From Verrucomicrobiia bacterium (GTDB lineage Bacteria; Verrucomicrobiota; Verrucomicrobiia; Opitutales; Cerasicoccaceae), in the NCBI GenBank assembly GCA_030425485.1, contig JAUIAM010000004.1, positions 124,001 to 188,000 on the forward strand: DNA of 64,000 bases, given 5' to 3'. Below are positions 1 to 64,000 of the stretch, piece by piece. The notes beneath the pieces were generated by a model. The model saw only the letters and a program-made list of their open reading frames with translations. It was not told the DNA's origin and searched no databases. Within the stretch, counting starts at the first letter, position 1, and each line of letters begins with the position of its first letter. The position numbers were made by a program, and so were the translations under genes.

Positions 1-2798
1 ATCGGCATGCCGTCTTCGCGGAAGATGCCCATAATCACATGGCCCGCCACCGCACCGCAGAGCCCGTAGGGGATGACCAGCATGACGATAAAGGGCTGGG
101 TGTAACTGCGAAACGGAATAGCCAGCAGCGCGTAGACAGTAAAGAGCACCAGCAACGCATTGGTCATCAGCACGGCATTGGACTCCTGCACCTCACGCTC
201 TTCGCCTTCGTAAGTCACGCTGAGCATGGGGTACTTTTCCAGCAGTGCGGGAATGATCTCTTCGTCCAAGTCGAGCTTAACGGCCTCCAGGTCGATCCGG
301 TCCTTGTCCGCATCGGCCCGGATGTTCACCACGCGCTCGCGGTTCACGCGGGTGATCGATGCGTAGCCGAGACCAAGCTCTGCCGTAGCCACCTCCGAGA
401 AGGGCACCTCGCGCCCGTCCGGCGTGCGGATGCGCATGTCTTCGAGGTTACCGAGGGAGCGCCGCTCCTCCTCCGGGTAGCGCACCATGACGCGGATGTC
501 GTCGCGCCCGCGCTGGATACGCTGGGCTTCCTCGCCAAAAAAGGCCTGCCGCACCTGCCGCCCAAGCTGGGCGATGTCGAGGCCGAGCATTTCTGCGCTG
601 GGCAGGATGTCGAGTTGGATTTCCTTTTGGCTATCGGCCAGGTTATCCGTGATGTCGTAAATGCCGTCGTACCGAGCTAAGGCGAGCTTGAGCTCGTTGG
701 CAAAACCGCGCAAGTCGGCCAGTTCACCACCGGATACCTGCACGTCGATCGGTGAGCCCTGGCCGCCCGCCGCCACCGCCATGAAGGACAACTCCTTGAC
801 GCCCGGAATCACCCCGACCTCCTCGCGCCAGCGATTGGCCATGATGATCGCGGAGTCTTCCTTGGCCCGGTCTTCGGACTTGCGCAGTTCGATCACGACT
901 TCGCCGATATTGCTCTGATTGGAGCTGGAGACGCTCCCCCCCGGTCCACCGCTGAAAGCGGTTTGCCCGAGGGTGACTTTCAAGTTTTCAATCGGGTCAT
1001 CCCGCCCGGCATCGAGACTGGTCTGCACCACGCGGTCCAGCGCATCGGTGATCTGGTCGAGTGCCTCCTGCGTGCTGGCCGCGGGTGCACCGTCCGGCAA
1101 CTGCAACGTCACGCCAATGTAGTCCGAGGGCACACTGGGAAAAGGCACGCGCTTGACCCATCCGCCAGCCAGCAGCCCGCCCGTCAAGGCGAGCGTAGCC
1201 GTAAAAATGGCAAAGGTCAGGTAGCGGTTTTGCAGAAAAACACGCAGCGCGGGGCGGTACCACTTATCGATGAGACGCTCCAGCCCGTCCGAGACACCAC
1301 GCTGAAAGCGCTGGAAGGCGTTCAGCTTTTCACGGTGGCGGTCCCCCACCTTGCACAGGGACAGGTGGTAGGGCAGCACGAGCTTTGACTCGATAAGCGA
1401 AAAGAGCAGTGTAGGGATGACCACCATCGGAATGGCCCCCACAAACTTGCCCAGAAAGCCGGGCAGGTTAAGCAGCGGGGTAAAGGCCACCGCCGTAGTG
1501 AGCACGGCAAAGGTCACCGGTACACTGACAGCCTTGGTCCCGCGGATACTGGACTCCACCCCGGGGCCTTCCCGCTGGAACGAGGTAAAGACGCTCTCGC
1601 CCACCACAATGGCATCGTCCACCACAATCCCCAGCACGAGGATAAAACCAAAGAGCGAGATGAGGTTTACCGACACCCCGATCCAGGGCATGATGAGAAA
1701 GGTGCCGAGAAAGGAAATCGGAATACCCAACGTAACCCACACCGCCAGCGAAGGCCGCAGAAAAAGAGCCAGCACGCAGAGCACAAGCGCAAGACCCGCG
1801 ATGCCGTTATTGATGAGCATGTTCAGGCGGCCCCAGAGGTAGAACGAGCTGTCTCGCCAATAGCCGATCGTGATCCCCTCGGGCAACTCGTGCTGCTTTC
1901 GCTCGATGTACTCCTTGACCTTGGCCGAGATGTCCAGCGGGTTCTGAGAGCCGACTTCGGATACCATCAGGGTAACGGCCGGCTCACCGTTGAAGTAGGT
2001 AAAGAGCTCGCTGTCGGTAAAGCCATCCTTGACCGTGGCAATATCACCCAAAGTCAGGTGCGTGCCATCTGCCGCCGAGATCAGGACGAGGTCTTCGAAC
2101 TCTGCGCCCACATAAGCCTGCCCCATTGTGCGCACGAGGATTTCGCCCCCGCCAGTCTTGATCGTTCCACCCGGCAGGTCGATGGAGGAGCTGCGCACGG
2201 CTCTGACCACCTCGTCCATCGTGAGACCGTAGCGACGCAGGTCGGCCTCGGAGACTTCGATCGCAATCTCGTAGTCGCGGATGCCGTTGACATCGACCTG
2301 AGTGATGCCGGGGATCGACACGAGGTCTTCGCGCACTTCTTCGGAGAGACGCTTCAGCGTGATCTCGTCCGTATCGCCATAGACCGCAATGGAGATGACC
2401 TGCCGCTTGATGAGCTGCTCTTCCACCACCGGCTTCTCCGTGTCCTCTGGAAAAGTATCGATCGCATCGACCCGGACTTTTATGTCGTCGAGCAGTTTGC
2501 GCGCATCGTAGCCCAGATCGACTTCCACCGTGACGACGCCGAGTCCCTCGATGGCGGTCGAGGTGATTTGCTTAATCCCGTCCAGGTCCTGGATGCGCTC
2601 TTCGATGCGCTTGATGACATTCGTCTCGACCTCCTCCGGTGCCGCGCCGCGAAATGGCACCTGCACGGTGATCATATCAAGCGAAAACTGCGGAAAGAGC
2701 TCGACCTTGATCGAGTACATCGAGAGCAGACCACCCACCACGAGGATGAGCATGAGCAGGTTCGAGGCGACCCCGTTTCTGGCAAACCAGCTAATCAT
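1..2798 (-). CDS. RND (AcrB/HAE1-like) efflux permease, C-terminus off window
   Basis: This reading frame is open from an ATG at 2798 to the left edge, giving about 932 of the usual 1,030-1,050 residues. It begins with the short cytoplasmic start and first membrane helix typical of RND pumps (MISWFARNGVASNLLMLI). The transmembrane-4 motif with paired aspartates (GIVVDDAIVV, around residues 390-400) marks the proton-relay site of the AcrB family. The last visible part (IPFRSYTQP, then IPYGLCGAVAGH) matches the conserved late-helix region. The start overlaps the adaptor stop by one base (TGATG), so translation is probably coupled. Inferred role: inner-membrane drug/proton antiporter. The substrate cannot be read from the sequence. 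Confidence 0.93.
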   Translation of the reverse strand, partial: MISWFARNGVASNLLMLILVVGGLLSMYSIKVELFPQFSLDMITVQVPFRGAAPEEVETNVIKRIEERIQDLDGIKQITSTAIEGLGVVTVEVDLGYDARKLLDDIKVRVDAIDTFPEDTEKPVVEEQLIKRQVISIAVYGDTDEITLKRLSEEVREDLVSIPGITQVDVNGIRDYEIAIEVSEADLRRYGLTMDEVVRAVRSSSIDLPGGTIKTGGGEILVRTMGQAYVGAEFEDLVLISAADGTHLTLGDIATVKDGFTDSELFTYFNGEPAVTLMVSEVGSQNPLDISAKVKEYIERKQHELPEGITIGYWRDSSFYLWGRLNMLINNGIAGLALVLCVLALFLRPSLAVWVTLGIPISFLGTFLIMPWIGVSVNLISLFGFILVLGIVVDDAIVVGESVFTSFQREGPGVESSIRGTKAVSVPVTFAVLTTAVAFTPLLNLPGFLGKFVGAIPMVVIPTLLFSLIESKLVLPYHLSLCKVGDRHREKLNAFQRFQRGVSDGLERLIDKWYRPALRVFLQNRYLTFAIFTATLALTGGLLAGGWVKRVPFPSVPSDYIGVTLQLPDGAPAASTQEALDQITDALDRVVQTSLDAGRDDPIENLKVTLGQTAFSGGPGGSVSSSNQSNIGEVVIELRKSEDRAKEDSAIIMANRWREEVGVIPGVKELSFMAVAAGGQGSPIDVQVSGGELADLRGFANELKLALARYDGIYDITDNLADSQKEIQLDILPSAEMLGLDIAQLGRQVRQAFFGEEAQRIQRGRDDIRVMVRYPEEERRSLGNLEDMRIRTPDGREVPFSEVATAELGLGYASITRVNRERVVNIRADADKDRIDLEAVKLDLDEEIIPALLEKYPMLSVTYEGEEREVQESNAVLMTNALLVLFTVYALLAIPFRSYTQPFIVMLVIPYGLCGAVAGHVIMGIFREDGMP

Positions 2799-3955
2799 CA
2801 GTCCTGAATATTTAGGCTCATGCCCTCGACCACGTACTGAAGCGGCGAGGTGATGACGCGGTCCCCCGTCTCCAACCCCTCTACCACCACGGCGACCTGG
2901 CGGTCACTCATGGCCACATCGACCTGACGCTTCTCCAGCTTGTTCTCCGGCGTAGCCACCAGCACGGTATTGTTGCCGACCAGTGCGGTGCGGGGGATAC
3001 TGATGGCATCTGCGAGGGACTTGCCCTCCATGCTCGCGCTGACAAAGAGTCCCACCTTGAGCGGTGGACGGTTGGGGGCAGCCGGGTCGCGCGCAAAGGG
3101 GTCATCGACGCTGGCCACGACATAGAGCAGGCGGCTGCGCTCATCGACGGCGGCTTCGGAGCGGATGATGCGCCCCTGCCAGGTGTGAACCTCTCCACCA
3201 AACTCAGCCGAAATCTCAACCTCTGGCCCGAGTTCGTCCGACTCGTCGCGAAAAGCGAAGGGCAGGTCAAGGTAAGCCATCTCGTCATCGGTCACGGGCA
3301 AACGGATCTCAGCCGAATCCGTCGAATAGAGCGTGCCGACCACGGTGCCGGGATTCCCCGTAACATAGCTGCCCAAGTCAACGTTTTGCTCCAGCACGCG
3401 CCCATCGTAAGGTGCGCGAATACGGGTGCGCTCAAGGTCGCGACGGGCGCGCTCCACGGTGGCCTCCGCGCTTTTCACCTGAGCCTCGGCCCGCTTGACC
3501 TGGGGCAGGTTCAAGGCGAGCTCGGTCGGATCACCCCGCCCGAGGTCTTCCCAGTCGAGCTTGGCCTGCTCAGCCAGCGCCGCTTCCTGGGCAAGGTTTA
3601 AGACGGCTTGGGCAAGGCTGGCCTCGGCTTGGGCGAGGTTGGCCTCATAGTCTGCCCCATCGATAGTGACGAGGACTTCGCCCTCAGCAACAAAGCTTCC
3701 GGGCCGGAAATCTGGCGAAATAGACAGCACACGGCCAGAGACTTCCGCGGTGAGCCGGGTCTGGGTGCGGGCCCGCACCGTCCCCTGAGAGCGCACCGGC
3801 AGCGGCACCGTCGAACGCTCCACCGAGATCACCTTTACCGTAGGAATGACCGGCTCTGGCGGCGTGGTTTCCGGCTCTTCTTTGAGCGCGATCATCAGCT
3901 TCGTGCCGAGGGCCGCGACAAAAACAACGAGAACGACTAGGATGAATTGGCGCAT
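2798..3955 (-). CDS. RND efflux periplasmic adaptor (HlyD/AcrA family)
   Basis: 385 residues, normal for a membrane-fusion protein. It opens with a hydrophobic N-terminal segment (about residues 3-20) that anchors or exports it. Two lipoyl half-motifs flank a helical hairpin: GSFVAEGEVLVTIDG near 80 and RAPYDGRVLEQNVDLGSYV near 180, with an Ala/Glu/Arg-rich coiled coil between. Beta-barrel and membrane-proximal parts follow and end in a VAVVVEGLETGDRVI-type segment. It lies between the outer-membrane factor (2 bp gap) and the permease (1 bp overlap), so all three should form one pump. Family assignment is firm; substrate unknown. Confidence 0.93.
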   Translation of the reverse strand: MRQFILVVLVVFVAALGTKLMIALKEEPETTPPEPVIPTVKVISVERSTVPLPVRSQGTVRARTQTRLTAEVSGRVLSISPDFRPGSFVAEGEVLVTIDGADYEANLAQAEASLAQAVLNLAQEAALAEQAKLDWEDLGRGDPTELALNLPQVKRAEAQVKSAEATVERARRDLERTRIRAPYDGRVLEQNVDLGSYVTGNPGTVVGTLYSTDSAEIRLPVTDDEMAYLDLPFAFRDESDELGPEVEISAEFGGEVHTWQGRIIRSEAAVDERSRLLYVVASVDDPFARDPAAPNRPPLKVGLFVSASMEGKSLADAISIPRTALVGNNTVLVATPENKLEKRQVDVAMSDRQVAVVVEGLETGDRVITSPLQYVVEGMSLNIQD

Positions 3956-3957
3956 GG

Positions 3958-5478
3958 TCAGTCTTTACTGGAGACAAAAGGTTCTTCTTCGATGGGCCAG
4001 GCGTGGGGGCCGAGCGGCGTGGTGACTTCCGCCTCGGGAGCGGTGTCGGTGCCAAAGTCTCCCCCCAGCGCGAGGTAGAGATTTACCCGGTTATTCAAAA
4101 GCTCGTTACGCGTTACCAGCAGCTCGGACTTCGAGGTAAAGGCGCGGCGCTGGGACTCCAGCACGGTAATGATATCCGTCAGCCCGCGCTCGTAGCGTGC
4201 CCAGGCGGCCTCCTCGGCCGCGCCGTTTTCGGTAGCGGCAACTTCAAGGGCCTCCATGCGGTTGACGAGGTAGGCCTCCGACTGGAGCGTGGTTTCGACT
4301 TCGGCGAAAGCGTCCAGCGCGGCCTGCCCGTACTCGGCCAAACGCTGCACAGCAATGGCCTTGTTGCGCTCGATGTTGGCTGAAATCTTGCGCCCCTGAA
4401 AAATCGGCTGCACGGCATTACCCGCCAACGACCAGACGGAAAAGCCACCCGTGAGCAACTCACCCACCTGTTGACTGGAGAAGCCGTAGTTACCCGTCAG
4501 GCTGATGCTGGGCAGCATCTGCTTACGCGCTTCGCTCACGCGCTTGCCCGAAGCCGCCAGTTGGCGCTCGGCCACGATGAGGTCGGGGCGGCGCTCCAGC
4601 AGCTCCGAAGGCAACCCGGCGGGTACAGGCGCGATGATTTTGGGCAAGTCCGTCTCCAGCGCAATCTCGTTGGAAGGATAGCGCCCGAGCAGGACTTCGA
4701 GATTACGCACGGCGGCATCGCGGGCCTGATAGCGCAGTTCCAGATTTGCCTTGGCCGAGGCCGCCTGGGCGCGGGCCAGACGCAAATCCAGCGCGGGGCT
4801 GACGCCTCGCTCGTAGCGCCGCTGGATGACATCCGCCGTGTGGGTGAAGCTCTCGTACGTTTCCAGCGCCAGACGCACCTGCAACTCCGCCTCGATGGCA
4901 TCAAACCACGCCTTGGAGATATTCCCGGCCAGCGAGAAACGTGCGCCCTGCAAGGCGGCCGCGGCGGCCTGAGCATCTGCCAAAGCGGCGGAGGCCCCGT
5001 CTCGCACTTTACCCCAGATATCGAGTTCCCAGGACAGGTCGAACCCCAGCGTGTAGGTATTAAACGTTTGCGAAGGGACACCGACAAAGCCCCGCGAGCC
5101 GAAATTCTGCCGCTGGCGGGTGCCTCCGAGCCCTCCGCTGACCTGCGGCCAGGCGTCTGCCCCGGCCATAGCGGCATCGGCCTGGGCTACCTGTAAACGC
5201 GCAGCCGTCGCCTGGAGGTCAAAGTTATTCGTCACCCCCTCGGCCACAAGCGTGGTGAGCATGGGGTCGTCGATATCGGCCAACCAGCCATCGGGGAAGA
5301 GCTTCTTGCTGGCCGCTCCCGGGATGACGTTCGGCGTGCCCTCGCCTTCGTGCTCAGCCGTCCAGGTGGACGCAATGGGCGCGGGCATCTGATCCACCGT
5401 GCTCTTGGGCGGAGTCGCGCAGCCAGCCAGCACAAGCAAGGTCACCGTGCCGGTTACGCCCGACGGCCATCCTTTCAT
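3958..5478 (-). CDS. TolC/NodT-family outer-membrane efflux lipoprotein
   Basis: 506 residues. The N-terminus is a lipoprotein signal with lipobox LAGC (Cys20), so the mature protein should be acylated, as in OprM/NodT factors. Two tandem helical repeats rich in Ala/Gln/Arg follow; recognisable blocks are DLSWELDIWGKVRDG (around 165), ERRPDLIVAERQLAA (around 300) and a QRRAFTSKSELLVTRNELLNNRVNLYLALGG-like end split across the second repeat. Inferred role: the trimeric outer-membrane channel of this tripartite pump. The start codon overlaps the TetR stop by four bases (ATGA), showing that regulator and pump share an operon. Confidence 0.93.
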   Translation of the reverse strand: MKGWPSGVTGTVTLLVLAGCATPPKSTVDQMPAPIASTWTAEHEGEGTPNVIPGAASKKLFPDGWLADIDDPMLTTLVAEGVTNNFDLQATAARLQVAQADAAMAGADAWPQVSGGLGGTRQRQNFGSRGFVGVPSQTFNTYTLGFDLSWELDIWGKVRDGASAALADAQAAAAALQGARFSLAGNISKAWFDAIEAELQVRLALETYESFTHTADVIQRRYERGVSPALDLRLARAQAASAKANLELRYQARDAAVRNLEVLLGRYPSNEIALETDLPKIIAPVPAGLPSELLERRPDLIVAERQLAASGKRVSEARKQMLPSISLTGNYGFSSQQVGELLTGGFSVWSLAGNAVQPIFQGRKISANIERNKAIAVQRLAEYGQAALDAFAEVETTLQSEAYLVNRMEALEVAATENGAAEEAAWARYERGLTDIITVLESQRRAFTSKSELLVTRNELLNNRVNLYLALGGDFGTDTAPEAEVTTPLGPHAWPIEEEPFVSSKD

Positions 5479-6128
5479 TGGCCAGCCTCCCCGCCCTCAT
5501 ACGGGGCGCGGAATCCAGCACAGACAAAGTCACGTAAACGCCGCAGCATGCCCTCAACGTCGTTGAGCTCCAGCTCGCTACACTTACTCGAGCCCATGCG
5601 GTGATGCTGGGCCAGCGCGCCAACCAAAGCCGATACGGCAAAGTGAAAGCGCCAGCGGACCTCAACGGGCGGTAGCCCCGGCGCGGTGCGCTCCAGCTCG
5701 CTCAAGAAGGCCTCCACCACCACCGGGAAAAACGCGGTCACCATCTCCTCGTAAAACTCATCGTTCTCGGAGATGAGTCGCCCAGCCATGCGTAGAAAGG
5801 TCAGGTTGGGCTTACCATCCTGCAGGGCCTGACGCCCCACCGGGAAGAAGAACGCCGCAAAAATATCTTCCAGCAAAATGGGCGCAGAACCCGCCTTCTG
5901 GCGGGCGGCCTCCAGCATCTCCATACGGTCCTGATTGATGGGCTCAATGCGGATGCGGCAAAGCTCCATCAGGAGGGCCTTCTTTGACCCAAAGTGGTAA
6001 TTGACCGCGGCCAGGTTCGTCCCGGCGGCAGCGGTCAGCTCACGCATCGAGGTCCCCTCAAAGCCGTGCTCGGCATAAAACTGCTCGGCTGCCTGTAAAA
6101 GTCGCTCTTTGGTTTGCCCGGGTTCCAT
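5475..6128 (-). CDS. TetR/AcrR-family repressor of the efflux operon (PsrA-like)
   Basis: 217 residues with a classic TetR helix-turn-helix in the first 55 (GFEGTSMRELTAAAG, then NLAAVNYHFGSKKALL). The NLAAVNYHFGSK recognition-helix block and the C-terminal PPVEVRWRFHFAVSALVGAL region resemble Pseudomonas PsrA and relatives, which sense acyl-type ligands; that similarity is from memory, not a search. It is the first gene of the efflux operon and a perfect palindrome sits 14 bp upstream of its ATG, so autorepression and ligand-induced pump expression are the simplest reading. Confidence 0.92.
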   Translation of the reverse strand: MEPGQTKERLLQAAEQFYAEHGFEGTSMRELTAAAGTNLAAVNYHFGSKKALLMELCRIRIEPINQDRMEMLEAARQKAGSAPILLEDIFAAFFFPVGRQALQDGKPNLTFLRMAGRLISENDEFYEEMVTAFFPVVVEAFLSELERTAPGLPPVEVRWRFHFAVSALVGALAQHHRMGSSKCSELELNDVEGMLRRLRDFVCAGFRAPYEGGEAGQ

Positions 6129-6142
6129 AGGTGTGCTGAATC

Positions 6143-6154
6143 AAACGTACGTTT
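6143..6154. promoter_or_regulatory. Palindromic operator, probable TetR/PsrA-like binding site
   Basis: A perfect 12 bp palindrome AAACGTACGTTT lies 14 bp upstream of the TetR ATG, in the space between the divergent efflux operon and the lipoprotein gene at 6268. It fits the AAAC-N4-GTTT core known for PsrA operators, and the regulator itself looks PsrA-like in its DNA-reading helix. Position and symmetry are seen directly; binding is inferred. Confidence 0.65.
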
Positions 6155-6267
6155 AAAAAATACGCCCTTATGTCAAGCTTCGTTGCATGATAAAGCCCGG
6201 AACGATGCCGCATGAAAAGCTTTAAAGGAAGTTTGCAGCCGGGCAGAAGGGCGTTCAAGCTCGGGCT

Positions 6268-6738
6268 ATGAAAACCCAATTTACGCTCTCTCTGGCCCTC
6301 GGGCTCCTGCTGTTAGTCTTCGGTGCCGGCTGCTCCGGACCACAAGTCGAGTACTACCCGCTGAACAACCCTACCGGTAAGGTGGGCAGCGAAACCGAGC
6401 TCTCAGTCAGCACGCCGACTGATCCGGCCAGCATCGACATCTTTGTGGCCAAGCGCCCCACCCAGCCCTTTACCGAAATGGGCATCCTGACCTTCACCAC
6501 CAGTGCCTCCATACCGAACGAAGGCATGATCTACGAGGACTTTCGCCAAAAGGCAGCCGCCATCGGCGCCGACGCCGTCATCGTCCTCCCCTCTCGCGAG
6601 CAAAACGAAGCCTTCTGGCAAAGCACGGGCTACCCCTACAGCTGGTACACCGGGATTGGCTACGGTGGCGGCGGCTATAGCTCCGGCTACAGCGTGAACT
6701 ATACCACCTTCCGCGCACTGGCCATCAAGTATAAATAG
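6268..6738 (+). CDS. Putative lipoprotein of unknown function
   Basis: 156 residues beginning with a lipoprotein signal peptide and lipobox GAGC (Cys22). The mature part has a FTEMGILTF strand followed by FRQKAAAIGADAVIVLPS. The KAAxxGADAVI pattern recurs in several small envelope lipoproteins of unknown role. A Gly/Tyr/Ser-rich stretch (GYGGGGYSSGYS, around 130-142) precedes the end. It is divergent from the efflux operon, so the palindrome at 6143 could affect it too. No enzymatic motif is visible. Real gene by codon usage, lipobox and good spacing. Confidence 0.8.
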   Translation: MKTQFTLSLALGLLLLVFGAGCSGPQVEYYPLNNPTGKVGSETELSVSTPTDPASIDIFVAKRPTQPFTEMGILTFTTSASIPNEGMIYEDFRQKAAAIGADAVIVLPSREQNEAFWQSTGYPYSWYTGIGYGGGGYSSGYSVNYTTFRALAIKYK

Positions 6739-6828
6739 GTGAAACACCGGGCCGCCGTTGCGGTCGCAAGGTTATCGAACCCAAAAATTTAGCTGAAAGG
6801 CCGCAGGCCCTTCGGCGACACACCCTCT

Positions 6829-8934
6829 ATGCCCAGATTTTTTACAGCCCTGCTCTTTCTCGTTGCCCTGCTCGGCCTCGCCCCCCTCAACGCTGCCGCA
6901 CCCAAGCACACCCAGGCCCGCCTGATCGCCGAAAGCACCAGCTTCGCCCCCGGTGAAACGACCTGGCTCGCGCTGGAGCTCAAGATGGACCCAGGCTGGC
7001 ACACCTACTGGCGCAACCCCGGCACCTTTGGCAAAGTGACCGAGATCATCTGGCGGGACCTTCCGCAGGGGGTCACTGTAGGCAGCTTTCGCTGGCCCGG
7101 CCCCATCCTCTACATCCAGAACAGTGACATCTTTAACTACGTGTACGAGGGCAAGGTCGTACTGATTTTTCCCGTCACCCTGCCCAAGGACTTTGCCGCA
7201 GACAGCCTGAGCCTGGGCGGCCTGGCCAAGTGGCTGGAGTGCGACGACACAGATTGCCTTCCGGGCAACAGCAAGGTTTCCATCACGCTCCCTGTGCAGC
7301 CGGGCACGCCCGCTCCGGGGCCTGACGCAGGGCTCTTTCAGGAGGCACGCGACAACTGGCCCAAGGACCTCTCCGCAAATTGGGAAATCGGGGCCTACGA
7401 CCTGGGCAAAAGTTGGCTCCTGACCCTCAAGCCGCTCAAGAATACGAACACCGCCCCGGCTAATGTCTATTTCTACTCACGCCACGCCGTCGTCGCCCCC
7501 GAGGCTCCCCAGGAATGGGCAAAGCAAGCTGATGGCAGCTTTACGCTTAAACTGAAGAAGCCCGAGTACGCCCAGGAAACCGCCGAAGAGCTGCCCGGTG
7601 TCTTATACGCTGAAAACGGCTGGCTAAGCGACTACGAGGAAAGCCAGTACATGGCCATCGCCCCGGATGTGAGCGAAAGTCAGCCACCGACAGGCGTGGT
7701 TGCTTCCGAAGGGGCCAACAACCCGATTGCGGACGGTTCGCTGGTCAAGCTGCTGCTCTTCGCCTTCGTCGGCGGGCTCATCCTGAACCTCATGCCCTGC
7801 GTATTTCCCGTATTGGGGCTGAAGATCATGCACTTCGTCAATCAGGGCGGGCAAAGTCGCGGGCACGTCGTGCTACATGGTGTGGTCTACACCGCAGGCG
7901 TCTTAATCAGCTTCTGGGTGCTGGCTGGCGTGCTCATGGTACTGCGTAGCGGCGGCGAGCAGCTCGGCTGGGGCTTCCAGTTGCAATCCGTGGGGTTCGT
8001 GCTGGGCATGGCCGTCCTGTTGCTGGCTTTCGGGCTCAGCCTGAGCGGCGTCTTTGAGTTTGGCCTGTCCGCGGTGGGCGTTGGCAGCAATCTCACCGGT
8101 CGCAGCGGCCTGACGGGCTCATTCTTCTCCGGCATCCTCTCGACGCTGGTAGCCACCCCCTGCGCTGCCCCGCTACTGGCCCCTGCACTCGGCGCCGCCC
8201 TGGCCGTGCCCCCGATGCAGTCGTTGCTGCTCTTCACCTTTGTCGGCCTGGGCCTGGCTTTTCCCTACGCGCTGTTTAGTCTTTTCCCGAAGCTCGTTTC
8301 CTGCCTGCCCAAGCCCGGGCCGTGGATGGTCACGCTTAAGGTCTGGCTCTCGTTCCTGCTTTACGGCACGGTGGCCTACCTCCTGTACATCCTGGCCGGA
8401 CAAGTCGACGGTGACCGCCTGCTCAACATCCTCCTTGCCCTGGTCGGCGTGGCACTGGCCTGCTGGATTTTTGGTCACTATGGGGCCATCTCCCAACAGC
8501 ATCGCGGGCGGGGCATTATCGCCGCACTGCTCGTTCTGGCCGGATCGCTTTACCTGGGCTATCACGAGTCGAAGTCCGAGCTGACCTGGGAAAAATGGTC
8601 GCCGGAACGCGTGGTCGAACTCCAGGACGAAGGCCGCATCATCTACGTGGACTTCACCGCCCGCTGGTGCGCCACCTGCCAGACGAACAAGCGCATCGTC
8701 TTTGGCTCGGACGAGGTCGTGCAAACGATGCTCAAGGACGACGTCGTGCTGCTCAAGGCGGACTGGACCTCGGAAGACCCGACGATTACCGCCGCGCTGG
8801 AGTCCTTTGGCCGCTCAGCCATCCCCTTTAACCTGATTTACTCGCCCAAGCTGGAAAAACCTATCGAGCTCTCCGAAGTGCTCACCCCCGGCATCGTGCT
8901 CAACGCCCTGGAAAAGGCCAAAACCGGTCAGTAG
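6829..8934 (+). CDS. Protein-disulfide reductase, DsbD/ScsB family
   Basis: 701 residues. Signal peptide 1-22; periplasmic N-terminal domain to about 270, in the DsbD-family style with an early DPGWHTYWRNPG block; eight or so membrane helices (about 300-570) containing the CcdA-type cysteine motifs LMPCVFPVLGLK and TPCAAPLLAPALG; and a C-terminal thioredoxin domain with WCATC (Cys614/Cys617). Known role of the family: moves electrons from cytoplasmic thioredoxin across the inner membrane to periplasmic thiol partners. The length exceeds E. coli DsbD (about 565), fitting the longer ScsB-like group. It stands alone between a lipoprotein and a kinase, so the partner is not evident here. Confidence 0.93.
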   Translation: MPRFFTALLFLVALLGLAPLNAAAPKHTQARLIAESTSFAPGETTWLALELKMDPGWHTYWRNPGTFGKVTEIIWRDLPQGVTVGSFRWPGPILYIQNSDIFNYVYEGKVVLIFPVTLPKDFAADSLSLGGLAKWLECDDTDCLPGNSKVSITLPVQPGTPAPGPDAGLFQEARDNWPKDLSANWEIGAYDLGKSWLLTLKPLKNTNTAPANVYFYSRHAVVAPEAPQEWAKQADGSFTLKLKKPEYAQETAEELPGVLYAENGWLSDYEESQYMAIAPDVSESQPPTGVVASEGANNPIADGSLVKLLLFAFVGGLILNLMPCVFPVLGLKIMHFVNQGGQSRGHVVLHGVVYTAGVLISFWVLAGVLMVLRSGGEQLGWGFQLQSVGFVLGMAVLLLAFGLSLSGVFEFGLSAVGVGSNLTGRSGLTGSFFSGILSTLVATPCAAPLLAPALGAALAVPPMQSLLLFTFVGLGLAFPYALFSLFPKLVSCLPKPGPWMVTLKVWLSFLLYGTVAYLLYILAGQVDGDRLLNILLALVGVALACWIFGHYGAISQQHRGRGIIAALLVLAGSLYLGYHESKSELTWEKWSPERVVELQDEGRIIYVDFTARWCATCQTNKRIVFGSDEVVQTMLKDDVVLLKADWTSEDPTITAALESFGRSAIPFNLIYSPKLEKPIELSEVLTPGIVLNALEKAKTGQ

Positions 8935-9027
8935 GCCGCCCTCGTCACGATTTTGTAACACCCCAGAGCGATTCAGGGGGCATTTCGGTATGGTAATGCG
9001 CGGGCAAATCCCTTTAGTGAATTGCCC

Positions 9028-11184
<2,157 letters not shown>

Positions 11185-11222
11185 GTCGAAGTCAGCCGGA
11201 AAGCTCAATAAACGGCGAATAC

Positions 11223-11648
11223 TCAAAGCGGCTTGCGCATGCACAGGTGCTCGATGCCTGCCTCCATGAAGGGCTTACCCTCGGTGGTAAAGCCCAACCG
11301 CTGATAATAGCCCACGGCGTGCCGCTGCGCGTGCAGATACACTTCACTTAAATGGTTTTGCCGGGCACGGGCAATGAGGTAGTCCATGACCTTGCCCCCC
11401 ACACCCTGACCACGGAACTCCCGCAACACGGCGATGCGCCCGAGACGGCCGTCCGGCAACATGCGCCCGGTGGCGATCCCCCGCCCCTCGCCCGTGCAAG
11501 CCAGGGCATGAAAACTGCCCACATCGTGCTGATCGACTTCCAGCCCGGCGGGGATCATCTGCTCACAGACAAAGACCGTGTAGCGCAGGGCCTCGATCAT
11601 CAGGCGATCGGTCACCCAACACGCCGTCCTCACGTCAATATCGCTCAT
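11223..11648 (-). CDS. GNAT-family N-acetyltransferase
   Basis: 141 residues. The acetyl-CoA binding signature RIAVLREFRGQGVGGKVMDYLI (motif A, about 75-96; R/Q-x-x-G-x-G/A visible) and the C-terminal HAVGYYQRLGFTTEG block identify a GNAT enzyme, closest in style to ElaA-like members. The start at 11648 is preferred because GAGGAA lies about 8 bp upstream; a longer frame from 11672 lacks a comparable site. The acceptor substrate cannot be predicted. It points toward the kinase gene and is separated from it by 38 bp. Confidence 0.9.
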   Translation of the reverse strand: MSDIDVRTACWVTDRLMIEALRYTVFVCEQMIPAGLEVDQHDVGSFHALACTGEGRGIATGRMLPDGRLGRIAVLREFRGQGVGGKVMDYLIARARQNHLSEVYLHAQRHAVGYYQRLGFTTEGKPFMEAGIEHLCMRKPL

Positions 11649-11836
11649 AGCGTGATTCCTCGGGGTAAACATTCAACCAGCACAGTAACTTAGCATTGAA
11701 ACCACATCCAACTGGCAGTCAAACAGTAGCACTGAAAATACAGTATATTTTATTTAACCATGAAAGGCGATCCCGACACATCCTGGGCAGTAAGCCCTAT
11801 TCGCATCCGCGGGGTGCAGGCAGGAAGGTAGACGAT

Positions 11837-12235
11837 CTACTTCTCCGCTGCTTCGCTCTCCGGCTTATTGGCGGGAAGCTCGTGCGGGAGCATGGCAAAA
11901 TAGAACATAATCACCCAGCCCAGGAGGCAGGGGTACATGGCTACGGTAAAGACAACCGTACCCACAATGCCCAGGCTGACGCCGACCCAGACCCCAAGCA
12001 CATCCATGACGACGAGCGCGCAGACCGGGAGCAACACGAAGATGATAGCCAGCACGTAGCCGATGGAGGTCGTCCCGAGGTAGAAACCTTGTTCTTTTTC
12101 CAGTGTCATACCACAGCGCTGGCAGGACTTATGGAGCCGAAACCAGCTCTTGAACAAGCCGTAGCCCCCGCAGTTGGGGCAACGCAGGGTGGCTCCCCGC
12201 ACGAGAATTTCCCACCTGCTGACTCTTTTCGCCAT
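11837..12235 (-). CDS. DUF983-type zinc-ribbon membrane protein
   Basis: 132 residues. An N-terminal four-cysteine zinc ribbon (CPNCGGYGLF and CQRCGM, about 20-45) is followed by two strongly hydrophobic segments (about 55-80 and 82-110), the layout of the DUF983 family. In alphaproteobacteria such proteins lie near cytochrome oxidase genes, but no oxidase is nearby here, so function stays open. It is divergent from the lpt cluster, with a 64 bp shared intergenic region. Confidence 0.82.
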   Translation of the reverse strand: MAKRVSRWEILVRGATLRCPNCGGYGLFKSWFRLHKSCQRCGMTLEKEQGFYLGTTSIGYVLAIIFVLLPVCALVVMDVLGVWVGVSLGIVGTVVFTVAMYPCLLGWVIMFYFAMLPHELPANKPESEAAEK

Positions 12236-12299
12236 GAACTAATACCAATAGCCTTCGCAGTTGCTTCGACAAGGGTTTTTCCGCAACCTCGACTCAGAT

Positions 12300-12761
12300 A
12301 TGATTAAACGCGCACTCGGCATCTTCCTCATCGGCCTGCTGGCTTGGACCAGCTTGCCCGCTAGCGAAGAGGATCAGGTTACCAATCTCCTGTCCGACGC
12401 CCCCATCCAGAAGTTTCGCCTCCCCGGCTTTAATGACAGCGGCAAGCGCATCTGGCTCCTGCAGGGCGACGAGGCCCTCATCATCAGCGAAGAGGAGATC
12501 AAGGTCATCGCCATGATCCTCAAAACCTTTACCAAGGCCGACCCCCGCCACGCCCAAACCGTCATCCAGAGCCCCGACGCAACGATCTATCCCAACGAGA
12601 GCATGGCATGGGGGCACGACATCATCACCATCAACGACCGTTTTGACGCCTACTCCATCGTCGGAAAAGACTGGCTTTGGCAGGGACAGACCCAGAAAAT
12701 CACCATCAACCAGAACGCCCGCGTCACCTTTAAGGAGTCCCTCGGCTCCATCCTGGAATAA
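12300..12761 (+). CDS. lptC: LptC-like LPS-export periplasmic protein
   Basis: 153 residues from ATG 12300, with an N-terminal signal/anchor (RALGIFLIGLLAWTSLPA). The body shows short alternating strands of the OstA/LptC beta-jellyroll kind: FRLPGFNDSGKRIWLLQGDEA near the start, then QSPDATIYPN and an end that repeats G-x-D-W-x-W. Assignment rests mainly on context: it precedes an LptA-like gene by 3 bp and LptB follows, the standard lptC-lptA-lptB order. Known role: bridges the LptB2FG transporter to the LptA chain. lptF and lptG are not in the window. Confidence 0.72.
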   Translation: MIKRALGIFLIGLLAWTSLPASEEDQVTNLLSDAPIQKFRLPGFNDSGKRIWLLQGDEALIISEEEIKVIAMILKTFTKADPRHAQTVIQSPDATIYPNESMAWGHDIITINDRFDAYSIVGKDWLWQGQTQKITINQNARVTFKESLGSILE

Positions 12762-12764
12762 TCT

Positions 12765-13319
12765 ATGAGACTCGCCCACCTGTTCACCACCCGCCTCTGT
12801 GCAGCTTCTACGCTGGCACTCCTCGCGTTCACCGCAACCCTCGTCGCCCAAGAAGCCGAGCCCGTCCAGGATACGGTCATCACCAGTGATCGGCTGGAAA
12901 TGGTCGGGCTGGAGGATGAAAACCACTTCTTTTTTTACGACAACGTCGTCGTCACCGGCACCAACCTCAAGGCCACCGCCAACGAGATGACCGTCATCGC
13001 CGCCCGCGCGGGCGAGAGCGATGGCAGCAGCATGGGCGAGCTCGGCACCATTGCCAAAATCCTCCTCGTGGGCAACGTCGTCATCACCCAGGCCGGACGC
13101 GAGGCCACCGCGGGCAAGGCCGAGATTTTCCCCCGCACGGGCAAGGTCGTACTGACCGAGAACCCCATCGTGCGCGACTCCGAAGGCACCGTGACCGGCG
13201 AACGCATCGAGCTTTACAAAAACGAAAAGAAGGCCCGCGTCTTTGGCGAAAAGGGCGGCGCCCGCCCCACGGTTATCCTGCCGGGCTTTCAGGACATCGG
13301 CTATCAGGAGGACCAATAA
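12765..13319 (+). CDS. lptA: LptA/OstA-family LPS transport protein
   Basis: 184 residues with a signal peptide ending near 30 (TLVAQEAEP). The OstA-like core alternates strands: VITSDRLEMVG, NHFFFYDNVVVTG, LKATANEMTV, ILLVGNVVITQAGREATAGKAEIF, EGTVTGERIELYKNEKKARVFG, where the last items are recurring 'rewrite-able' strands seen in LptA. Known role: periplasmic bridge carrying LPS to the outer membrane. It overlaps the lptB start by one base (TAATG), which suggests coupled translation. Somewhat divergent, but position and fold pattern agree. Confidence 0.85.
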   Translation: MRLAHLFTTRLCAASTLALLAFTATLVAQEAEPVQDTVITSDRLEMVGLEDENHFFFYDNVVVTGTNLKATANEMTVIAARAGESDGSSMGELGTIAKILLVGNVVITQAGREATAGKAEIFPRTGKVVLTENPIVRDSEGTVTGERIELYKNEKKARVFGEKGGARPTVILPGFQDIGYQEDQ

Positions 13320-14089
13320 TGGAGACCGAGACCCAGCCCAACCCCGCCTCAGAAGCCCCCGCCGTCACAGGCTCCATCCGCACGGAGAACCTGGTCAAAG
13401 TCTACGGCAAGCGCACCGTGGTCAAGAAGGTCAGCATCAAGGTAGACGCCGGGGAAGTCGTCGGCCTGCTCGGCCCCAACGGCGCGGGTAAGACCACCAC
13501 CTTCTACATGGTCGTGGGCCTCGTCCCCTCCACCGACGGTAAAGTCTTTCTGGACGAGCACAACATCACCGACCTGCCGATGTACCGCCGCGCCCGCATG
13601 GGCATTGGCTACCTCCCGCAGGAGGCCTCCGTCTTTCGCAAGCTGAGTGTCTACCAGAACATCCTCGCTGTGGTGGAAACGCTACCCGTCCCGCGCAAGG
13701 AGCGGCACGACTTCGTCATGGCCCACCTCGAAGAGCTCGGTCTGGATCACCTGGTCAAGCAAAAGGCCTACACCCTCAGCGGAGGCGAACGCCGCCGGCT
13801 GGAGATCACCCGCGCGATGGTGGCCCGCCCCCGCTTTATGCTGCTGGACGAGCCCTTCAGCGGGGTGGACCCGATCAGCGTCGCAGAAGTGCAGGAGATC
13901 ATCCTCGGGCTCAAGAGCAAGGGCATCGGCGTGCTTATCACCGACCACAACGTCCGCGAAACCCTTTCCATCGTCGACCGCGCCTACCTCATCCACCAGG
14001 GCGAAGTGCTCTCCGAGGGCACGAGCGACTTCCTCGTCAACGACCCCAAAAGCCGCGAGTTCTACCTCGGCGATAATTTCAACATGTAG
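13319..14089 (+). CDS. lptB: LPS export ABC transporter ATPase LptB
   Basis: 256 residues, slightly longer than E. coli LptB (241) through an extra N-terminal tail of about 18 residues. All ABC motifs are present: Walker [11 protein letters not shown] (about 55-64), Q-loop in [17 protein letters not shown], signature [11 protein letters not shown], Walker [14 protein letters not shown] and the H-loop [10 protein letters not shown]. The [11 protein letters not shown] and LSGGERRR wording is characteristic of LptB rather than of amino-acid ABC ATPases. It powers LPS extraction from the inner membrane with LptF/G, which are encoded elsewhere. Confidence 0.96.
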
Positions 14090-14094
14090 CTGCT

Positions 14095-15054
14095 ATGGCC
14101 CAAGTGAATCCGAAGATCATCGAGAGCATCTCCGTGCGGGAGTTTTTTGAATCCTACGCGGACAAGCTCCAGCTCGAGCTGGTCGCCGGGCAGGACGGGC
14201 TCAAGCGTTTTATCCGCGAAAAGAGCATCAACCGCCCCTCGCTCGCGCTGACCGGATACTTTAAGCACTTTGCCAACCGCCGCATGCAGCTCTTTGGCGC
14301 GGGCGAAATGGCCTACCTGCGCGACCTCAACGAAAGCGCACAATACAAGGTACTGCGGGAGATCGTGGCCAAGCACATCCCCTGCCTCATCGTTTCCCGC
14401 AACTTTGCCCCCACCAAGGCCATGTACTCCATCGCCGAGGAGACCAATACGGCCATGTTTCGCACGCCGATGAAGTCAAAGGACTTCGTGGCCGAAGGCA
14501 CCGTGCTGCTGGAGGACAAGTTTGCCCCCCGCAGCACCATCTACGGTACGCTGCTCGACGTAAAAGGCATCGGCACCCTCCTGCGCGGGAAAAGCGGCGT
14601 GGGCAAAAGCGAATGCGCCCTGGCTCTCGTCGAGCGCGGGCACAGCCTCGTGGCCGACGACGTCACTTATATTAAGAAGGTGGGTGAACGCGAGATCGTC
14701 GGCACCAGCGCAGAGATTAACCGCGGCTACATGGAGTGCCGCGGCATCGGCATTATCTCCGTGGCTGACCTCTTTGGCATCCGCTGCGTGCGGGTGGAGA
14801 AGCGCATCGACCTCGTGGTCACCTTTGTCGAGTGGCAACCCGGCATGGAAGAAGAGCGCACCGGACTGGATCAAAGCACCTTTGACATGCTCGGCATCCA
14901 GATCCCCCACATCCAGATCCCCGTGCGCCCCGGTCGAGACATGGCGCGGCTGGTCGAAGTCGGCGCGCTGGTGCAGGCACTTCGCCTGACCGGACACGAC
15001 TCCGCGGTCGAGTTCAACGAGCGCCTCATCGCGACCATGGCGGGAGACAAATAG
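14095..15054 (+). CDS. hprK: HPr(Ser) kinase/phosphorylase
   Basis: 319 residues, the usual length. The N-terminal half is the HprK regulatory domain; the C-terminal catalytic half has the P-loop GKSGVGKSE (about 165-173), the VADD acid pair and the HprK signature [17 protein letters not shown] (about 217-233). It phosphorylates or dephosphorylates the regulatory serine of HPr (the HPr gene is at 58436). Five bases separate it from lptB, so it probably belongs to the lpt operon. This recalls the proteobacterial lptA-lptB-rpoN-ptsN-hprK neighbourhood with the middle genes missing. Confidence 0.95.
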
Positions 15055-15715
15055 GCTCGACCCGTCCTTCAAGTTCAAGCCCTTGCTTTCGCATTATTTC
15101 GTAAGCAAAAACAATAATTTTCATCTATAAAAGATGGGCGCATGGTTGAGCCAAAGAAGCGCTCTGGGGCAAAAACGAGCAAGCATCTTCAGGTAAATTT
15201 TCGTGCCAGAAAAAAAATATTTTGGAGTTTGTAGCTGAGCGTTACAAACGGGTGTCAAAAGTAACACAACGCGAGCCCCTTTTATAGAGCCGCTAAGCCC
15301 TTCGTTTTACAGGATTTCCGCGTATGTTAATTTCGTGTCAGGGGTGCAACTGGAGGGTGACAAAACCTTGGGAAAAACCCCTGTGAGTAACATGTGAAAA
15401 AGTAGGTCTTGCCAATGAGGGGCGCTCAAAATTTACTCCAACCCTATAACGCCTCCGGAAAAGTCTGCTCACGCTGCAGGGAAGTACCTGTTCCCCCAAC
15501 CAAGCGCTCCCCGGTCCGCGATATTTTTATAAATATATAACTATTAACTTCTTATGAATTTCTACTTATCGCGCCCCCCGACCCCGGAACGCCATTGAAC
15601 CGCGCAGAACATTGCGCGTCATCTTTATCTTTTACTACATTGTATTACTGTTTGCGAGCCCAGGTAGTTATCCACAGGCTTTGTGAATAAAATCTCTTCT
15701 TATCTGTAACATTCC
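15055..15715. other. Gene-free AT-rich region with DnaA boxes, candidate oriC
   Basis: These 661 bp between hprK and dnaA hold no credible ORF. The segment is clearly more AT-rich than its surroundings. A very AT-rich tract at 15519-15563 could be the DNA-unwinding element. Two consensus DnaA boxes lie just upstream of dnaA and two one-mismatch boxes sit at 15382-15390 and 15393-15401, 11 bp apart and in the same orientation. Location beside dnaA is typical of bacterial origins. The nearer boxes may serve dnaA autoregulation instead. dnaN, gyrB and rpmH are not adjacent. Confidence 0.65.
15668..15690. promoter_or_regulatory. Pair of consensus DnaA boxes in opposite orientation
   Basis: TTATCCACA at 15668-15676 on the plus strand and TGTGAATAA at 15682-15690, the reverse complement of TTATTCACA. 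Both match the TTWTNCACA consensus exactly. They end 25 bp before the dnaA start codon, a position suited to autorepression of dnaA as well as to origin function. Confidence 0.8.
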
Positions 15716-17119
15716 ATGACTCACAACAACACCCAGACGACAACGTGGGACCACGTCAAAGGCGACCTTCAGGGCCTTTTTCCTCACGATGTCTACCACA
15801 CCTGGTTCGAACCCGTACAGTGTGTGGATGAAAGCGACGATTTTGTGACGCTGGAAGTGCCGAATGACTTCGCGGCCTTCTGGATTCAGGACAACTATCA
15901 GGACATCATCACCAAGCGCCTGCAGGACACCTCCGGCCGCGCCATGGGCATTCGTTTTCGCGTCTGCGAATCCGAGGAAACCGCCCAGGCGACTCCGGAC
16001 GACGGCTCCCTGCCGGGTCGCGCTCCGGGCCGCATCGCTGCCGTCAGCCCGCCCCGGGCCGAAGTACGCGAAAAGCGCTCCCGTCAGCGCATCATCCTGA
16101 ACCCGACCAACACCTTTGAAAACTTCGTCGTCGGGCCCGGCAACCAGCTCGCGCACGCCGCCTGCATCGCGGTGGCCAACGCCCCCGCACGCGCCTACAA
16201 CCCGCTCTTTCTCTACGGTGACACCGGCCTCGGCAAGACCCACCTCATGCACGCGGTGGCCCAGCACGCCCTCCGCACGAACCCCGACGCCGAGATCGCC
16301 TATATCTCTACGGAAAACTTCACCAACGAGTTCATCGACGCCATTCAGAACAACACGGTGACGAAATTCCGCCAGCGCTACCGCCAGGTAGACGTCCTCC
16401 TGATCGACGACATCCACTTCCTCTCCGGCAAGGAGCGCATCCAGGAAGAGTTCTTCCACACCTTCAACGAGCTCTTCGAGCGCCAGAAGCAAATCTTCCT
16501 CTCCAGCGACCGCCCGGCGAGCGAGATTTCCAAACTGGAAAACCGCCTCGTATCCCGCTTCCAGTGGGGCCTCGTGGCCGACATCCAGGCACCGGACTTC
16601 GAGACCCGCGTAGCTATTTTAGGCAAAAAAGCCAAGTCCATGAACCTCGACCTCTCCGAGGGCATCCTCCAGTTTCTGGCCGAGCGCGTCTCCCGCAACG
16701 TCCGCCGTATGGAAGGCGCACTGACCCGCGTAGCCGGCTTTGCCGCCCTCATGAAGAGCTCGCTCGACATCCCAACCGTGGAGCGACTCCTGCACGACAT
16801 CCTGCAGGAAGAGGCCCAGAACAAGGTCACCATCGAAAAGATCCAGCAGAAGGTCGCCGATTACCACAAGCTGCGCCTCGCCGACATGGTCAGCAAGCGC
16901 CGCCCGGCCAACATCGCCTTCCCGCGCCAGATCGCCATGTACCTCAGCCGCATGCTCACCAGCCACTCCCTGCAGGAGATCGGTGATGCCTTCGGTGGCC
17001 GCGACCACGGCACGGTTATCCACGCCTGCAAGACCGTGGAAAACATCATGGAGCAGGACGAATCGGTCGCCCGCACGGTGGACTACCTGCAAAAGCAGCT
17101 CTCCTCCCACCGTTTCTAG
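15716..17119 (+). CDS. dnaA: Chromosomal replication initiator DnaA
   Basis: 467 residues, full length. Domain I (about 1-85) starts with WDHVKGDLQ and YHTWFEPV; domain II is a short basic linker; the AAA+ domain III opens with NPTNTFENFVVGPGN, then Walker A GDTGLGKTH (about 167-175), Walker B LLIDDIHFLSG (about 225-235) and sensor SSDRPASEI; domain IV has the DNA-binding signature GGRDHGTVIHAC (about 422-433). It binds DnaA boxes and melts the origin. A rho-independent terminator follows the stop within 30 bp, so it appears to be transcribed alone. Confidence 0.98.
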   Translation: MTHNNTQTTTWDHVKGDLQGLFPHDVYHTWFEPVQCVDESDDFVTLEVPNDFAAFWIQDNYQDIITKRLQDTSGRAMGIRFRVCESEETAQATPDDGSLPGRAPGRIAAVSPPRAEVREKRSRQRIILNPTNTFENFVVGPGNQLAHAACIAVANAPARAYNPLFLYGDTGLGKTHLMHAVAQHALRTNPDAEIAYISTENFTNEFIDAIQNNTVTKFRQRYRQVDVLLIDDIHFLSGKERIQEEFFHTFNELFERQKQIFLSSDRPASEISKLENRLVSRFQWGLVADIQAPDFETRVAILGKKAKSMNLDLSEGILQFLAERVSRNVRRMEGALTRVAGFAALMKSSLDIPTVERLLHDILQEEAQNKVTIEKIQQKVADYHKLRLADMVSKRRPANIAFPRQIAMYLSRMLTSHSLQEIGDAFGGRDHGTVIHACKTVENIMEQDESVARTVDYLQKQLSSHRF

Positions 17120-17145
17120 TCAGAGAATAGGACATACCTTTCAAG

Positions 17146-17178
17146 CGCGCGATGGGCCCCCGTCGCGCGTTTTGTTTT
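17146..17178 (+). terminator. Rho-independent terminator after dnaA
   Basis: A GC-rich hairpin (CGCGCGATGGG paired with its near complement ending at 17169, one G-T pair, loop of about two bases) followed by a T-rich tract interrupted by one G. It begins 26 bp after the dnaA stop. Confidence 0.8.
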
Positions 17179-17249
17179 GCAGGGCCACGAGCGGTGCAGG
17201 CGTTTTGGCTTGCGAGACGGGCAGCCCCAGACAAGAACCAACGGTACAT

Positions 17250-17735
17250 ATGGATTTGACGGACGAACAAAAAGCCCAGGTCGCCACCTGGGTCAGCGAA
17301 GGTGCCACCCTGTCTGACGTGCAGAAACGTCTGGACGCAGAATTTCAGGTCAACATGACGTTCATGGAGGTACGCTTCCTCGTGGACGACCTCGACCTCG
17401 AACTCAAGGACCAGGCTCCCAAGCCAGACGCCGACATCACCAAGGCCCCGCCCCCGCCCGCCCCTAATGCCGCGGGCGTCCCCGAGGCAGACCAGCCGTC
17501 AGAGGCCAGCGCTTTCAGCAGCGTGCAGGTCTCCGTCGATGCCGTCCAGCGCCCCGGCGCACTGGTCAGCGGCACGGTCACCTTTAGCGATGGCGAGAGC
17601 ATGGGCTGGCAGCTCGACCAGATGGGCCGCCTCGGCCTGCTCCCCGGCTCAAACCCGGACTACCGCCCGAGCGAGAACGACCTGACCGACTTCCAGCTCG
17701 CCCTCCAGAACGAGCTTAAGAAGAAGGGCTTCTAG
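17250..17735 (+). CDS. Hypothetical protein with small helical N-terminal domain
   Basis: 161 residues. The N-terminal 50 (LTDEQKAQVATWVSEGATL, then VQKRLDAEFQ) read as a compact helical, possibly HTH-like domain. A Pro/Ala-rich linker (KAPPPPAPNAAG, about 70-82) follows, then a beta-rich C-terminal part (VQVSVDAVQRPGALVSGTVTF, GWQLDQMGRLGLLPG). No signal peptide or membrane helix, so cytoplasmic. I recognise no family. The start at 17250 was chosen because the frame upstream runs back into dnaA with no plausible protein sequence. Confidence 0.75.
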   Translation: MDLTDEQKAQVATWVSEGATLSDVQKRLDAEFQVNMTFMEVRFLVDDLDLELKDQAPKPDADITKAPPPPAPNAAGVPEADQPSEASAFSSVQVSVDAVQRPGALVSGTVTFSDGESMGWQLDQMGRLGLLPGSNPDYRPSENDLTDFQLALQNELKKKGF

Positions 17736-17764
17736 GCTACCGTTAGCAGGGGGTTCTCTGACTG

Positions 17765-18163
17765 TCATAAGACAAAACTGGGTACCAGCCGCCCGTTGAA
17801 GAAGAACACGGTCATCATGATGTTGACCAGCATCCCCATGCGGACAGCCCCCTCGACCGTCATGATAACGAGTGTCCACTTGAGGCCCGTCTTTCGGCGT
17901 AGCCCTGCCGCAATGAGCGTGACAAAGAACATGAGGAAACCCTGCACACCCGCGCGCGGATCGAAGATCAAGAGCAGCATGTAAAGCCAGGTCAATGCCC
18001 TCCCCAAAACCCACAGGGCGGCACACCACTCCGGTAGCCGCTTAACCGCGTCCAGGGGGTGCTGCCCGGCCCGGATTTGCCGAATCCCGATATAGCGCTC
18101 CGCCACCAGGAGCTGCACCAGCTCAAAGGCGATAAAAAACGGGGCCAGGTAAATCAGGATCAT
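17765..18163 (-). CDS. Hypothetical small integral membrane protein
   Basis: 132 residues with about four hydrophobic segments: YLAPFFIAFELVQLLVA (N-terminal), ALWVLGRALTWLYMLLLIF, FLMFFVTLIAAGL, and GMLVNIMMTVFFFNG at the end. The loops contain basic residues (RRKTGLK), consistent with a cytoplasmic face. No catalytic motif or family is recognised. It is convergent with the preceding hypothetical gene (29 bp apart) and divergent from glpK. Confidence 0.72.
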   Translation of the reverse strand: MILIYLAPFFIAFELVQLLVAERYIGIRQIRAGQHPLDAVKRLPEWCAALWVLGRALTWLYMLLLIFDPRAGVQGFLMFFVTLIAAGLRRKTGLKWTLVIMTVEGAVRMGMLVNIMMTVFFFNGRLVPSFVL

Positions 18164-18263
18164 CGCAGATGTAACCTATATACATAAGCTATCAGTTGCC
18201 AAGCTGAGTCGCTGGCATATTCCACGAAAACAGTCTAAATCGCTGGACCTTATGCACCTGGGA

Positions 18264-18278
18264 GGTATACAATATACC
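18264..18278. promoter_or_regulatory. Palindrome overlapping the glpK ribosome-binding region
   Basis: GGTATACAATATACC is a perfect 6-3-6 palindrome that overlaps the end of the GGAGG at 18261-18265 and ends one base before the glpK ATG. It could be an operator or an RNA hairpin limiting ribosome access. The GGAGG is 14 bases from the ATG, longer than usual. Confidence 0.4.
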
Positions 18279-18279
18279 T

Positions 18280-19767
18280 ATGCCTTATCTCCTCGCCCTT
18301 GACCAAGGAACTACCTCATCTCGCGCCATCCTCTTTGACAACGCCGGCCAAGTGGTCGGTATGGCCCAGCGAGAGTTTAAACAGCATTTCCCCCGCTCAG
18401 GCTGGGTCGAGCACGACCCGGCGGACATCTGGGAAAGCCAGCGCGATGCCGTCCTCGAACTCCTGAAAGACAAGCAGGTCACGGCCAAAGACATTGCCGC
18501 CATCGGCATCACTAATCAGCGCGAAACCACCCTCCTGTGGGATCGCAAAACCGGCAAACCCCTGCATAACGCCATCGTCTGGCAAGACCGCCGCACAGCC
18601 GACTACTGCCAGCAGTTGAAGAAAGACGGCCTTGAGGAAGAAGTGACTGCCCGCACCGGGTTGCTCCTCGACCCGTACTTTGCCGGGACCAAGCTGCGCT
18701 GGCTGCTCGATTACGTCGAGGGCGCACGCGAGCGCGCCAAACGAGGCGAGCTCGCCTTTGGCACCGTAGATACCTGGCTCATCTGGCAACTCACCGGAGG
18801 CAAGGAGCACCTGACCGACCCCAGCAACGCCAGCCGTACGCTGCTCTTTAACATCAATGAGGACGCGTGGGACGACGATCTCTTAAATAAGTTCGATATC
18901 CCCCGTGAAGTCCTCCCCGAGGTGCGCCCCTCCAGCGGCGACTTTGGCCAAGTCTCGACCCTCGACGAACTCTCGGGCGTGCCCATCGCAGGCGTGGCCG
19001 GAGACCAACAGGCCGCGCTGTTCGGGCAAGGGTGCTTCAAACCCGGCATGGCAAAAAATACCTACGGCACGGGCTGCTTCCTGCTCATGAATACCGGGGA
19101 CGCCGTCGTCCGCTCCGAGAACAAGCTCCTGACCACCGTGGGCTGGCGCATCGAAGACTCGCTGCAATACGCACTGGAGGGCAGCGTCTTCGTCGGCGGC
19201 GCGCTGGTGCAGTTCCTGCGGGACAACCTCGGCATCATCAAAACCGCTGCCGAAACCGAGGAGCTGGCCCAGTCCGTCAAGGATAACGGCGGGCTGGTTT
19301 TTGTCCCTGCCTTTACCGGCTTGGGCGCGCCCTATTGGGACCCCCACGCCCGCGGTGCCCTCATGGGGCTTTCCCGCGGGAGCGAGCTTGGGCACATCGT
19401 CCGAGCCAGCCTGGAGGCCATCGCCTTTCAGGTCGCTGACCTCATCACCGCCATGAACGCAGACGCAGACACGCCTCTGACCGAGCTGCGGGTAGACGGC
19501 GGCGCCAGCGCCAACAACGTTTTGCTCCAGTTTCAGGCCGACATTCTCGGCGTGCCCGTTATCCGCCCCGAGGTGACGGAGACGACCGCCCTCGGCGCGG
19601 CCTACCTCGCCGGACTCAAAGTCGGCTACTGGAAAAATCAGGAGGACATCGCCCAGCAGTGGGCCGCAGAGCGTACCTTCGAGCCCTCCATGCCGGACGA
19701 CCAGGTCAAGGCTCTGACCGACCGCTGGCACGAAGCCGTCTCCCGCTCACAGAACTGGCCAGAGTGA
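18280..19767 (+). CDS. glpK: Glycerol kinase
   Basis: 495 residues, typical length of the FGGY family enzyme. Seen: [16 protein letters not shown] at the N-terminus (nucleotide phosphate loop), [14 protein letters not shown] and [12 protein letters not shown] (about 83-110), [13 protein letters not shown] (around 240), and the C-terminal FGGY block [14 protein letters not shown]. It makes sn-glycerol-3-phosphate from glycerol and ATP in the cytoplasm. glpD follows 78 bp downstream, giving a complete route to dihydroxyacetone phosphate; no glycerol facilitator gene is in the window. Confidence 0.97.
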
Positions 19768-19845
19768 CAATATTATAATCCCGTATCCAAAAAATCGATA
19801 CACATTATTTAAAAGCAAAACACCCCTCATTACCCCTCTTCCATC

Positions 19846-21411
19846 ATGAACAGAAAAGACGGACTCGAAGCCATCACGGAAAAGAACCTCCCCTACGACG
19901 TGCTTGTCGTCGGAGGCGGAGCCACCGGACTGGGCTGTGCGGTGGACGCCGCATCGCGCGGCTACCGCACGCTACTGGTCGAGCAGCACGACTTTGCCAA
20001 GGGTACCTCCTCGCGTAGCACAAAACTCGTCCACGGTGGCGTGCGCTACCTCAAGCAGGGTAACATTTCGCTCGTGCTCGAAGCGCTCAAGGAGCGCGGC
20101 CTGTTGGCCCAAAACGCACCGCACCTCGTCCGCGCACAGTCCTTTATCGTCCCGGCCTACAGTTGGTGGGAAGGCCCCTTTTACGGCATCGGGATGAAGG
20201 TCTATGACGCGATGGCGGGCAAGCTCGGGCTCAACCCCTCGAAGATGCTTTCCAAAAAGCAAACCCTTGAGCACATCCCCACCCTGGAGCCAGAGGGACT
20301 CGTGGGCGGTGTCATGTACTACGACGGCCAGTTCGACGACGCCCGACTCGCGGTCAACCTCGCGCAAACCGTAGTGGACCAAGGCGGCCACGTACTCAAC
20401 TACGCCAAAGTCACCGGCCTGCTCAAGTCCAACGGCCTCATCCTCGGCGCGCAGATCGAGGACACCGAGACGGGCGAGTCCTACGACGTGCCCGCGCTGT
20501 GCGTCATCAACGCGACCGGGGTTTTCTCCGACGGTCTGCGCCACATGGACGACCCCAAGGCCCCTAAGGTCATCGCCGCCAGCCAGGGCGTACACCTCGT
20601 GCTGCCCAAGGAATTCCTGCCCGGCGACTCCGCCATCATGGTTCCCCACACCTCGGACGGGCGCGTGCTCTTTGCCGTACCGTGGCACGGCTACACCGTC
20701 GTCGGCACCACCGATACGCCCATCGAAAACATCTCACTTGAGCCCAAGGCTCTTGAGGAGGAGATCGGCTTTATCCTGAAAAATGCCGCCCAATACCTGC
20801 ACCGCGACCCGACTCGCGAAGATGTCTTGAGCGTCTTTGCCGGGCAGCGTCCGCTGGTCAAGGCAGGCGACGGCTCCAACACCGCCGCACTTTCCCGCGA
20901 CCACACGATCATGATCTCCGAGAGCGGTCTGCTGACCATCGCCGGGGGTAAGTGGACCACCTACCGCAAAATGGCCGAAGACGCTATCGACCAGGCCAGC
21001 GTATTGGCCGGGCTCGACCCCGTGCCCTGCCCCACCCAGGGACTGCACATCCACGGCTGGACGCACGAGGGCGACAGTACGCCGGACGACCTTATGGCCC
21101 TCTACGGCAGCGAGGCCAAGGCGGTTAAATTCCTGGGCGAGGAAAACCCCGAACTGGCCGTGCCCATCCACCCGGACCTGCCCTACCCCAAGGCAAGCGT
21201 GGTCTGGGCCGCCCGGCACGAAATGGCCCGCAGCGTGGAGGACGTACTCGCCCGCCGCACGCGCAGCCTCCTGCTCAACGCCCAGGCCAGCATCGAAGCC
21301 GCCGACACCGTTGCCGCGCTTCTGGCCAAAGAACTGTGCCAGGACGACGCCTGGGCCAAGGCCAACGCGGAGGCGTTCAGGGAAGTGGCTAAGGCGTATA
21401 TTCTACAGTAA
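19846..21411 (+). CDS. glpD: Aerobic glycerol-3-phosphate dehydrogenase
   Basis: 521 residues, the normal size. The FAD dinucleotide fold lies near the N-terminus (DVLVVGGGATGLGCAVDAA, about 20-38), followed by the GlpD signature region GTSSRSTKLVHGGVRYL (about 54-70). A second nucleotide-binding block (LTIAGGKWTTYRKMAEDAI, about 365-383) and the C-terminal DAO_C domain complete it. It oxidises glycerol-3-phosphate to dihydroxyacetone phosphate, passing electrons to quinone at the inner membrane. Transcribed in the same direction as glpK and probably co-regulated. Confidence 0.96.
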   Translation: MNRKDGLEAITEKNLPYDVLVVGGGATGLGCAVDAASRGYRTLLVEQHDFAKGTSSRSTKLVHGGVRYLKQGNISLVLEALKERGLLAQNAPHLVRAQSFIVPAYSWWEGPFYGIGMKVYDAMAGKLGLNPSKMLSKKQTLEHIPTLEPEGLVGGVMYYDGQFDDARLAVNLAQTVVDQGGHVLNYAKVTGLLKSNGLILGAQIEDTETGESYDVPALCVINATGVFSDGLRHMDDPKAPKVIAASQGVHLVLPKEFLPGDSAIMVPHTSDGRVLFAVPWHGYTVVGTTDTPIENISLEPKALEEEIGFILKNAAQYLHRDPTREDVLSVFAGQRPLVKAGDGSNTAALSRDHTIMISESGLLTIAGGKWTTYRKMAEDAIDQASVLAGLDPVPCPTQGLHIHGWTHEGDSTPDDLMALYGSEAKAVKFLGEENPELAVPIHPDLPYPKASVVWAARHEMARSVEDVLARRTRSLLLNAQASIEAADTVAALLAKELCQDDAWAKANAEAFREVAKAYILQ

Positions 21412-21423
21412 GGGCAATTTTAA

Positions 21424-21538
21424 TTTAACAGGAAGGTCGGGAAGATAAAGTAAACCGCAGATTCACGCCGTATTTAAAAAATCAATTCAGCATTCTGCCT
21501 TCTAATCGCTCTCCGCTCTTCCCAGCCTTCCTGTTAAA
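21424..21538. repeat. 115 bp element with 22 bp imperfect inverted ends
   Basis: The left arm (21424-21445) and right arm (21517-21538) are inverted copies that match at 20 of 22 positions, separated by about 71 bp. It lies between glpD and htpG. The arms lack a following T-tract, so this is not an obvious terminator. It could be a small MITE or hairpin element; a single copy was noticed in the window. Confidence 0.55.
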
Positions 21539-21621
21539 CTGCTTCCCCCAACTCCGGCTTGACCCGGGGGCGGTGGCATGTTCAATGGCAGGTTTAGCCA
21601 AAACCCAAAATTTAGCTAACC

Positions 21622-23484
<1,863 letters not shown>

Positions 23485-23535
23485 GCAGGCAAGACGCAGC
23501 CCTGCACCCGTGATGCGCTCGCATCACTCATTTCT

Positions 23536-23566
23536 ATGCCTCCGCATATGCGGGGGGCATTTTTTT
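23536..23566 (+). terminator. Rho-independent terminator after htpG
   Basis: A long hairpin with the stem ATGCCTCCGCAT facing ATGCGGGGGGCAT (one G-T pair or bulge) and a run of seven T residues directly after it. It begins 52 bp past the htpG stop. The symmetric sequence also produces overlapping false ORFs on both strands. Confidence 0.8.
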
Positions 23567-23782
23567 GCTGCGTACCAAACTTCTTGGAAAGCCTTCACGC
23601 ACCTTGCGTCCTTTGCATGAGGCATACACATCTCTCTCGCGCAAAGAGCGCAAAGCGGAAGCGGGTATCCACTAAAATATCGCATTTGTGGAAGCATCGG
23701 GTTCTTACGTATATGCAATAGGCTCAGGCGCAGAGGAAATTTCCGGTTGGCACGGCGGCATCGGTTGATAAACTCGCGTAGT

Positions 23783-24259
23783 ATGAAAGCCGCTCTTGTT
23801 TTGTTCGCCCTTAGTCTTTCACTCCTCGCACCGCTGGCGAGCCACGCTCAGACGGAGGAGCCGCCGCGGCATGAGCTGAGCATGGCCATGCTGCCGGGCT
23901 TCCTCGATGCGGCAGCGAACAGCTACCTGCGCAGCGGACGCAACGCCTCCATCGCCATCATGCGGGAGGAGTATGTGCCCTTTAAAGACCGCGACGCATT
24001 CGTGAAGGACTTGGGCAAGGCCTTCAGCCTGGCCGAGAGCGACTTTAACCGCCTGGTCGTGATCGAGCCCGTACTGGTGCGCAAGGTCAGCCCCAGCTAT
24101 ACGCAGTATTTTCTCATGTACGGCTACGAGGACGGCGTGCTCTTCATCCGCTACGATATCTACGCCTCGCCCAACGGCCATAAAATCGTCAACTACGCCC
24201 TGACCCGCGACCCGGACGCCTTCCTGCCGCCGCTGCGCGAGGTCGTCGAGCTGGACTAA
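23783..24259 (+). CDS. Putative exported protein of unknown function
   Basis: 158 residues beginning with a Sec signal peptide (LFALSLSLLAPLASHAQTEE, cleavage likely after SHA near 21). The mature chain is mixed alpha/beta: FLDAAANSYLRSGRNAS, MREEYVPFKDRDAFVKDLGKAF, and strands YTQYFLMYGYEDGVLFIRYDIY. No known family recognised and no catalytic pattern evident. The ATG at 23783 is chosen because the signal peptide begins there. It is convergent with the glycosyltransferase gene and overlaps it by four bases. Confidence 0.78.
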   Translation: MKAALVLFALSLSLLAPLASHAQTEEPPRHELSMAMLPGFLDAAANSYLRSGRNASIAIMREEYVPFKDRDAFVKDLGKAFSLAESDFNRLVVIEPVLVRKVSPSYTQYFLMYGYEDGVLFIRYDIYASPNGHKIVNYALTRDPDAFLPPLREVVELD

Positions 24260-25239
24260 GCCTCGCCTAACTCCAGCAGGTAGCGGCTGGCGACTGCCGT
24301 GGTGGTGAACTTGGCCAAGTGGGCCGGAGCCAGCGAACGCAGCTCGTGGCATCGGGCTTCGTTACCGAGGAGGGCTTCGAGTTCGCGGCGTAGTTCAGCG
24401 GCGTTACCGTTCGTGAAAGTCGTGCCGCAGGGGCCGATGGCGTCGGGCAGACCACCGCCCGCAGATACGATGGGCACGCAGCCGCAGGCCAAGCCCTCCA
24501 GCGCGACGATGCCGAAGGGCTCCTGCCAGCGCGAGGGCACAACCATGGTGCGGTGCCGATTCAGTTCCTTCACCAGCGGCTGACCCGACATCGCTCCGGT
24601 AAAATGTACGTTCAGGCCCGCGGCCTGCGCTTCCAACGCCGCGCGCTCGGGCCCGTCCCCGATGATGGTGCAGCTCGCGTCGCTGCCCTTTAGCGCGGTG
24701 AGCAGCGTGTCCGCGCCCTTGTCCGAAACGAGCCGCCCCAGAAAAACCACGTCGCGGTCCTTTTCGATAGACTCGTCGCGGCGGAAAAGTTCGTCGCGGT
24801 AGGGATTGCCGATAATGGTGGGCTGACCCGGCAGGTGAGCCGCAATGGCCTGGCTGATAGCGACGTTACGCACGCGCCCGAGGGTAAGCTTCTTGAGCCA
24901 GTCGCGCAGGGCGATGCGTCCGTCCGTGCGCATAAGCCAGGTCTGCGTAGTGACGACGGTTGGCTTGCGGGCGAAGATCGCGGGCATGAGCAGCGGCAGG
25001 CTGACGTTGTTTTGCCAATACACCTCGGCCCACTGGAGGAGCTTGCGGTACTCCCCACTGCCGGGTTGGCGGATGATGGGATAGCCAAAGTCGGACTCGT
25101 CGCAGTCCCCGCGCGGCGTCTGCGTAACCAGTTTCACCTCGTGGCCAAGCGAGACGAAGGCCCCCGACAGCATGGCAGAGATGCTCTCGATACCACCGAT
25201 GCTGGGGGCAAAAACATGAGAGGCGACGAGGATGCGCAT
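24256..25239 (-). CDS. Glycosyltransferase family 4 (GT-B fold)
   Basis: 327 residues, short for GT4 but complete. N-terminal GT4 block (VASHVFAPSIGGIESI), middle FLGRLVSDKGADTLLTAL (about 170-187), and the C-terminal nucleotide-sugar site PSRWQEPFGIVALEGLACG with the E-x7-E pair (about 255-275). It should transfer a sugar from a nucleotide donor in envelope polysaccharide or glycolipid synthesis; donor and acceptor are not readable. No other polysaccharide genes adjoin it, although two GDP-mannose dehydratase-like genes occur at 40673-42678. Confidence 0.92.
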   Translation of the reverse strand: MRILVASHVFAPSIGGIESISAMLSGAFVSLGHEVKLVTQTPRGDCDESDFGYPIIRQPGSGEYRKLLQWAEVYWQNNVSLPLLMPAIFARKPTVVTTQTWLMRTDGRIALRDWLKKLTLGRVRNVAISQAIAAHLPGQPTIIGNPYRDELFRRDESIEKDRDVVFLGRLVSDKGADTLLTALKGSDASCTIIGDGPERAALEAQAAGLNVHFTGAMSGQPLVKELNRHRTMVVPSRWQEPFGIVALEGLACGCVPIVSAGGGLPDAIGPCGTTFTNGNAAELRRELEALLGNEARCHELRSLAPAHLAKFTTTAVASRYLLELGEA

Positions 25240-25370
25240 TGCGCTAAAATTGCCTCACGCCCCCGGCGAGATGGCAAGTGAGAAGTTGGCTATTGAAGCG
25301 ATACCGCACCGTCATGTATAAGCACTACGACTTCGAGTCCTTGCAAATAAACCGCCTTCATTTTCCGCAC

Positions 25371-26738
25371 ATGCCCTTACAGACGCTCAATCCCGCCACG
25401 GGAGAACTTTTACGCCAATACCCCGAAATGGAAATCGCCGAGGTGCTGTCCGTTATCGAAAAGGTGCAGGCAGATCAAGCCGAGTGGCGCAACCGCCCCG
25501 TCACAGAACGCGCCGCGCTCTTTCGCGAATTTGCCAAGCTCCTGCGCGAGAATGCCCGCCAGTACGCCGAAGCAATTACCAGGGAGATGGGCAAGCCGAT
25601 CACCGAGGCCGTGTCCGAGGTCAACAAGTGCGCCGACTGCTGTGAGTATTACGCCGAGCACGGCCCGGCCATGCTGGCAGACAGGCCCATAGCAACGGAG
25701 GCGAGCAAGAGCTATGTCAGCTATCAACCGCTGGGCCTTGTGCTGGCCGTGATGCCGTGGAACTTCCCCTTCTGGCAAGTCTTTCGCGCTGCGGTGCCAG
25801 CACTCATGGCGGGCAACGGCATCGTACTCAAGCACGCCTCCAACGTGCCCGAGTGCGCCTTGACCATCGAAGCCCTTTTTCAGCGCGTGGGCTTTCCCAT
25901 GAATATTTTTCGCACGCTGATGGTCAGCTCGAAGAACACCGCCATGGCCATCGCCCACCCCGCCGTGCAGGGCATTACCCTCACAGGCAGCTCTGATGCG
26001 GGGATGAAAGTCGCCGCCCAGGCTGGCACCCAACTCAAGAAGACCGTACTGGAGCTGGGCGGCAGCGACCCCTATCTCGTGCTGGATGACGCCGACCTCG
26101 ACCTCGCGGCCAAGGCATGCGTCACCGGGCGCATGATCAACGCCGGGCAAAGCTGCATCGCGGCCAAGCGCTTTATCGTGGTCGAGTCGGTCAAGGCAGC
26201 CTTTGAGCAAAAAGTCGTAACCGAGATGAGGGCCTATGAGATGGGCGACCCGATGTGCGAGGCGACCAAGCTCGGTGCACTGGCCCGCGAGGACATCCGC
26301 GACGAATTGCACGAGCAAGTCACGGGCTCACTCGCAGCCGGGGCCAAGCTCCTGCTCGGAGGTGAAATACCGGACAAACCCGGCGCGTGGTACCCCGCCA
26401 CAGTACTGACGGATGTCCGCCCCGGCATGCCCGCCTACGCGGAGGAAACTTTCGGTCCGGTGGCCGCGATCATTTCGGTCAAGGACGAGGCCGAGGGCAT
26501 CGCCGTAGCCAACGACAGCCGCTACGGTCTGGGCGGAGCGGTCTTTACGCAAGACGTGGCCCGCGGTGAGCGCATTGCCCGCGAGGAAATTCTCAGCGGC
26601 ACGGTGGCGGTCAACGACTTCGTGCGCAGCGACCCGCACCTGCCCTTTGGCGGCACGCGCCACAGCGGCTACGGCCGCGAGTTGGCCGACTACGGCATCC
26701 GCGAGTTTACCAATATCAAAACGGTGGTGGTACAGTAA
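25371..26738 (+). CDS. NAD(P)-dependent succinate-semialdehyde dehydrogenase-like enzyme
   Basis: 455 residues from ATG 25371; the frame extends upstream but the protein family starts at the LQTLNPATGELLRQYP region. Aldehyde dehydrogenase motifs: MPWNFPFWQVFRAAVPAL (about 125-142), LTGSSDAGMKVA, LELGGSDPYLVL with the general-base Glu (about 228) and GQSCIAAKRFIV with the nucleophile Cys (about 262). The GQSCIAAKR wording and short length match the Sad/YneI group of succinate-semialdehyde dehydrogenases. The physiological aldehyde is an inference. Confidence 0.9.
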   Translation: MPLQTLNPATGELLRQYPEMEIAEVLSVIEKVQADQAEWRNRPVTERAALFREFAKLLRENARQYAEAITREMGKPITEAVSEVNKCADCCEYYAEHGPAMLADRPIATEASKSYVSYQPLGLVLAVMPWNFPFWQVFRAAVPALMAGNGIVLKHASNVPECALTIEALFQRVGFPMNIFRTLMVSSKNTAMAIAHPAVQGITLTGSSDAGMKVAAQAGTQLKKTVLELGGSDPYLVLDDADLDLAAKACVTGRMINAGQSCIAAKRFIVVESVKAAFEQKVVTEMRAYEMGDPMCEATKLGALAREDIRDELHEQVTGSLAAGAKLLLGGEIPDKPGAWYPATVLTDVRPGMPAYAEETFGPVAAIISVKDEAEGIAVANDSRYGLGGAVFTQDVARGERIAREEILSGTVAVNDFVRSDPHLPFGGTRHSGYGRELADYGIREFTNIKTVVVQ

Positions 26739-26742
26739 GCCC

Positions 26743-26838
26743 GTGCAAAGCGACTCCCCCAAGCGCATGCTTTTTGCGTGTTTTCTGGGGACATTCGTGG
26801 CATACTGGTTGTCTTACACGATTTCTTTTTCAGAATAA
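26743..26838 (+). CDS. Possible 31-residue single-pass membrane peptide (low confidence)
   Basis: A short GTG-initiated frame lies between the aldehyde dehydrogenase and ppk1 and ends 6 bp before the ppk1 ATG. After a polar start (QSDSPKR) it has one hydrophobic stretch, MLFACFLGTFVAYWLSYTI, long enough to cross a membrane. No convincing ribosome-binding site is seen, and an ATG at 26767 is an alternative start. It may be chance. Confidence 0.22.
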   Translation: MQSDSPKRMLFACFLGTFVAYWLSYTISFSE

Positions 26839-26844
26839 CGATTC

Positions 26845-28983
26845 ATGGTCCCTCCGAGCAGTCCAACTCCCAAGAAAAACGCAAAAGCCAAGTTCCCCTA
26901 CTTTAACCGCGAGCTGAGTTGGCTGGCGTTTAACCGCCGTGTGCTTGAACTAGCGACCAGCACCGACCAGCCCCTGCTCGAACGCCTGAAGTTCCTCTCC
27001 ATCGTCAGCTCGAATCTGGACGAATTTTACGAGATCCGCGTCGCGGGTCTCGTGCAGCAGGTCGAGTCCGGCGTGATCGAAGTCGGCGTGGACGGCCTCG
27101 GCCCCAAGGAGCAACTGCGGCGCATCCACAGCATCGCGGGCAGCCTCGTGGCCGACCAGTACGCCTGCTGGCACAAGCAGCTCGTCCCCGCCATGAAGAA
27201 GGAAGGCATCGCCTTCAAAACGCCCGCCGAGCTGGACGCCAAAGAAAAGCGCTGGCTCAAGCAGTACTTCGAGGAACAGGTCTACCCGGTATTAACGCCC
27301 ATGGCGATCGACCCGGCACACCCCTTTCCCCAGCTCGGCAACAAGACCCTGAACATCCTCGTCAGCCTGAAGCGCCCCCGCACGCGCAAGCAGCCTCCGA
27401 TGATGGCCATCATCCCCGTACCGCGCATCCTGCCCCGCGTGGTCCACATCGACCTGGGCAAAAAAGATGCCCAGAGCTACATTTTCCTCAGCGACGTGGT
27501 CAACCTCTACGTCGAGCAGCTTTTCCCCGGCCACAAGGTGCAGGGCGCGTGGGCCTTCCGCATCACCCGCAACAGCGACCTCTACATCGACGAGGAAGAA
27601 GTCGAAAACCTGCTCAAGAAAATCGAGGAAGAACTCTACAAACTGCGCAAGGGCGACCCCGTGCGGCTGGAGATCGAGCACGACGTCGACGAGGGTATGC
27701 TAAACCAACTGACCAAGGCCATCGATCTACCGTCGGACTACGTCGTGCGCATCGACGGACCGCTCAACCCCACCCGCTTGATGGGAGCCTACGGCATGAT
27801 CGAGCGCCCCGACCTCAAGGACAGCCCCTTCCAGCCCAACCTTCCCGCCGATCTCGCCGTGCCGAAAAAGCTCTTTGCCAACATCCGCGAAGACGACTTT
27901 CTCCTCCACCACCCCTACGACTCCTTCCAGCCCGTGGTCGACTTTATCCGCGAGGCCGGAAGCGATCCGCAGGTCTTTGCCATCAAGCAGACCCTTTACC
28001 GCACGAGCGGGGACTCCCCCATCATCGCTGCGCTCAAGGAAGCCTCGCTCAAGGGCAAGCAGGTTACCGCGCTGGTAGAACTCAAGGCCCGCTTTGACGA
28101 AGCCAACAACATCCAGTGGGCACGCGAGCTGGAGGAAGTCGGCGTACACGTGGTCTATGGCCTGGTGGGCTTGAAGACGCACTGCAAGTGCTGCCTGGTC
28201 GTACGCCGCGAGGCCGATGGGCTCCGCCGCTACGTCCACCTCGGCACCGGTAACTACAACCCGAAAACGGCCAAGCTCTACACCGACTTGAGCATTTTCA
28301 CCGCCCGCGAAGCCATCACCAGCGAGGTGGCCGACCTCTTCAACACGCTGACCGGTTTCTCCCGCAGTCCGGAGTTTAGCTCGCTGCTGGTGGCTCCCTT
28401 TAACCTCCACTCCGGCATGCAGGCGCTCATCAAGCGGGAAGCCCGCAACGCCAAGGCGGGCAAGCCTGCGCGCATCATCGCCAAGACGAACAGCCTCATC
28501 GACAAGGAGACGATCGACAACCTCTATGCGGCCTCTCAGGCCGGGGTGAAAATCGACCTCATCGTGCGTGGCATTTGCGGCCTCGTGCCTGGTGTCAAGG
28601 GCCTGAGCGAAAACATCACCGTGCGGAGCATCCTTGGTCGCTACCTGGAGCACAGCCGCATCTACTATTTTGAAAACAGCGAGAAGCAGGCTGACATCTA
28701 TATCGGCAGTGCGGACTGGATGCCGCGTAACTTCTTCCGCCGCATCGAGTGCGTCTTCCCCATTCAGGACGCCGAGCTGCACAAGGAAGTGACCGAAGAA
28801 ATTCTCCCCTGCATCCTGACCGACACGACGGCAAAGTTCCTCCAGCCCAACGGCGCGTACAAGCTCAAGCCACGGCCAAAGGGCGATAGCATCGTCTCCT
28901 CACAGCAGAAATTTATGGAAAAAGCCGAGGCCGAGCGCACCCACAACCAGCACCTGCTCGACAGCGAGAGCGCAGAAAGCTAA
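26845..28983 (+). CDS. ppk1: Polyphosphate kinase 1
   Basis: 712 residues, full length. The N-terminal domain starts with [17 protein letters not shown] (about 13-30) and [14 protein letters not shown]; the catalytic C-terminal domains contain [35 protein letters not shown] (the His is the expected autophosphorylation site, about 468) and the second conserved His in [12 protein letters not shown]. It reversibly transfers the ATP gamma-phosphate to inorganic polyphosphate. No ppx exopolyphosphatase gene is adjacent. Confidence 0.97.
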
Positions 28984-29049
28984 GTCACGCAGAACCGGGA
29001 AGGCACATGCATGTTTGCCTCCCCCTTCTCGGAGACACCCTTGCCCGGC

Positions 29050-29805
29050 TCACTCCGCCGAGACGATTTGGCGGTCCGTGGGCTTCTCAAAGAAATAGCC
29101 CAGGATGCCAACATCGATGGAGACATCCTTCACCTTGGTGCTTGAGACGAGCTTGCCGTCAAAGTAGTTCTCCACCCGGTAGGGTATCTTGAAGCCCTGC
29201 ACATCCCGGAAATCCGAGAAGTAGGTGACGAGGGGCTTGGCCTCAGCGGTGGGGCGGACTTCCCGGCTGACTTCGAGAAAGCTGTAGGCGTCCAGATAGA
29301 CCTCCATCACGGCGGGACTATCGGTGTCGGTTAACTCGACCTGATAGACAGCGTTGTCGTGGCCGTGTATTTCGGTGCGGCCCTTATACACCATGCGGTA
29401 GCCTCTTTCCGCCGCGCTGATGAGCGGCCCGGCAAAGAACGCTTCCTGCTCCAGCAAGATCCGCTGCTCCCCACTGGCGAGAACGGCAGGCCGCTGTGGC
29501 TCGTCCAGGTACAGGTAGTAGCCGTTCTCACCGTCAAAAATGATCGCTACCTGGCGCGTTTTATAGTCGATCTCGTAGCGCAGGAGATTCGGGCTCTTTT
29601 TATAGAGCGTAAAGTTAAAGGTGGCGCCCTGCTGGCTCGTTTCTCCACTCAGTCGGAGTGTGTTTGCCTCCACCATACGGGAAACTTCTGCTTGCGCCGA
29701 ACGATGCTGCCTCAACAGCGTTTGCAGAGTCATCTCTTGGGCAAACAGGCTAACGGGTACAAGCATGAGCGCAAAAATGCCTGGGGTAATGCGAATTTTG
29801 GCCAT
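29050..29805 (-). CDS. LolA-like outer-membrane lipoprotein carrier family protein
   Basis: 251 residues with a signal peptide (FALMLVPVSLFAQ, about 10-22). The mature protein has the strand-rich half-barrel pattern of LolA/LolB-like proteins: SGETSQQGATFNFTLYKKSPNLLRYEI, VAIIFDGENGYYLYL, then AVYQVELTDTDSPAVMEVYLD and ITYFSDFRDVQGFKIPYRVENY-like strands (the blocks given are partial). In the COG2834 group such proteins bind lipids or lipoproteins in the periplasm. The true LolA of the organism could be elsewhere, so I give no gene symbol. Confidence 0.75.
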   Translation of the reverse strand: MAKIRITPGIFALMLVPVSLFAQEMTLQTLLRQHRSAQAEVSRMVEANTLRLSGETSQQGATFNFTLYKKSPNLLRYEIDYKTRQVAIIFDGENGYYLYLDEPQRPAVLASGEQRILLEQEAFFAGPLISAAERGYRMVYKGRTEIHGHDNAVYQVELTDTDSPAVMEVYLDAYSFLEVSREVRPTAEAKPLVTYFSDFRDVQGFKIPYRVENYFDGKLVSSTKVKDVSIDVGILGYFFEKPTDRQIVSAE

Positions 29806-29929
29806 CTAATTCATCGCTATCAGAGTATGAGGCACAGGCCAAGCCCCATCACCACTTTTGCACGATATAAGACGAAGACACATTTTTGGCTTCTCACCGC
29901 CTCAGGCCCTACCTAATGTATGCCGCGTG

Positions 29930-30925
29930 ATGTGCACGCGACGTTCTCTCCTGACTCTCACGCTGCCTGTGCTACTTCAGGCCATGCTCCTTTTCTCCGG
30001 AAGCGCCCAGGCTTTTCGCACGATTACCGTGCAGACGATCGACCCCTTGCCCAGTTGGAATGACTCTGCGACAAAGGCAAACATCCTTGCTTTTATCAAG
30101 AATGCCAGCGACCCTGCGCACCCGGGCTACATCCCCCGTAACGAGCGCGTGGCCGCAATTGACGTGGACGGCACGCTCATCGTGGAGAAGCCCTTGAGCG
30201 CGCAGGTGGAAGTCGCCCTGGATCTGCTTAAGCGAGAAGTCCGCGACGACCGCAGCCTGCGAGATCAACAGCCGTGGAAGGCCGCACGCGAAAACGACCA
30301 GGAGTACATCCGCGAAAATTTAAGCGAAGTCCTGCTCAAAGCCGTGGAGGGCATGAGCCTGGCAGAGTACCGCGAGCACGCCGCACTCGTGCTGCGCAAC
30401 AACCGCCACCCGCGCCTCGATATGCCCTACAAAAGCACGGTCTACCAGCCCATGATCGAGCTTGTGCAAGCGCTGCAAGATGCCGGTTTTAGCGTGTACC
30501 TCGTGGGTGGTGCCCAGACAGAGTTTATCCGCGCTCTGGCCGCAGAAAAACTCTCCAACATTTCCCCCTATCAGGTTATCGGAAGCCGCGTCGCCATCGA
30601 GTTCAATCCCGCCGAAGGCAACCCGCACTTTAGGCAAAACGGCTACTTCCTGGAACCGGATAACTGGCTCAACGGTAAAGCGGAAAATATCCGTGAATTA
30701 CTTGGCATGGGGCCAGTGCTGGTCGCTGGAAATTCCATGGGCGACCTGGAAATGCTGACCTTTGCCGACACGAACAAGCGCCCGCACCTGTGCCTCGTCA
30801 TCAGCCACGATGACGCCGAACGCGAGTACAGCTACCCGGACAAAGAACTCCTGGCCCTGGCCAAGCAGCGGGGCTGGGTCGTCATCAGCATGCACAAGGA
30901 CTGGTCGAAACTTTTTGAAAAATAG
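29930..30925 (+). CDS. Exported HAD-superfamily phosphatase
   Basis: 331 residues from ATG 29930, with a signal peptide (LLTLTLPVLLQAMLLFSGSAQA, ending near residue 28). HAD motif I is VAAIDVDGTLIV (about 76-87; nucleophile Asp and general acid in DVDGT), and motif III/IV is VLVAGNSMGDLEMLTFAD (about 268-285). The cap between resembles phosphoserine phosphatase-like (HAD-IB) enzymes. The export signal places it in the periplasm, where it could release phosphate from small phosphomonoesters. Substrate unknown. Confidence 0.83.
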   Translation: MCTRRSLLTLTLPVLLQAMLLFSGSAQAFRTITVQTIDPLPSWNDSATKANILAFIKNASDPAHPGYIPRNERVAAIDVDGTLIVEKPLSAQVEVALDLLKREVRDDRSLRDQQPWKAARENDQEYIRENLSEVLLKAVEGMSLAEYREHAALVLRNNRHPRLDMPYKSTVYQPMIELVQALQDAGFSVYLVGGAQTEFIRALAAEKLSNISPYQVIGSRVAIEFNPAEGNPHFRQNGYFLEPDNWLNGKAENIRELLGMGPVLVAGNSMGDLEMLTFADTNKRPHLCLVISHDDAEREYSYPDKELLALAKQRGWVVISMHKDWSKLFEK

Positions 30926-31061
30926 TCACGCGCAAGTTGCACGAACGTCACAGCCCCGCGACTTGCACCCTCCCAAATTACCACTCCAATAAGCATCGAG
31001 GCGACGGCAAGCTGCGGGTTTGCTCATTGCATCGCCGTATATCCAACCCAAACACCTTGCC

Positions 31062-31673
31062 ATGATCAATCCCGAACGTATCGCCCATCCCGAGCACCCC
31101 GTGCTCCCCATCATTAAAGAGCGCTACAGCCCCTACGTCATGAACGGGCAAGCCGTCGAAAGCGAAAAGTTGCTGTCTTGCCTCGAAGCCGCCCGCTGGG
31201 CCGCCTCCAGCTTTAACGAGCAACCGTGGCGCTACATCTTGGCCACACGGGATGATACCGAGGCCTGGAACAAAGCGATGAACTGCCTCGTAGAAGCGAA
31301 TCAAGACTGGGCCAAAAACGCCGGAGTCCTCTTGCTCGCCTGCACCAAAAAGACCTTTTCCTACAACGGTAAACCCAACCGCGTCCACGAACACGATCTC
31401 GGCATGGCGGGCTGCAGCTTGACCCTTCAGGCGCAGGCGATCGGATTGCATGTCCACATGATGGGCGGCATCAATCACGCCAGCATCCGCGCCACCTACC
31501 AGGTGCCGGATGACTTTGAGCCCCTCACCGCCATTGCCATCGGCTACGCAGACAAGCCTGAAAATGGTGACCCCGAGCTGGCCAAGCGGGACACCGGCAC
31601 CCGGGAGCGCAAAGCGCTGTGCGAATTTGTTTTTGGCCATAGCTGGGGCCACAGCGCAAAGCAGGTGTTATAA
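31062..31673 (+). CDS. Nitroreductase-family flavoprotein
   Basis: 203 residues. The family pattern is clear: RYSPYVMNGQAVE near the start, then LEAARWAASSFNEQPWRYI (FMN-contacting, about 50-68), and LGMAGCSLTLQAQAIGLHVHMMGG (about 124-147). A QVPDDFEPLTAIAIGYAD segment near 150-168 completes the fold. Such enzymes use FMN and NAD(P)H to reduce nitro groups, quinones or flavins; the natural substrate cannot be told. An upstream in-frame TTG exists but the ATG at 31062 fits the family start. Confidence 0.9.
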   Translation: MINPERIAHPEHPVLPIIKERYSPYVMNGQAVESEKLLSCLEAARWAASSFNEQPWRYILATRDDTEAWNKAMNCLVEANQDWAKNAGVLLLACTKKTFSYNGKPNRVHEHDLGMAGCSLTLQAQAIGLHVHMMGGINHASIRATYQVPDDFEPLTAIAIGYADKPENGDPELAKRDTGTRERKALCEFVFGHSWGHSAKQVL

Positions 31674-31737
31674 TAACCAGTCGATACTATCTCAAGGAAC
31701 TTGACGATACTCAGGGTTTACCCTGATTCTATCGGCT

Positions 31738-33264
31738 ATGCTGATCCCACGAATCCTAGCCATATCACTCTTCACCCTGGCCTCTGCCACCCTCGTGCAG
31801 GCAGACGTCACCGTTCCCAATATTTTCGGGAGCAAAATGGTGCTCCAGCGGGAGCAGCACAATCCAGTCTGGGGTAAGGCAGATCCCGGCGAGCAAGTCA
31901 CCGTCAGCATCGGCACCCAGAAGAAAACCACAAAGGCCGACGATAACGGCGAATGGATGGTTGAGCTCGACCCGCTGAAGCTTGGCGACCCCCTGACCAT
32001 GACCGTTGAGGGCAAGAGCAATACCCTCACCTTTGATGACGTGCTCGTGGGCGAAGTCTGGATGTGCTCCGGACAGTCCAATATGCAGTGGAGCGTTGCT
32101 CGCTCCAACTTCCCCAAACTGGAAATCGCCTCGGCCAACTATCCGGAGATCCGCCTCATCACGGTACCGCTCAAGGGCACTCAGGAGCCACAGGACAACT
32201 TCGACGGTCAGTGGGAAATCTGCTCCCCCGACACCATCCCGCATTTTTCCGCGGTGGGCTACTTCTTTGGCCGTAACCTCTACAACACCCTTCAGGTCCC
32301 GATCGGCCTGATCGACAACGCATGGGGTGGCTCTTCTGCCGAGGCATGGGTTCCGCGCGAAGTGCTGGAAAAATACCCCGAGTACACCGCCTACATCCAG
32401 CACAATGACAGCTTCGTCAATGCCTACAGCGACGAAGTTCACGCGGAGAAAGTCGCAAAGTACAAGGATGACGTTGCCGAATGGGAAGCCAATGGCATGA
32501 AGGGCCGCAAGCCACGCTACCCCAGTGATCCGCGTTCCAACCAGCACCGCCCCGGGAACATTTACAACGGCGTGCTCAACCCCACCATTGGCTACGGTAT
32601 CCGCGGTGTCATCTGGTATCAGGGCGAATCGAATGCAGGCCGCGCGGAGAACTACCAGAAGCTTTTCCCCCTTATGATCTCCAATTGGCGCGATGCCTGG
32701 GGCCAGGGCGACTTCCCCTTCTACTGGGTTCAACTGGCTGACTACCGCGACGAAACGGACGACCCCAACGCCGCCGGCTGGGCCAGCCTGCGCGAAGCCC
32801 AAACCATGACACTCGACCTGCCCAACACCGGCCAGGCAGTCATCATCGACGCCGGGGAAGGGCGCGACATTCACCCGCGCGACAAGCAGACCGTGGCCAA
32901 CCGCCTCGCTTCCATCGCGCTGGCCCGCGACTACGGCTACAAGATTCCCTACAAGAGTGGGCTCTACGAAAGCATGGAAGTGCAGGGTGACAAAATCGTC
33001 GTAACCCTCGACCTTGAAAAAGGTGCCAAGCTCTACACCTTCGACGTCAATGAGCCCATCGGCTTTGCCATTGCCGGAGAGGACCAGAACTTCGTCTGGG
33101 CTAAGGCCAAAGTAACCGGTGACAATCAAGTCACCGTCTGGAGCGAGAATATCTCGAACCCCGCCGCCGTCCGTTACGCCTGGTCGAACAACCCGGTCTC
33201 CAACCTCTACGACACCAACGGCTTGCCGGTAACGCCCTTCCGCACAGACGACTGGCAGAAGTAG
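31738..33264 (+). CDS. Exported sialate O-acetylesterase-like SGNH esterase
   Basis: 508 residues. Signal peptide 1-22 (ending VQA), then an N-terminal beta domain (VTVPNIFGSKMVLQREQHNP, PVWGKADPGEQVTVSI) and the SGNH catalytic part: block I VWMCSGQSNMQWSV with the nucleophile Ser near 117, block III GVIWYQGESNAG near 295, and block V IDAGEGRDIHPRDKQ with Asp/His near 377-380. This is the SASA/DUF303 family that removes O-acetyl groups from sialic acids or plant/algal polysaccharides, so polysaccharide use in the periplasm is likely. A strong terminator follows. Confidence 0.93.
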   Translation: MLIPRILAISLFTLASATLVQADVTVPNIFGSKMVLQREQHNPVWGKADPGEQVTVSIGTQKKTTKADDNGEWMVELDPLKLGDPLTMTVEGKSNTLTFDDVLVGEVWMCSGQSNMQWSVARSNFPKLEIASANYPEIRLITVPLKGTQEPQDNFDGQWEICSPDTIPHFSAVGYFFGRNLYNTLQVPIGLIDNAWGGSSAEAWVPREVLEKYPEYTAYIQHNDSFVNAYSDEVHAEKVAKYKDDVAEWEANGMKGRKPRYPSDPRSNQHRPGNIYNGVLNPTIGYGIRGVIWYQGESNAGRAENYQKLFPLMISNWRDAWGQGDFPFYWVQLADYRDETDDPNAAGWASLREAQTMTLDLPNTGQAVIIDAGEGRDIHPRDKQTVANRLASIALARDYGYKIPYKSGLYESMEVQGDKIVVTLDLEKGAKLYTFDVNEPIGFAIAGEDQNFVWAKAKVTGDNQVTVWSENISNPAAVRYAWSNNPVSNLYDTNGLPVTPFRTDDWQK

Positions 33265-33289
33265 CTCGCCCGACCAAAACTTTTCGAAG

Positions 33290-33319
33290 CGCCTTTCCTG
33301 AAACGGAAAGGCGTTTTTT
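33290..33319 (+). terminator. Rho-independent terminator after the SGNH esterase
   Basis: A 9 bp perfect stem, CGCCTTTCC paired with GGAAAGGCG, loop TGAAAC, followed by six T residues. It starts 26 bp after the stop codon. Confidence 0.9.
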
Positions 33320-33350
33320 ATGTAAAACCTGCCCCCTTGGTCAGGTCCCC

Positions 33351-34085
33351 TTACAAACCACTCTGGTCGATCACACTCAGGGCGTAGAGCGCAGCTGTCT
33401 CTGCGCGCAAAACGTTGGTAGCCAGCCGTACCGGACGGTAGCCCGCCTCGGCCAGCAGGGTGTACTCCTCCGGCGTGAAATCACCCTCCGGCCCGATCAG
33501 TATTTCCACCGCCGAAGCCGCCCCCTGCCGATGCAGCACCTCACCCAGCGGCGCACTCGCCTCCTCCAGGCTCGCCACCAGACGCAGAGCGCCGGTATCC
33601 GCCTGGGCCGCCATGTCCTTTAAGGGTACGGGTTGAACGATCTGAGGCAGCCAACGGTTGCCCGATTGCTTACAAGCCTCGACCGCTACCGCACGCCAGT
33701 GCTCAAGCTTGTTTTCAGCCCGCTCAGCGGTCAATTTGACTTCGCATCGCTGCGTTAGGACGGGCTGGATCTCGCTCAGGCCAATCTCCGTGGCGTGGCG
33801 CAGGACTTCGTCGAAGGCTTTTCCTTTAATCAGGGCCATGGAGAGCTTTACCGCGCGTGGCGGGGGTGCTGGCTCGCACACAGTGGTAATCCTGACTACT
33901 ACCTTGCGGGGCGCAGCTTCGGAAATTTCTGCCTCCCAGGCGTTTCCGTGGCCATCGATCAGCGTAACGGCATCGCCAATCCGGGCCCGCAGGACCCGCG
34001 TCAGGTGATGGGCCTCAGATGCGGGTAATTCCAGCTCGCCAGAAGCGGGGGCTCCCTCGGGAAGATAAACGCGAAAACCAGCCAT
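33351..34085 (-). CDS. rsmE: 16S rRNA (uracil-1498 N3) methyltransferase RsmE
   Basis: 244 residues, the usual length (E. coli 243). PUA-like N-terminus (FRVYLPEG, EAHHLTRVLRARIGD, about 1-45), then the SPOUT knot: LIKGKAFDEVLRHATEIGLSEIQPVLT (about 88-115), CKQSGNRWLPQI, ILIGPEGDFTPEEY (about 200) and LATNVLRAETAALYAL (about 225), which forms the SAM pocket. The ATG at 34085 is preferred over an upstream frame that lacks family similarity. A second RsmE-like gene occurs at 39142-39894. Confidence 0.95.
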   Translation of the reverse strand: MAGFRVYLPEGAPASGELELPASEAHHLTRVLRARIGDAVTLIDGHGNAWEAEISEAAPRKVVVRITTVCEPAPPPRAVKLSMALIKGKAFDEVLRHATEIGLSEIQPVLTQRCEVKLTAERAENKLEHWRAVAVEACKQSGNRWLPQIVQPVPLKDMAAQADTGALRLVASLEEASAPLGEVLHRQGAASAVEILIGPEGDFTPEEYTLLAEAGYRPVRLATNVLRAETAALYALSVIDQSGL

Positions 34086-34124
34086 TACGAACAGCTTACA
34101 CCATTCAGCCTGAAATTCGACCAA

Positions 34125-34159
34125 AAAGAAACGCCACCCATAATCGGTGGCGTCTCTTT
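34125..34159 (-). terminator. Terminator downstream of the Mla operon
   Basis: A hairpin with an 8 bp core (ACGCCACC with GGTGGCGT) extended by an AAAGA/TCTTT pair across one mismatch. Read on the minus strand the stem is followed by a T-rich tract. It sits about 150 bp past the MCE gene and just before rsmE. Confidence 0.6.
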
Positions 34160-34307
34160 AACCTAAATGCAAACTACAAACTAGACTGAAACTATACGCT
34201 GCAACTTCAAATCTTGAGGGGTTGCTTAAAGATAGACGGGGCACAGGGCCGAACGTTCAAAAAAAATGGTGTTTTTTGAGATTTTCTTCAAAAAAGTTGT
34301 GTCAGTA

Positions 34308-35285
34308 CTAGAAAAGCCCATTGGAAAGGGCCCCCGCAGCCGAACCCACACTGCCCCCGCTGAACTGCTCGACCGCGTCATCGACCTCCTCCAGCGTCTC
34401 CTGTGTCTGGATGTAAAGCGCATCGTCGGCCAAAATCCGCCCCAACGTGTTATCGGGCGAATTCAGCTTGGTGGTAAAGCTCTCGATATTATCAAAGCTG
34501 ATCCGCACCTTGCCGCCGAGCGTATCATCGTAGACCAACGCACCCATCGCCGTATCCGTGGACTTGAGCTGCCCGAGGAAATCACTGGCCTGCGCGGTGA
34601 CCAGGGTCAGGTTTTCCGTCGCGGCCAATATCTGGTTGTAGGCTGCGTCATCGTTGATGAGCCTGTTCAGGGTGCCATCGGCGTTGACCAGGTCGCTGCT
34701 CAGTTGCTCCAAATTGATCAAGGTGGTGTTGAGGCGCTCGCGGTTCTCGGTGATGAGGGCGTTGAGGTTGGTAAAAACAGACTCCTCGCCCTCGCCGCCA
34801 GCAAACACGCTCAAGGTACTGTCGAGTTTCTTAAAGGCGTTGTCCATCTGCTCGCCGATTTTACCGATTTCGGCCACCACCTCGGAAAAGCCCGGTGACT
34901 CTACGGTTAAAATATCGCTACCATCAGCGAGATACTCGTGCGAGTCCCCGTAGCTAATCGCCACGTAGTTCGTGCCGATCAAACCGCTGGTCAGGATGGT
35001 GGCCTCGGAATCCTGCGGTATCTGAAACTTCGATCGGATGAGCAGGACGGCGACGGCCTTGCCGTCCACGAGGTCCGTGTCGAGCACATTACCGATTTGC
35101 ACCCCGGCCATACGCACCTCGTCAGAGCGCTTGAGCTCGCGCAAGTTTTTGAACGAAGCGACGACCGTGTAGCCGTCGTGACTGTTCACGCGCGGGTCGG
35201 ACAGCGTCTCGTACATGAGCAGGAGCAAGCCGACACCCAAGAGAAAAAAGATGCCTACGCGAATGGATTGCGAGGTGTGGTTCAT
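34308..35285 (-). CDS. mlaD: MlaD-family MCE-domain lipid-transport protein
   Basis: 325 residues. One N-terminal transmembrane anchor (RVGIFFLLGVGLLLLMYETL), then the MCE domain (about 35-120: YTVVASFKNLRELKRSDEV, RMAGVQIGNV, ILTSGLIGTNYVAISYG). A long helical C-terminal tail (about 130-300) with repeated NLE/NI/LG segments probably forms the periplasmic needle or bundle as in larger MCE proteins. It is longer than E. coli MlaD (183). Adjacent MlaF- and MlaE-type genes confirm an MCE phospholipid transporter. Substrate and direction are not determined. Confidence 0.93.
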   Translation of the reverse strand: MNHTSQSIRVGIFFLLGVGLLLLMYETLSDPRVNSHDGYTVVASFKNLRELKRSDEVRMAGVQIGNVLDTDLVDGKAVAVLLIRSKFQIPQDSEATILTSGLIGTNYVAISYGDSHEYLADGSDILTVESPGFSEVVAEIGKIGEQMDNAFKKLDSTLSVFAGGEGEESVFTNLNALITENRERLNTTLINLEQLSSDLVNADGTLNRLINDDAAYNQILAATENLTLVTAQASDFLGQLKSTDTAMGALVYDDTLGGKVRISFDNIESFTTKLNSPDNTLGRILADDALYIQTQETLEEVDDAVEQFSGGSVGSAAGALSNGLF

Positions 35286-35336
35286 AGGTCTGAGTTAATC
35301 AAGAGCGGAGAGTGAACACAAGATTAGAGGCGGAGG

Positions 35337-36134
35337 CTAGCAAGCGAGGTTCTGCCGGAAGCGCGGGTTGTTGCAGTTGATTGAAGGCTTGAGGAAGGCC
35401 GTGACCTCCGGGTCCTCGCTCTCGGCCAGCTTTTGCGGCGTATCGAGCATGACGACCTTTCCGCTGCCCATCAGGGCCACGCGCTCGCCAATGCTGGCGG
35501 CCAGCTCGCGGTCGTGCGAGACCACGATACTCGTCATATCGTACTCCTCGCGCAAGGTGCCGATCACCTCAGTGATGTTAGCCGCCGAGACCGGGTCGAG
35601 CTCCGAGGTAGGCTCATCAAAGAGCAGCAGGCGCGGTTCGATAATCAGCGAACGCGCGATGGCCACGCGCTTGCGCATGCCGCCGGAGAGCTGGGACGGC
35701 ATCTTGTCCGCACAGCCCTCCAGATTGAGGATGCGCAGGGTGTAGGCGACCTTTTCGTTGATCGTCTTACGGTCGTAGAGCCGATGCTCGCGCGGATAAA
35801 AGCCCAGGTTTTCCTCCACCGTGAGGGAGTTAAAGAGCCCGCCGGCCTGGAAAACAATCGCCGTGTGCATGAGCTTGTGTGTCTGCTGCTTAAAGGCATC
35901 CAACCCGTTGATGCGGATTTCGCCCTCATCGACTTTCTCCAGGTTGACAATGGCCCGCATCAGCGTGCTCTTGCCCGCGCCGCTGGGTCCCATGATGACA
36001 AAGATTTCGCCCGGCTCAATGGTGAAGCTCACGTCGTCCAGCACCCGCTGATTGTTATAGCTCTTGCTCACGCGGTCAATCTCCACACGCACCGCGCGCC
36101 GATCATCAACAGGGTTTTCCGGTGTATTGGCCAT
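35337..36134 (-). CDS. mlaF: MlaF-like ABC transporter ATP-binding protein
   Basis: 265 residues with Walker A GPSGAGKSTLMRAIV (about 51-65), signature LSGGMRKRVAIARSL (about 153-167), Walker B LLLFDEPTSELDPVS and H-loop VVSHDRELA. The LSGGMRKRVAIARS wording is typical of MCE/Mla-type ATPases. It energises the MlaE permease. Eight bases separate it from mlaE upstream and 51 bp from mlaD downstream, so all three are one transcription unit. Confidence 0.95.
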   Translation of the reverse strand: MANTPENPVDDRRAVRVEIDRVSKSYNNQRVLDDVSFTIEPGEIFVIMGPSGAGKSTLMRAIVNLEKVDEGEIRINGLDAFKQQTHKLMHTAIVFQAGGLFNSLTVEENLGFYPREHRLYDRKTINEKVAYTLRILNLEGCADKMPSQLSGGMRKRVAIARSLIIEPRLLLFDEPTSELDPVSAANITEVIGTLREEYDMTSIVVSHDRELAASIGERVALMGSGKVVMLDTPQKLAESEDPEVTAFLKPSINCNNPRFRQNLAC

Positions 36135-36142
36135 AGCTAAGG

Positions 36143-36898
36143 TTACATCAGTACGCGGGTTAAAACAAAGTCGAGGAACAGAATAATTACCATCGAGGCC
36201 ACCACTGCCGAAGTAACCGACATGCCGATTTCGCGCGGTCCGCCCTTGGTGTTCAGCCCCTGCGTGCAGGCAATCAGGATCACGCTGACCCCGAAAATCA
36301 TGCCCTTGATCTGGCCGTCGATGATGTCGTGAAAGCTGACCACGTGCTTGAGGTTGGCCCAGTAGACCTCCTCCGGCTGCGCGATGAAGGGCACGTGTGC
36401 TGCTGCCATCGCCCCACCGTACCAGCCGACGAATATCGCCACGCCAACCACAATTGGCATCATCAGGATGATGGCGACGAGGCGAGGCATGACCAGAATG
36501 CGCTCGGCGGGTACGTTCATGGTCTTGAGCGCGTCGATCTCGTGGTAGACCTTCATCGAAGCAATTTCCGCCGTGACCGACGAGCCCACACGCCCGGCCA
36601 GCAGCAACGCACTGATAAGCGGCGCCAGCTCGCGAGACATCCCCAGCCCGGAGATGCGCCCCAGGTAGAGGTTGGCCCCGGCAAAGTCCTCCAGGCTGTC
36701 CCCGGTCTGCATCACGAGCACGGCGCCCAGAAAGAAGGCCATAATCGAAACCATCGGCATAGTCTTGTAGCCGATGTTAAAGCAGTAGTCCATCAGGCGC
36801 GTAAACTGCCAGGGGAGGGTCGGCAGGTAGTAGAGCGACCGGAAAAACACCAGCACGCACTCGCCCGCAAAACCAAAGAAGTTCTTAATCGCCTGCAT
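36143..36898 (-). CDS. mlaE: MlaE-like MCE transporter permease
   Basis: 251 residues with five to six membrane segments. The family block is LGMSRELAPLISALLLAGRVGSSVTAEIASMKV (about 87-119; the key motif E-L-A-P and G-R-V-G-S is seen), followed by EIDALKTMNVPAERILVMPRLVA, where EIDAL is the known EQxDAL-type segment. The C-terminal block GGPREIGMSVTSAVVASMV completes MlaE/YrbE. It is the inner-membrane channel for phospholipids. A 14-codon frame with a good ribosome-binding site precedes its start. Confidence 0.95.
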   Translation of the reverse strand: MQAIKNFFGFAGECVLVFFRSLYYLPTLPWQFTRLMDYCFNIGYKTMPMVSIMAFFLGAVLVMQTGDSLEDFAGANLYLGRISGLGMSRELAPLISALLLAGRVGSSVTAEIASMKVYHEIDALKTMNVPAERILVMPRLVAIILMMPIVVGVAIFVGWYGGAMAAAHVPFIAQPEEVYWANLKHVVSFHDIIDGQIKGMIFGVSVILIACTQGLNTKGGPREIGMSVTSAVVASMVIILFLDFVLTRVLM

Positions 36899-36901
36899 AA
36901 G

Positions 36902-36946
36902 TTACTGTCCGGAGCCTTTCCGGTTGAGCTTATAAATGTATGCCAT
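36902..36946 (-). CDS. Possible 14-residue leader ORF before mlaE (low confidence)
   Basis: ATG to TAA gives MAYIYKLNRKGSGQ. GAGGA lies 6-7 bases before the ATG and the stop is 3 bp from the mlaE start. It lies in the 61 bp gap between the WPF-repeat gene and mlaE. It could be a translational-coupling leader or a chance frame. Confidence 0.3.
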   Translation of the reverse strand: MAYIYKLNRKGSGQ

Positions 36947-36959
36947 CGGGTATCCTCGC

Positions 36960-38477
36960 TTAGTCAATCGTGAACCACAGGAGGCTGAAAGTCGTCACAC
37001 CCGCGTTTCTCTCCACCCCAAAGAGCCCGTCGAGCAGGGAGAACTTGGCCCGCCCGGGGGCGACATCGTGCTCGATGATCGGCCCGAGGGTAAACCGGGT
37101 GGAGTCCTCCGTCTTCGTCTCGTGGATAAAGTCCCAGAAGTAGCCCTGCTCGGTCACCCCCGTCACCTCGTCGCGCTGCATGCGGTAAAAGGTGAACAAC
37201 GGTGAGTAGAGTTTCTTCACCACCTCGGAGTTGGGAAAGAAGACCGCCAGCGGGCTGGGGAACTGCGCCTGCGTCAGGCCCTTGCCATTGGAATACTCCG
37301 AATAGAAAGGCCACATGTGCAGGAGGGTCGAAGGCACGGCCTCCGGGTTTTCCAGCGAGTAGACCTCCTTTTCCCAGTACATGATGTAGAGCACCTGCGT
37401 GCGCTCGAAGCGGTAGGCGTCATCCCGCGCCTGTGTCTGGTGGAAAAAAGGCCAGGCATACCAGCGGTCGTCCCGCTCAGGGGTGATTTCCTCTGAGTAA
37501 AAGGGAAGCCAGCGCTCAAAGGTTTGGTTTGGCCCCTCGCCCTGCACCCAGAGCGGCCAGAGCAGGCGCTGCTCGTAGTAGCCGGAGTCGAACTCTTCCC
37601 GCCAGCCGAAGAAGGGCCAGATAATCGAAACGTCTTCCACTGTGGCCGAACGCTCGATCGCGTATAGCGGCAGAAAACCCTGACGGATGCGCGGCTGGGG
37701 CTGGTCCATCTGATCAATGTCCCGATAAATAAACGGCCAGAAGGCAAACTGATGGTCGTACTTGTCCTTTTGGTAAAAATGTCCCCCCAGCGGCCAGAGC
37801 GCAAAGCCGCCCGCCTCGGGACCCTCCTGCCATTGGATGAGCGGCCAGGGCGCACCGTAGCGTTCGGCCTCCGGGCGGTGCATATTCAGGTAGGCCGGAA
37901 AAGCAACAAAGGAGAAGCTGCCCAGGAGCAGGCTGTTGTTGATCGTCCCATAAAGCGGGAACACGGCGAAGGTATTATCCTCGGCGTTCTGCGCGTTGCG
38001 GTCACGGAACACGAAAGGAAAGATCGAAAACGTGGTCTCCTCTATTTCGCCCTCAGCATCGCGCTCTTCCGTGCCCGAGATGACAAACATGATGCTCCAG
38101 CGGGTCTTATCCTCGGAATTGTGCCAGGAGAGAAAAGGCGGCAGCAGGTAGGCGCTCTCCGTCCCCGTGTCTTCGTTGTAGAACTTCACCGCTAAGGGGC
38201 GAAAGGCCTCCCAACGCACCGGCCCCACCGTTTCTTCCTCGAAAATCGGCCCCAGCACCTGCACATGGCGCCCGCCTTCGGCATTGGTGGTGTCGCGCCA
38301 AAGCGGAGCCCACTCCACCTCGGCCTGTACGCGCAAGCCGCCCAGCATCAGAAGAAAGAGAAATGTGCCGGACCAGATGCGCCATACGCCTCCGCCAAAG
38401 CAAGCCTGTCGAGCTGTAAACAAGCCCCCAAACTTGCCACTCGGGCTTCGCTTTGGCGAGGCTTTTTCCACCCCCAA
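36960..38477 (-). CDS. Exported Trp-Pro-Phe-rich repeat protein heading the Mla operon
   Basis: 505 residues. After a basic N-terminus (alternative inner starts possible) there is a hydrophobic signal region (IWSGTFLFLLMLGGLRVQAE, about 34-53). The rest is a series of beta-strand-like repeats with a W-P-F/L core at irregular spacing: FSIFPFVF, FAVFPLYG, FALWPLGG, FAFWPFIY, IIWPFFGW, LLWPLWVQ, YAWPFFHQ, LHMWPFYS, then SPLFTFY and TFSLLWFTI. The C-terminus ends in aromatic strands, as in many outer-membrane beta-barrels, though I recognise no family. It lies 61 bp upstream of mlaE on the same strand, suggesting an envelope-lipid role. Confidence 0.75.
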   Translation of the reverse strand: MGVEKASPKRSPSGKFGGLFTARQACFGGGVWRIWSGTFLFLLMLGGLRVQAEVEWAPLWRDTTNAEGGRHVQVLGPIFEEETVGPVRWEAFRPLAVKFYNEDTGTESAYLLPPFLSWHNSEDKTRWSIMFVISGTEERDAEGEIEETTFSIFPFVFRDRNAQNAEDNTFAVFPLYGTINNSLLLGSFSFVAFPAYLNMHRPEAERYGAPWPLIQWQEGPEAGGFALWPLGGHFYQKDKYDHQFAFWPFIYRDIDQMDQPQPRIRQGFLPLYAIERSATVEDVSIIWPFFGWREEFDSGYYEQRLLWPLWVQGEGPNQTFERWLPFYSEEITPERDDRWYAWPFFHQTQARDDAYRFERTQVLYIMYWEKEVYSLENPEAVPSTLLHMWPFYSEYSNGKGLTQAQFPSPLAVFFPNSEVVKKLYSPLFTFYRMQRDEVTGVTEQGYFWDFIHETKTEDSTRFTLGPIIEHDVAPGRAKFSLLDGLFGVERNAGVTTFSLLWFTID

Positions 38478-38556
38478 AGAGGGCCTTTAGTACCCGAGAC
38501 AGGCAGGCATAGCCTTCCCGCTTGCCACCGCCGCCGCGAACCGCCATCCCTACCCT

Positions 38557-39126
38557 ATGCGCGTAACAGGAGGCAGGGCGCGGGGCATCCCGCTCAAAGC
38601 ACCGAGCAAGGGCGAAGTCCGCCCGGCCACGGACTACCTGCGCGAAGCCGTCTTCTCCTCGCTCGGCCCCCGTATTCCCGAGGCCCGCGTGCTCGACCTC
38701 TTTGCCGGAAGTGGTGCCTATGGCCTCGAAGCCCTCAGCCGCGGGGCGGCCAGTGTCAGCTTTATCGAAAAAGATCGCCGCTGCCTGGCCTGCCTAAAGG
38801 AAAACCTTGCCGCCGTGCGCAAGGCCCTCGGCATCGATGCCCCCGCCGACATCGCCAGTGGCGATGCCCTGCGCTGGAAGCGCGACGAACCGCTCGACAT
38901 CGTATTCTGCGACCCACCCTACCCACTATGGAAGTCCCAGTCCGCCCCTCTGGCCGAGCTTTTCGAACGAATCGCGAGCGAAAACGGTGCCCATACCTTT
39001 GTCCTCGAAGCTCCGGGCGGCTCCGCCCCAGCGATCGGCCCCAGCCTTTCCCTGCTCAAGCGCATCGGCAAGGGCAACACCCAGCCCGCTGCCTGGGTTT
39101 TTAGGGCGACTCATGCGTCAGACTAA
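38557..39126 (+). CDS. rsmD: 16S rRNA (guanine-966 N2) methyltransferase RsmD
   Basis: 189 residues. Hallmarks: MRVTGGRARGIPLKAP (N-terminal RsmD start), RPATDYLREAVFSSLG (about 26-41), SAM-binding VLDLFAGSGAYGLEALSRGA (about 48-67) and the catalytic CDPPYPLW (about 118-125). It methylates G966 in 16S rRNA during 30S assembly. It is divergent from the WPF-repeat gene and convergent with the RsmE-like gene, whose stop lies 15 bp away. Confidence 0.93.
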   Translation: MRVTGGRARGIPLKAPSKGEVRPATDYLREAVFSSLGPRIPEARVLDLFAGSGAYGLEALSRGAASVSFIEKDRRCLACLKENLAAVRKALGIDAPADIASGDALRWKRDEPLDIVFCDPPYPLWKSQSAPLAELFERIASENGAHTFVLEAPGGSAPAIGPSLSLLKRIGKGNTQPAAWVFRATHASD

Positions 39127-39141
39127 AGCGGTACGCGGAGC

Positions 39142-39894
39142 TCATCTCCCCGGCACATACGGCTGGTCCAGTCCGCCAAGATGGGCCAGCAAAAGACTGG
39201 CCCCCGCCACAACGGCCGATTCCGTGCGCAATACACGCTCGCCAAGATGGACCAGCGCGAAGCCATTTGCCCGCAACACCTCGCGCTCAGCCGCAGACCA
39301 CCCCCGCTCCGACCCGACGGCCAACATGGCGGCTTCGGGCTGTGGGTCTTCCCGCAGGACTTCGGCCAAAGCGTGGGGGGATTCGTAGATGTCCAATGCG
39401 TAGCGTGGAATGGAGCCCGTATCCAAGTTTTCGATACAGGCGGCTAGCGATTTGGCGTGGGTCACGGCGGGGATCGTCGTGCTGAAGGCCTGTGCGGCAC
39501 CCTCCTCCAGCCGCCGCGCCCACTCATCACTACGCCAGAGTTTGCTCTCTGCATAGGAGGGCTCGCCCTTTTCAGCAGAAAACACATGTACGGCCCGCAG
39601 GCCCATACTGGCCGCATCGTGCAGCACCTTGCGCGCGGTTTGCGGGCGCGGTAATCCCAGAAGCAATTCCAGCGCCTGAGGCTTGAGCGGCTCCGGCTCC
39701 CAGTCGACCACGTAGCGAATTCCCTCGGCATCATCTGCCGTGAGCGTAGCCAGGCCGCGTGGGCCGTTAGGCTGGCCAACGTAAAACGTGTCACCTACCC
39801 GCAGGCGCAGCACTGACCGCACGTGCTGCGTACGGGCATCGACAGAGGGCAGAGCAGCATGCTCAGCGGGCGTTCGCACCACTAACAGATTCAA
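39142..39894 (-). CDS. Second RsmE-family RNA methyltransferase, probable TTG start
   Basis: About 250 residues from a TTG at 39894, chosen because GGAGGAG lies 4 bp before it and the encoded NLLVVRTPAEHAALP fits an RsmE N-terminus; longer frames overlap the upstream gene by over 100 bp. The SPOUT part is recognisable: LPRPQTARKVLHDAASMGLRAVHVF (about 85-110; family position of the knot start), LAVGSERGWSAAE (the GPEGGF-type SAM loop reads GSERGW) and LGERVLRTESAVVAGASLLL. The PUA half is shorter and divergent. Likely a paralogue with another RNA target. Confidence 0.78.
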   Translation of the reverse strand: MNLLVVRTPAEHAALPSVDARTQHVRSVLRLRVGDTFYVGQPNGPRGLATLTADDAEGIRYVVDWEPEPLKPQALELLLGLPRPQTARKVLHDAASMGLRAVHVFSAEKGEPSYAESKLWRSDEWARRLEEGAAQAFSTTIPAVTHAKSLAACIENLDTGSIPRYALDIYESPHALAEVLREDPQPEAAMLAVGSERGWSAAEREVLRANGFALVHLGERVLRTESAVVAGASLLLAHLGGLDQPYVPGR

Positions 39895-40609
39895 AACGCT
39901 CCTCCAGAATGCGGTAGCCAGGCACTTCGATCGTAATACTTGTCGGCGGTCCCTCCTGATAGGGGTAGATTTCACCGTCCTTCACAAACTCACGAATCGG
40001 AATTTGAATCGTCTCGTTGGGCGCAACCGTGCTGCTGATTTTATAATGGTAGCCGCCTGAATTGCCTTTGAGTTCGAGGCTTATCCATTCCCAGTCTTTT
40101 TTGGACTTGTTGACGACGTAGATCAAGCGCCCAGAAACCGCAATCGTCGCGGGTAACTTCGGCAGATAATCGGACGAAGAATAGTCTCCCTGGTCAAGTT
40201 TGGCGAAAACCTCATTCAGCGAATTGTTTTCCCCAGAATCATCTCGGGCGAAGAACTCCTGGCCCGTTCGAAACAAATAGAAACCACCCAGAACGGCGAG
40301 GATGCCCAGCACACAGAACAGTTGCAGGTAGGTGGAGCCCCCCATTTTGCGGATGCGCCGCGCCCGGACCGCCTCCCGCTCCTCCGGTGTGAGCACTGAG
40401 CTGGTATCAAAGGTAACCCAGGGGCGATTCTTGGTATGAAACTGGGAATCGTGCAGCAAATCGACCTGATAGCCCCTGAGATCGCGCACCCGATCCGCAG
40501 CTTCAGCCAGCGTCAAGGGCTCGTCCTCAAGCTTGTTGTCAATACTCAGCCACCACTTGTCAGAAGCAACTTCTTCGAGCATCCACTGGCGGATTTCTTT
40601 TTCCGTCAT
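39863..40609 (-). CDS. Hypothetical single-pass membrane protein
   Basis: 248 residues. A cytoplasmic N-terminal part (about 1-90) contains a LTLAEAADRVRDLRGYQVDLLHDS segment of the kind used as short interaction domains (quoted part is within it). One transmembrane helix, LQLFCVLGILAVLGGFYLF (about 94-112), precedes a beta-rich C-terminal domain (TIAVSGRLIYVVNKSKKDW, IPIREFVKDGEIYPY). No known family. Its end overlaps the following RsmE-like gene by 32 bp, so the two are co-transcribed. It lies 63 bp after the GDP-mannose dehydratase gene. Confidence 0.75.
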   Translation of the reverse strand: MTEKEIRQWMLEEVASDKWWLSIDNKLEDEPLTLAEAADRVRDLRGYQVDLLHDSQFHTKNRPWVTFDTSSVLTPEEREAVRARRIRKMGGSTYLQLFCVLGILAVLGGFYLFRTGQEFFARDDSGENNSLNEVFAKLDQGDYSSSDYLPKLPATIAVSGRLIYVVNKSKKDWEWISLELKGNSGGYHYKISSTVAPNETIQIPIREFVKDGEIYPYQEGPPTSITIEVPGYRILEERFESVSGANAR

Positions 40610-40672
40610 AGCTAGCAGGATGATTTAAAGCCGAGGCGGAGTCCACGCAATTGCGCAGCCCCGCCCCACGGC

Positions 40673-41671
40673 CTACCAATACTTTTCCTGATCGAGGGTT
40701 TCCTGGTCTGCCTTGACCATCAACTCGGCCAGTCCCTTCATGTCCGTGCCCGGCTCCCAGCCCAGATTTTCCTTGGCCTTGGAGTAATCACCGATCAACA
40801 GGTCCACCTCCGCCGGGCGAAGAAAACGCTCATCAAAGGCAACATAGTCCTGCCAGTCCAGGTCAACCGCACTAAAGGAAGCCTCAAGGAACTCCTTCAC
40901 GCTGTGGGTCTTGTTCGTGGCCACAACATAGTCGTCGGGCTTGTCCTGCTGGAGCATCAGCCACATGGCCTCGACATACTCCTTGGCGTACCCCCAGTCG
41001 CGACGCGCATCGATGTTACCCAGGTAGAGCTTGTCCTGGCGCCCGGCCTTGATGCGAGCCACGGCACGGGTGATCTTGCGCGTGACGAAGTTTTCGCCCC
41101 GGCGCGGTGACTCGTGGTTAAAGAGAATGCCGCTGCAAGCATAGAGTCCGTAGGATTCGCGGTAGTTCACCGTCAGGAAGTGCGACATGACCTTGGCACA
41201 GGCGTAGGGCGAGCGCGGGTAGAAGGGCGTCAATTCCGTCTGCGGCACTTCGAGTACCTTGCCAAACATTTCCGAAGAAGATGCCTGGTAGAAGCGCACC
41301 TTTTTGGCCAGACCGGCCTCGCGGATGGCCTCCAGGATGCGCACGCAGCCCGTGCCGGTCACGTCGACCGTGTACTCGGGGATGTCGAAGCTGACGCGTA
41401 CATGGCTCTGGGCGGCCAGGTTATAAATCTCGTCCGGCTGGAGCTCGTAGAGGAGCTTCACCATGGCCACGGCGTCAGCCAGATCGCCGTAGTGCAAAAA
41501 GAGGCGCTGGTTCTCGCCGTGTTCGTACTCGTGCAGGTGATCGATCCGCCCGCGATTCATCGAGCTGGAACGGCGCACAATGCCGTGTACTTCGTAGCCT
41601 TTCTCCAGGAGGAGCTCCGCCAGGTAGGAGCCGTCCTGGCCGGTAATGCCTGTGATGAGTGCTTTTTTCAT
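40673..41671 (-). CDS. gmd: GDP-mannose 4,6-dehydratase
   Basis: 332 residues. Extended SDR enzyme: NADP-binding [19 protein letters not shown] at the N-terminus (GxxGxxG), the Gmd hallmark [16 protein letters not shown] (about 34-49), the catalytic Ser region [13 protein letters not shown], the YxxxK pair in [12 protein letters not shown] (about 155-166), and [17 protein letters not shown] (about 185-200), diagnostic of Gmd. It makes GDP-4-keto-6-deoxymannose. Upstream and 18 bp away lies a paralogue. No fcl/GMER or rmd gene follows, so the end product is unknown. Confidence 0.95.
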
Positions 41672-41688
41672 GAAAAGATGCCAATCGG

Positions 41689-42678
41689 TCAGTTTTTAGA
41701 TTCCTTGAGCTGCTGCGCACAATGCGCCACCAATCGCTGCATGATCTCATCCAACGAGACGGTGTTTTCCCAGCCCAAATTGCGCCGCGCCTTGGCCGCG
41801 CTGCCGCAGGGTGAGTGGGGCTCGACCGCCGTCACCAGCGCAGCGTCAAATTTCACGTAGTCGCGCCAGTTCAGGTCCACGCAACGGAAAGCCATGTCCA
41901 CGAGTTGCTCGACGGTATGCGTCACCCCGGAGGCGAGGACGTAGTCGTCGATGGGGTCAGTCTGGAGCATCAGCCACATGCCGCGCACGTAGTCCGGCGC
42001 CCATCCCCAGTCGCGCTTACCTGCCAAACTGCCCAGCACGAGTTCGTTCTGGAGCCCCGCCTTGATCCGGGCAACGGCACGGGCCACCTTCATGGTAACG
42101 AAGTTGTTCCGGCGACGAGGGGACTCGTGGTTGTAGAGGATGGCCGCGCAAGTCGGCAGCCCGTAGGCCGAGCGGTAGATGCGGCACAGCTCCTGCGAAA
42201 GCGACTTGGCTGCGCCGTAGGGTGTGGTCGGGCGTAGTGGCGTGCTCTCGTCCTGCGGAGAGTGCGCGGGCGAACCAAACACCTCCGCGCTGGAGGCGTA
42301 GAGAAATTTGGGCGGGCGCTCCATGTCCCGGATAATCTCCAACAGGCGAAGCGTTGCCATGCCGATGCTTTCCATGGTCGTCTCCGGCAGCTCAAGGCTT
42401 AGCCGGGGGCTGGACTGCCCGGCCAGGTGGTAGAACTCATCCGGTCTGGCCTGGGTGATGATCCGGCGCAGGTGGGTAGCGTCTTCAAAGGCGCCGTTGT
42501 GCAGGACGAGACGCTTGCCCATGACGGAGGAGTCCTCGGTCAAGTAGCCGATGTTGCTGCCCGAGAGGGAATCCGGGCGGTGAACCAGCCCGTGTACCGT
42601 ATAGCCCTTCTCCAAGAGAAGCTCACAGAGGTAGGAACCATCCTGTCCGGTAATTCCTGTGATGAAGGCAACGGGCAT
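41689..42678 (-). CDS. GDP-mannose 4,6-dehydratase paralogue
   Basis: 329 residues from ATG 42678. Like Gmd it has [35 protein letters not shown] with the catalytic Ser region, the [13 protein letters not shown] YxxxK pair and the [17 protein letters not shown] block. It differs in the second strand: [14 protein letters not shown] replaces [12 protein letters not shown]. It may be a second dehydratase or a related GDP-sugar epimerase/reductase; motifs favour dehydratase. First gene of the pair, 17 bp from gmd, so co-transcribed. Confidence 0.85.
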
Positions 42679-42801
42679 AACGCCCACCATCAACGGCATC
42701 CGCGGGGGCTTTTACAACCCTAAATCACCTTGTCATGCGTAGATGGTAACAGATGCGCCTCTACATGCGCAGCCCCTACGGGCAATGCCTTTGGGTAAAT
42801 T

Positions 42802-42875
42802 TGGAGCGGGCGGACGGAATCGAACCGACATCATCAGTGTGGAAGACTGAGGTTTTACCACTAAACTACGCCCGC
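42802..42875 (-). tRNA. tRNA-Gly(UCC)
   Basis: On the minus strand a full cloverleaf reads from GCGGGCG at 42875: acceptor stem GCGGGCG/CGCCCGC, D-arm GTTT...AAAC, anticodon stem CAGT/ACTG with loop CTTCCAC (anticodon TCC), T-loop TTCGATT, discriminator T and encoded CCA. The T-stem has one mismatched pair. Confidence 0.95.
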
Positions 42876-43002
42876 AGTAAGGTGTAGCGCACGAGACTTG
42901 ACCCTAAAGTCCATCTGCGTCAAGCTAATCCCCATTACAAAAGTCCATAAACCGCAGCTAATGCGGGACGGGCGACAATTCTCCTAATCGACCTAGACAC
43001 TT

Positions 43003-44163
43003 ATGGCCATGCTTTCCCAAAGTGCCGCCGCTTCCAGTAGCAGCACGAAGAAAAAAAAGATGAGCTTTGCCGAGTCGCAACGACTGGCCAAGCAACGCGC
43101 CTACGAAAAGCAGGCCAAACGCAAAAAAATCAAGCTGGCTGACCTCACGGTGTTTACCCAGCAAATCTCCTCCATGCTGGAGGCTGGCCTACCGCTGGTC
43201 GCCGCACTTGAGGCCCTGCAAGAGCAGACCGAAAACCCCGTTTTCAGCATTATCATCCGCGATGTCCGCAACGACATTTCCAGCGGCACGGCCTTTTCCG
43301 ACGCGGTGCGGAAGTTCCCCAAGGCCTTCCCCAACCTCTTCGTCAGCATGGTCGAGGCCGGCGAGGCCTCCGGCGCGCTGGCTGACATCATGGGCAAGGT
43401 GGCCATCTATTTCGAAGACTCGCTGGCCCTGCAAAAGAAGGTCAAGAGCGCCATGACCTATCCGGTAGCCGTGATCTGTCTCGCCGTCGGCCTGGTCGCC
43501 GTGCTCCTCATCAAGGTCATCCCGATCTTCGCCGAGATGTTTGCCAGCTTTGGCTCAGAACTCCCCAAGCCCACCCAGATGCTGATCGACATCAGTGAGT
43601 TCCTCCAGGCCTACATCATCTACATTATCATTGGAGGTATCGGTCTGTTTTTCCTCTACGGAAAAGTCACCGAAACCCCACGCGGAAGAGAGGTGCGAGA
43701 CACCTTTTTTAGCAAGCTGCCCATCGTCGGCAACCTCACACGTAAGATTAACGTATCACGCTTTTGCCGTACCTACGCCATTCTCCTGCGCAGCGGCGTG
43801 CCCATCCTGCGTGCACTGGAAATCTGTGCCAGCGCCTCGAACAACACCTTTATTGAAAAGGCCGCGGCCAACATCAGCCGTAATATCAGCCAGGGGGGAC
43901 AACTCTCGGACACCATCGCGCAAACACCCTACTTCCCCCCCATGGTCAAGCACATGGCCCGAGCCGGGGAACAGACCGGTAACGTCGACGGCATGATGAA
44001 CAAAATTTCCGACTTTTACGACACGGAGGTCGACAATATCGTGGAATCTCTCACCTCCCTTATGGAGCCCATCCTCATCTGTGTACTCGGTATCGTGATC
44101 GGCTCCATCGTGATGGCCATGTTCATGCCCATCTTCCAACTCTCCCAAGTCGTCGGACAATAG
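43003..44163 (+). CDS. Type II secretion/type IV pilus inner-membrane protein (GspF/PilC family)
   Basis: 386 residues with two GspF domains: LADLTVFTQQISSMLEAGLP (about 46-65) and the second around 250-270 (INVSRFCRTYAILLRSGVP), each followed by hydrophobic helices. A Lys-rich N-terminus (SSTKKKKMSFAESQRLAKQR) is unusual. The end (MEPILICVLGIVIGSIVMAMFMPIF) is the canonical C-terminal helix. It should be the assembly platform for pseudopilins or pilins. No gspE/pilB or pilT is adjacent; a CheY-like gene follows 12 bp on. Confidence 0.93.
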   Translation: MAMLSQSAAASSSSTKKKKMSFAESQRLAKQRAYEKQAKRKKIKLADLTVFTQQISSMLEAGLPLVAALEALQEQTENPVFSIIIRDVRNDISSGTAFSDAVRKFPKAFPNLFVSMVEAGEASGALADIMGKVAIYFEDSLALQKKVKSAMTYPVAVICLAVGLVAVLLIKVIPIFAEMFASFGSELPKPTQMLIDISEFLQAYIIYIIIGGIGLFFLYGKVTETPRGREVRDTFFSKLPIVGNLTRKINVSRFCRTYAILLRSGVPILRALEICASASNNTFIEKAAANISRNISQGGQLSDTIAQTPYFPPMVKHMARAGEQTGNVDGMMNKISDFYDTEVDNIVESLTSLMEPILICVLGIVIGSIVMAMFMPIFQLSQVVGQ

Positions 44164-44175
44164 CACCACCCACCC

Positions 44176-44568
44176 ATGCCAGAACTCCTTATTGTCGACG
44201 ACATCCCGGCCGTCCACGACATGCTCGAACCGCTCTTTGAGCACGAGGGCTACACCTGCTATCGCGCCCACAGTGCCGACGAGGCTGTGGCCTTCCTTCA
44301 GAAGCAGAGCTGCGACATCGCCCTCATCGACTACTACATGCCCGTCGAGGACGGGCTCATCCTGTCCAAGGACATCCTCCAGGGCTACCCCGGCATCAAG
44401 GTTGTCATGATGAGCGGTTACTTTGACGACAAGCTGCGCAATGAGGCCCGCGAAGCGGGTATTCACGGACTGATCGAAAAGCCCTTTAATATGCGCGAGC
44501 TCGTCAAAGCCATTGACCGCATCCGTAATGGCGAATCAGCCCCGAACGCAGAAGAAAACTCGGGCTAG
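44176..44568 (+). CDS. Single-domain CheY-like response regulator
   Basis: 130 residues, receiver domain only: ELLIVDDIPAVHDML at the start with the acidic pair, the phospho-acceptor Asp in IALIDYYMPVEDG (about 54), the Thr/Ser-position MSGYF and the conserved Lys in IEKPFN (about 103). No output domain, so it must act by protein contact. It sits 12 bp after the GspF/PilC-like gene, which suggests control of pilus or secretion function. The cognate kinase is not adjacent. Confidence 0.9.
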   Translation: MPELLIVDDIPAVHDMLEPLFEHEGYTCYRAHSADEAVAFLQKQSCDIALIDYYMPVEDGLILSKDILQGYPGIKVVMMSGYFDDKLRNEAREAGIHGLIEKPFNMRELVKAIDRIRNGESAPNAEENSG

Positions 44569-44636
44569 CTCCGCGAGGACAGGGAACTGTCAGCTACGCT
44601 GCGACACCCTAATGGGATATTTCTGCCCTACGCGGC

Positions 44637-45221
44637 CTACCAGCCGATGGCGGCGCGCGACCCCTGCTTGGTGATCTCGACCTGATCCTCCCACACGGCA
44701 AGCCCGGTCGGAATCTCTGTCATGGACAACTGAAAAACATAGGTCACCTGCTTGGTGTCTCCGGCCTGGGCGTTCACCTCGATGATCTTACCCGAGAGGC
44801 TAAAGTAGGGCTTGGGCGGACGCTTGTCCGACACCTTGGCCGCGAGCGGATCTTCGGCCGGACCGAGCACGTCGATTGTTGTCGTCGTAATGGCCTTACC
44901 CGAGCGGTTCAGGGCGACACGGATTTGCTTCGTCAGCAGGTCCGTGTCCACGTGGCGGCGGGTGTCATTGACGATCACGCTGACGGCCATGATGGCGGGC
45001 TGCTCAGGCGAACGGTTCAGGATGCCGGACGAGAGCAACGAGTTAATCATCTGGTCAGCCGCACTGGACCAGTCCTGGATGTTAATCTCGTCCACGGAGA
45101 CGATCGTACGCGGCCCCTGGGAATCGACGTAGCGGGCGTCGCCGCCGGTGTTACAACCGCCAAGTGCAAAGAGGCCAGCGGTGAGGAAAGAAAGCGTGAT
45201 GGTGGAGTTTTTCATAATCAT
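44637..45221 (-). CDS. lpoB: LpoB-like penicillin-binding-protein activator lipoprotein
   Basis: 194 residues from ATG 45221 (45215 also possible), with signal and lipobox ALGGC (about residue 21). The mature part contains VSVDEINIQDWSSAADQMINSLLSSGIL, MAVSVIVNDTRRHVDTDLLTKQI and KPYFSLSGKIIE strands (partial quotes), the known LpoB/YcfM pattern. LpoB stimulates the PBP1B glycosyltransferase from the outer membrane in E. coli. It is the third gene of a lipoprotein operon with a YcfL-like gene 14 bp upstream, the same partner as in enterobacteria. Confidence 0.87.
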   Translation of the reverse strand: MIMKNSTITLSFLTAGLFALGGCNTGGDARYVDSQGPRTIVSVDEINIQDWSSAADQMINSLLSSGILNRSPEQPAIMAVSVIVNDTRRHVDTDLLTKQIRVALNRSGKAITTTTIDVLGPAEDPLAAKVSDKRPPKPYFSLSGKIIEVNAQAGDTKQVTYVFQLSMTEIPTGLAVWEDQVEITKQGSRAAIGW

Positions 45222-45235
45222 GGCAGGAGTGGAAA

Positions 45236-45700
45236 TTACTTGTTGAGGGTGCGGGCCCTGGGGTTGGTCGATGTGCCCTTCTTGGAAGAACTGGCCAGCG
45301 AATCGAGCAGCTCCAGGCGGAAGTCCTGAGCATTCGGACTGGGCGAGACGGCAGAAATGTAGACCGTTTCCTGGCCCTCCACCTGACTCGTGCGCCAAGG
45401 CGAAGCGCCCTGCGTCACGACCATCCCGTCCTTGTCGAACCACGAGAAGCGGTAGTTAAAGCGGTGGTAGCTGTCGGTCTTGTTCTTAAGCTCGACCTGA
45501 ATTTTCAGCAAGTCCCCGCTCACGGTGGAGCGTACGACCTTCTGCACGGATACGATGTCGTCCAGACCGGAGTCGGTAATCTCCTGCTTCACGGTGACGT
45601 AGTCCGGCTGCATGACCGGGTCTGCGGGCTCGACCGTGTTCACAGTGCTGCACCCGGCGCAGGTCAGCAAGAGGAGAAGAGATAGGATGCTACGAATCAT
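45236..45700 (-). CDS. YcfL-family (DUF1425) lipoprotein
   Basis: 154 residues with lipobox TCAGC (Cys17). The DUF1425 beta domain is visible: VSVQKVVRSTVSGDLLKIQVEL, NKTDSYHRFNYRFSWFDKDG and a QDFRLELLDS end. In E. coli ycfL is next to lpoB (ycfM), and the same adjacency is kept here, supporting both calls. Function of YcfL is not established. Overlaps the upstream COG3014 gene by four bases (ATGA). Confidence 0.85.
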   Translation of the reverse strand: MIRSILSLLLLLTCAGCSTVNTVEPADPVMQPDYVTVKQEITDSGLDDIVSVQKVVRSTVSGDLLKIQVELKNKTDSYHRFNYRFSWFDKDGMVVTQGASPWRTSQVEGQETVYISAVSPSPNAQDFRLELLDSLASSSKKGTSTNPRARTLNK

Positions 45701-47175
45701 AAGGCCATGGCGGTTGTTCCGGCTGCCTTGTCCGCCTCCATGAGGATGAACTGGGACACGGACGGTGGGGCCCCGGGAGAGTTACTCTTGATGTAAATAA
45801 CGTTAACGTGGGCATCGAGCAGGTCAACGGTAAGCGCGGGCCCACCCTGGAGCTTGAGCTGGACCTGCCCGTCCTCTGGCGTGGAAAAACGGCAGTAGGC
45901 AAACTGCTTGGGCAGCGTGACCCAGGTGCGCAGATCGGCACGGTTGGTCGCGGCAGAGTAAGCCGTGGTGATAATCATGGCGATGGCGTTGGCCGTGTCG
46001 TCGTTCTTGCTCGCCTGATGGATGCCATACTGGGCCGCAGCCTTGACCCCGGCTGTTATCAGCGTGCGCGTGATGATGATCGGCAGTTCGTTGTCAAAAG
46101 CCTGCGCGACCACGGCGTCCATGTTGGTCACAAGCTGGGTCGTGTAACTGCCCTCGCTGGTCTGGGCCGTGACACTGCGCACGTAATGGTTGTTAAAGCT
46201 GAGCTGCGGGAAAGCCACGCCGAAGTACGGCACTTCGCGTGTGACTAAAAAGAGCGGTATATCGATACGGATTTCCCGGCGGGTGGGAGCCATCCCCGTC
46301 TCAAAGATAACGTAGGTCATGCGGGGGAGCGGTTCCCCGTTCTGGCGTTTGACGGCGAGTGCGTAGTCCGCGCTGAGGTAGTTGTTCCCGGGCAGCATGC
46401 CCCGCACGCGTTCAAAGGCTTTGCGCGAACGCTCGATATCCGACAACCCCTGCGGATTGGTCAGAAAATAGAGCCCTTCGAGGAAAACCGTGAAAGGCAC
46501 CACATAGTCGGCATAGGCGCTGTAGTCCTGCAGATAGCCGTAGTTGCGGCTGAGCAAATTCTGGAAATTGCGGTCGTTGTAGGCGCGGTTGACGTTGTAG
46601 TTGTCCTCGGGGTTGTAGCGCGCCTTTTGCGAAGCCCGGTCCGCATCTTCCTCCGCCGCTTCGATGGCTTCGGCGTTCTGGCGTACGGCCTCCCGCTGGC
46701 GCTGAAGGGCGCGGTTGATCTCCACCCGGGCCGCCGCGCGGTCCCCCAGCGTCAAGTAGTTGAGCGCCTTGTAGGTGTTGACCATGATGCGGTCGTAGGA
46801 CGTCCCCTCGTAGGGCAGCATACTGAGGTTGACCACGGTGGCCAGGGCCTGATCGCTAACGCGTATGCGGGCGGCTTTGTCGTAGTAGTCGATGCGCGAC
46901 TCCGCCTGCGAAAAGGCGGTGTTGCTATCCTGATAATAACTGGCCGCCCGATAAGCCGCGCCTTCTTCGGCCCGCCAGAGCAGCGCATCAATCCCCGTGG
47001 GAGAGTCATCCGCTTCGGCCTCGGCCTCCTGAGCCGCGGCAAGGTTATTCCCCGCGACCCACGCGCTGCGCAGCTCTGCCGTATCGTCCTGATAGGTTGC
47101 GCAGCCCCCCAACACCAGTGCCACCAGCAGAAGCGATGTTGTTGTGGCGTTGCGCGGGGACGGTCTCATGGGCAT
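45697..47175 (-). CDS. COG3014-family lipoprotein
   Basis: 492 residues. Lipobox LGGC near 25 gives an outer-membrane lipoprotein. The first 250 residues are helical and TPR-like (YDKAARIRVSDQALATVVNL, TYKALNYLTLGDRAAARVEI, NRALQRQREAVRQNAEAIEA), the rest beta-rich (MTYVIFETGMAPTRREIRID, LSFNNHYVRSVTAQTSEG). Homologues of this type sit beside ycfL-lpoB in Vibrio and relatives, so a peptidoglycan-related outer-membrane complex is a reasonable inference. Start of a three-gene operon. Confidence 0.82.
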   Translation of the reverse strand: MPMRPSPRNATTTSLLLVALVLGGCATYQDDTAELRSAWVAGNNLAAAQEAEAEADDSPTGIDALLWRAEEGAAYRAASYYQDSNTAFSQAESRIDYYDKAARIRVSDQALATVVNLSMLPYEGTSYDRIMVNTYKALNYLTLGDRAAARVEINRALQRQREAVRQNAEAIEAAEEDADRASQKARYNPEDNYNVNRAYNDRNFQNLLSRNYGYLQDYSAYADYVVPFTVFLEGLYFLTNPQGLSDIERSRKAFERVRGMLPGNNYLSADYALAVKRQNGEPLPRMTYVIFETGMAPTRREIRIDIPLFLVTREVPYFGVAFPQLSFNNHYVRSVTAQTSEGSYTTQLVTNMDAVVAQAFDNELPIIITRTLITAGVKAAAQYGIHQASKNDDTANAIAMIITTAYSAATNRADLRTWVTLPKQFAYCRFSTPEDGQVQLKLQGGPALTVDLLDAHVNVIYIKSNSPGAPPSVSQFILMEADKAAGTTAMAL

Positions 47176-47196
47176 GTGGCTGAGTCGCCGTCAATC

Positions 47197-47640
47197 TTAG
47201 GGCTCTACGGTGACGGTAACCTCAAAGGTCTCACTGGGGTTTTGATCTTTTTCCCAGGATCTTACGTAAGAAAATTCAATTTTAGCTTCTCCGGGCTTCA
47301 CCGCATGAAAGGTCCAGGTCATGACCTTGGGCGCACCCACCAGCCCCTGCACCTGGGACTCCTCGGCAGTCTGCGCCTTAAAGCTCTGCGAAGTCGGCCC
47401 GCCCGGCACCTTTAACGCGGGCTTGTAGGCATTGGAAAGGTGCCAACTGTAGCCGGTGGACGGATTCTGCGGGAGCGCGACGTTGAGCGTATCGCCAACC
47501 TTGATCGTGATCGAGTCGCCGTTACTGGCCATGCCGATGGTCTGGGATTCCCCACCGCCCGAGGACGAATCAAGCGAATCGCAGGCCGCGAATGAAAAAG
47601 CCAGGAGGAGAGCTGCAAGTGAGAGGGGGAGACGCTTCAT
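47197..47640 (-). CDS. Chagasin-like (I42) cysteine-protease inhibitor lipoprotein
   Basis: 147 residues from ATG 47640 with signal and lipobox FAAC (about 20). Chagasin-fold loops are present: NPSTGYSW (BC loop, about 59-66) and RSWEKD in the FG-loop position (canonical RPW), between beta strands TLNVALPQ and WTFHAVKPGEAKIEFSYV. Known family members inhibit papain-like cysteine peptidases. The bacterial ligand here is unknown; the anchor suggests it faces periplasm or surface. It lies 21 bp upstream of the COG3014 gene on the same strand. Confidence 0.85.
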   Translation of the reverse strand: MKRLPLSLAALLLAFSFAACDSLDSSSGGGESQTIGMASNGDSITIKVGDTLNVALPQNPSTGYSWHLSNAYKPALKVPGGPTSQSFKAQTAEESQVQGLVGAPKVMTWTFHAVKPGEAKIEFSYVRSWEKDQNPSETFEVTVTVEP

Positions 47641-47715
47641 AGGCAAGAGCTTGTAATTTAGTGCACCCATGGCGGCAAGGTCAAAGCATGGCACGCGCAA
47701 AATTGCTCCCCCGAC

Positions 47716-48471
47716 TCACTGCGGAAAGTACTGCCGCAGGAAAGCCGTGACCGCCTGCCAGTAACCTTCGCTATCCGGCGCTTCCGGCCACAGGGCACGC
47801 GAGCCGTGCATGCCGGGTGTCTCCACCGGGCGGTAAGCGGCCTTCTGTGTCGAGTACATGCCGTTGTAAATCAAATCCCAACGGCGCTCTTCGTTGCGGG
47901 CCGAGGCGACAAAGACGGGCATCTCCAGCTTGCGGGTTTTTTGAGCCACCCAGCCGTAGGGCTTATCCAGATCGTTAAAATACTCCCCCGGGGAAAACGC
48001 CACCACCCCGCTGATGACCCGGGGACGCTCCGCCGCGATGATGAGCGAAAGCGAGGCCGAGAACGAGCTGCCCCAGAGGATGATCGGGCCCCGGGCATAG
48101 TGCTCACGAGCATAGAAAAGCGCGTCCAGGATGTCCGTCTCGGCATCGAGGTAGGTGATGTCCGGGCTCTTTCGCCGGGCCTCGCGGGCCGTTTCGTTCA
48201 GCACCCCGCGCACGCCGCTGCCCGAGCGCAGGTCCACCGCCATACAATTGTAGCCCAGCTTGTTCAGGCGCGGGGCGATTTCCCGGTACTCACCCCGGCT
48301 GTAGCCCGCCTGATGAAAGAGCAGGATAAAGGGCGTTTCCAGATCGTCACTCACCCGGTAGACGTCCGCGGTGATCTCGACCCCATCGTAGGCGGTAATG
48401 CTCACCGTCTGATAAGCGGAGAGTACCGACGCAGCCGAAGCGGCGCACACGATGGCGATGTTCTTAAACAT
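47716..48471 (-). CDS. Exported alpha/beta hydrolase
   Basis: 251 residues from ATG 48471 with an N-terminal signal (FKNIAIVCAASAASVLSAYQ). Alpha/beta-hydrolase features: oxyanion strand FILLFHQAGYSRGEY (about 49-63), nucleophile elbow ILWGSSFSAS with the GxSxS Ser near 136, and a late His in VETPGMHGSRAL near 225. Resembles dienelactone-hydrolase-like esterases. Substrate not inferable. Divergent from galM, with about 90 bp between. Confidence 0.85.
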   Translation of the reverse strand: MFKNIAIVCAASAASVLSAYQTVSITAYDGVEITADVYRVSDDLETPFILLFHQAGYSRGEYREIAPRLNKLGYNCMAVDLRSGSGVRGVLNETAREARRKSPDITYLDAETDILDALFYAREHYARGPIILWGSSFSASLSLIIAAERPRVISGVVAFSPGEYFNDLDKPYGWVAQKTRKLEMPVFVASARNEERRWDLIYNGMYSTQKAAYRPVETPGMHGSRALWPEAPDSEGYWQAVTAFLRQYFPQ

Positions 48472-48564
48472 GGACCAGGTCCAACCTTGGTTATCGTTCA
48501 ACTCGCAGTTTAGTTAATGTATTCCAGTCTTGTCGAACCCTGAAGCCCGCAGCAAAGTTGCAGC

Positions 48565-49605
48565 ATGGCCATTAAATCCACCCCCTACGGCACCCTGCCC
48601 TCCGGCGACGCCGCCACACTTTACACCCTGACCAATGCCAATGGCATGCGCATGCGCGTGACCAACTACGGCGGCATCATCGTCTCCCTCACCGCCCCCG
48701 ACCGCGAGGGCAAGCAGGAGGACATCGTTCTGGGCAAGCGCTCGCTGGCCGACTACCTCGCCGGGCACCCCTACTTTGGAGCCATCACCGGGCGCGTGGC
48801 CGGACGCATCAAAGGGGCAGAGTTTGAGCTCGAAGGCCAAACCTACAAACTCGTGGCCAACAACGGCACGAACTGCCTCCACGGCGGCCTCGATGGCTTT
48901 GATAAATGCCTCTGGGAAGCCTCCGTCGTCAAAGACGGCGAGGCCGACGTCCTCCGCCTCCACCACCTCGACCCGGACGGCAACAACGGCTTTCCCGGTA
49001 ACCTCGACTGCACCGTGGACTACCGCCTGAGCGATGACAACGAGCTCATCATCGACTACCGCTTTACCACCGACAAGCCCACCCCCGTGGCCGTGACCAA
49101 CCACAGCTACTTTAACCTCAAGGGCGAGGGCAAAGGCGACATCCTCGGCCACGAGTTCACCATTTTGGCCGACAAGTACGCCGTGGCCGACGACGAAATG
49201 AGCCTCACGGGCGAGATCGCCTCCGTCGAGGGCCAGCAGAACGACTTCCGCAAGACCGGCGGCCTCGGTTGGCGCATCGAGGGCATCCACCAGCAGCACG
49301 GCGACAACTACTTCTTTCCCGAGGGACGCACCACCGAGCCGCGCCTCGTGGCCCGCGTACGCGAGCCCGAGACCGGGCGCATCATGGAGTGCCTCACCAC
49401 CGAGCCCGGCCTCCAGTTTTACACCAGCTCTATGATGGAGCCCGGCGAGGAAGGTAAAACCGCCAACTACAAACGCCACAGTGCCTTCTGCCTGGAAACC
49501 CAGGGCTGTCCGCACGCCGTCCACGACCCGGCCTTTGGCGAGATCATCCTGCTCCCCGGAAAAACCTTCACCTCACGCACGATTTACAAGTTTTCCGCCG
49601 AGTAG
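48565..49605 (+). CDS. galM: Aldose 1-epimerase (mutarotase)
   Basis: 346 residues, normal for GalM. Seen: VTNYGGIIVSLTAPDREG (about 33-50), GRVAGRIKGAEFELEGQ, GTNCLHGGLDGFDKCLW (the His-Gly-Gly motif, about 107-123), the catalytic His in VTNHSYFNLKGEG (about 176-188) and GLQFYTSS with a late acidic end. It interconverts alpha and beta anomers of aldoses. No galactose operon partner is adjacent. No signal peptide, so cytoplasmic. Confidence 0.95.
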   Translation: MAIKSTPYGTLPSGDAATLYTLTNANGMRMRVTNYGGIIVSLTAPDREGKQEDIVLGKRSLADYLAGHPYFGAITGRVAGRIKGAEFELEGQTYKLVANNGTNCLHGGLDGFDKCLWEASVVKDGEADVLRLHHLDPDGNNGFPGNLDCTVDYRLSDDNELIIDYRFTTDKPTPVAVTNHSYFNLKGEGKGDILGHEFTILADKYAVADDEMSLTGEIASVEGQQNDFRKTGGLGWRIEGIHQQHGDNYFFPEGRTTEPRLVARVREPETGRIMECLTTEPGLQFYTSSMMEPGEEGKTANYKRHSAFCLETQGCPHAVHDPAFGEIILLPGKTFTSRTIYKFSAE

Positions 49606-49951
49606 CGGGGTGCCAGCGCGGAGTTAGCTTCGTTTCAATAGAATAGCCGCAAAAAGCACAAAATCTATGGCAGTTTTGAGGCGCTCTGCGTCTCTGCGGT
49701 TAAAACTATCTCACGCAAAGACGCTAAGGCGCAAAGAGGGTGAGCGGCTCCGCCCATCTTTTAAGTCCTTTTGCGCCTTATGTGCCTTTTTGTGGCCAAA
49801 GCTATTCAGCGGTTATCTTCTCCTTGTGCGTCAGCTTTTTACCTTAGCGGCTTTGCGGCTTTGCGTGAGGCAAAAAGCCCGCGACCACGGCCATCCCCCA
49901 CATCACAGTATAGCCTTGACAATCTACTCGCAGGACAAAACACTTTACGGC
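49606..49951. other. Intergenic region filled largely by a dispersed repeat
   Basis: 346 bp between galM and the next gene. A copy of the CGCAAAG-ended repeat takes up 49710-49869. A long reading frame through it has unnatural composition and is better explained as an extension of the downstream gene. No promoter stands out. Confidence 0.6.
49710..49869. repeat. CGCAAAG-type intergenic repeat, most complete copy
   Basis: 160 bp bounded by perfect inverted ends CTCACGCAAAG (49710-49720) and CTTTGCGTGAG (49859-49869). The symmetry continues imperfectly inward for about 27 bp as repeated (C/A)CGC(A/T)AAG units. A 40 bp block near 49786-49828 is nearly the same as one near 55044-55085. No ORF inside; a MITE-like or hairpin element is likely. 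Confidence 0.7.
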
Positions 49952-50464
49952 ATGTTGCCCGCCATCAAACCCACCCCACCCCTGCTCGTCGCCCTCACCC
50001 TGCTCCTCAGCTTCCAGTGGCTAAGTGCGGAGGAGAGCCCCGCCAGCAAGGAAGACGCCATACAGGACTGGGTCGGTGAGTACAGAGGCATTTTTGTCAC
50101 TGCTCCTGAGAACGCAGAGAAGGCGGACATCGAAGTCAACGAACAGGCTACAGTACAAATAACTAGCAAGAGTACACCATTCAGGGGCACAGTCATTTTT
50201 AACTACAACGAGCCGACTGTAAGCATTAATTTTAGTCCCGAAGGCGCCAAACGCGATGCCATCGTAGCAACCCAAGACCGCCTCTACATCCCCGCTAGCT
50301 TTGCCGATCCCATCGAGTTCGAGGCTATACGAGTCAAGGGTGAGTTTGGCGAAGACGTGTTCGAAGGCACCATAACAATTTATCAACCACAATTCGAAGG
50401 CGATGCCGTCGTAGAGAAGGTCATATCATTCCGCTTAGGACGTTTTACGAAAGGTCGAGGGTAG
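49952..50464 (+). CDS. Putative exported protein of unknown function
   Basis: 170 residues from ATG 49952; an upstream in-frame start would add repeat-derived sequence. Signal peptide PPLLVALTLLLSFQWLSAEE, cleavage near 27. The mature part is beta-rich: WVGEYRGIFVTAPENAEKA, ATVQITSKSTPFRGTVIFNY, and GTITIYQPQFEGDAVVEK. No family recognised. Base use is a little more AT-rich than neighbours, and a repeat copy flanks it on each side, so transfer or rearrangement here is possible. Confidence 0.7.
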   Translation: MLPAIKPTPPLLVALTLLLSFQWLSAEESPASKEDAIQDWVGEYRGIFVTAPENAEKADIEVNEQATVQITSKSTPFRGTVIFNYNEPTVSINFSPEGAKRDAIVATQDRLYIPASFADPIEFEAIRVKGEFGEDVFEGTITIYQPQFEGDAVVEKVISFRLGRFTKGRG

Positions 50465-50490
50465 CAAAGCCCTACGCGGGATATCTTGAA

Positions 50491-50612
50491 CCGCCCAGAC
50501 GCAGAGCGGCTCGGCACTCCGTCTATTTTTGCGCTTTTTGTGCCTTTTGGTGGCCATCTTCTCCTTGAGCGCGAGCTTTTTACCTTTGCGCCCTTGGCGG
50601 GCTTTGCGTGAG
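50491..50612. repeat. CGCAAAG-type intergenic repeat, second copy
   Basis: The right end CTTTGCGTGAG (50602-50612) is intact and its last 27 bp (50586-50612) are identical to 55093-55119. The left end is degenerate (GACGCAGAGCGG near 50498). The middle shares the TGTGCCTTTT-GGTGGCCAT block with the other copies. Confidence 0.65.
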
Positions 50613-50683
50613 CCCAAAGGCGTAACCTCGGCCACGCCTACGCGGCAACTGACTCCTGCGGCCAAGCTACGCCTCTATATACA

Positions 50684-50718
50684 AAAAAGCGGCTGAGGTT
50701 GAACCACAGCCGCTTTTT
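50684..50718. terminator. Bidirectional rho-independent terminator
   Basis: Stem AAAAAGCGGCTGAGGTT paired with its near complement (one mismatch) across a very small loop; A-tract on the left and T-tract on the right make it work on both strands. It lies between the convergent genes at 49952 and 50901. Confidence 0.85.
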
Positions 50719-50737
50719 GATGAAATTGAGTAGTCGC

Positions 50738-50904
50738 CTAGGCTGTGTATGCAAACCTCGAAGCGAGTAGACGAATGGCATTTTTCAGGCCGCAATCTAG
50801 CTTTCGAGCCGAGGCAAATCCAGATTTGTCGAGGTGAGGAAATAGGTTGAGGGCGAAAAAGGCCCGAGTATGCGACTTTGAGGAGGTTTGCATACACGGC
50901 CTAG
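50738..50904. mobile_element. MITE-like element with 22 bp terminal inverted repeats
   Basis: 167 bp. The left end (50738-50759, CTAGGCTGTGTATGCAAACC then TC) and right end (50883-50904) are inverted copies with one mismatch in 22. The ends terminate in the palindrome CTAG. No coding capacity and no clear target duplication. A diverged relative lies at 58781-58882 and end fragments at 59519-59551. The right CTAG supplies the stop codon of the PEP-CTERM gene. Confidence 0.7.
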
Positions 50905-51494
50905 CGCCTGCGACGGAAAAGACACAGGGCCATGATGCCGCATGATGCCCAAAGCGCATAAGATGAGGGCTCCGGGACTTGTGTTGCAGTCATGGTAAAC
51001 CCGCCAGTACCAACAAAAGTACCAAGGGTTGTAGCAGTAAAAGGGAAGTTCTCATAGTAGTCGGGGTTTGATGCACCAGGGAAAAAGACTCCCATGTTGT
51101 AAGTAATCGTGCCGCCACCAACGGTAAAGAGTTCCTCTGCGCCACCATATGACCCAATACCCAAGGCGGTCAGGGGATTCTCATCATCAGCACCTTCATA
51201 CTGGCGAATTATTTGATCAACACTGTCACTATTGACGGCGTCACCAAAACGATCAATCAGGTCATTTGAAACCAATAAGTCACCCGTGAATGCGCCAAAA
51301 TCCGTTCCCATGGAAAGGTAGGTTTGGGTCGCATTTCCTCCACTTTGAAAATATTCACCGTCTCCCATGCCGGTGAAATCAAAGGTGATAAGCTGATTTT
51401 CCGTATCGAATACAACGTTAACAGTACTGGCGGCATGCACCGCAAAAGGTGAAAAAGCGAGTGTCGCGATGGCACAGAATAGACGTCTAAACAT
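50901..51494 (-). CDS. PEP-CTERM-anchored exported protein
   Basis: 197 residues. Signal peptide (FCAIATLAFSPFAVHAAS, cleavage near 21), a beta-rich body (VNVVFDTENQLITFDFTGMG, GGGTITYNMGVFFPGAS) and a C-terminal sorting tag: VPEPSSYAL (about 173-181), a hydrophobic helix (WASCGIMALCLF) and the basic end RRRR. The tag is the substrate of exosortase, which relays proteins to the outer surface along with exopolysaccharide. Exosortase is not in this window. Its stop codon lies in the end of the MITE-like element. Confidence 0.9.
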   Translation of the reverse strand: MFRRLFCAIATLAFSPFAVHAASTVNVVFDTENQLITFDFTGMGDGEYFQSGGNATQTYLSMGTDFGAFTGDLLVSNDLIDRFGDAVNSDSVDQIIRQYEGADDENPLTALGIGSYGGAEELFTVGGGTITYNMGVFFPGASNPDYYENFPFTATTLGTFVGTGGFTMTATQVPEPSSYALWASCGIMALCLFRRRR

Positions 51495-51719
51495 AGCTAA
51501 TAATAGTAAAGGCAGTTAATATCTTCCCCAAGCTAAGCTAATGGACATTCCCCAGTCAAGCTAATCAAAAAAACGAACCAGATCAGGGGTAATTCCTTAG
51601 TGCCGACCTGAAGTAAAAAACGACATCCGTGTACCGTACCGCATCGAAAAGGCAGGTTTAAAGGTTGCACCGCGTAAGCTCTGGGGCACAATCTCGCCAA
51701 ATTTGCTTAGATTTCAGAG

Positions 51720-54950
<3,231 letters not shown>

Positions 54951-55399
54951 CGTGATGAGCTTAGTTCCTGTCTAAAATAGTTCACGCAAAGGCGCGAAGA
55001 CGCAGAGCCGTTTGGCCATCCCATAGGCATCCTGTGTGGTTTTGCGCCTTTTTGTGGCCATAGCTATTCGGCGGTTATCTTCATCATTGCCCTTGCGCCC
55101 TTGGCGGGCTTTGCGTGAGTCATAAAAGCCTGTAACTACGGCCATGCTTGCACAGGATAAATAACCGCCTATCCATCCTGCTGGTGATGTCGGAGAGTCT
55201 GCCGAAGCGGGTCAACAGCACGCCACGCCCAGAAATAACGTCACAAAGAAGAGCGATTTGCCTAAAAAAGCCTCTTTCTAAAGAATGTGAGTAATTTTCC
55301 TTATAAAAAGAGCTACATAGAGTTGCACCATAGCGTGTATGTAGTTTTATTACAGTCCGGTTCTGTCCTAATAGGTATCCGTTCCCTCCCTCCTCTGCG
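54951..55399. other. Intergenic region containing a repeat copy
   Basis: 449 bp. A CGCAAAG-type repeat fills 54958-55119. The rest (55120-55399) has AT-rich patches near 55260-55345 that may hold the promoter of the kinase gene, but I cannot pick out a convincing -35/-10 pair. Confidence 0.55.
54958..55119. repeat. CGCAAAG-type intergenic repeat, third copy
   Basis: 162 bp starting AGCTTAGTTCCTGTCTAAA, which matches 59553 onward, then TTCACGCAAAGGCGCGAAG and ending CTTTGCGTGAG at 55119. Ends are inverted copies over about 25 bp, imperfectly. The central GTGGCCATAGCTATTCGGCG block matches the copy at 49710-49869. Confidence 0.7.
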
Positions 55400-56968
55400 A
55401 TGGCAACAGCTCAAGAAGTCCAAGGCACGATTGCACAGCCGACTACTCGGCTAACTACATGTATTGGCTGCGGCATAACCATCGCAATAAGCGGGTTGGT
55501 CATTATTGGCTGGTGCACGGGAGAGCGCTTCATTGTGAGCATTCTGCCCGATGCCCCCACGATGAAGCTGAACACTGCCATTTCCTTTTTTACCTGCGGG
55601 CTGGCCATGATGATGCTACGCCAAAAAGCGAATACCCTGCATAAGATAGGGTATTGCCTGTGTGCCATTCCGCTCTTTCTCGGCTTGGCCAGCCTGGTCC
55701 AATACTACACCAAGACCAATCTGGGCATAGACTCGTTCCTCATCGTAGACCGATTATCCGATACGGACTACCCAGGGCGCATGTCCCCCGCAACCGCCTT
55801 AAGCTTCATGCTGGTTACCCTCGGGATACTGGGGGCCAGCAGCCGGCGCCCGTACCTCGTTATCGCCTCTCAGCACCTGGCGATTATGGTTCTCATTATA
55901 GCCGCAACCGCCATCGTCGCCTTCCTGCTCCAGTCTCCCGTAGAGCAAAAGCATTATTTTCTGCAGACCATGGCCCTGCATACCTCGGTACTGTTCATGC
56001 TCCTGGCAGGGTCCGTTCTCGTATGGCGACCTACCGTTGCCTTGGCCGGTATCCTCCTGGGTAAAGGGCCGGGCAGTCGTATGCTGCGGAACTTTCTAAA
56101 ACTCTGCATCACAGCGTCCCTGGTCATCGGCGCACTGGAAGTCTACGGCGTGCAGTACGGCTATTTCGACTTCCAGTTTGGGATATCGCTCGGGATCATT
56201 GTTTTCATCTCCATCACGACGATTTACGTGCTCATCATCGCCGACCACAACAATCGGGCAGACGCCGAACTCGAACTCAAGCAACAAGAGCTTGAAGACC
56301 GCAACCGCGAGTTGAGCCAGTTCGTCTACATCGCATCCCACGACCTGCAGGAGCCGATGCGCACCGTCTACAACTACAGCTCCCTCATCGCTAATGAGCG
56401 CGACACCCTGAGCCCGGAAGAGTTTGACCACTGCATCAAGGGGCTAAAATCAGCCGGCCAGCGCATGAGCACCCTGCTCGAAGGGCTCATGAGCTATTCC
56501 CGCATCGGGCGCCAGAACCAGAAAGAAACCGTCGATATGCGCCTGCTCATCGACGAAATCATCCAGGACCTGGAGCTGCTCATCAACGAGACCCACGCAC
56601 GCATCTACTTCGCGGACATGCCCACTGTAATCGGCCTCAGGCCCGAACTGCGCATCCTGATGCAAAACCTCATCGCCAACGCCATTCGCTACCGCAAGCC
56701 CGACATCTACCCGGAAATCACCATCCGCGCGCAAAAGCAAGAGGCCGCCTGGCTCTTTACCGTGCAAGACAACGGGCTTGGCATCTCACCCCAGCATCAC
56801 GAGAAGATTTTTCAGCTCTTCCAGCAGTTGGACGCCCAAAGGGGCAAGACGGGCCTGGGCATCGGTTTGGCCTTCTGCCGCAAAGTCGTCCAGCTACACA
56901 ACGGAAAAATCTGGGTAGACTCCTCCCCCGGCCAAGGCAGCACCTTCTACTTTACCCTCAAAGCCTAA
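55400..56968 (+). CDS. Membrane-bound sensor histidine kinase
   Basis: 522 residues. About eight hydrophobic segments fill residues 20-280 (TIAISGLVIIGWC, LGLASLVQYYTK, LAIMVLIIAATAIVAFLL, IIVFISITTIYVLIIA), a MASE-like sensing module. A coiled coil then leads to HisKA (SHDLQEPMRTVYNYS, phospho-His near 315) and HATPase with NLIANAIRYR, DNGLGIS and KTGLGIGLAFCRK. The Gln in SHDLQEP recalls phytochrome-type and cyanobacterial-like kinases paired with Rcp1 regulators, and such a regulator follows 3 bp downstream. Confidence 0.92.
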   Translation: MATAQEVQGTIAQPTTRLTTCIGCGITIAISGLVIIGWCTGERFIVSILPDAPTMKLNTAISFFTCGLAMMMLRQKANTLHKIGYCLCAIPLFLGLASLVQYYTKTNLGIDSFLIVDRLSDTDYPGRMSPATALSFMLVTLGILGASSRRPYLVIASQHLAIMVLIIAATAIVAFLLQSPVEQKHYFLQTMALHTSVLFMLLAGSVLVWRPTVALAGILLGKGPGSRMLRNFLKLCITASLVIGALEVYGVQYGYFDFQFGISLGIIVFISITTIYVLIIADHNNRADAELELKQQELEDRNRELSQFVYIASHDLQEPMRTVYNYSSLIANERDTLSPEEFDHCIKGLKSAGQRMSTLLEGLMSYSRIGRQNQKETVDMRLLIDEIIQDLELLINETHARIYFADMPTVIGLRPELRILMQNLIANAIRYRKPDIYPEITIRAQKQEAAWLFTVQDNGLGISPQHHEKIFQLFQQLDAQRGKTGLGIGLAFCRKVVQLHNGKIWVDSSPGQGSTFYFTLKA

Positions 56969-56971
56969 CTT

Positions 56972-57394
56972 ATGCCCCAAAAACTCAAACGCATCCTGCT
57001 CATTGATGACAACGACGACGACAACTTCATCCACAGTCGGGTGATTCGGAAAGCCGACTGCGCGGAATCCATCATCGTCAAAAACAATGGCCAAGAGGCA
57101 CTGGACTACCTGACCACGCTGGACGACGGCGAATACCCGGGCCCTGAGCTCATCTTCCTCGATATCAATATGCCCGCCATGAACGGCTGGGAATTCCTCG
57201 ACGCCTACAAGGCACTCGACCGCGAGCAACAGGGAGAAATCATCCTCGTCATGCTAAGTACCAGCGTAAATCCGGACGATCACGCACGCGCAGAGCAAGA
57301 CGAGGACATCGTCGAATTCCTGAGCAAGCCGCTTGATGCGAAAAGATTTCAAGCGATCTTGGAGCGCTTTTTCCCGCAAGCACTGGCAGACTAG
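56972..57394 (+). CDS. Rcp1-like response regulator, partner of the preceding kinase
   Basis: 140 residues, receiver only. ILLIDDNDDDNFIHSRVI (acidic pocket), IFLDINMPAMNGWEFL (phospho-Asp near 63), MLSTSVNP and the Lys in LSKPLDAKRF (near 121). The DDNDDDNF start and LDINMPxxNG wording are usual for Rcp1/CheY-like regulators that pair with SHDLQEP kinases. Starts 3 bp after the kinase, so they are one operon and probably one signalling pair; output target is not visible. Confidence 0.93.
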   Translation: MPQKLKRILLIDDNDDDNFIHSRVIRKADCAESIIVKNNGQEALDYLTTLDDGEYPGPELIFLDINMPAMNGWEFLDAYKALDREQQGEIILVMLSTSVNPDDHARAEQDEDIVEFLSKPLDAKRFQAILERFFPQALAD

Positions 57395-57412
57395 AAACGC
57401 CCCTACCAGCGA

Positions 57413-58285
57413 TTACTGCTGGTTATTCTGATCCTGAATGATGCTGCCCTGCGGCATATCCTGGATAATGTTATCCTTATCCATGTCGGGCAGGATATCG
57501 TCCTTCAAGCCGGGCGTAAGGTCACTCGGCATATCCTGAATGACGTTTTTCTGCATATCCGGCAGGATGTTCTTATGCATATCCGGCAGGATGCCTCCGA
57601 GGCCGTCGGCATCGTAGTGATTCGTGACAGATGAAATATCCTTCGGGTTGCTGGTCAGCGTCAGGCGAACGCTGCTCGTATTCGGGTTAAACTGGTAAAT
57701 GTCGTTTTGCCCGTCTTCGATGCGGTAGCCCTCCTGCTCTATGCGGAGGATGAGCCAGCGGTTATCTGAGGGAATATCCGTCAGCAATTGGGTCAAATCC
57801 ACAGCCTTGAGCCCGGGCTCAGCACTACGTTGCAAAAAGGTATTCACTCGGCCCAAAGGCTGCACCTGAAACTGCTGTTTCCGGCTCTGGCTGGAGTCCT
57901 TGTCATTGGTCGTACCGATGTACTCAACGCGCAGCGGACGCGGCTTACCCGTGACTTGCAGGAGCACCACGCTAAGCAGGGCATGGCGACCGTCCTTGGC
58001 CTGCAGGGCCTCGCGCAGGCCGTCCTGGCTCAGGTCAAAGTAGATAAAGCCCTTCTCTGTCCGGGAGCTTGCAGTGAAGCTGGAGGCAGAGCCCAATCCC
58101 GAACCTGCCTCAAAACTGCTGAAGTCAATGTGATCGAAGCGGTTAGCCGCATTCTTCTGCCCAACCATAGTGAGAACTTGTGTGGGCTCGAAAACTGAAG
58201 TCGAGGCGGAGGAATCATCGGCAACCGCAGCCGAAGCCAGCAGGCCAATCAGGGTCACAGACAGAAGGGTGCGTTTCATTAGCAT
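57413..58285 (-). CDS. Exported protein with C-terminal octapeptide-like repeat tail
   Basis: 290 residues. Signal peptide (LLSVTLIGLLASAAVADDSS, about 6-22), then a beta-sandwich-like domain (about 40-210: FDHIDFSSFEAGSG, KGFIYFDLSQDGLREALQ, SVRLTLTSNP). From about residue 228 come near-tandem eight-residue units: ILPDMHKN, ILPDMQKN, VIQDMPSD, LTPGLKDD, ILPDMDKD, then IIQDMPQG and IIQDQ. The tail is acidic and Asn/Gln-rich. No family recognised. Convergent with the response-regulator gene (18 bp). Confidence 0.78.
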   Translation of the reverse strand: MLMKRTLLSVTLIGLLASAAVADDSSASTSVFEPTQVLTMVGQKNAANRFDHIDFSSFEAGSGLGSASSFTASSRTEKGFIYFDLSQDGLREALQAKDGRHALLSVVLLQVTGKPRPLRVEYIGTTNDKDSSQSRKQQFQVQPLGRVNTFLQRSAEPGLKAVDLTQLLTDIPSDNRWLILRIEQEGYRIEDGQNDIYQFNPNTSSVRLTLTSNPKDISSVTNHYDADGLGGILPDMHKNILPDMQKNVIQDMPSDLTPGLKDDILPDMDKDNIIQDMPQGSIIQDQNNQQ

Positions 58286-58435
58286 GGGGATAAAGTATAA
58301 CGTGTTTTGGGTTTTTGCCTATCGTTCTGTGCAAGAATACAGGATTAACGGCTTAAACCGCAAGCCGCAGTTTGTCCTTTACACAAAACCCTCTCTTGAC
58401 AACTTAATCAGCACGTAGACAAGCTATAACGCTTC

Positions 58436-58738
58436 ATGGATGCAATGAACCAAGCCAACGAAGACAGCGAACTGACGAAAGTCCTGAAGGTCCAGAACAA
58501 GATGGGCATTCATGCGCGTCCGGCTGCCATGATTGTACGCATTTCCAACAAATATAACGATGTGGAAGTGTGGGTCGAGAAAGATGATGACCAGATTAAC
58601 GGCAAGAGCATCATGGGCTTGATGATGTTGGCCGCCGGGCAAGGCTCCGAGCTCAAGTTTACCGCCACGGGAAGCAAGGCTAACGAACTCCTCAAGGAAC
58701 TCGAAGAGCTCTTCGCCCGTAAGTTCGAAGAAGCCTGA
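58436..58738 (+). CDS. ptsH: HPr-family phosphocarrier protein
   Basis: 100 residues, slightly longer than Gram-positive HPr (88) through an N-terminal extension of about 11. The active-site NKMGIHARPAAMIVR places phospho-His at residue 26, and NGKSIMGLMMLAAGQG puts the HprK-target Ser at residue 58, so both regulatory sites are kept. With hprK at 14095 it makes an HPr-kinase circuit. No EI, EIIA or sugar permease gene is nearby. Could be of the Npr/PtsO type; the symbol is therefore tentative. Confidence 0.93.
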   Translation: MDAMNQANEDSELTKVLKVQNKMGIHARPAAMIVRISNKYNDVEVWVEKDDDQINGKSIMGLMMLAAGQGSELKFTATGSKANELLKELEELFARKFEEA

Positions 58739-58780
58739 GCACCAGGCTCGGCAAGCATTTTCTGTTTCGACTAGAATCGG

Positions 58781-58882
58781 CTAGGTCGTGTCCGCAAGCC
58801 TCGAAACGGAAAGACGAATGGTTCTTTGGCCATCATCCCGATTTAGCGAGGTGAGAAAGCGGATGAGGGGCCCAAAAGGCCG
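58781..58882. repeat. Diverged copy of the MITE-like element
   Basis: Starts CTAGGTCGTGTCCGCAAGCC, then CTCGAAACGGAAAGACGAAT, and later GCGAGGTGAGAAAGCGG and AAAAGGCC, matching in order the left two thirds of the element at 50738-50904. The right end is missing or unrecognisable. Related end fragments occur at 59519-59551. Confidence 0.55.
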
Positions 58883-59012
58883 TTTGCCCTTGTCATACGC
58901 ATAAATTTACCTTTACATAGAGCCACTACCCTAGGCGTGACTCCGGGAAGCTTTCCGGGCACCCCACTATTGTTCTCAGCCTGTATCAGTTCAAGTAAGC
59001 GCCTCGACAGCC

Positions 59013-59498
59013 ATGAATGCGGCCCGGCAACCCTCAGCACCTCGCACTACGAGCTCAGGTTTTACGCTCGTCGAGATCATGGTTGCCGTTATTATCGTCG
59101 GGCTACTGGCCGCCATCGCCATCCCCTCCTACAAGCGCATTGCCTACAACGCCAAAGCGGCCAATGTGACGAACAATTTCCGTACCTTCAAATCCAGCTT
59201 CCTCACCTTTGAGCTGGAGAATGGATTCTGGCCCGATGATTATGCGCCGGGTGAGCTGCCGGTCGAGCTTGCCGATTACATCAATGCCCACCAATTCGAA
59301 GCCAACACTGAGATCGGAGGAAACTGGGACTGGGACTATGGCACCAAAGGCATCACCGCCGGTATCAGCATAACGGGTAGCGGTTCCGACGATGAGCTCC
59401 TGACAGAAATCGATGGTGCCCTGGATGACGGAAATCTCGCTGAAGGCAACATGCGCAAGCTCGGCGAAGGTGGCCTTACCTATATCCTGGACGAATAG
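59013..59498 (+). CDS. Type IV pilin / pseudopilin-like protein
   Basis: 161 residues. A 15-residue leader ends with the prepilin cleavage motif (SSG then FTLVEIMVAVIIVGLLAAIA; the Glu at mature position 5 is conserved). The hydrophobic helix is followed by KRIAYNAKAANVTNNFRTF and an acidic Gly/Asp-rich C-terminus with no cysteine pair. It may be a minor pilin or T2SS pseudopilin. No other pilus gene is adjacent; a GspF/PilC-like gene occurs at 43003. MITE-type repeat remnants lie on both sides. Confidence 0.9.
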   Translation: MNAARQPSAPRTTSSGFTLVEIMVAVIIVGLLAAIAIPSYKRIAYNAKAANVTNNFRTFKSSFLTFELENGFWPDDYAPGELPVELADYINAHQFEANTEIGGNWDWDYGTKGITAGISITGSGSDDELLTEIDGALDDGNLAEGNMRKLGEGGLTYILDE

Positions 59499-59518
59499 CC
59501 CCGGGCTGTTTCTTCAAA

Positions 59519-59551
59519 CTTCGAGGTTAGCAGACGCGGCCTAGGCTGTGT
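59519..59551. repeat. End fragments of the MITE-like element, back to back
   Basis: 59519-59544 matches the right end of the element at 50738-50904 (CTTCGAGGTTAGCAGACGCG then GCCTAG), and CTAGGCTGTGT from 59541 matches its left end. The two share the central CTAG, as if two elements had joined end to end and decayed. Confidence 0.5.
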
Positions 59552-59552
59552 T

Positions 59553-59680
59553 AGCTTAGTTCTTGTCTAAACGATTTCACCGCAAAGACGCAAAGTCGCA
59601 GAGAGCTTCAGATATGAGCTTTATCTTAGGCAATGCCTAATGCTCTTTTGTGTTTTTTGTGCCATTTTGCGGCTATTAAC
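59553..59680. repeat. CGCAAAG-type intergenic repeat, partial copy
   Basis: Starts AGCTTAGTTCTTGTCTAAAC like the copy at 54958, continues with TTCACCGCAAAGACGCAAAG, and includes the TGTGCCATTTTGCGGCTATT block. The right inverted end is missing. Lies between the pilin gene and the convergent gene at 59709. Confidence 0.6.
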
Positions 59681-59708
59681 TTATTCAATGAACTTGGCTA
59701 ACGGTACA

Positions 59709-60314
59709 CTAGTCCCGAGGAAGGGGGTCGAGCGTCACCTCGCCGTAGACAACCGGAGACACCCCATAGACCAAACCAGCCTGCGCCTCTAAAAACCGTA
59801 CAGCTTCATCGTAGGCCGGAAGACTTTGCGCACCAATACTGACCACGATGCCCGCTTCGTCGCGCTTTTCCAGCCGGTAGCCCTTGGGCCGGATCGCCTC
59901 CGCCAGTTCGCGCGTACTCTGCCCCTCAGCCAGGCTGACCAGCACACGGTCGGCCGAGGTGACCAGTACGTGGTCAACCAGCCCCACCCCAGCCTCTTCG
60001 TGAGAATACTCCAGCACGCGCAGGGACTGCCCTGGGTCCTTGCCCTGGAGCAGTAATACGCGCAGCAGGGTGCCGTCCTCCTGGCGGCGGTATTGCTCCG
60101 CCACGAGGAGCTTGAAGTCCGCGTCCATGATAACGCGCCGCTCCTGGTAGGCTTCGAGGATACCCGGCACGGCTTCACGCTGAATTTCCTCCACCGTTTC
60201 CGGAAAAGCCATCTCCGGTCGCTCCAGATCCCTGCGGCTCAGGATGAAATAGAGCAGAACGAGCCCAATCACAAAGCCCACGCCAAAAATTTTTAGTCTC
60301 TCCTTAAAACTCAT
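59709..60314 (-). CDS. Hypothetical membrane-anchored protein
   Basis: 201 residues with one N-terminal membrane anchor (LKIFGVGFVIGLVLLYFIL, about 7-25). The exposed part is mixed: a coiled segment FPETVEEIQREAVPGILEAY (about 37-56), strands FKLLVAEQYRRQEDGTLLR, and two similar SLPAYDEAVRFLE- and STRELAEAIRPKGYRLEKR-type alpha/beta segments. No known family. Starts within the stop of the upstream gene (ATGA overlap), so the two are translated together. Confidence 0.72.
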   Translation of the reverse strand: MSFKERLKIFGVGFVIGLVLLYFILSRRDLERPEMAFPETVEEIQREAVPGILEAYQERRVIMDADFKLLVAEQYRRQEDGTLLRVLLLQGKDPGQSLRVLEYSHEEAGVGLVDHVLVTSADRVLVSLAEGQSTRELAEAIRPKGYRLEKRDEAGIVVSIGAQSLPAYDEAVRFLEAQAGLVYGVSPVVYGEVTLDPLPRD

Positions 60315-60616
60315 GAAAAGTACCCTTGTTTATGGGCCCTGCGCGCGCACAGCACGATGCCCAGCCCACCGGCCCAGACCCCAAAGTACATGGCTCCATC
60401 GAGCACACCCTTGCTCGCGCGGTAGCTCAGTTCGAGCTCCGGGTGGGTAAAGGCGCCCACCACGACAAACAGAATGACTCCCGCCACGGCGCCGATCAGC
60501 ACAAACCCGAAGGTATAAAGCACCCACCAGCCAAACCATTGCAACACGGCCAGCACGAAGTGCCCGCCACGCTTCAATGGGGAGCTTTCCTGCTTGCTTG
60601 GGCTTGTTTTTTCCAT
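60311..60616 (-). CDS. Hypothetical small membrane protein
   Basis: 101 residues from ATG 60616; a longer frame exists but overlaps the thioesterase gene. Two or three hydrophobic segments: FVLAVLQWFGWWVLYTFGF, VLIGAVAGVILFVVVGAF and YFGVWAGGLGIVLC. The start is Ser/Lys-rich (MEKTSPSKQESSPLKRG). No family recognised. Four-base overlap with the downstream anchored protein suggests a two-protein membrane unit. Confidence 0.7.
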   Translation of the reverse strand: MEKTSPSKQESSPLKRGGHFVLAVLQWFGWWVLYTFGFVLIGAVAGVILFVVVGAFTHPELELSYRASKGVLDGAMYFGVWAGGLGIVLCARRAHKQGYFS

Positions 60617-60689
60617 CGGGTAAACGTTACGGTGTATTGAACATACACGACACCGCAAGCTTAGGCGTGTCCTTAACCGGGAAATCCAC

Positions 60690-61091
60690 ATGATTACATC
60701 GCAGACTGACATCCGCGTGCGCTACGCAGAAACCGACGGCATGGGCTTCGTCTACCATGCCAACTACCTCCCCTGGTTTGAGCTCACCCGCGTCGAGATG
60801 CTGGACACACTCGGCTACCCCTACAAGCAGCTTGAAGCCGAGGGCTACCTGCTCCCCGTCCTTGAGGTGAAAATGAACTACAAGCGCCCGGCCAAGTTCG
60901 ACGACCGCGTCACCGTGCAAGTCACCGTGCGCGAGAAGCCCATCGTCAAAATCCACTGCGAGTACGAGGTGCGCCGGGGCGATGAGCTCCTCGTGACGGG
61001 CTCAACCAAGCACGCCTTTATCAATCCGCAGGGCGAACCCGTACGCCCGCCCAAGGCTCTCATGGCGCTCATGGCCAAGTGCTTTGACTAG
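60690..61091 (+). CDS. YbgC-like acyl-CoA thioesterase (hotdog fold)
   Basis: 133 residues. The 4HBT signature is clear: IRVRYAETDGMGFVYHANYLPWFELTRVEML-type start (quoted in pieces: YAETDGMGFVYHANYLPWFE), with the catalytic Asp near 18, then AKFDDRVTVQVTVREKPIVK and a GSTKHAFINPQGEPVR end. In E. coli the homologue sits with Tol-Pal, but not here. Hydrolyses acyl-CoA thioesters. Convergent with aroK, four-base overlap. Confidence 0.92.
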   Translation: MITSQTDIRVRYAETDGMGFVYHANYLPWFELTRVEMLDTLGYPYKQLEAEGYLLPVLEVKMNYKRPAKFDDRVTVQVTVREKPIVKIHCEYEVRRGDELLVTGSTKHAFINPQGEPVRPPKALMALMAKCFD

Positions 61092-61648
61092 CGGCGGCGA
61101 AAAACCCGCGCCTCGCGACGGTAGAATCGCTCCAGGTGGTCCACGACATCCGACATGGGCCGCTTATCCGTATAGATGCACGCGCCCGAGCGCAGGTAGG
61201 TCGGCTCACGCTGGGCCAGCAAATCGCGTATCCGGCGCGCTGGGTCTTCCACGTTAAGCAGGGGGCGGTTCTTGTTCGCAGACGTGCGCTTAAGGATCGT
61301 CTCGGCGGAGGCAAACAGGCAGGCCACGATCCCACGCGTGCGCAGGGCCTCGATCATCCCCTCCTGCATGACAAGCCCCCCGCCACAGGCCACGACGCAG
61401 CCCTTCTCGGGGTGACCGCTCTCGACAAAGGCGCGCTCGAGCGAGCGAAAATGCGCCTCACCCTTGTCAGCAAAAATTTCCGGCACCTTGCGTCCCTGGG
61501 CCGCCTCGATCTCGTGGTCGGAGTCCAGAAAACGCATGGATAAACGCTTGGCCAGCACGCGCCCCACGGTCGACTTACCCGTGCCCATAAACCCTACCAG
61601 ATACAGGTTGGGGCCGACGGCGGCGGGTCTTGTCTTGGACGTGTTCAT
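61088..61648 (-). CDS. aroK: Shikimate kinase
   Basis: 186 residues. Walker A VGFMGTGKSTVGRVLAKRL (about 18-36), shikimate-binding DSDHEIEAAQG (about 43-53), ADKGEAHFRSLERAF, VACGGGLVMQ (about 92-101) and a lid with NKNRPLLNVEDPARRI (about 126-141). It phosphorylates shikimate in chorismate synthesis. No other aro gene is adjacent. Confidence 0.94.
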   Translation of the reverse strand: MNTSKTRPAAVGPNLYLVGFMGTGKSTVGRVLAKRLSMRFLDSDHEIEAAQGRKVPEIFADKGEAHFRSLERAFVESGHPEKGCVVACGGGLVMQEGMIEALRTRGIVACLFASAETILKRTSANKNRPLLNVEDPARRIRDLLAQREPTYLRSGACIYTDKRPMSDVVDHLERFYRREARVFRRR

Positions 61649-61759
61649 GCAGGCTTTCCAGCGTTCAATGCAAAAGACATATCATGCAGGCAAGCAAACT
61701 GCTCATCAATCGAAAAGCACGAAACTCACGCTTAGTGTTGATTTGCCGTGTTTTTGCTT

Positions 61760-62956
61760 ATGGTATCTAAAAAGCGAACTTCTAACCACGGCCCGACGGC
61801 CACCCACTCTCACGTGCAGGCATCCCCCAAGTCCAAGCGAATCCCTGGCAAGCTCGAAGCCTACAATGACTTTTTCTCCCTGGAGGAAAATCTCAATGCC
61901 TGCTTCACCATGTCGCTCAAGCAGTTGGAAGACCGCTTTGCCGAGCACCCCTCGCTCAGCGAACCCTGGCAGGAACTGAAAACCTACCTGCGCAAGCCCG
62001 GCAAGCGCGTGCGCCCCATGCTCTTTCTCTCCAGCTACTACCTGTTTAGCGGAAAGGCACACATCCCGCCCATGCCGGCCTTCCGCATCGCCTGCGCGCT
62101 GGAGATTTTTCACGCCTTCGCCCTCGTCCACGACGACATCATCGACGAGTCCCACTCGCGGCGCGGCGCCCCCGCCCTCCACGTACGCATGAGCTCTGGC
62201 GGCTCCATGAGCAGCGAGAACGCCACCCACCTGGCCATCGTCATCGGAGACATCCTCTTTGGCTACGCGATGGAGTGCTTCCTCGACCCCGGGCTGGACC
62301 CCGTACACACCCAACAGGCGGCCCGCTATTTTCTCCGCACAGCCCAGGATACCGGCATCGGCCAGGCCGTAGAAATCGCGCACCTGGCAAAATCACTCGA
62401 AGAGGTCCACGAGGATGAAATCCTCCACACCTACTACCTCAAGACCACACGCTACACCATCGAATGCCCGCTCGTACTCGGCGCCATGCTGGCCGGAGCC
62501 AGCAGTGCGACGACTACCCTGCTGAACGATTTTGCCCGCCCGCTCGGGTTGGCCTTCCAGATAGAAAACGACCTGCACGAAGTCGAGCTGCTGGCCAAGG
62601 GCGACAGCGAGCTCGCCTACGACCTGCAAAAAGGCGTAAAGACCCTTTACCTGAAGAAACTCTACAACGCCTTTAGCCCCGAAGACCGTCAGTTGCTCTG
62701 CGCCTTTCTCGCCGACAAGGCCACCGAGGCCCAAAAGCAACAACTCTGGCAGCAGCTCAACCAGCACAAAGTCCGCGAGCGCATGGCACTGGAGATCAGG
62801 GATGCCTTTCGCCGGGCAGACCAGATTCTGGCCGAGGCCCCCCTGAGCTCCACCCAGCGAAAAGGCCTCAGCCGCATGATCGCTTTTCTGCGCGGCAACA
62901 GCCACCACTCCGAAGCTCACCGCACCCAGAGCGAAGACATCGCCATGGCCGAGTAG
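61760..62956 (+). CDS. Polyprenyl synthetase-family protein with altered second Asp motif
   Basis: 398 residues from ATG 61760; a GTG 12 bases earlier is also possible. Prenyltransferase landmarks: PGKRVRPMLFLSSYYLF (about 78-94), first Asp-rich motif LVHDDIIDESHSRRG (Asp 125/126/129), YTIECPLVLGAMLAGASS (around 233), and FQIENDLHEVELLAKGD, where the expected second DDxxD reads E269-N-D-L-H-E274. An extra N-terminal 30 residues and a C-terminal tail make it longer than usual (about 300-330). It may make an isoprenoid chain or be a non-standard, even regulatory, homologue. Confidence 0.85.
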   Translation: MVSKKRTSNHGPTATHSHVQASPKSKRIPGKLEAYNDFFSLEENLNACFTMSLKQLEDRFAEHPSLSEPWQELKTYLRKPGKRVRPMLFLSSYYLFSGKAHIPPMPAFRIACALEIFHAFALVHDDIIDESHSRRGAPALHVRMSSGGSMSSENATHLAIVIGDILFGYAMECFLDPGLDPVHTQQAARYFLRTAQDTGIGQAVEIAHLAKSLEEVHEDEILHTYYLKTTRYTIECPLVLGAMLAGASSATTTLLNDFARPLGLAFQIENDLHEVELLAKGDSELAYDLQKGVKTLYLKKLYNAFSPEDRQLLCAFLADKATEAQKQQLWQQLNQHKVRERMALEIRDAFRRADQILAEAPLSSTQRKGLSRMIAFLRGNSHHSEAHRTQSEDIAMAE

Positions 62957-63017
62957 CCACCAAGGCTATATCGGAAATGCACTTGCGGGCAGGGGCTTTA
63001 TCTGCGACATTAAAGCG

Positions 63018-63461
63018 ATGAGTACCGATGTGGTCGAAGTGACAATCAAAGGCGTAATGCCCACCTCCAATGGCTGCGCCATCTTTCTGGGCTGCCCGGA
63101 GAAAACCTTCGTCATCTACGTCGACCAGAGCATCGGTAACGCCATCTCCATGACCATTAACAAGGTCAAAAAGGAACGCCCCCTGACCCACGATCTCGTA
63201 TCGAACGTCTTTGCCGGGCTCGGCGTCACCCTGCGACGTGTCATCATCAACGATGTGGATGACGGCACCTTCTTTGCCCGCCTTATCCTGAGCATGGAAA
63301 ACGAGCTGGGCAAAAAAGTCCTCGAAGTCGACGCCCGTCCGAGCGACTCGATGGTCCTCGCCCTCCAGGCCAAGCAGCCCATCTACGCCGCCCGCAAGGT
63401 TCTGGACTCGGTCGAGGACATGACGGAAATCCTTGAGCGCATCCTCAAGCAGCAAAACTAG
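63018..63461 (+). CDS. Bifunctional-nuclease-domain (DUF151) protein
   Basis: 147 residues. The DUF151/BFN domain fills almost the entire chain: VVEVTIKGVMPTSNGCAIFLG, KTFVIYVDQSIGNAISMTIN (with the region quoted in parts), PLTHDLVSNVFAGLGVTLRRVIIND and VDARPSDSMVLALQAKQPIYAA. The order IYVDxxxGxAI, RPLTHDL and DARPSDxxALA is the family signature. Plant and bacterial members show DNase/RNase activity; here the role is unknown. The next gene starts 5 bp on. Confidence 0.93.
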   Translation: MSTDVVEVTIKGVMPTSNGCAIFLGCPEKTFVIYVDQSIGNAISMTINKVKKERPLTHDLVSNVFAGLGVTLRRVIINDVDDGTFFARLILSMENELGKKVLEVDARPSDSMVLALQAKQPIYAARKVLDSVEDMTEILERILKQQN

Positions 63462-63466
63462 CTGCC

Positions 63467-63913
63467 ATGTCCAACATGAGCAATGACAAGGGTTATCTGG
63501 CCAGTCTGGCCGTAGCGCATTACGTCGTGGGTGGCATCGGAGTGTGCTTTGCCTGCATTCCACTCCTGCACCTCGTCATGGGGATCGCCCTCGTAACAGG
63601 CAACCTGCAGAGTCATGCTGCACAATCCCCCCCTGATGCCTTTGGCTGGATCTTTGTCGCGGCAGGAGCCGTTTTTTTCCTCATCGGGCAGGCCATCGCC
63701 GTCACCATCATCGTCTCGGGCAGATTTCTGGCCAAACAGAAACACTACATGTTCAGCTTCATCATCGCCTGTATCATGTGCGCCTTTTTCCCCTTTGGCA
63801 CCATCCTCGGGGTGTTCACGATCATCGTTCTCTCGCGCGATAACGTGAAGCGCATCTACGGGCGGCTGAATGAGGAACCCACCGACACCGCCACGCCGCC
63901 TCAAAACCCGTAA
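63467..63913 (+). CDS. Hypothetical membrane protein
   Basis: 148 residues with about three hydrophobic stretches: LAVAHYVVGGIGVCFACIPL then LHLVMGIALV, FGWIFVAAGAVFFLIGQAIAV and FSFIIACIMCAFFPFGTIL, ending in a charged tail (RIYGRLNEEPTDTATPPQNP). This resembles DUF4064/interferon-induced-like small membrane proteins in outline only. Downstream of the nuclease-domain gene and 1 bp before the next start, so part of an operon. Confidence 0.75.
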   Translation: MSNMSNDKGYLASLAVAHYVVGGIGVCFACIPLLHLVMGIALVTGNLQSHAAQSPPDAFGWIFVAAGAVFFLIGQAIAVTIIVSGRFLAKQKHYMFSFIIACIMCAFFPFGTILGVFTIIVLSRDNVKRIYGRLNEEPTDTATPPQNP

Positions 63914-63914
63914 G

Positions 63915-64000
63915 ATGAGCCTGCCCGAGACACGCATTCCAGGCCAGCGGCCCACCGCCCTGGCCCCCATGCAGGACGTCACCACCCTGCCCTTCATGAC
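63915..64000 (+). CDS. tRNA-dihydrouridine synthase, N-terminal fragment at window edge
   Basis: The last 86 bases encode MSLPETRIPGQRPTALAPMQ followed by DVTTLPFM before the window ends. LAPMQDVTTLPFM is the FMN-binding start of Dus enzymes (normally LAPMxxVTxxPFR). Starts 1 bp after the previous stop. The subfamily (DusA/B/C) cannot be told from 28 residues. Confidence 0.8.
   Translation, partial: MSLPETRIPGQRPTALAPMQDVTTLPFM

What the first reader, a model, noticed from the sequence alone, without database searches (positions are those of the whole stretch)
36960..38477. Uncharacterised WPF/WPL-repeat protein heads a Mla/MCE operon
The first gene of the minus-strand mlaE-mlaF-mlaD run is a 505-residue exported protein built of aromatic strands with a recurring W-P-F/L-F/Y core, at least eight times. 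I know no described family with this pattern. MCE systems need an outer-membrane partner (MlaA-OmpC in E. coli), and no MlaA-like gene is nearby, so this protein is a candidate for a lineage-specific outer-membrane or periplasmic component of phospholipid transport. The repeats and synteny are seen directly; the role is inference.
Basis: partly seen in the sequence, partly recalled or inferred. Interest (0 to 1): 0.65.

Follow-up and report, generated by a model that had tools for sequence, protein, structure and literature searches.

The report
Candidate outer-membrane partner of Mla transporter
A previously unclassified exported protein, predicted to be built of 23 short beta-hairpins with W-P-F turns, is encoded just ahead of a lipid-transport operon and mostly appears where the usual outer-membrane parts of that system are missing, so it may be the part that replaces them.

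Summary
ORF 36960-38477 (minus) encodes an exported all-beta protein with no Pfam, PHROGs or PDB sequence match and one sub-threshold NCBIfam match. It heads mlaE-mlaF-mlaD. mlaE is the next mla gene on the same strand in 79 of 80 named loci and in 49 of 59 loci nearly all outside the class (3 of 10 misses end at a contig edge). The profile finds the family in 186 of 387 genomes of the phylum. New: it rarely shares a genome with MlaA (17 with both; about 68 expected; no phylogenetic correction). None of 165 WPF loci examined carries mlaC or mlaA. WPF operons have a long MlaD; the alternative in the same phylum is mlaE-F-short D-C-A. AlphaFold2 (pLDDT 92.9) gives 46 short strands whose turns alternate strictly: hydrophobic W/F/L-P-F/L, then polar. 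The best solved matches are single-layer sheets (TCP10, MORN, OspA); barrels rank lower. Best reading: a dedicated envelope partner of a bridge-type MlaEFD, doing the job of MlaC/MlaA at the outer membrane. The partner role rests on genomics; location, lipid contact and mechanism are inferred.

The parts
36960..38423 (-). WPF-repeat exported protein (487 aa if TTG 38423 is the start; ORF open to TTG 38477). Mature part about 36963-38321
   Evidence: AlphaFold2 of the mature part
36143..36898 (-). mlaE permease (251 aa), in the WPF-linked part of the MlaE tree
   Evidence: PF02405 E 2.5e-63; tree
35337..36134 (-). mlaF ABC ATPase (265 aa)
   Evidence: PF00005 E 8.3e-35
34308..35285 (-). mlaD, long form (325 aa): TM helix, MCE domain, then helices; no C-terminal barrel predicted
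   Evidence: PF02470 E 1.2e-14; AlphaFold2 (mean pLDDT 63.7; helical part low confidence)

Best explanation
The protein is the dedicated envelope partner of a bridge-type MlaEFD lipid transporter and takes the place of MlaC and MlaA. It is exported (shown only by its signal-like sequence). It folds as a single-layer antiparallel sheet of about 23 short hairpins (predicted), with the W/F/L-P-F/L turns on one edge and the polar turns on the other (edge placement inferred from strict alternation). Inferred mechanism: MlaE-MlaF with a ring of long MlaD forms the inner-membrane and periplasmic part. The WPF protein sits at the periplasmic side of the outer membrane, its hydrophobic turn edge dips into the inner leaflet or holds acyl chains, and it docks MlaD so that phospholipid passes between the outer membrane and the MlaD channel. 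Direction of transport is not addressed.
For: Gene order: mlaE follows in 21 of 25 relatives' loci, 79 of 80 named loci (74 with all three mla genes) and 49 of 59 loci of which 58 lie outside the window's class. In 19 of 20 regions no rsmD or rsmE neighbour was detected, yet 18 of those 19 keep WPF-E-F-D, so this is not just general synteny. Near exclusion: of 54 genomes (own included) 25 have WPF, 9 have MlaA, the same 9 have MlaC, none has WPF with MlaA. Of 387 genomes 172 have WPF at E 1e-12 or better, 152 have MlaA, 17 both against about 68 expected. Within family f14 (36 genomes listed): 25 WPF only, 9 MlaA only, 1 both, 1 neither. With profiles of 20-21 sequences, 0 of 165 WPF loci hold mlaC or mlaA; the same profiles find mlaA in 21 of 21 and mlaC in 20 of 21 MlaA loci, which are the loci they were built from. 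MlaD is long in WPF loci (median 331 aa) and short, about 150 aa, in most mlaCA runs. WPF-linked MlaE fall in two clades apart from the mlaCA-linked clade. Turn alternation is complete (23 against 22, U = 506) in the window's order and in 15 distant members not in the folding alignment. A published survey found no C-terminal barrel in PVC MlaD and speaks of as yet unidentified proteins that may help barrel folding (PMC10665443).
Against: No localisation, interaction or lipid data. Genomes are related, so the p-values overstate independence. 17 genomes have both, and 12 of 14 weak WPF hits are in MlaA genomes. 78 of 387 genomes have neither, many of them with mlaE, so WPF is not a general need. 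Seven of 59 loci have WPF with room but no mlaE near; in the order L011, L024 and L094 likewise. L112, L120 and L150 have room but no mlaD detected. G024 has WPF but only the longer MlaE was found (64% complete genome). The window protein has no lipobox. The strands show no significant in/out alternation (0.70 against 0.63, sd 0.07), so membrane insertion by the strands is not supported.
Confidence: 0.62

Rival explanations
1. The protein is a periplasmic lipid slide or scaffold: the hydrophobic turn edge carries phospholipid along the sheet between MlaD and the outer membrane (a replacement mainly for MlaC), without a fixed outer-membrane seat.
For: 46 strands in an open meander could reach about 20 nm at 4.8 A a strand (arithmetic, not measured). 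The hydrophobic turns alternate without exception. One structural neighbour is ApoB100 (Z 8.5, rmsd 10.1). MlaC is absent where WPF is present in the 54 genomes.
Against: The long MlaD already offers a route across the periplasm (inference). Coordinates of the model were not available, so length and curvature are unknown; pTM is 0.76. About 10 of 59 mostly outside-class members look like lipoproteins by my reading, which suggests a membrane seat.
Confidence: 0.2
2. It is an integral outer-membrane beta-barrel of an unusual kind: polar turn to polar turn is one long strand with W-P-F in its middle.
For: Aromatic, exported, all-beta. Median spacing of 18.5 residues for every second strand. Covariation between strands three apart across polar turns is positive (0.22 +/- 0.06).
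Against: AlphaFold2 strands average 5.7 residues and break at W-P-x. Solved barrels rank below single-layer sheets (LptDE Z 6.1, OmpU 5.8, VDAC 5.5 against 9.2 to 9.8). Covariation across the hydrophobic turns (0.37 and 0.40 +/- 0.1) is not expected for a mid-strand kink.
Confidence: 0.1
3. It is an envelope protein without a role in lipid transport that is merely kept next to mlaEFD, for example by shared regulation.
For: Linkage and exclusion are genomic. Some loci lack mlaE nearby, and the Cerasicoccus arenae locus has an opposite-strand transporter-like gene between the two.
Against: Linkage across lineages with loss of other neighbours, and the swap with MlaC/MlaA.
Confidence: 0.08

Closest known systems
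MlaA-OmpC with MlaC (E. coli Mla)
   Same: Inferred job: outer-membrane and periplasmic end of an MlaEFD transporter; absent where WPF is present in 54 genomes
   Different: No sequence match; all-beta, whereas MlaA is helical (recalled); paired with long MlaD and no MlaC
Veillonella parvula long MlaD with C-terminal barrel (PMC10665443)
   Same: MlaEFD with long MlaD and no MlaA/MlaC
   Different: Window MlaD ends in helices, no barrel in a low-confidence model; a separate beta protein is encoded first in the operon
MORN repeats, OspA, TCP10 domain
   Same: Arrangement of short strands in one layer (VIA: TCP10 Z 9.8, rmsd 8.2 over 178; MORN1 Z 9.4, rmsd 3.7 over 160; OspA Z 9.2, rmsd 7.5 over 205); that these are single-layer sheets is recalled
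   Different: No Pfam MORN match; strict hydrophobic/polar turn alternation with W-P-F; exported bacterial protein
LA_1737 family (NCBIfam NF047486)
   Same: Weak match over a short stretch: 15.2 bits in the window protein; 3 of 23 homologues, best E 1.7e-6
   Different: Far below the curated cut-off of 60 bits; its gene neighbours were not examined

Membership tests
Mla/MCE transport operon | mlaE, mlaF, mlaD on one strand behind the gene | tested here: met
Mla/MCE transport operon | physical complex with MlaD or MlaE | not testable with these tools
   no interaction data; complexes could not be predicted
MlaA (PF04333) | sequence match to the MlaA model | tested here: not met
   0 Pfam families at E 10 for the window protein; 1 unrelated weak family in 23 homologues
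MlaA (PF04333) | outer-membrane lipoprotein (lipobox) | tested here: not met
   no cysteine in the mature window protein; about 10 of 59 mostly outside-class homologues look lipidated by my reading
Integral outer-membrane beta-barrel | long strands with alternating lipid-facing residues | tested here: inconclusive
   predicted strands average 5.7 residues; alternation 0.70 against 0.63, sd 0.07 in shuffles; model only
MORN repeat | sequence match to a MORN model | tested here: not met
   no Pfam MORN match; fold likeness alone
LA_1737 family (NF047486) | score above the curated cut-off (60 bits) | tested here: not met
   15.2 bits
Veillonella-type barrel MlaD | C-terminal beta-barrel on MlaD | tested here: inconclusive
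   window MlaD is helical to residue 324 in the model, but pLDDT is low there

The most novel reading that the evidence does not exclude
A new structural class of lipid-transfer component: a free-standing single-layer beta-ribbon of about 23 hairpins with one continuous W-P-F edge, co-inherited with its own MlaEFD subfamily, that replaces MlaC and MlaA and completes a trans-envelope route in a large part of the Verrucomicrobiota.
Probability: 0.4. Interest if true: 0.88.

Novelty: new variant of a known kind. Interest (0 to 1): 0.72.

Why it matters
A survey proposes that most diderms may run Mla with only MlaEFD, and found no barrel on MlaD in the PVC group, so how lipid reaches the outer membrane there is open (PMC10665443, section 9 read). 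This family supplies a concrete fourth gene, shows two exchangeable operon types inside one bacterial family, and makes the question testable by single deletions.

Tried and rejected
The single-protein scan of genome contigs found no relative. The first profile was too diverse for pattern search. Plasmids: no match. PHROGs: none. PDB sequence searches: none. The LA_1737 lead could not be followed: I had no Leptospira genome to search, and the literature search for the name gave no paper. Foldseek against PDB gave low TM-scores (0.08 to 0.20 by query length in the 50 rows shown), with propellers (IFT-A, LRP6) and teneurin among the hits; I give them little weight. In one search residues 1-100 were barely tested. 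Direct coupling analysis was spoiled by gaps. A first mutual-information run stopped with an error; the rerun gives weak, mixed support for hairpins at both turn kinds. Face polarity propagated through the sheet was uninformative (21 of 46 on one side). Promoter and terminator scans were near chance (3 against 1.4; 5 against 5.6). My first MlaC profile came from one seed and missed the mlaC that Pfam finds in L188; rebuilt profiles are. PADLOC was not searched.

Literature: searches listed no title or abstract start that describes this protein or gene order; the library holds only open-licence papers. Seen: PMC10665443 passages and section 9; PMC5561183 passages; all others as search listings only.

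Full report
WHAT IS THERE. The minus-strand ORF 36960-38477 is real and heads a four-gene run WPF, mlaE, mlaF, mlaD with gaps of 61, 8 and 51 nt. The likely start is TTG 38423, matched by TTG starts in three congeners, giving 487 aa with a signal-like segment and a 453-residue mature part. W-P-[FL] occurs 7 times and [WFL]-P-[FLA] 12 times in the mature part; 20,000 shuffles never reach either.

NO KNOWN FAMILY. Pfam gives no family at E up to 10, PHROGs none up to E 1, PDB sequences none for the protein or the profile. NCBIfam gives one sub-threshold match, LA_1737 C-terminal domain, 15.2 bits against a cut-off of 60; 3 of 23 homologues match it, the best at 1.7e-6. Of 16 rows in the distant alignment only the window protein itself gives that match.

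CONSERVED OPERON. By protein search 25 of 54 genomes (own included) have it, and 21 of those 25 loci have mlaE downstream on the same strand; the misses are L007, L011, L024 and L025. L025 ends at a contig edge. L007 and L120 (Cerasicoccus arenae) lie on contigs of the same length, 229,956 bases, at overlapping places; there a 437-aa opposite-strand transporter-like gene lies between WPF and mlaE. In 18 of those 21 loci mlaE lies within 300 nt of WPF; it is 570-680 nt away in L006, L008 and L009 (also L112) and about 1,500 nt in L120. In the 80 named loci kept of 117 relatives found (titles name Opitutia or Opitutae members, Verrucomicrobia, or just bacterium), 79 have mlaE downstream: 74 with all three genes, 5 with part (L097 and L132 near a contig end; L112, L120, L150 with room), 1 with none (L094). 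A profile finds the family in 186 of 387 genomes of the phylum. Of 20 regions fetched from that list, 19 show WPF-E-F-D. In 59 fetched loci (L058-L076, L198-L237; 58 outside the class, one in it) 49 have mlaE next; 10 do not, of which L214, L223 and L227 have no room at the contig end. The upstream neighbours rsmD/rsmE are common in the window's order but were not detected in 19 of the 20 regions, so the mla linkage outlasts general synteny.

EXCHANGE WITH MlaC AND MlaA. Among 54 genomes, MlaA (PF04333) is in 9 and MlaC (PF05494) in the same 9; none of them has the WPF protein (Fisher p 0.002). Among 387 genomes, MlaE is in 360 and MlaA in 152. With WPF hits at 1e-12 or better (172), 17 genomes have both against about 68 expected; with all 186, 29 have both, the extra 12 coming from 14 weak hits; 78 have neither. 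These tests treat genomes as independent, which they are not. Inside family f14 (36 genomes listed) 25 have WPF only, 9 MlaA only, 1 (G309) both, 1 (G381) neither. The MlaA of G309 stands without mlaC or mlaE in the fetched stretch (L193). In G150, G251 and G383, which have both, MlaA lies in a full mlaE-F-D-C-A run; for G150 the WPF gene heads its own mla run elsewhere (L211); most other co-occurring genomes were not examined at that level. At least 7 of the 17 MlaA matches that co-occur lie in unusually long frames of 684-808 aa. None of 165 WPF loci (L002-L026, L057-L156, L198-L237) holds mlaC or mlaA by profiles of 20-21 sequences; the first 25 of these loci reach only 1.5 kb each side.

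TWO OPERON TYPES. WPF loci carry a long MlaD (median about 331 aa over 92 ORFs; three further ORFs matched the short profile better; lengths are from the first M of stop-to-stop frames, so rough). Of 20 stretches fetched around MlaA, 16 read mlaE-mlaF-mlaD-mlaC-mlaA; L179, L180 and L188 have mlaC-mlaA only, L193 mlaA only; L174 is a further full case. MlaD there is 147-175 aa in 14 of the 16, with frames of 330 and 251 aa in L186 and L195. The MlaE tree (80 chosen rows, quick method, some long branches) puts the 17 mlaCA-linked rows in one clade (support 98) and the 44 WPF-linked rows in two clades (99 and 100); 3 changes of label against 31.9 in shuffles. Of 7 genomes of the order checked that have neither WPF nor MlaA, 5 have one MlaE in a frame of 382-392 aa and 2 have none; of 3 with WPF, G017 and G021 have a second, shorter MlaE frame (265 and 269 aa) and G024 (64% complete) does not. 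I take the longer frames as STAS fusions from memory; this was not tested.

STRUCTURE. AlphaFold2 on the window's mature protein with 45 loci gives pLDDT 92.9 and pTM 0.76, all beta but for a few short helices, 46 strands averaging 5.7 residues. The 23 turns at odd positions (mostly W/F/L-P-F/L) are all more hydrophobic than all 22 at even positions (1.20 against -0.07; U 506). The same complete split holds in 15 distant members that were not in the folding alignment (1.27 against -0.15). A proline column stands in 18 of 23 odd turns against 3 of 22 even ones in the order (80% level) and 18 against 2 in the distant members (50% level). VIA-align ranks TCP10 (Z 9.8, rmsd 8.2), MORN1 (Z 9.4, rmsd 3.7 over 160), OspA (9.2, rmsd 7.5) and ApoB100 (8.5, rmsd 10.1) highly; barrels come lower; residues 1-100 were barely tested. 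Best Z values of 7 to 8 are typical of models without a clear match, so only the general arrangement is claimed. MORN proteins are also frequent among the matches in the viral library.

PARTNER MlaD. The window MlaD model has a TM helix, an MCE domain and then helices to the end, without a barrel; mean pLDDT 63.7, with block means of 38 to 65 from residue 131 on. Veillonella work reports no barrel in the PVC MlaD it surveyed, and mentions as yet unidentified proteins that might facilitate barrel folding (PMC10665443; section 9 read, passages of the discussion).

READING. Shown: gene order, its breadth, near exclusion with MlaA/MlaC, two operon types, lack of a match to a known family. Predicted: export, sheet of short hairpins, hydrophobic and polar turns in strict alternation. 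Inferred: outer-membrane seat, docking of MlaD, lipid passage. About 10 of 59 mostly outside-class members carry a convincing lipobox by my reading (13 pattern hits); in the order 19 pattern hits over 105 loci look mostly like signal-peptide cores. The partner role stands even if the seat is wrong.

LIMITS. Lineage names outside the order are unknown. Only part of the phylum was sampled. 78 of 387 genomes have neither WPF nor MlaA, many of them with mlaE, so other solutions exist.

Noticed in passing
L174, L178, L181-L187, L189-L192, L194-L197: Full mlaE-F-D-C-A runs, mostly with a short MlaD, occur in the window's phylum, although PMC10665443 says short MlaD is restricted to Proteobacteria.
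   Followed up: partly
G-handles, for example G087:C22, G193:C1, G310:C48: Many MlaA matches outside the window's class lie in open frames of about 600-880 aa, much longer than the roughly 250-300 aa of others; possible fusions.
   Followed up: no
33351-34124 and 39142-39975, minus strand: Two RNA methyltransferase (PF04452, RsmE-like) genes flank the operon; only the first has the PUA domain match.
   Followed up: partly
40673-41671 and 41689-42699, minus strand: Two adjacent GDP-mannose 4,6-dehydratase-like genes (PF16363), probably a diverged tandem pair.
   Followed up: partly
L177 (own genome, C56:1500-11500): A second mlaE-F-D run with a longer MlaE frame (411 aa), long MlaD frame (344 aa) and no WPF, MlaC or MlaA detected.
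   Followed up: partly
39863-40609, minus strand: A 248-aa ORF with no Pfam match beside the second methyltransferase gene.
   Followed up: no
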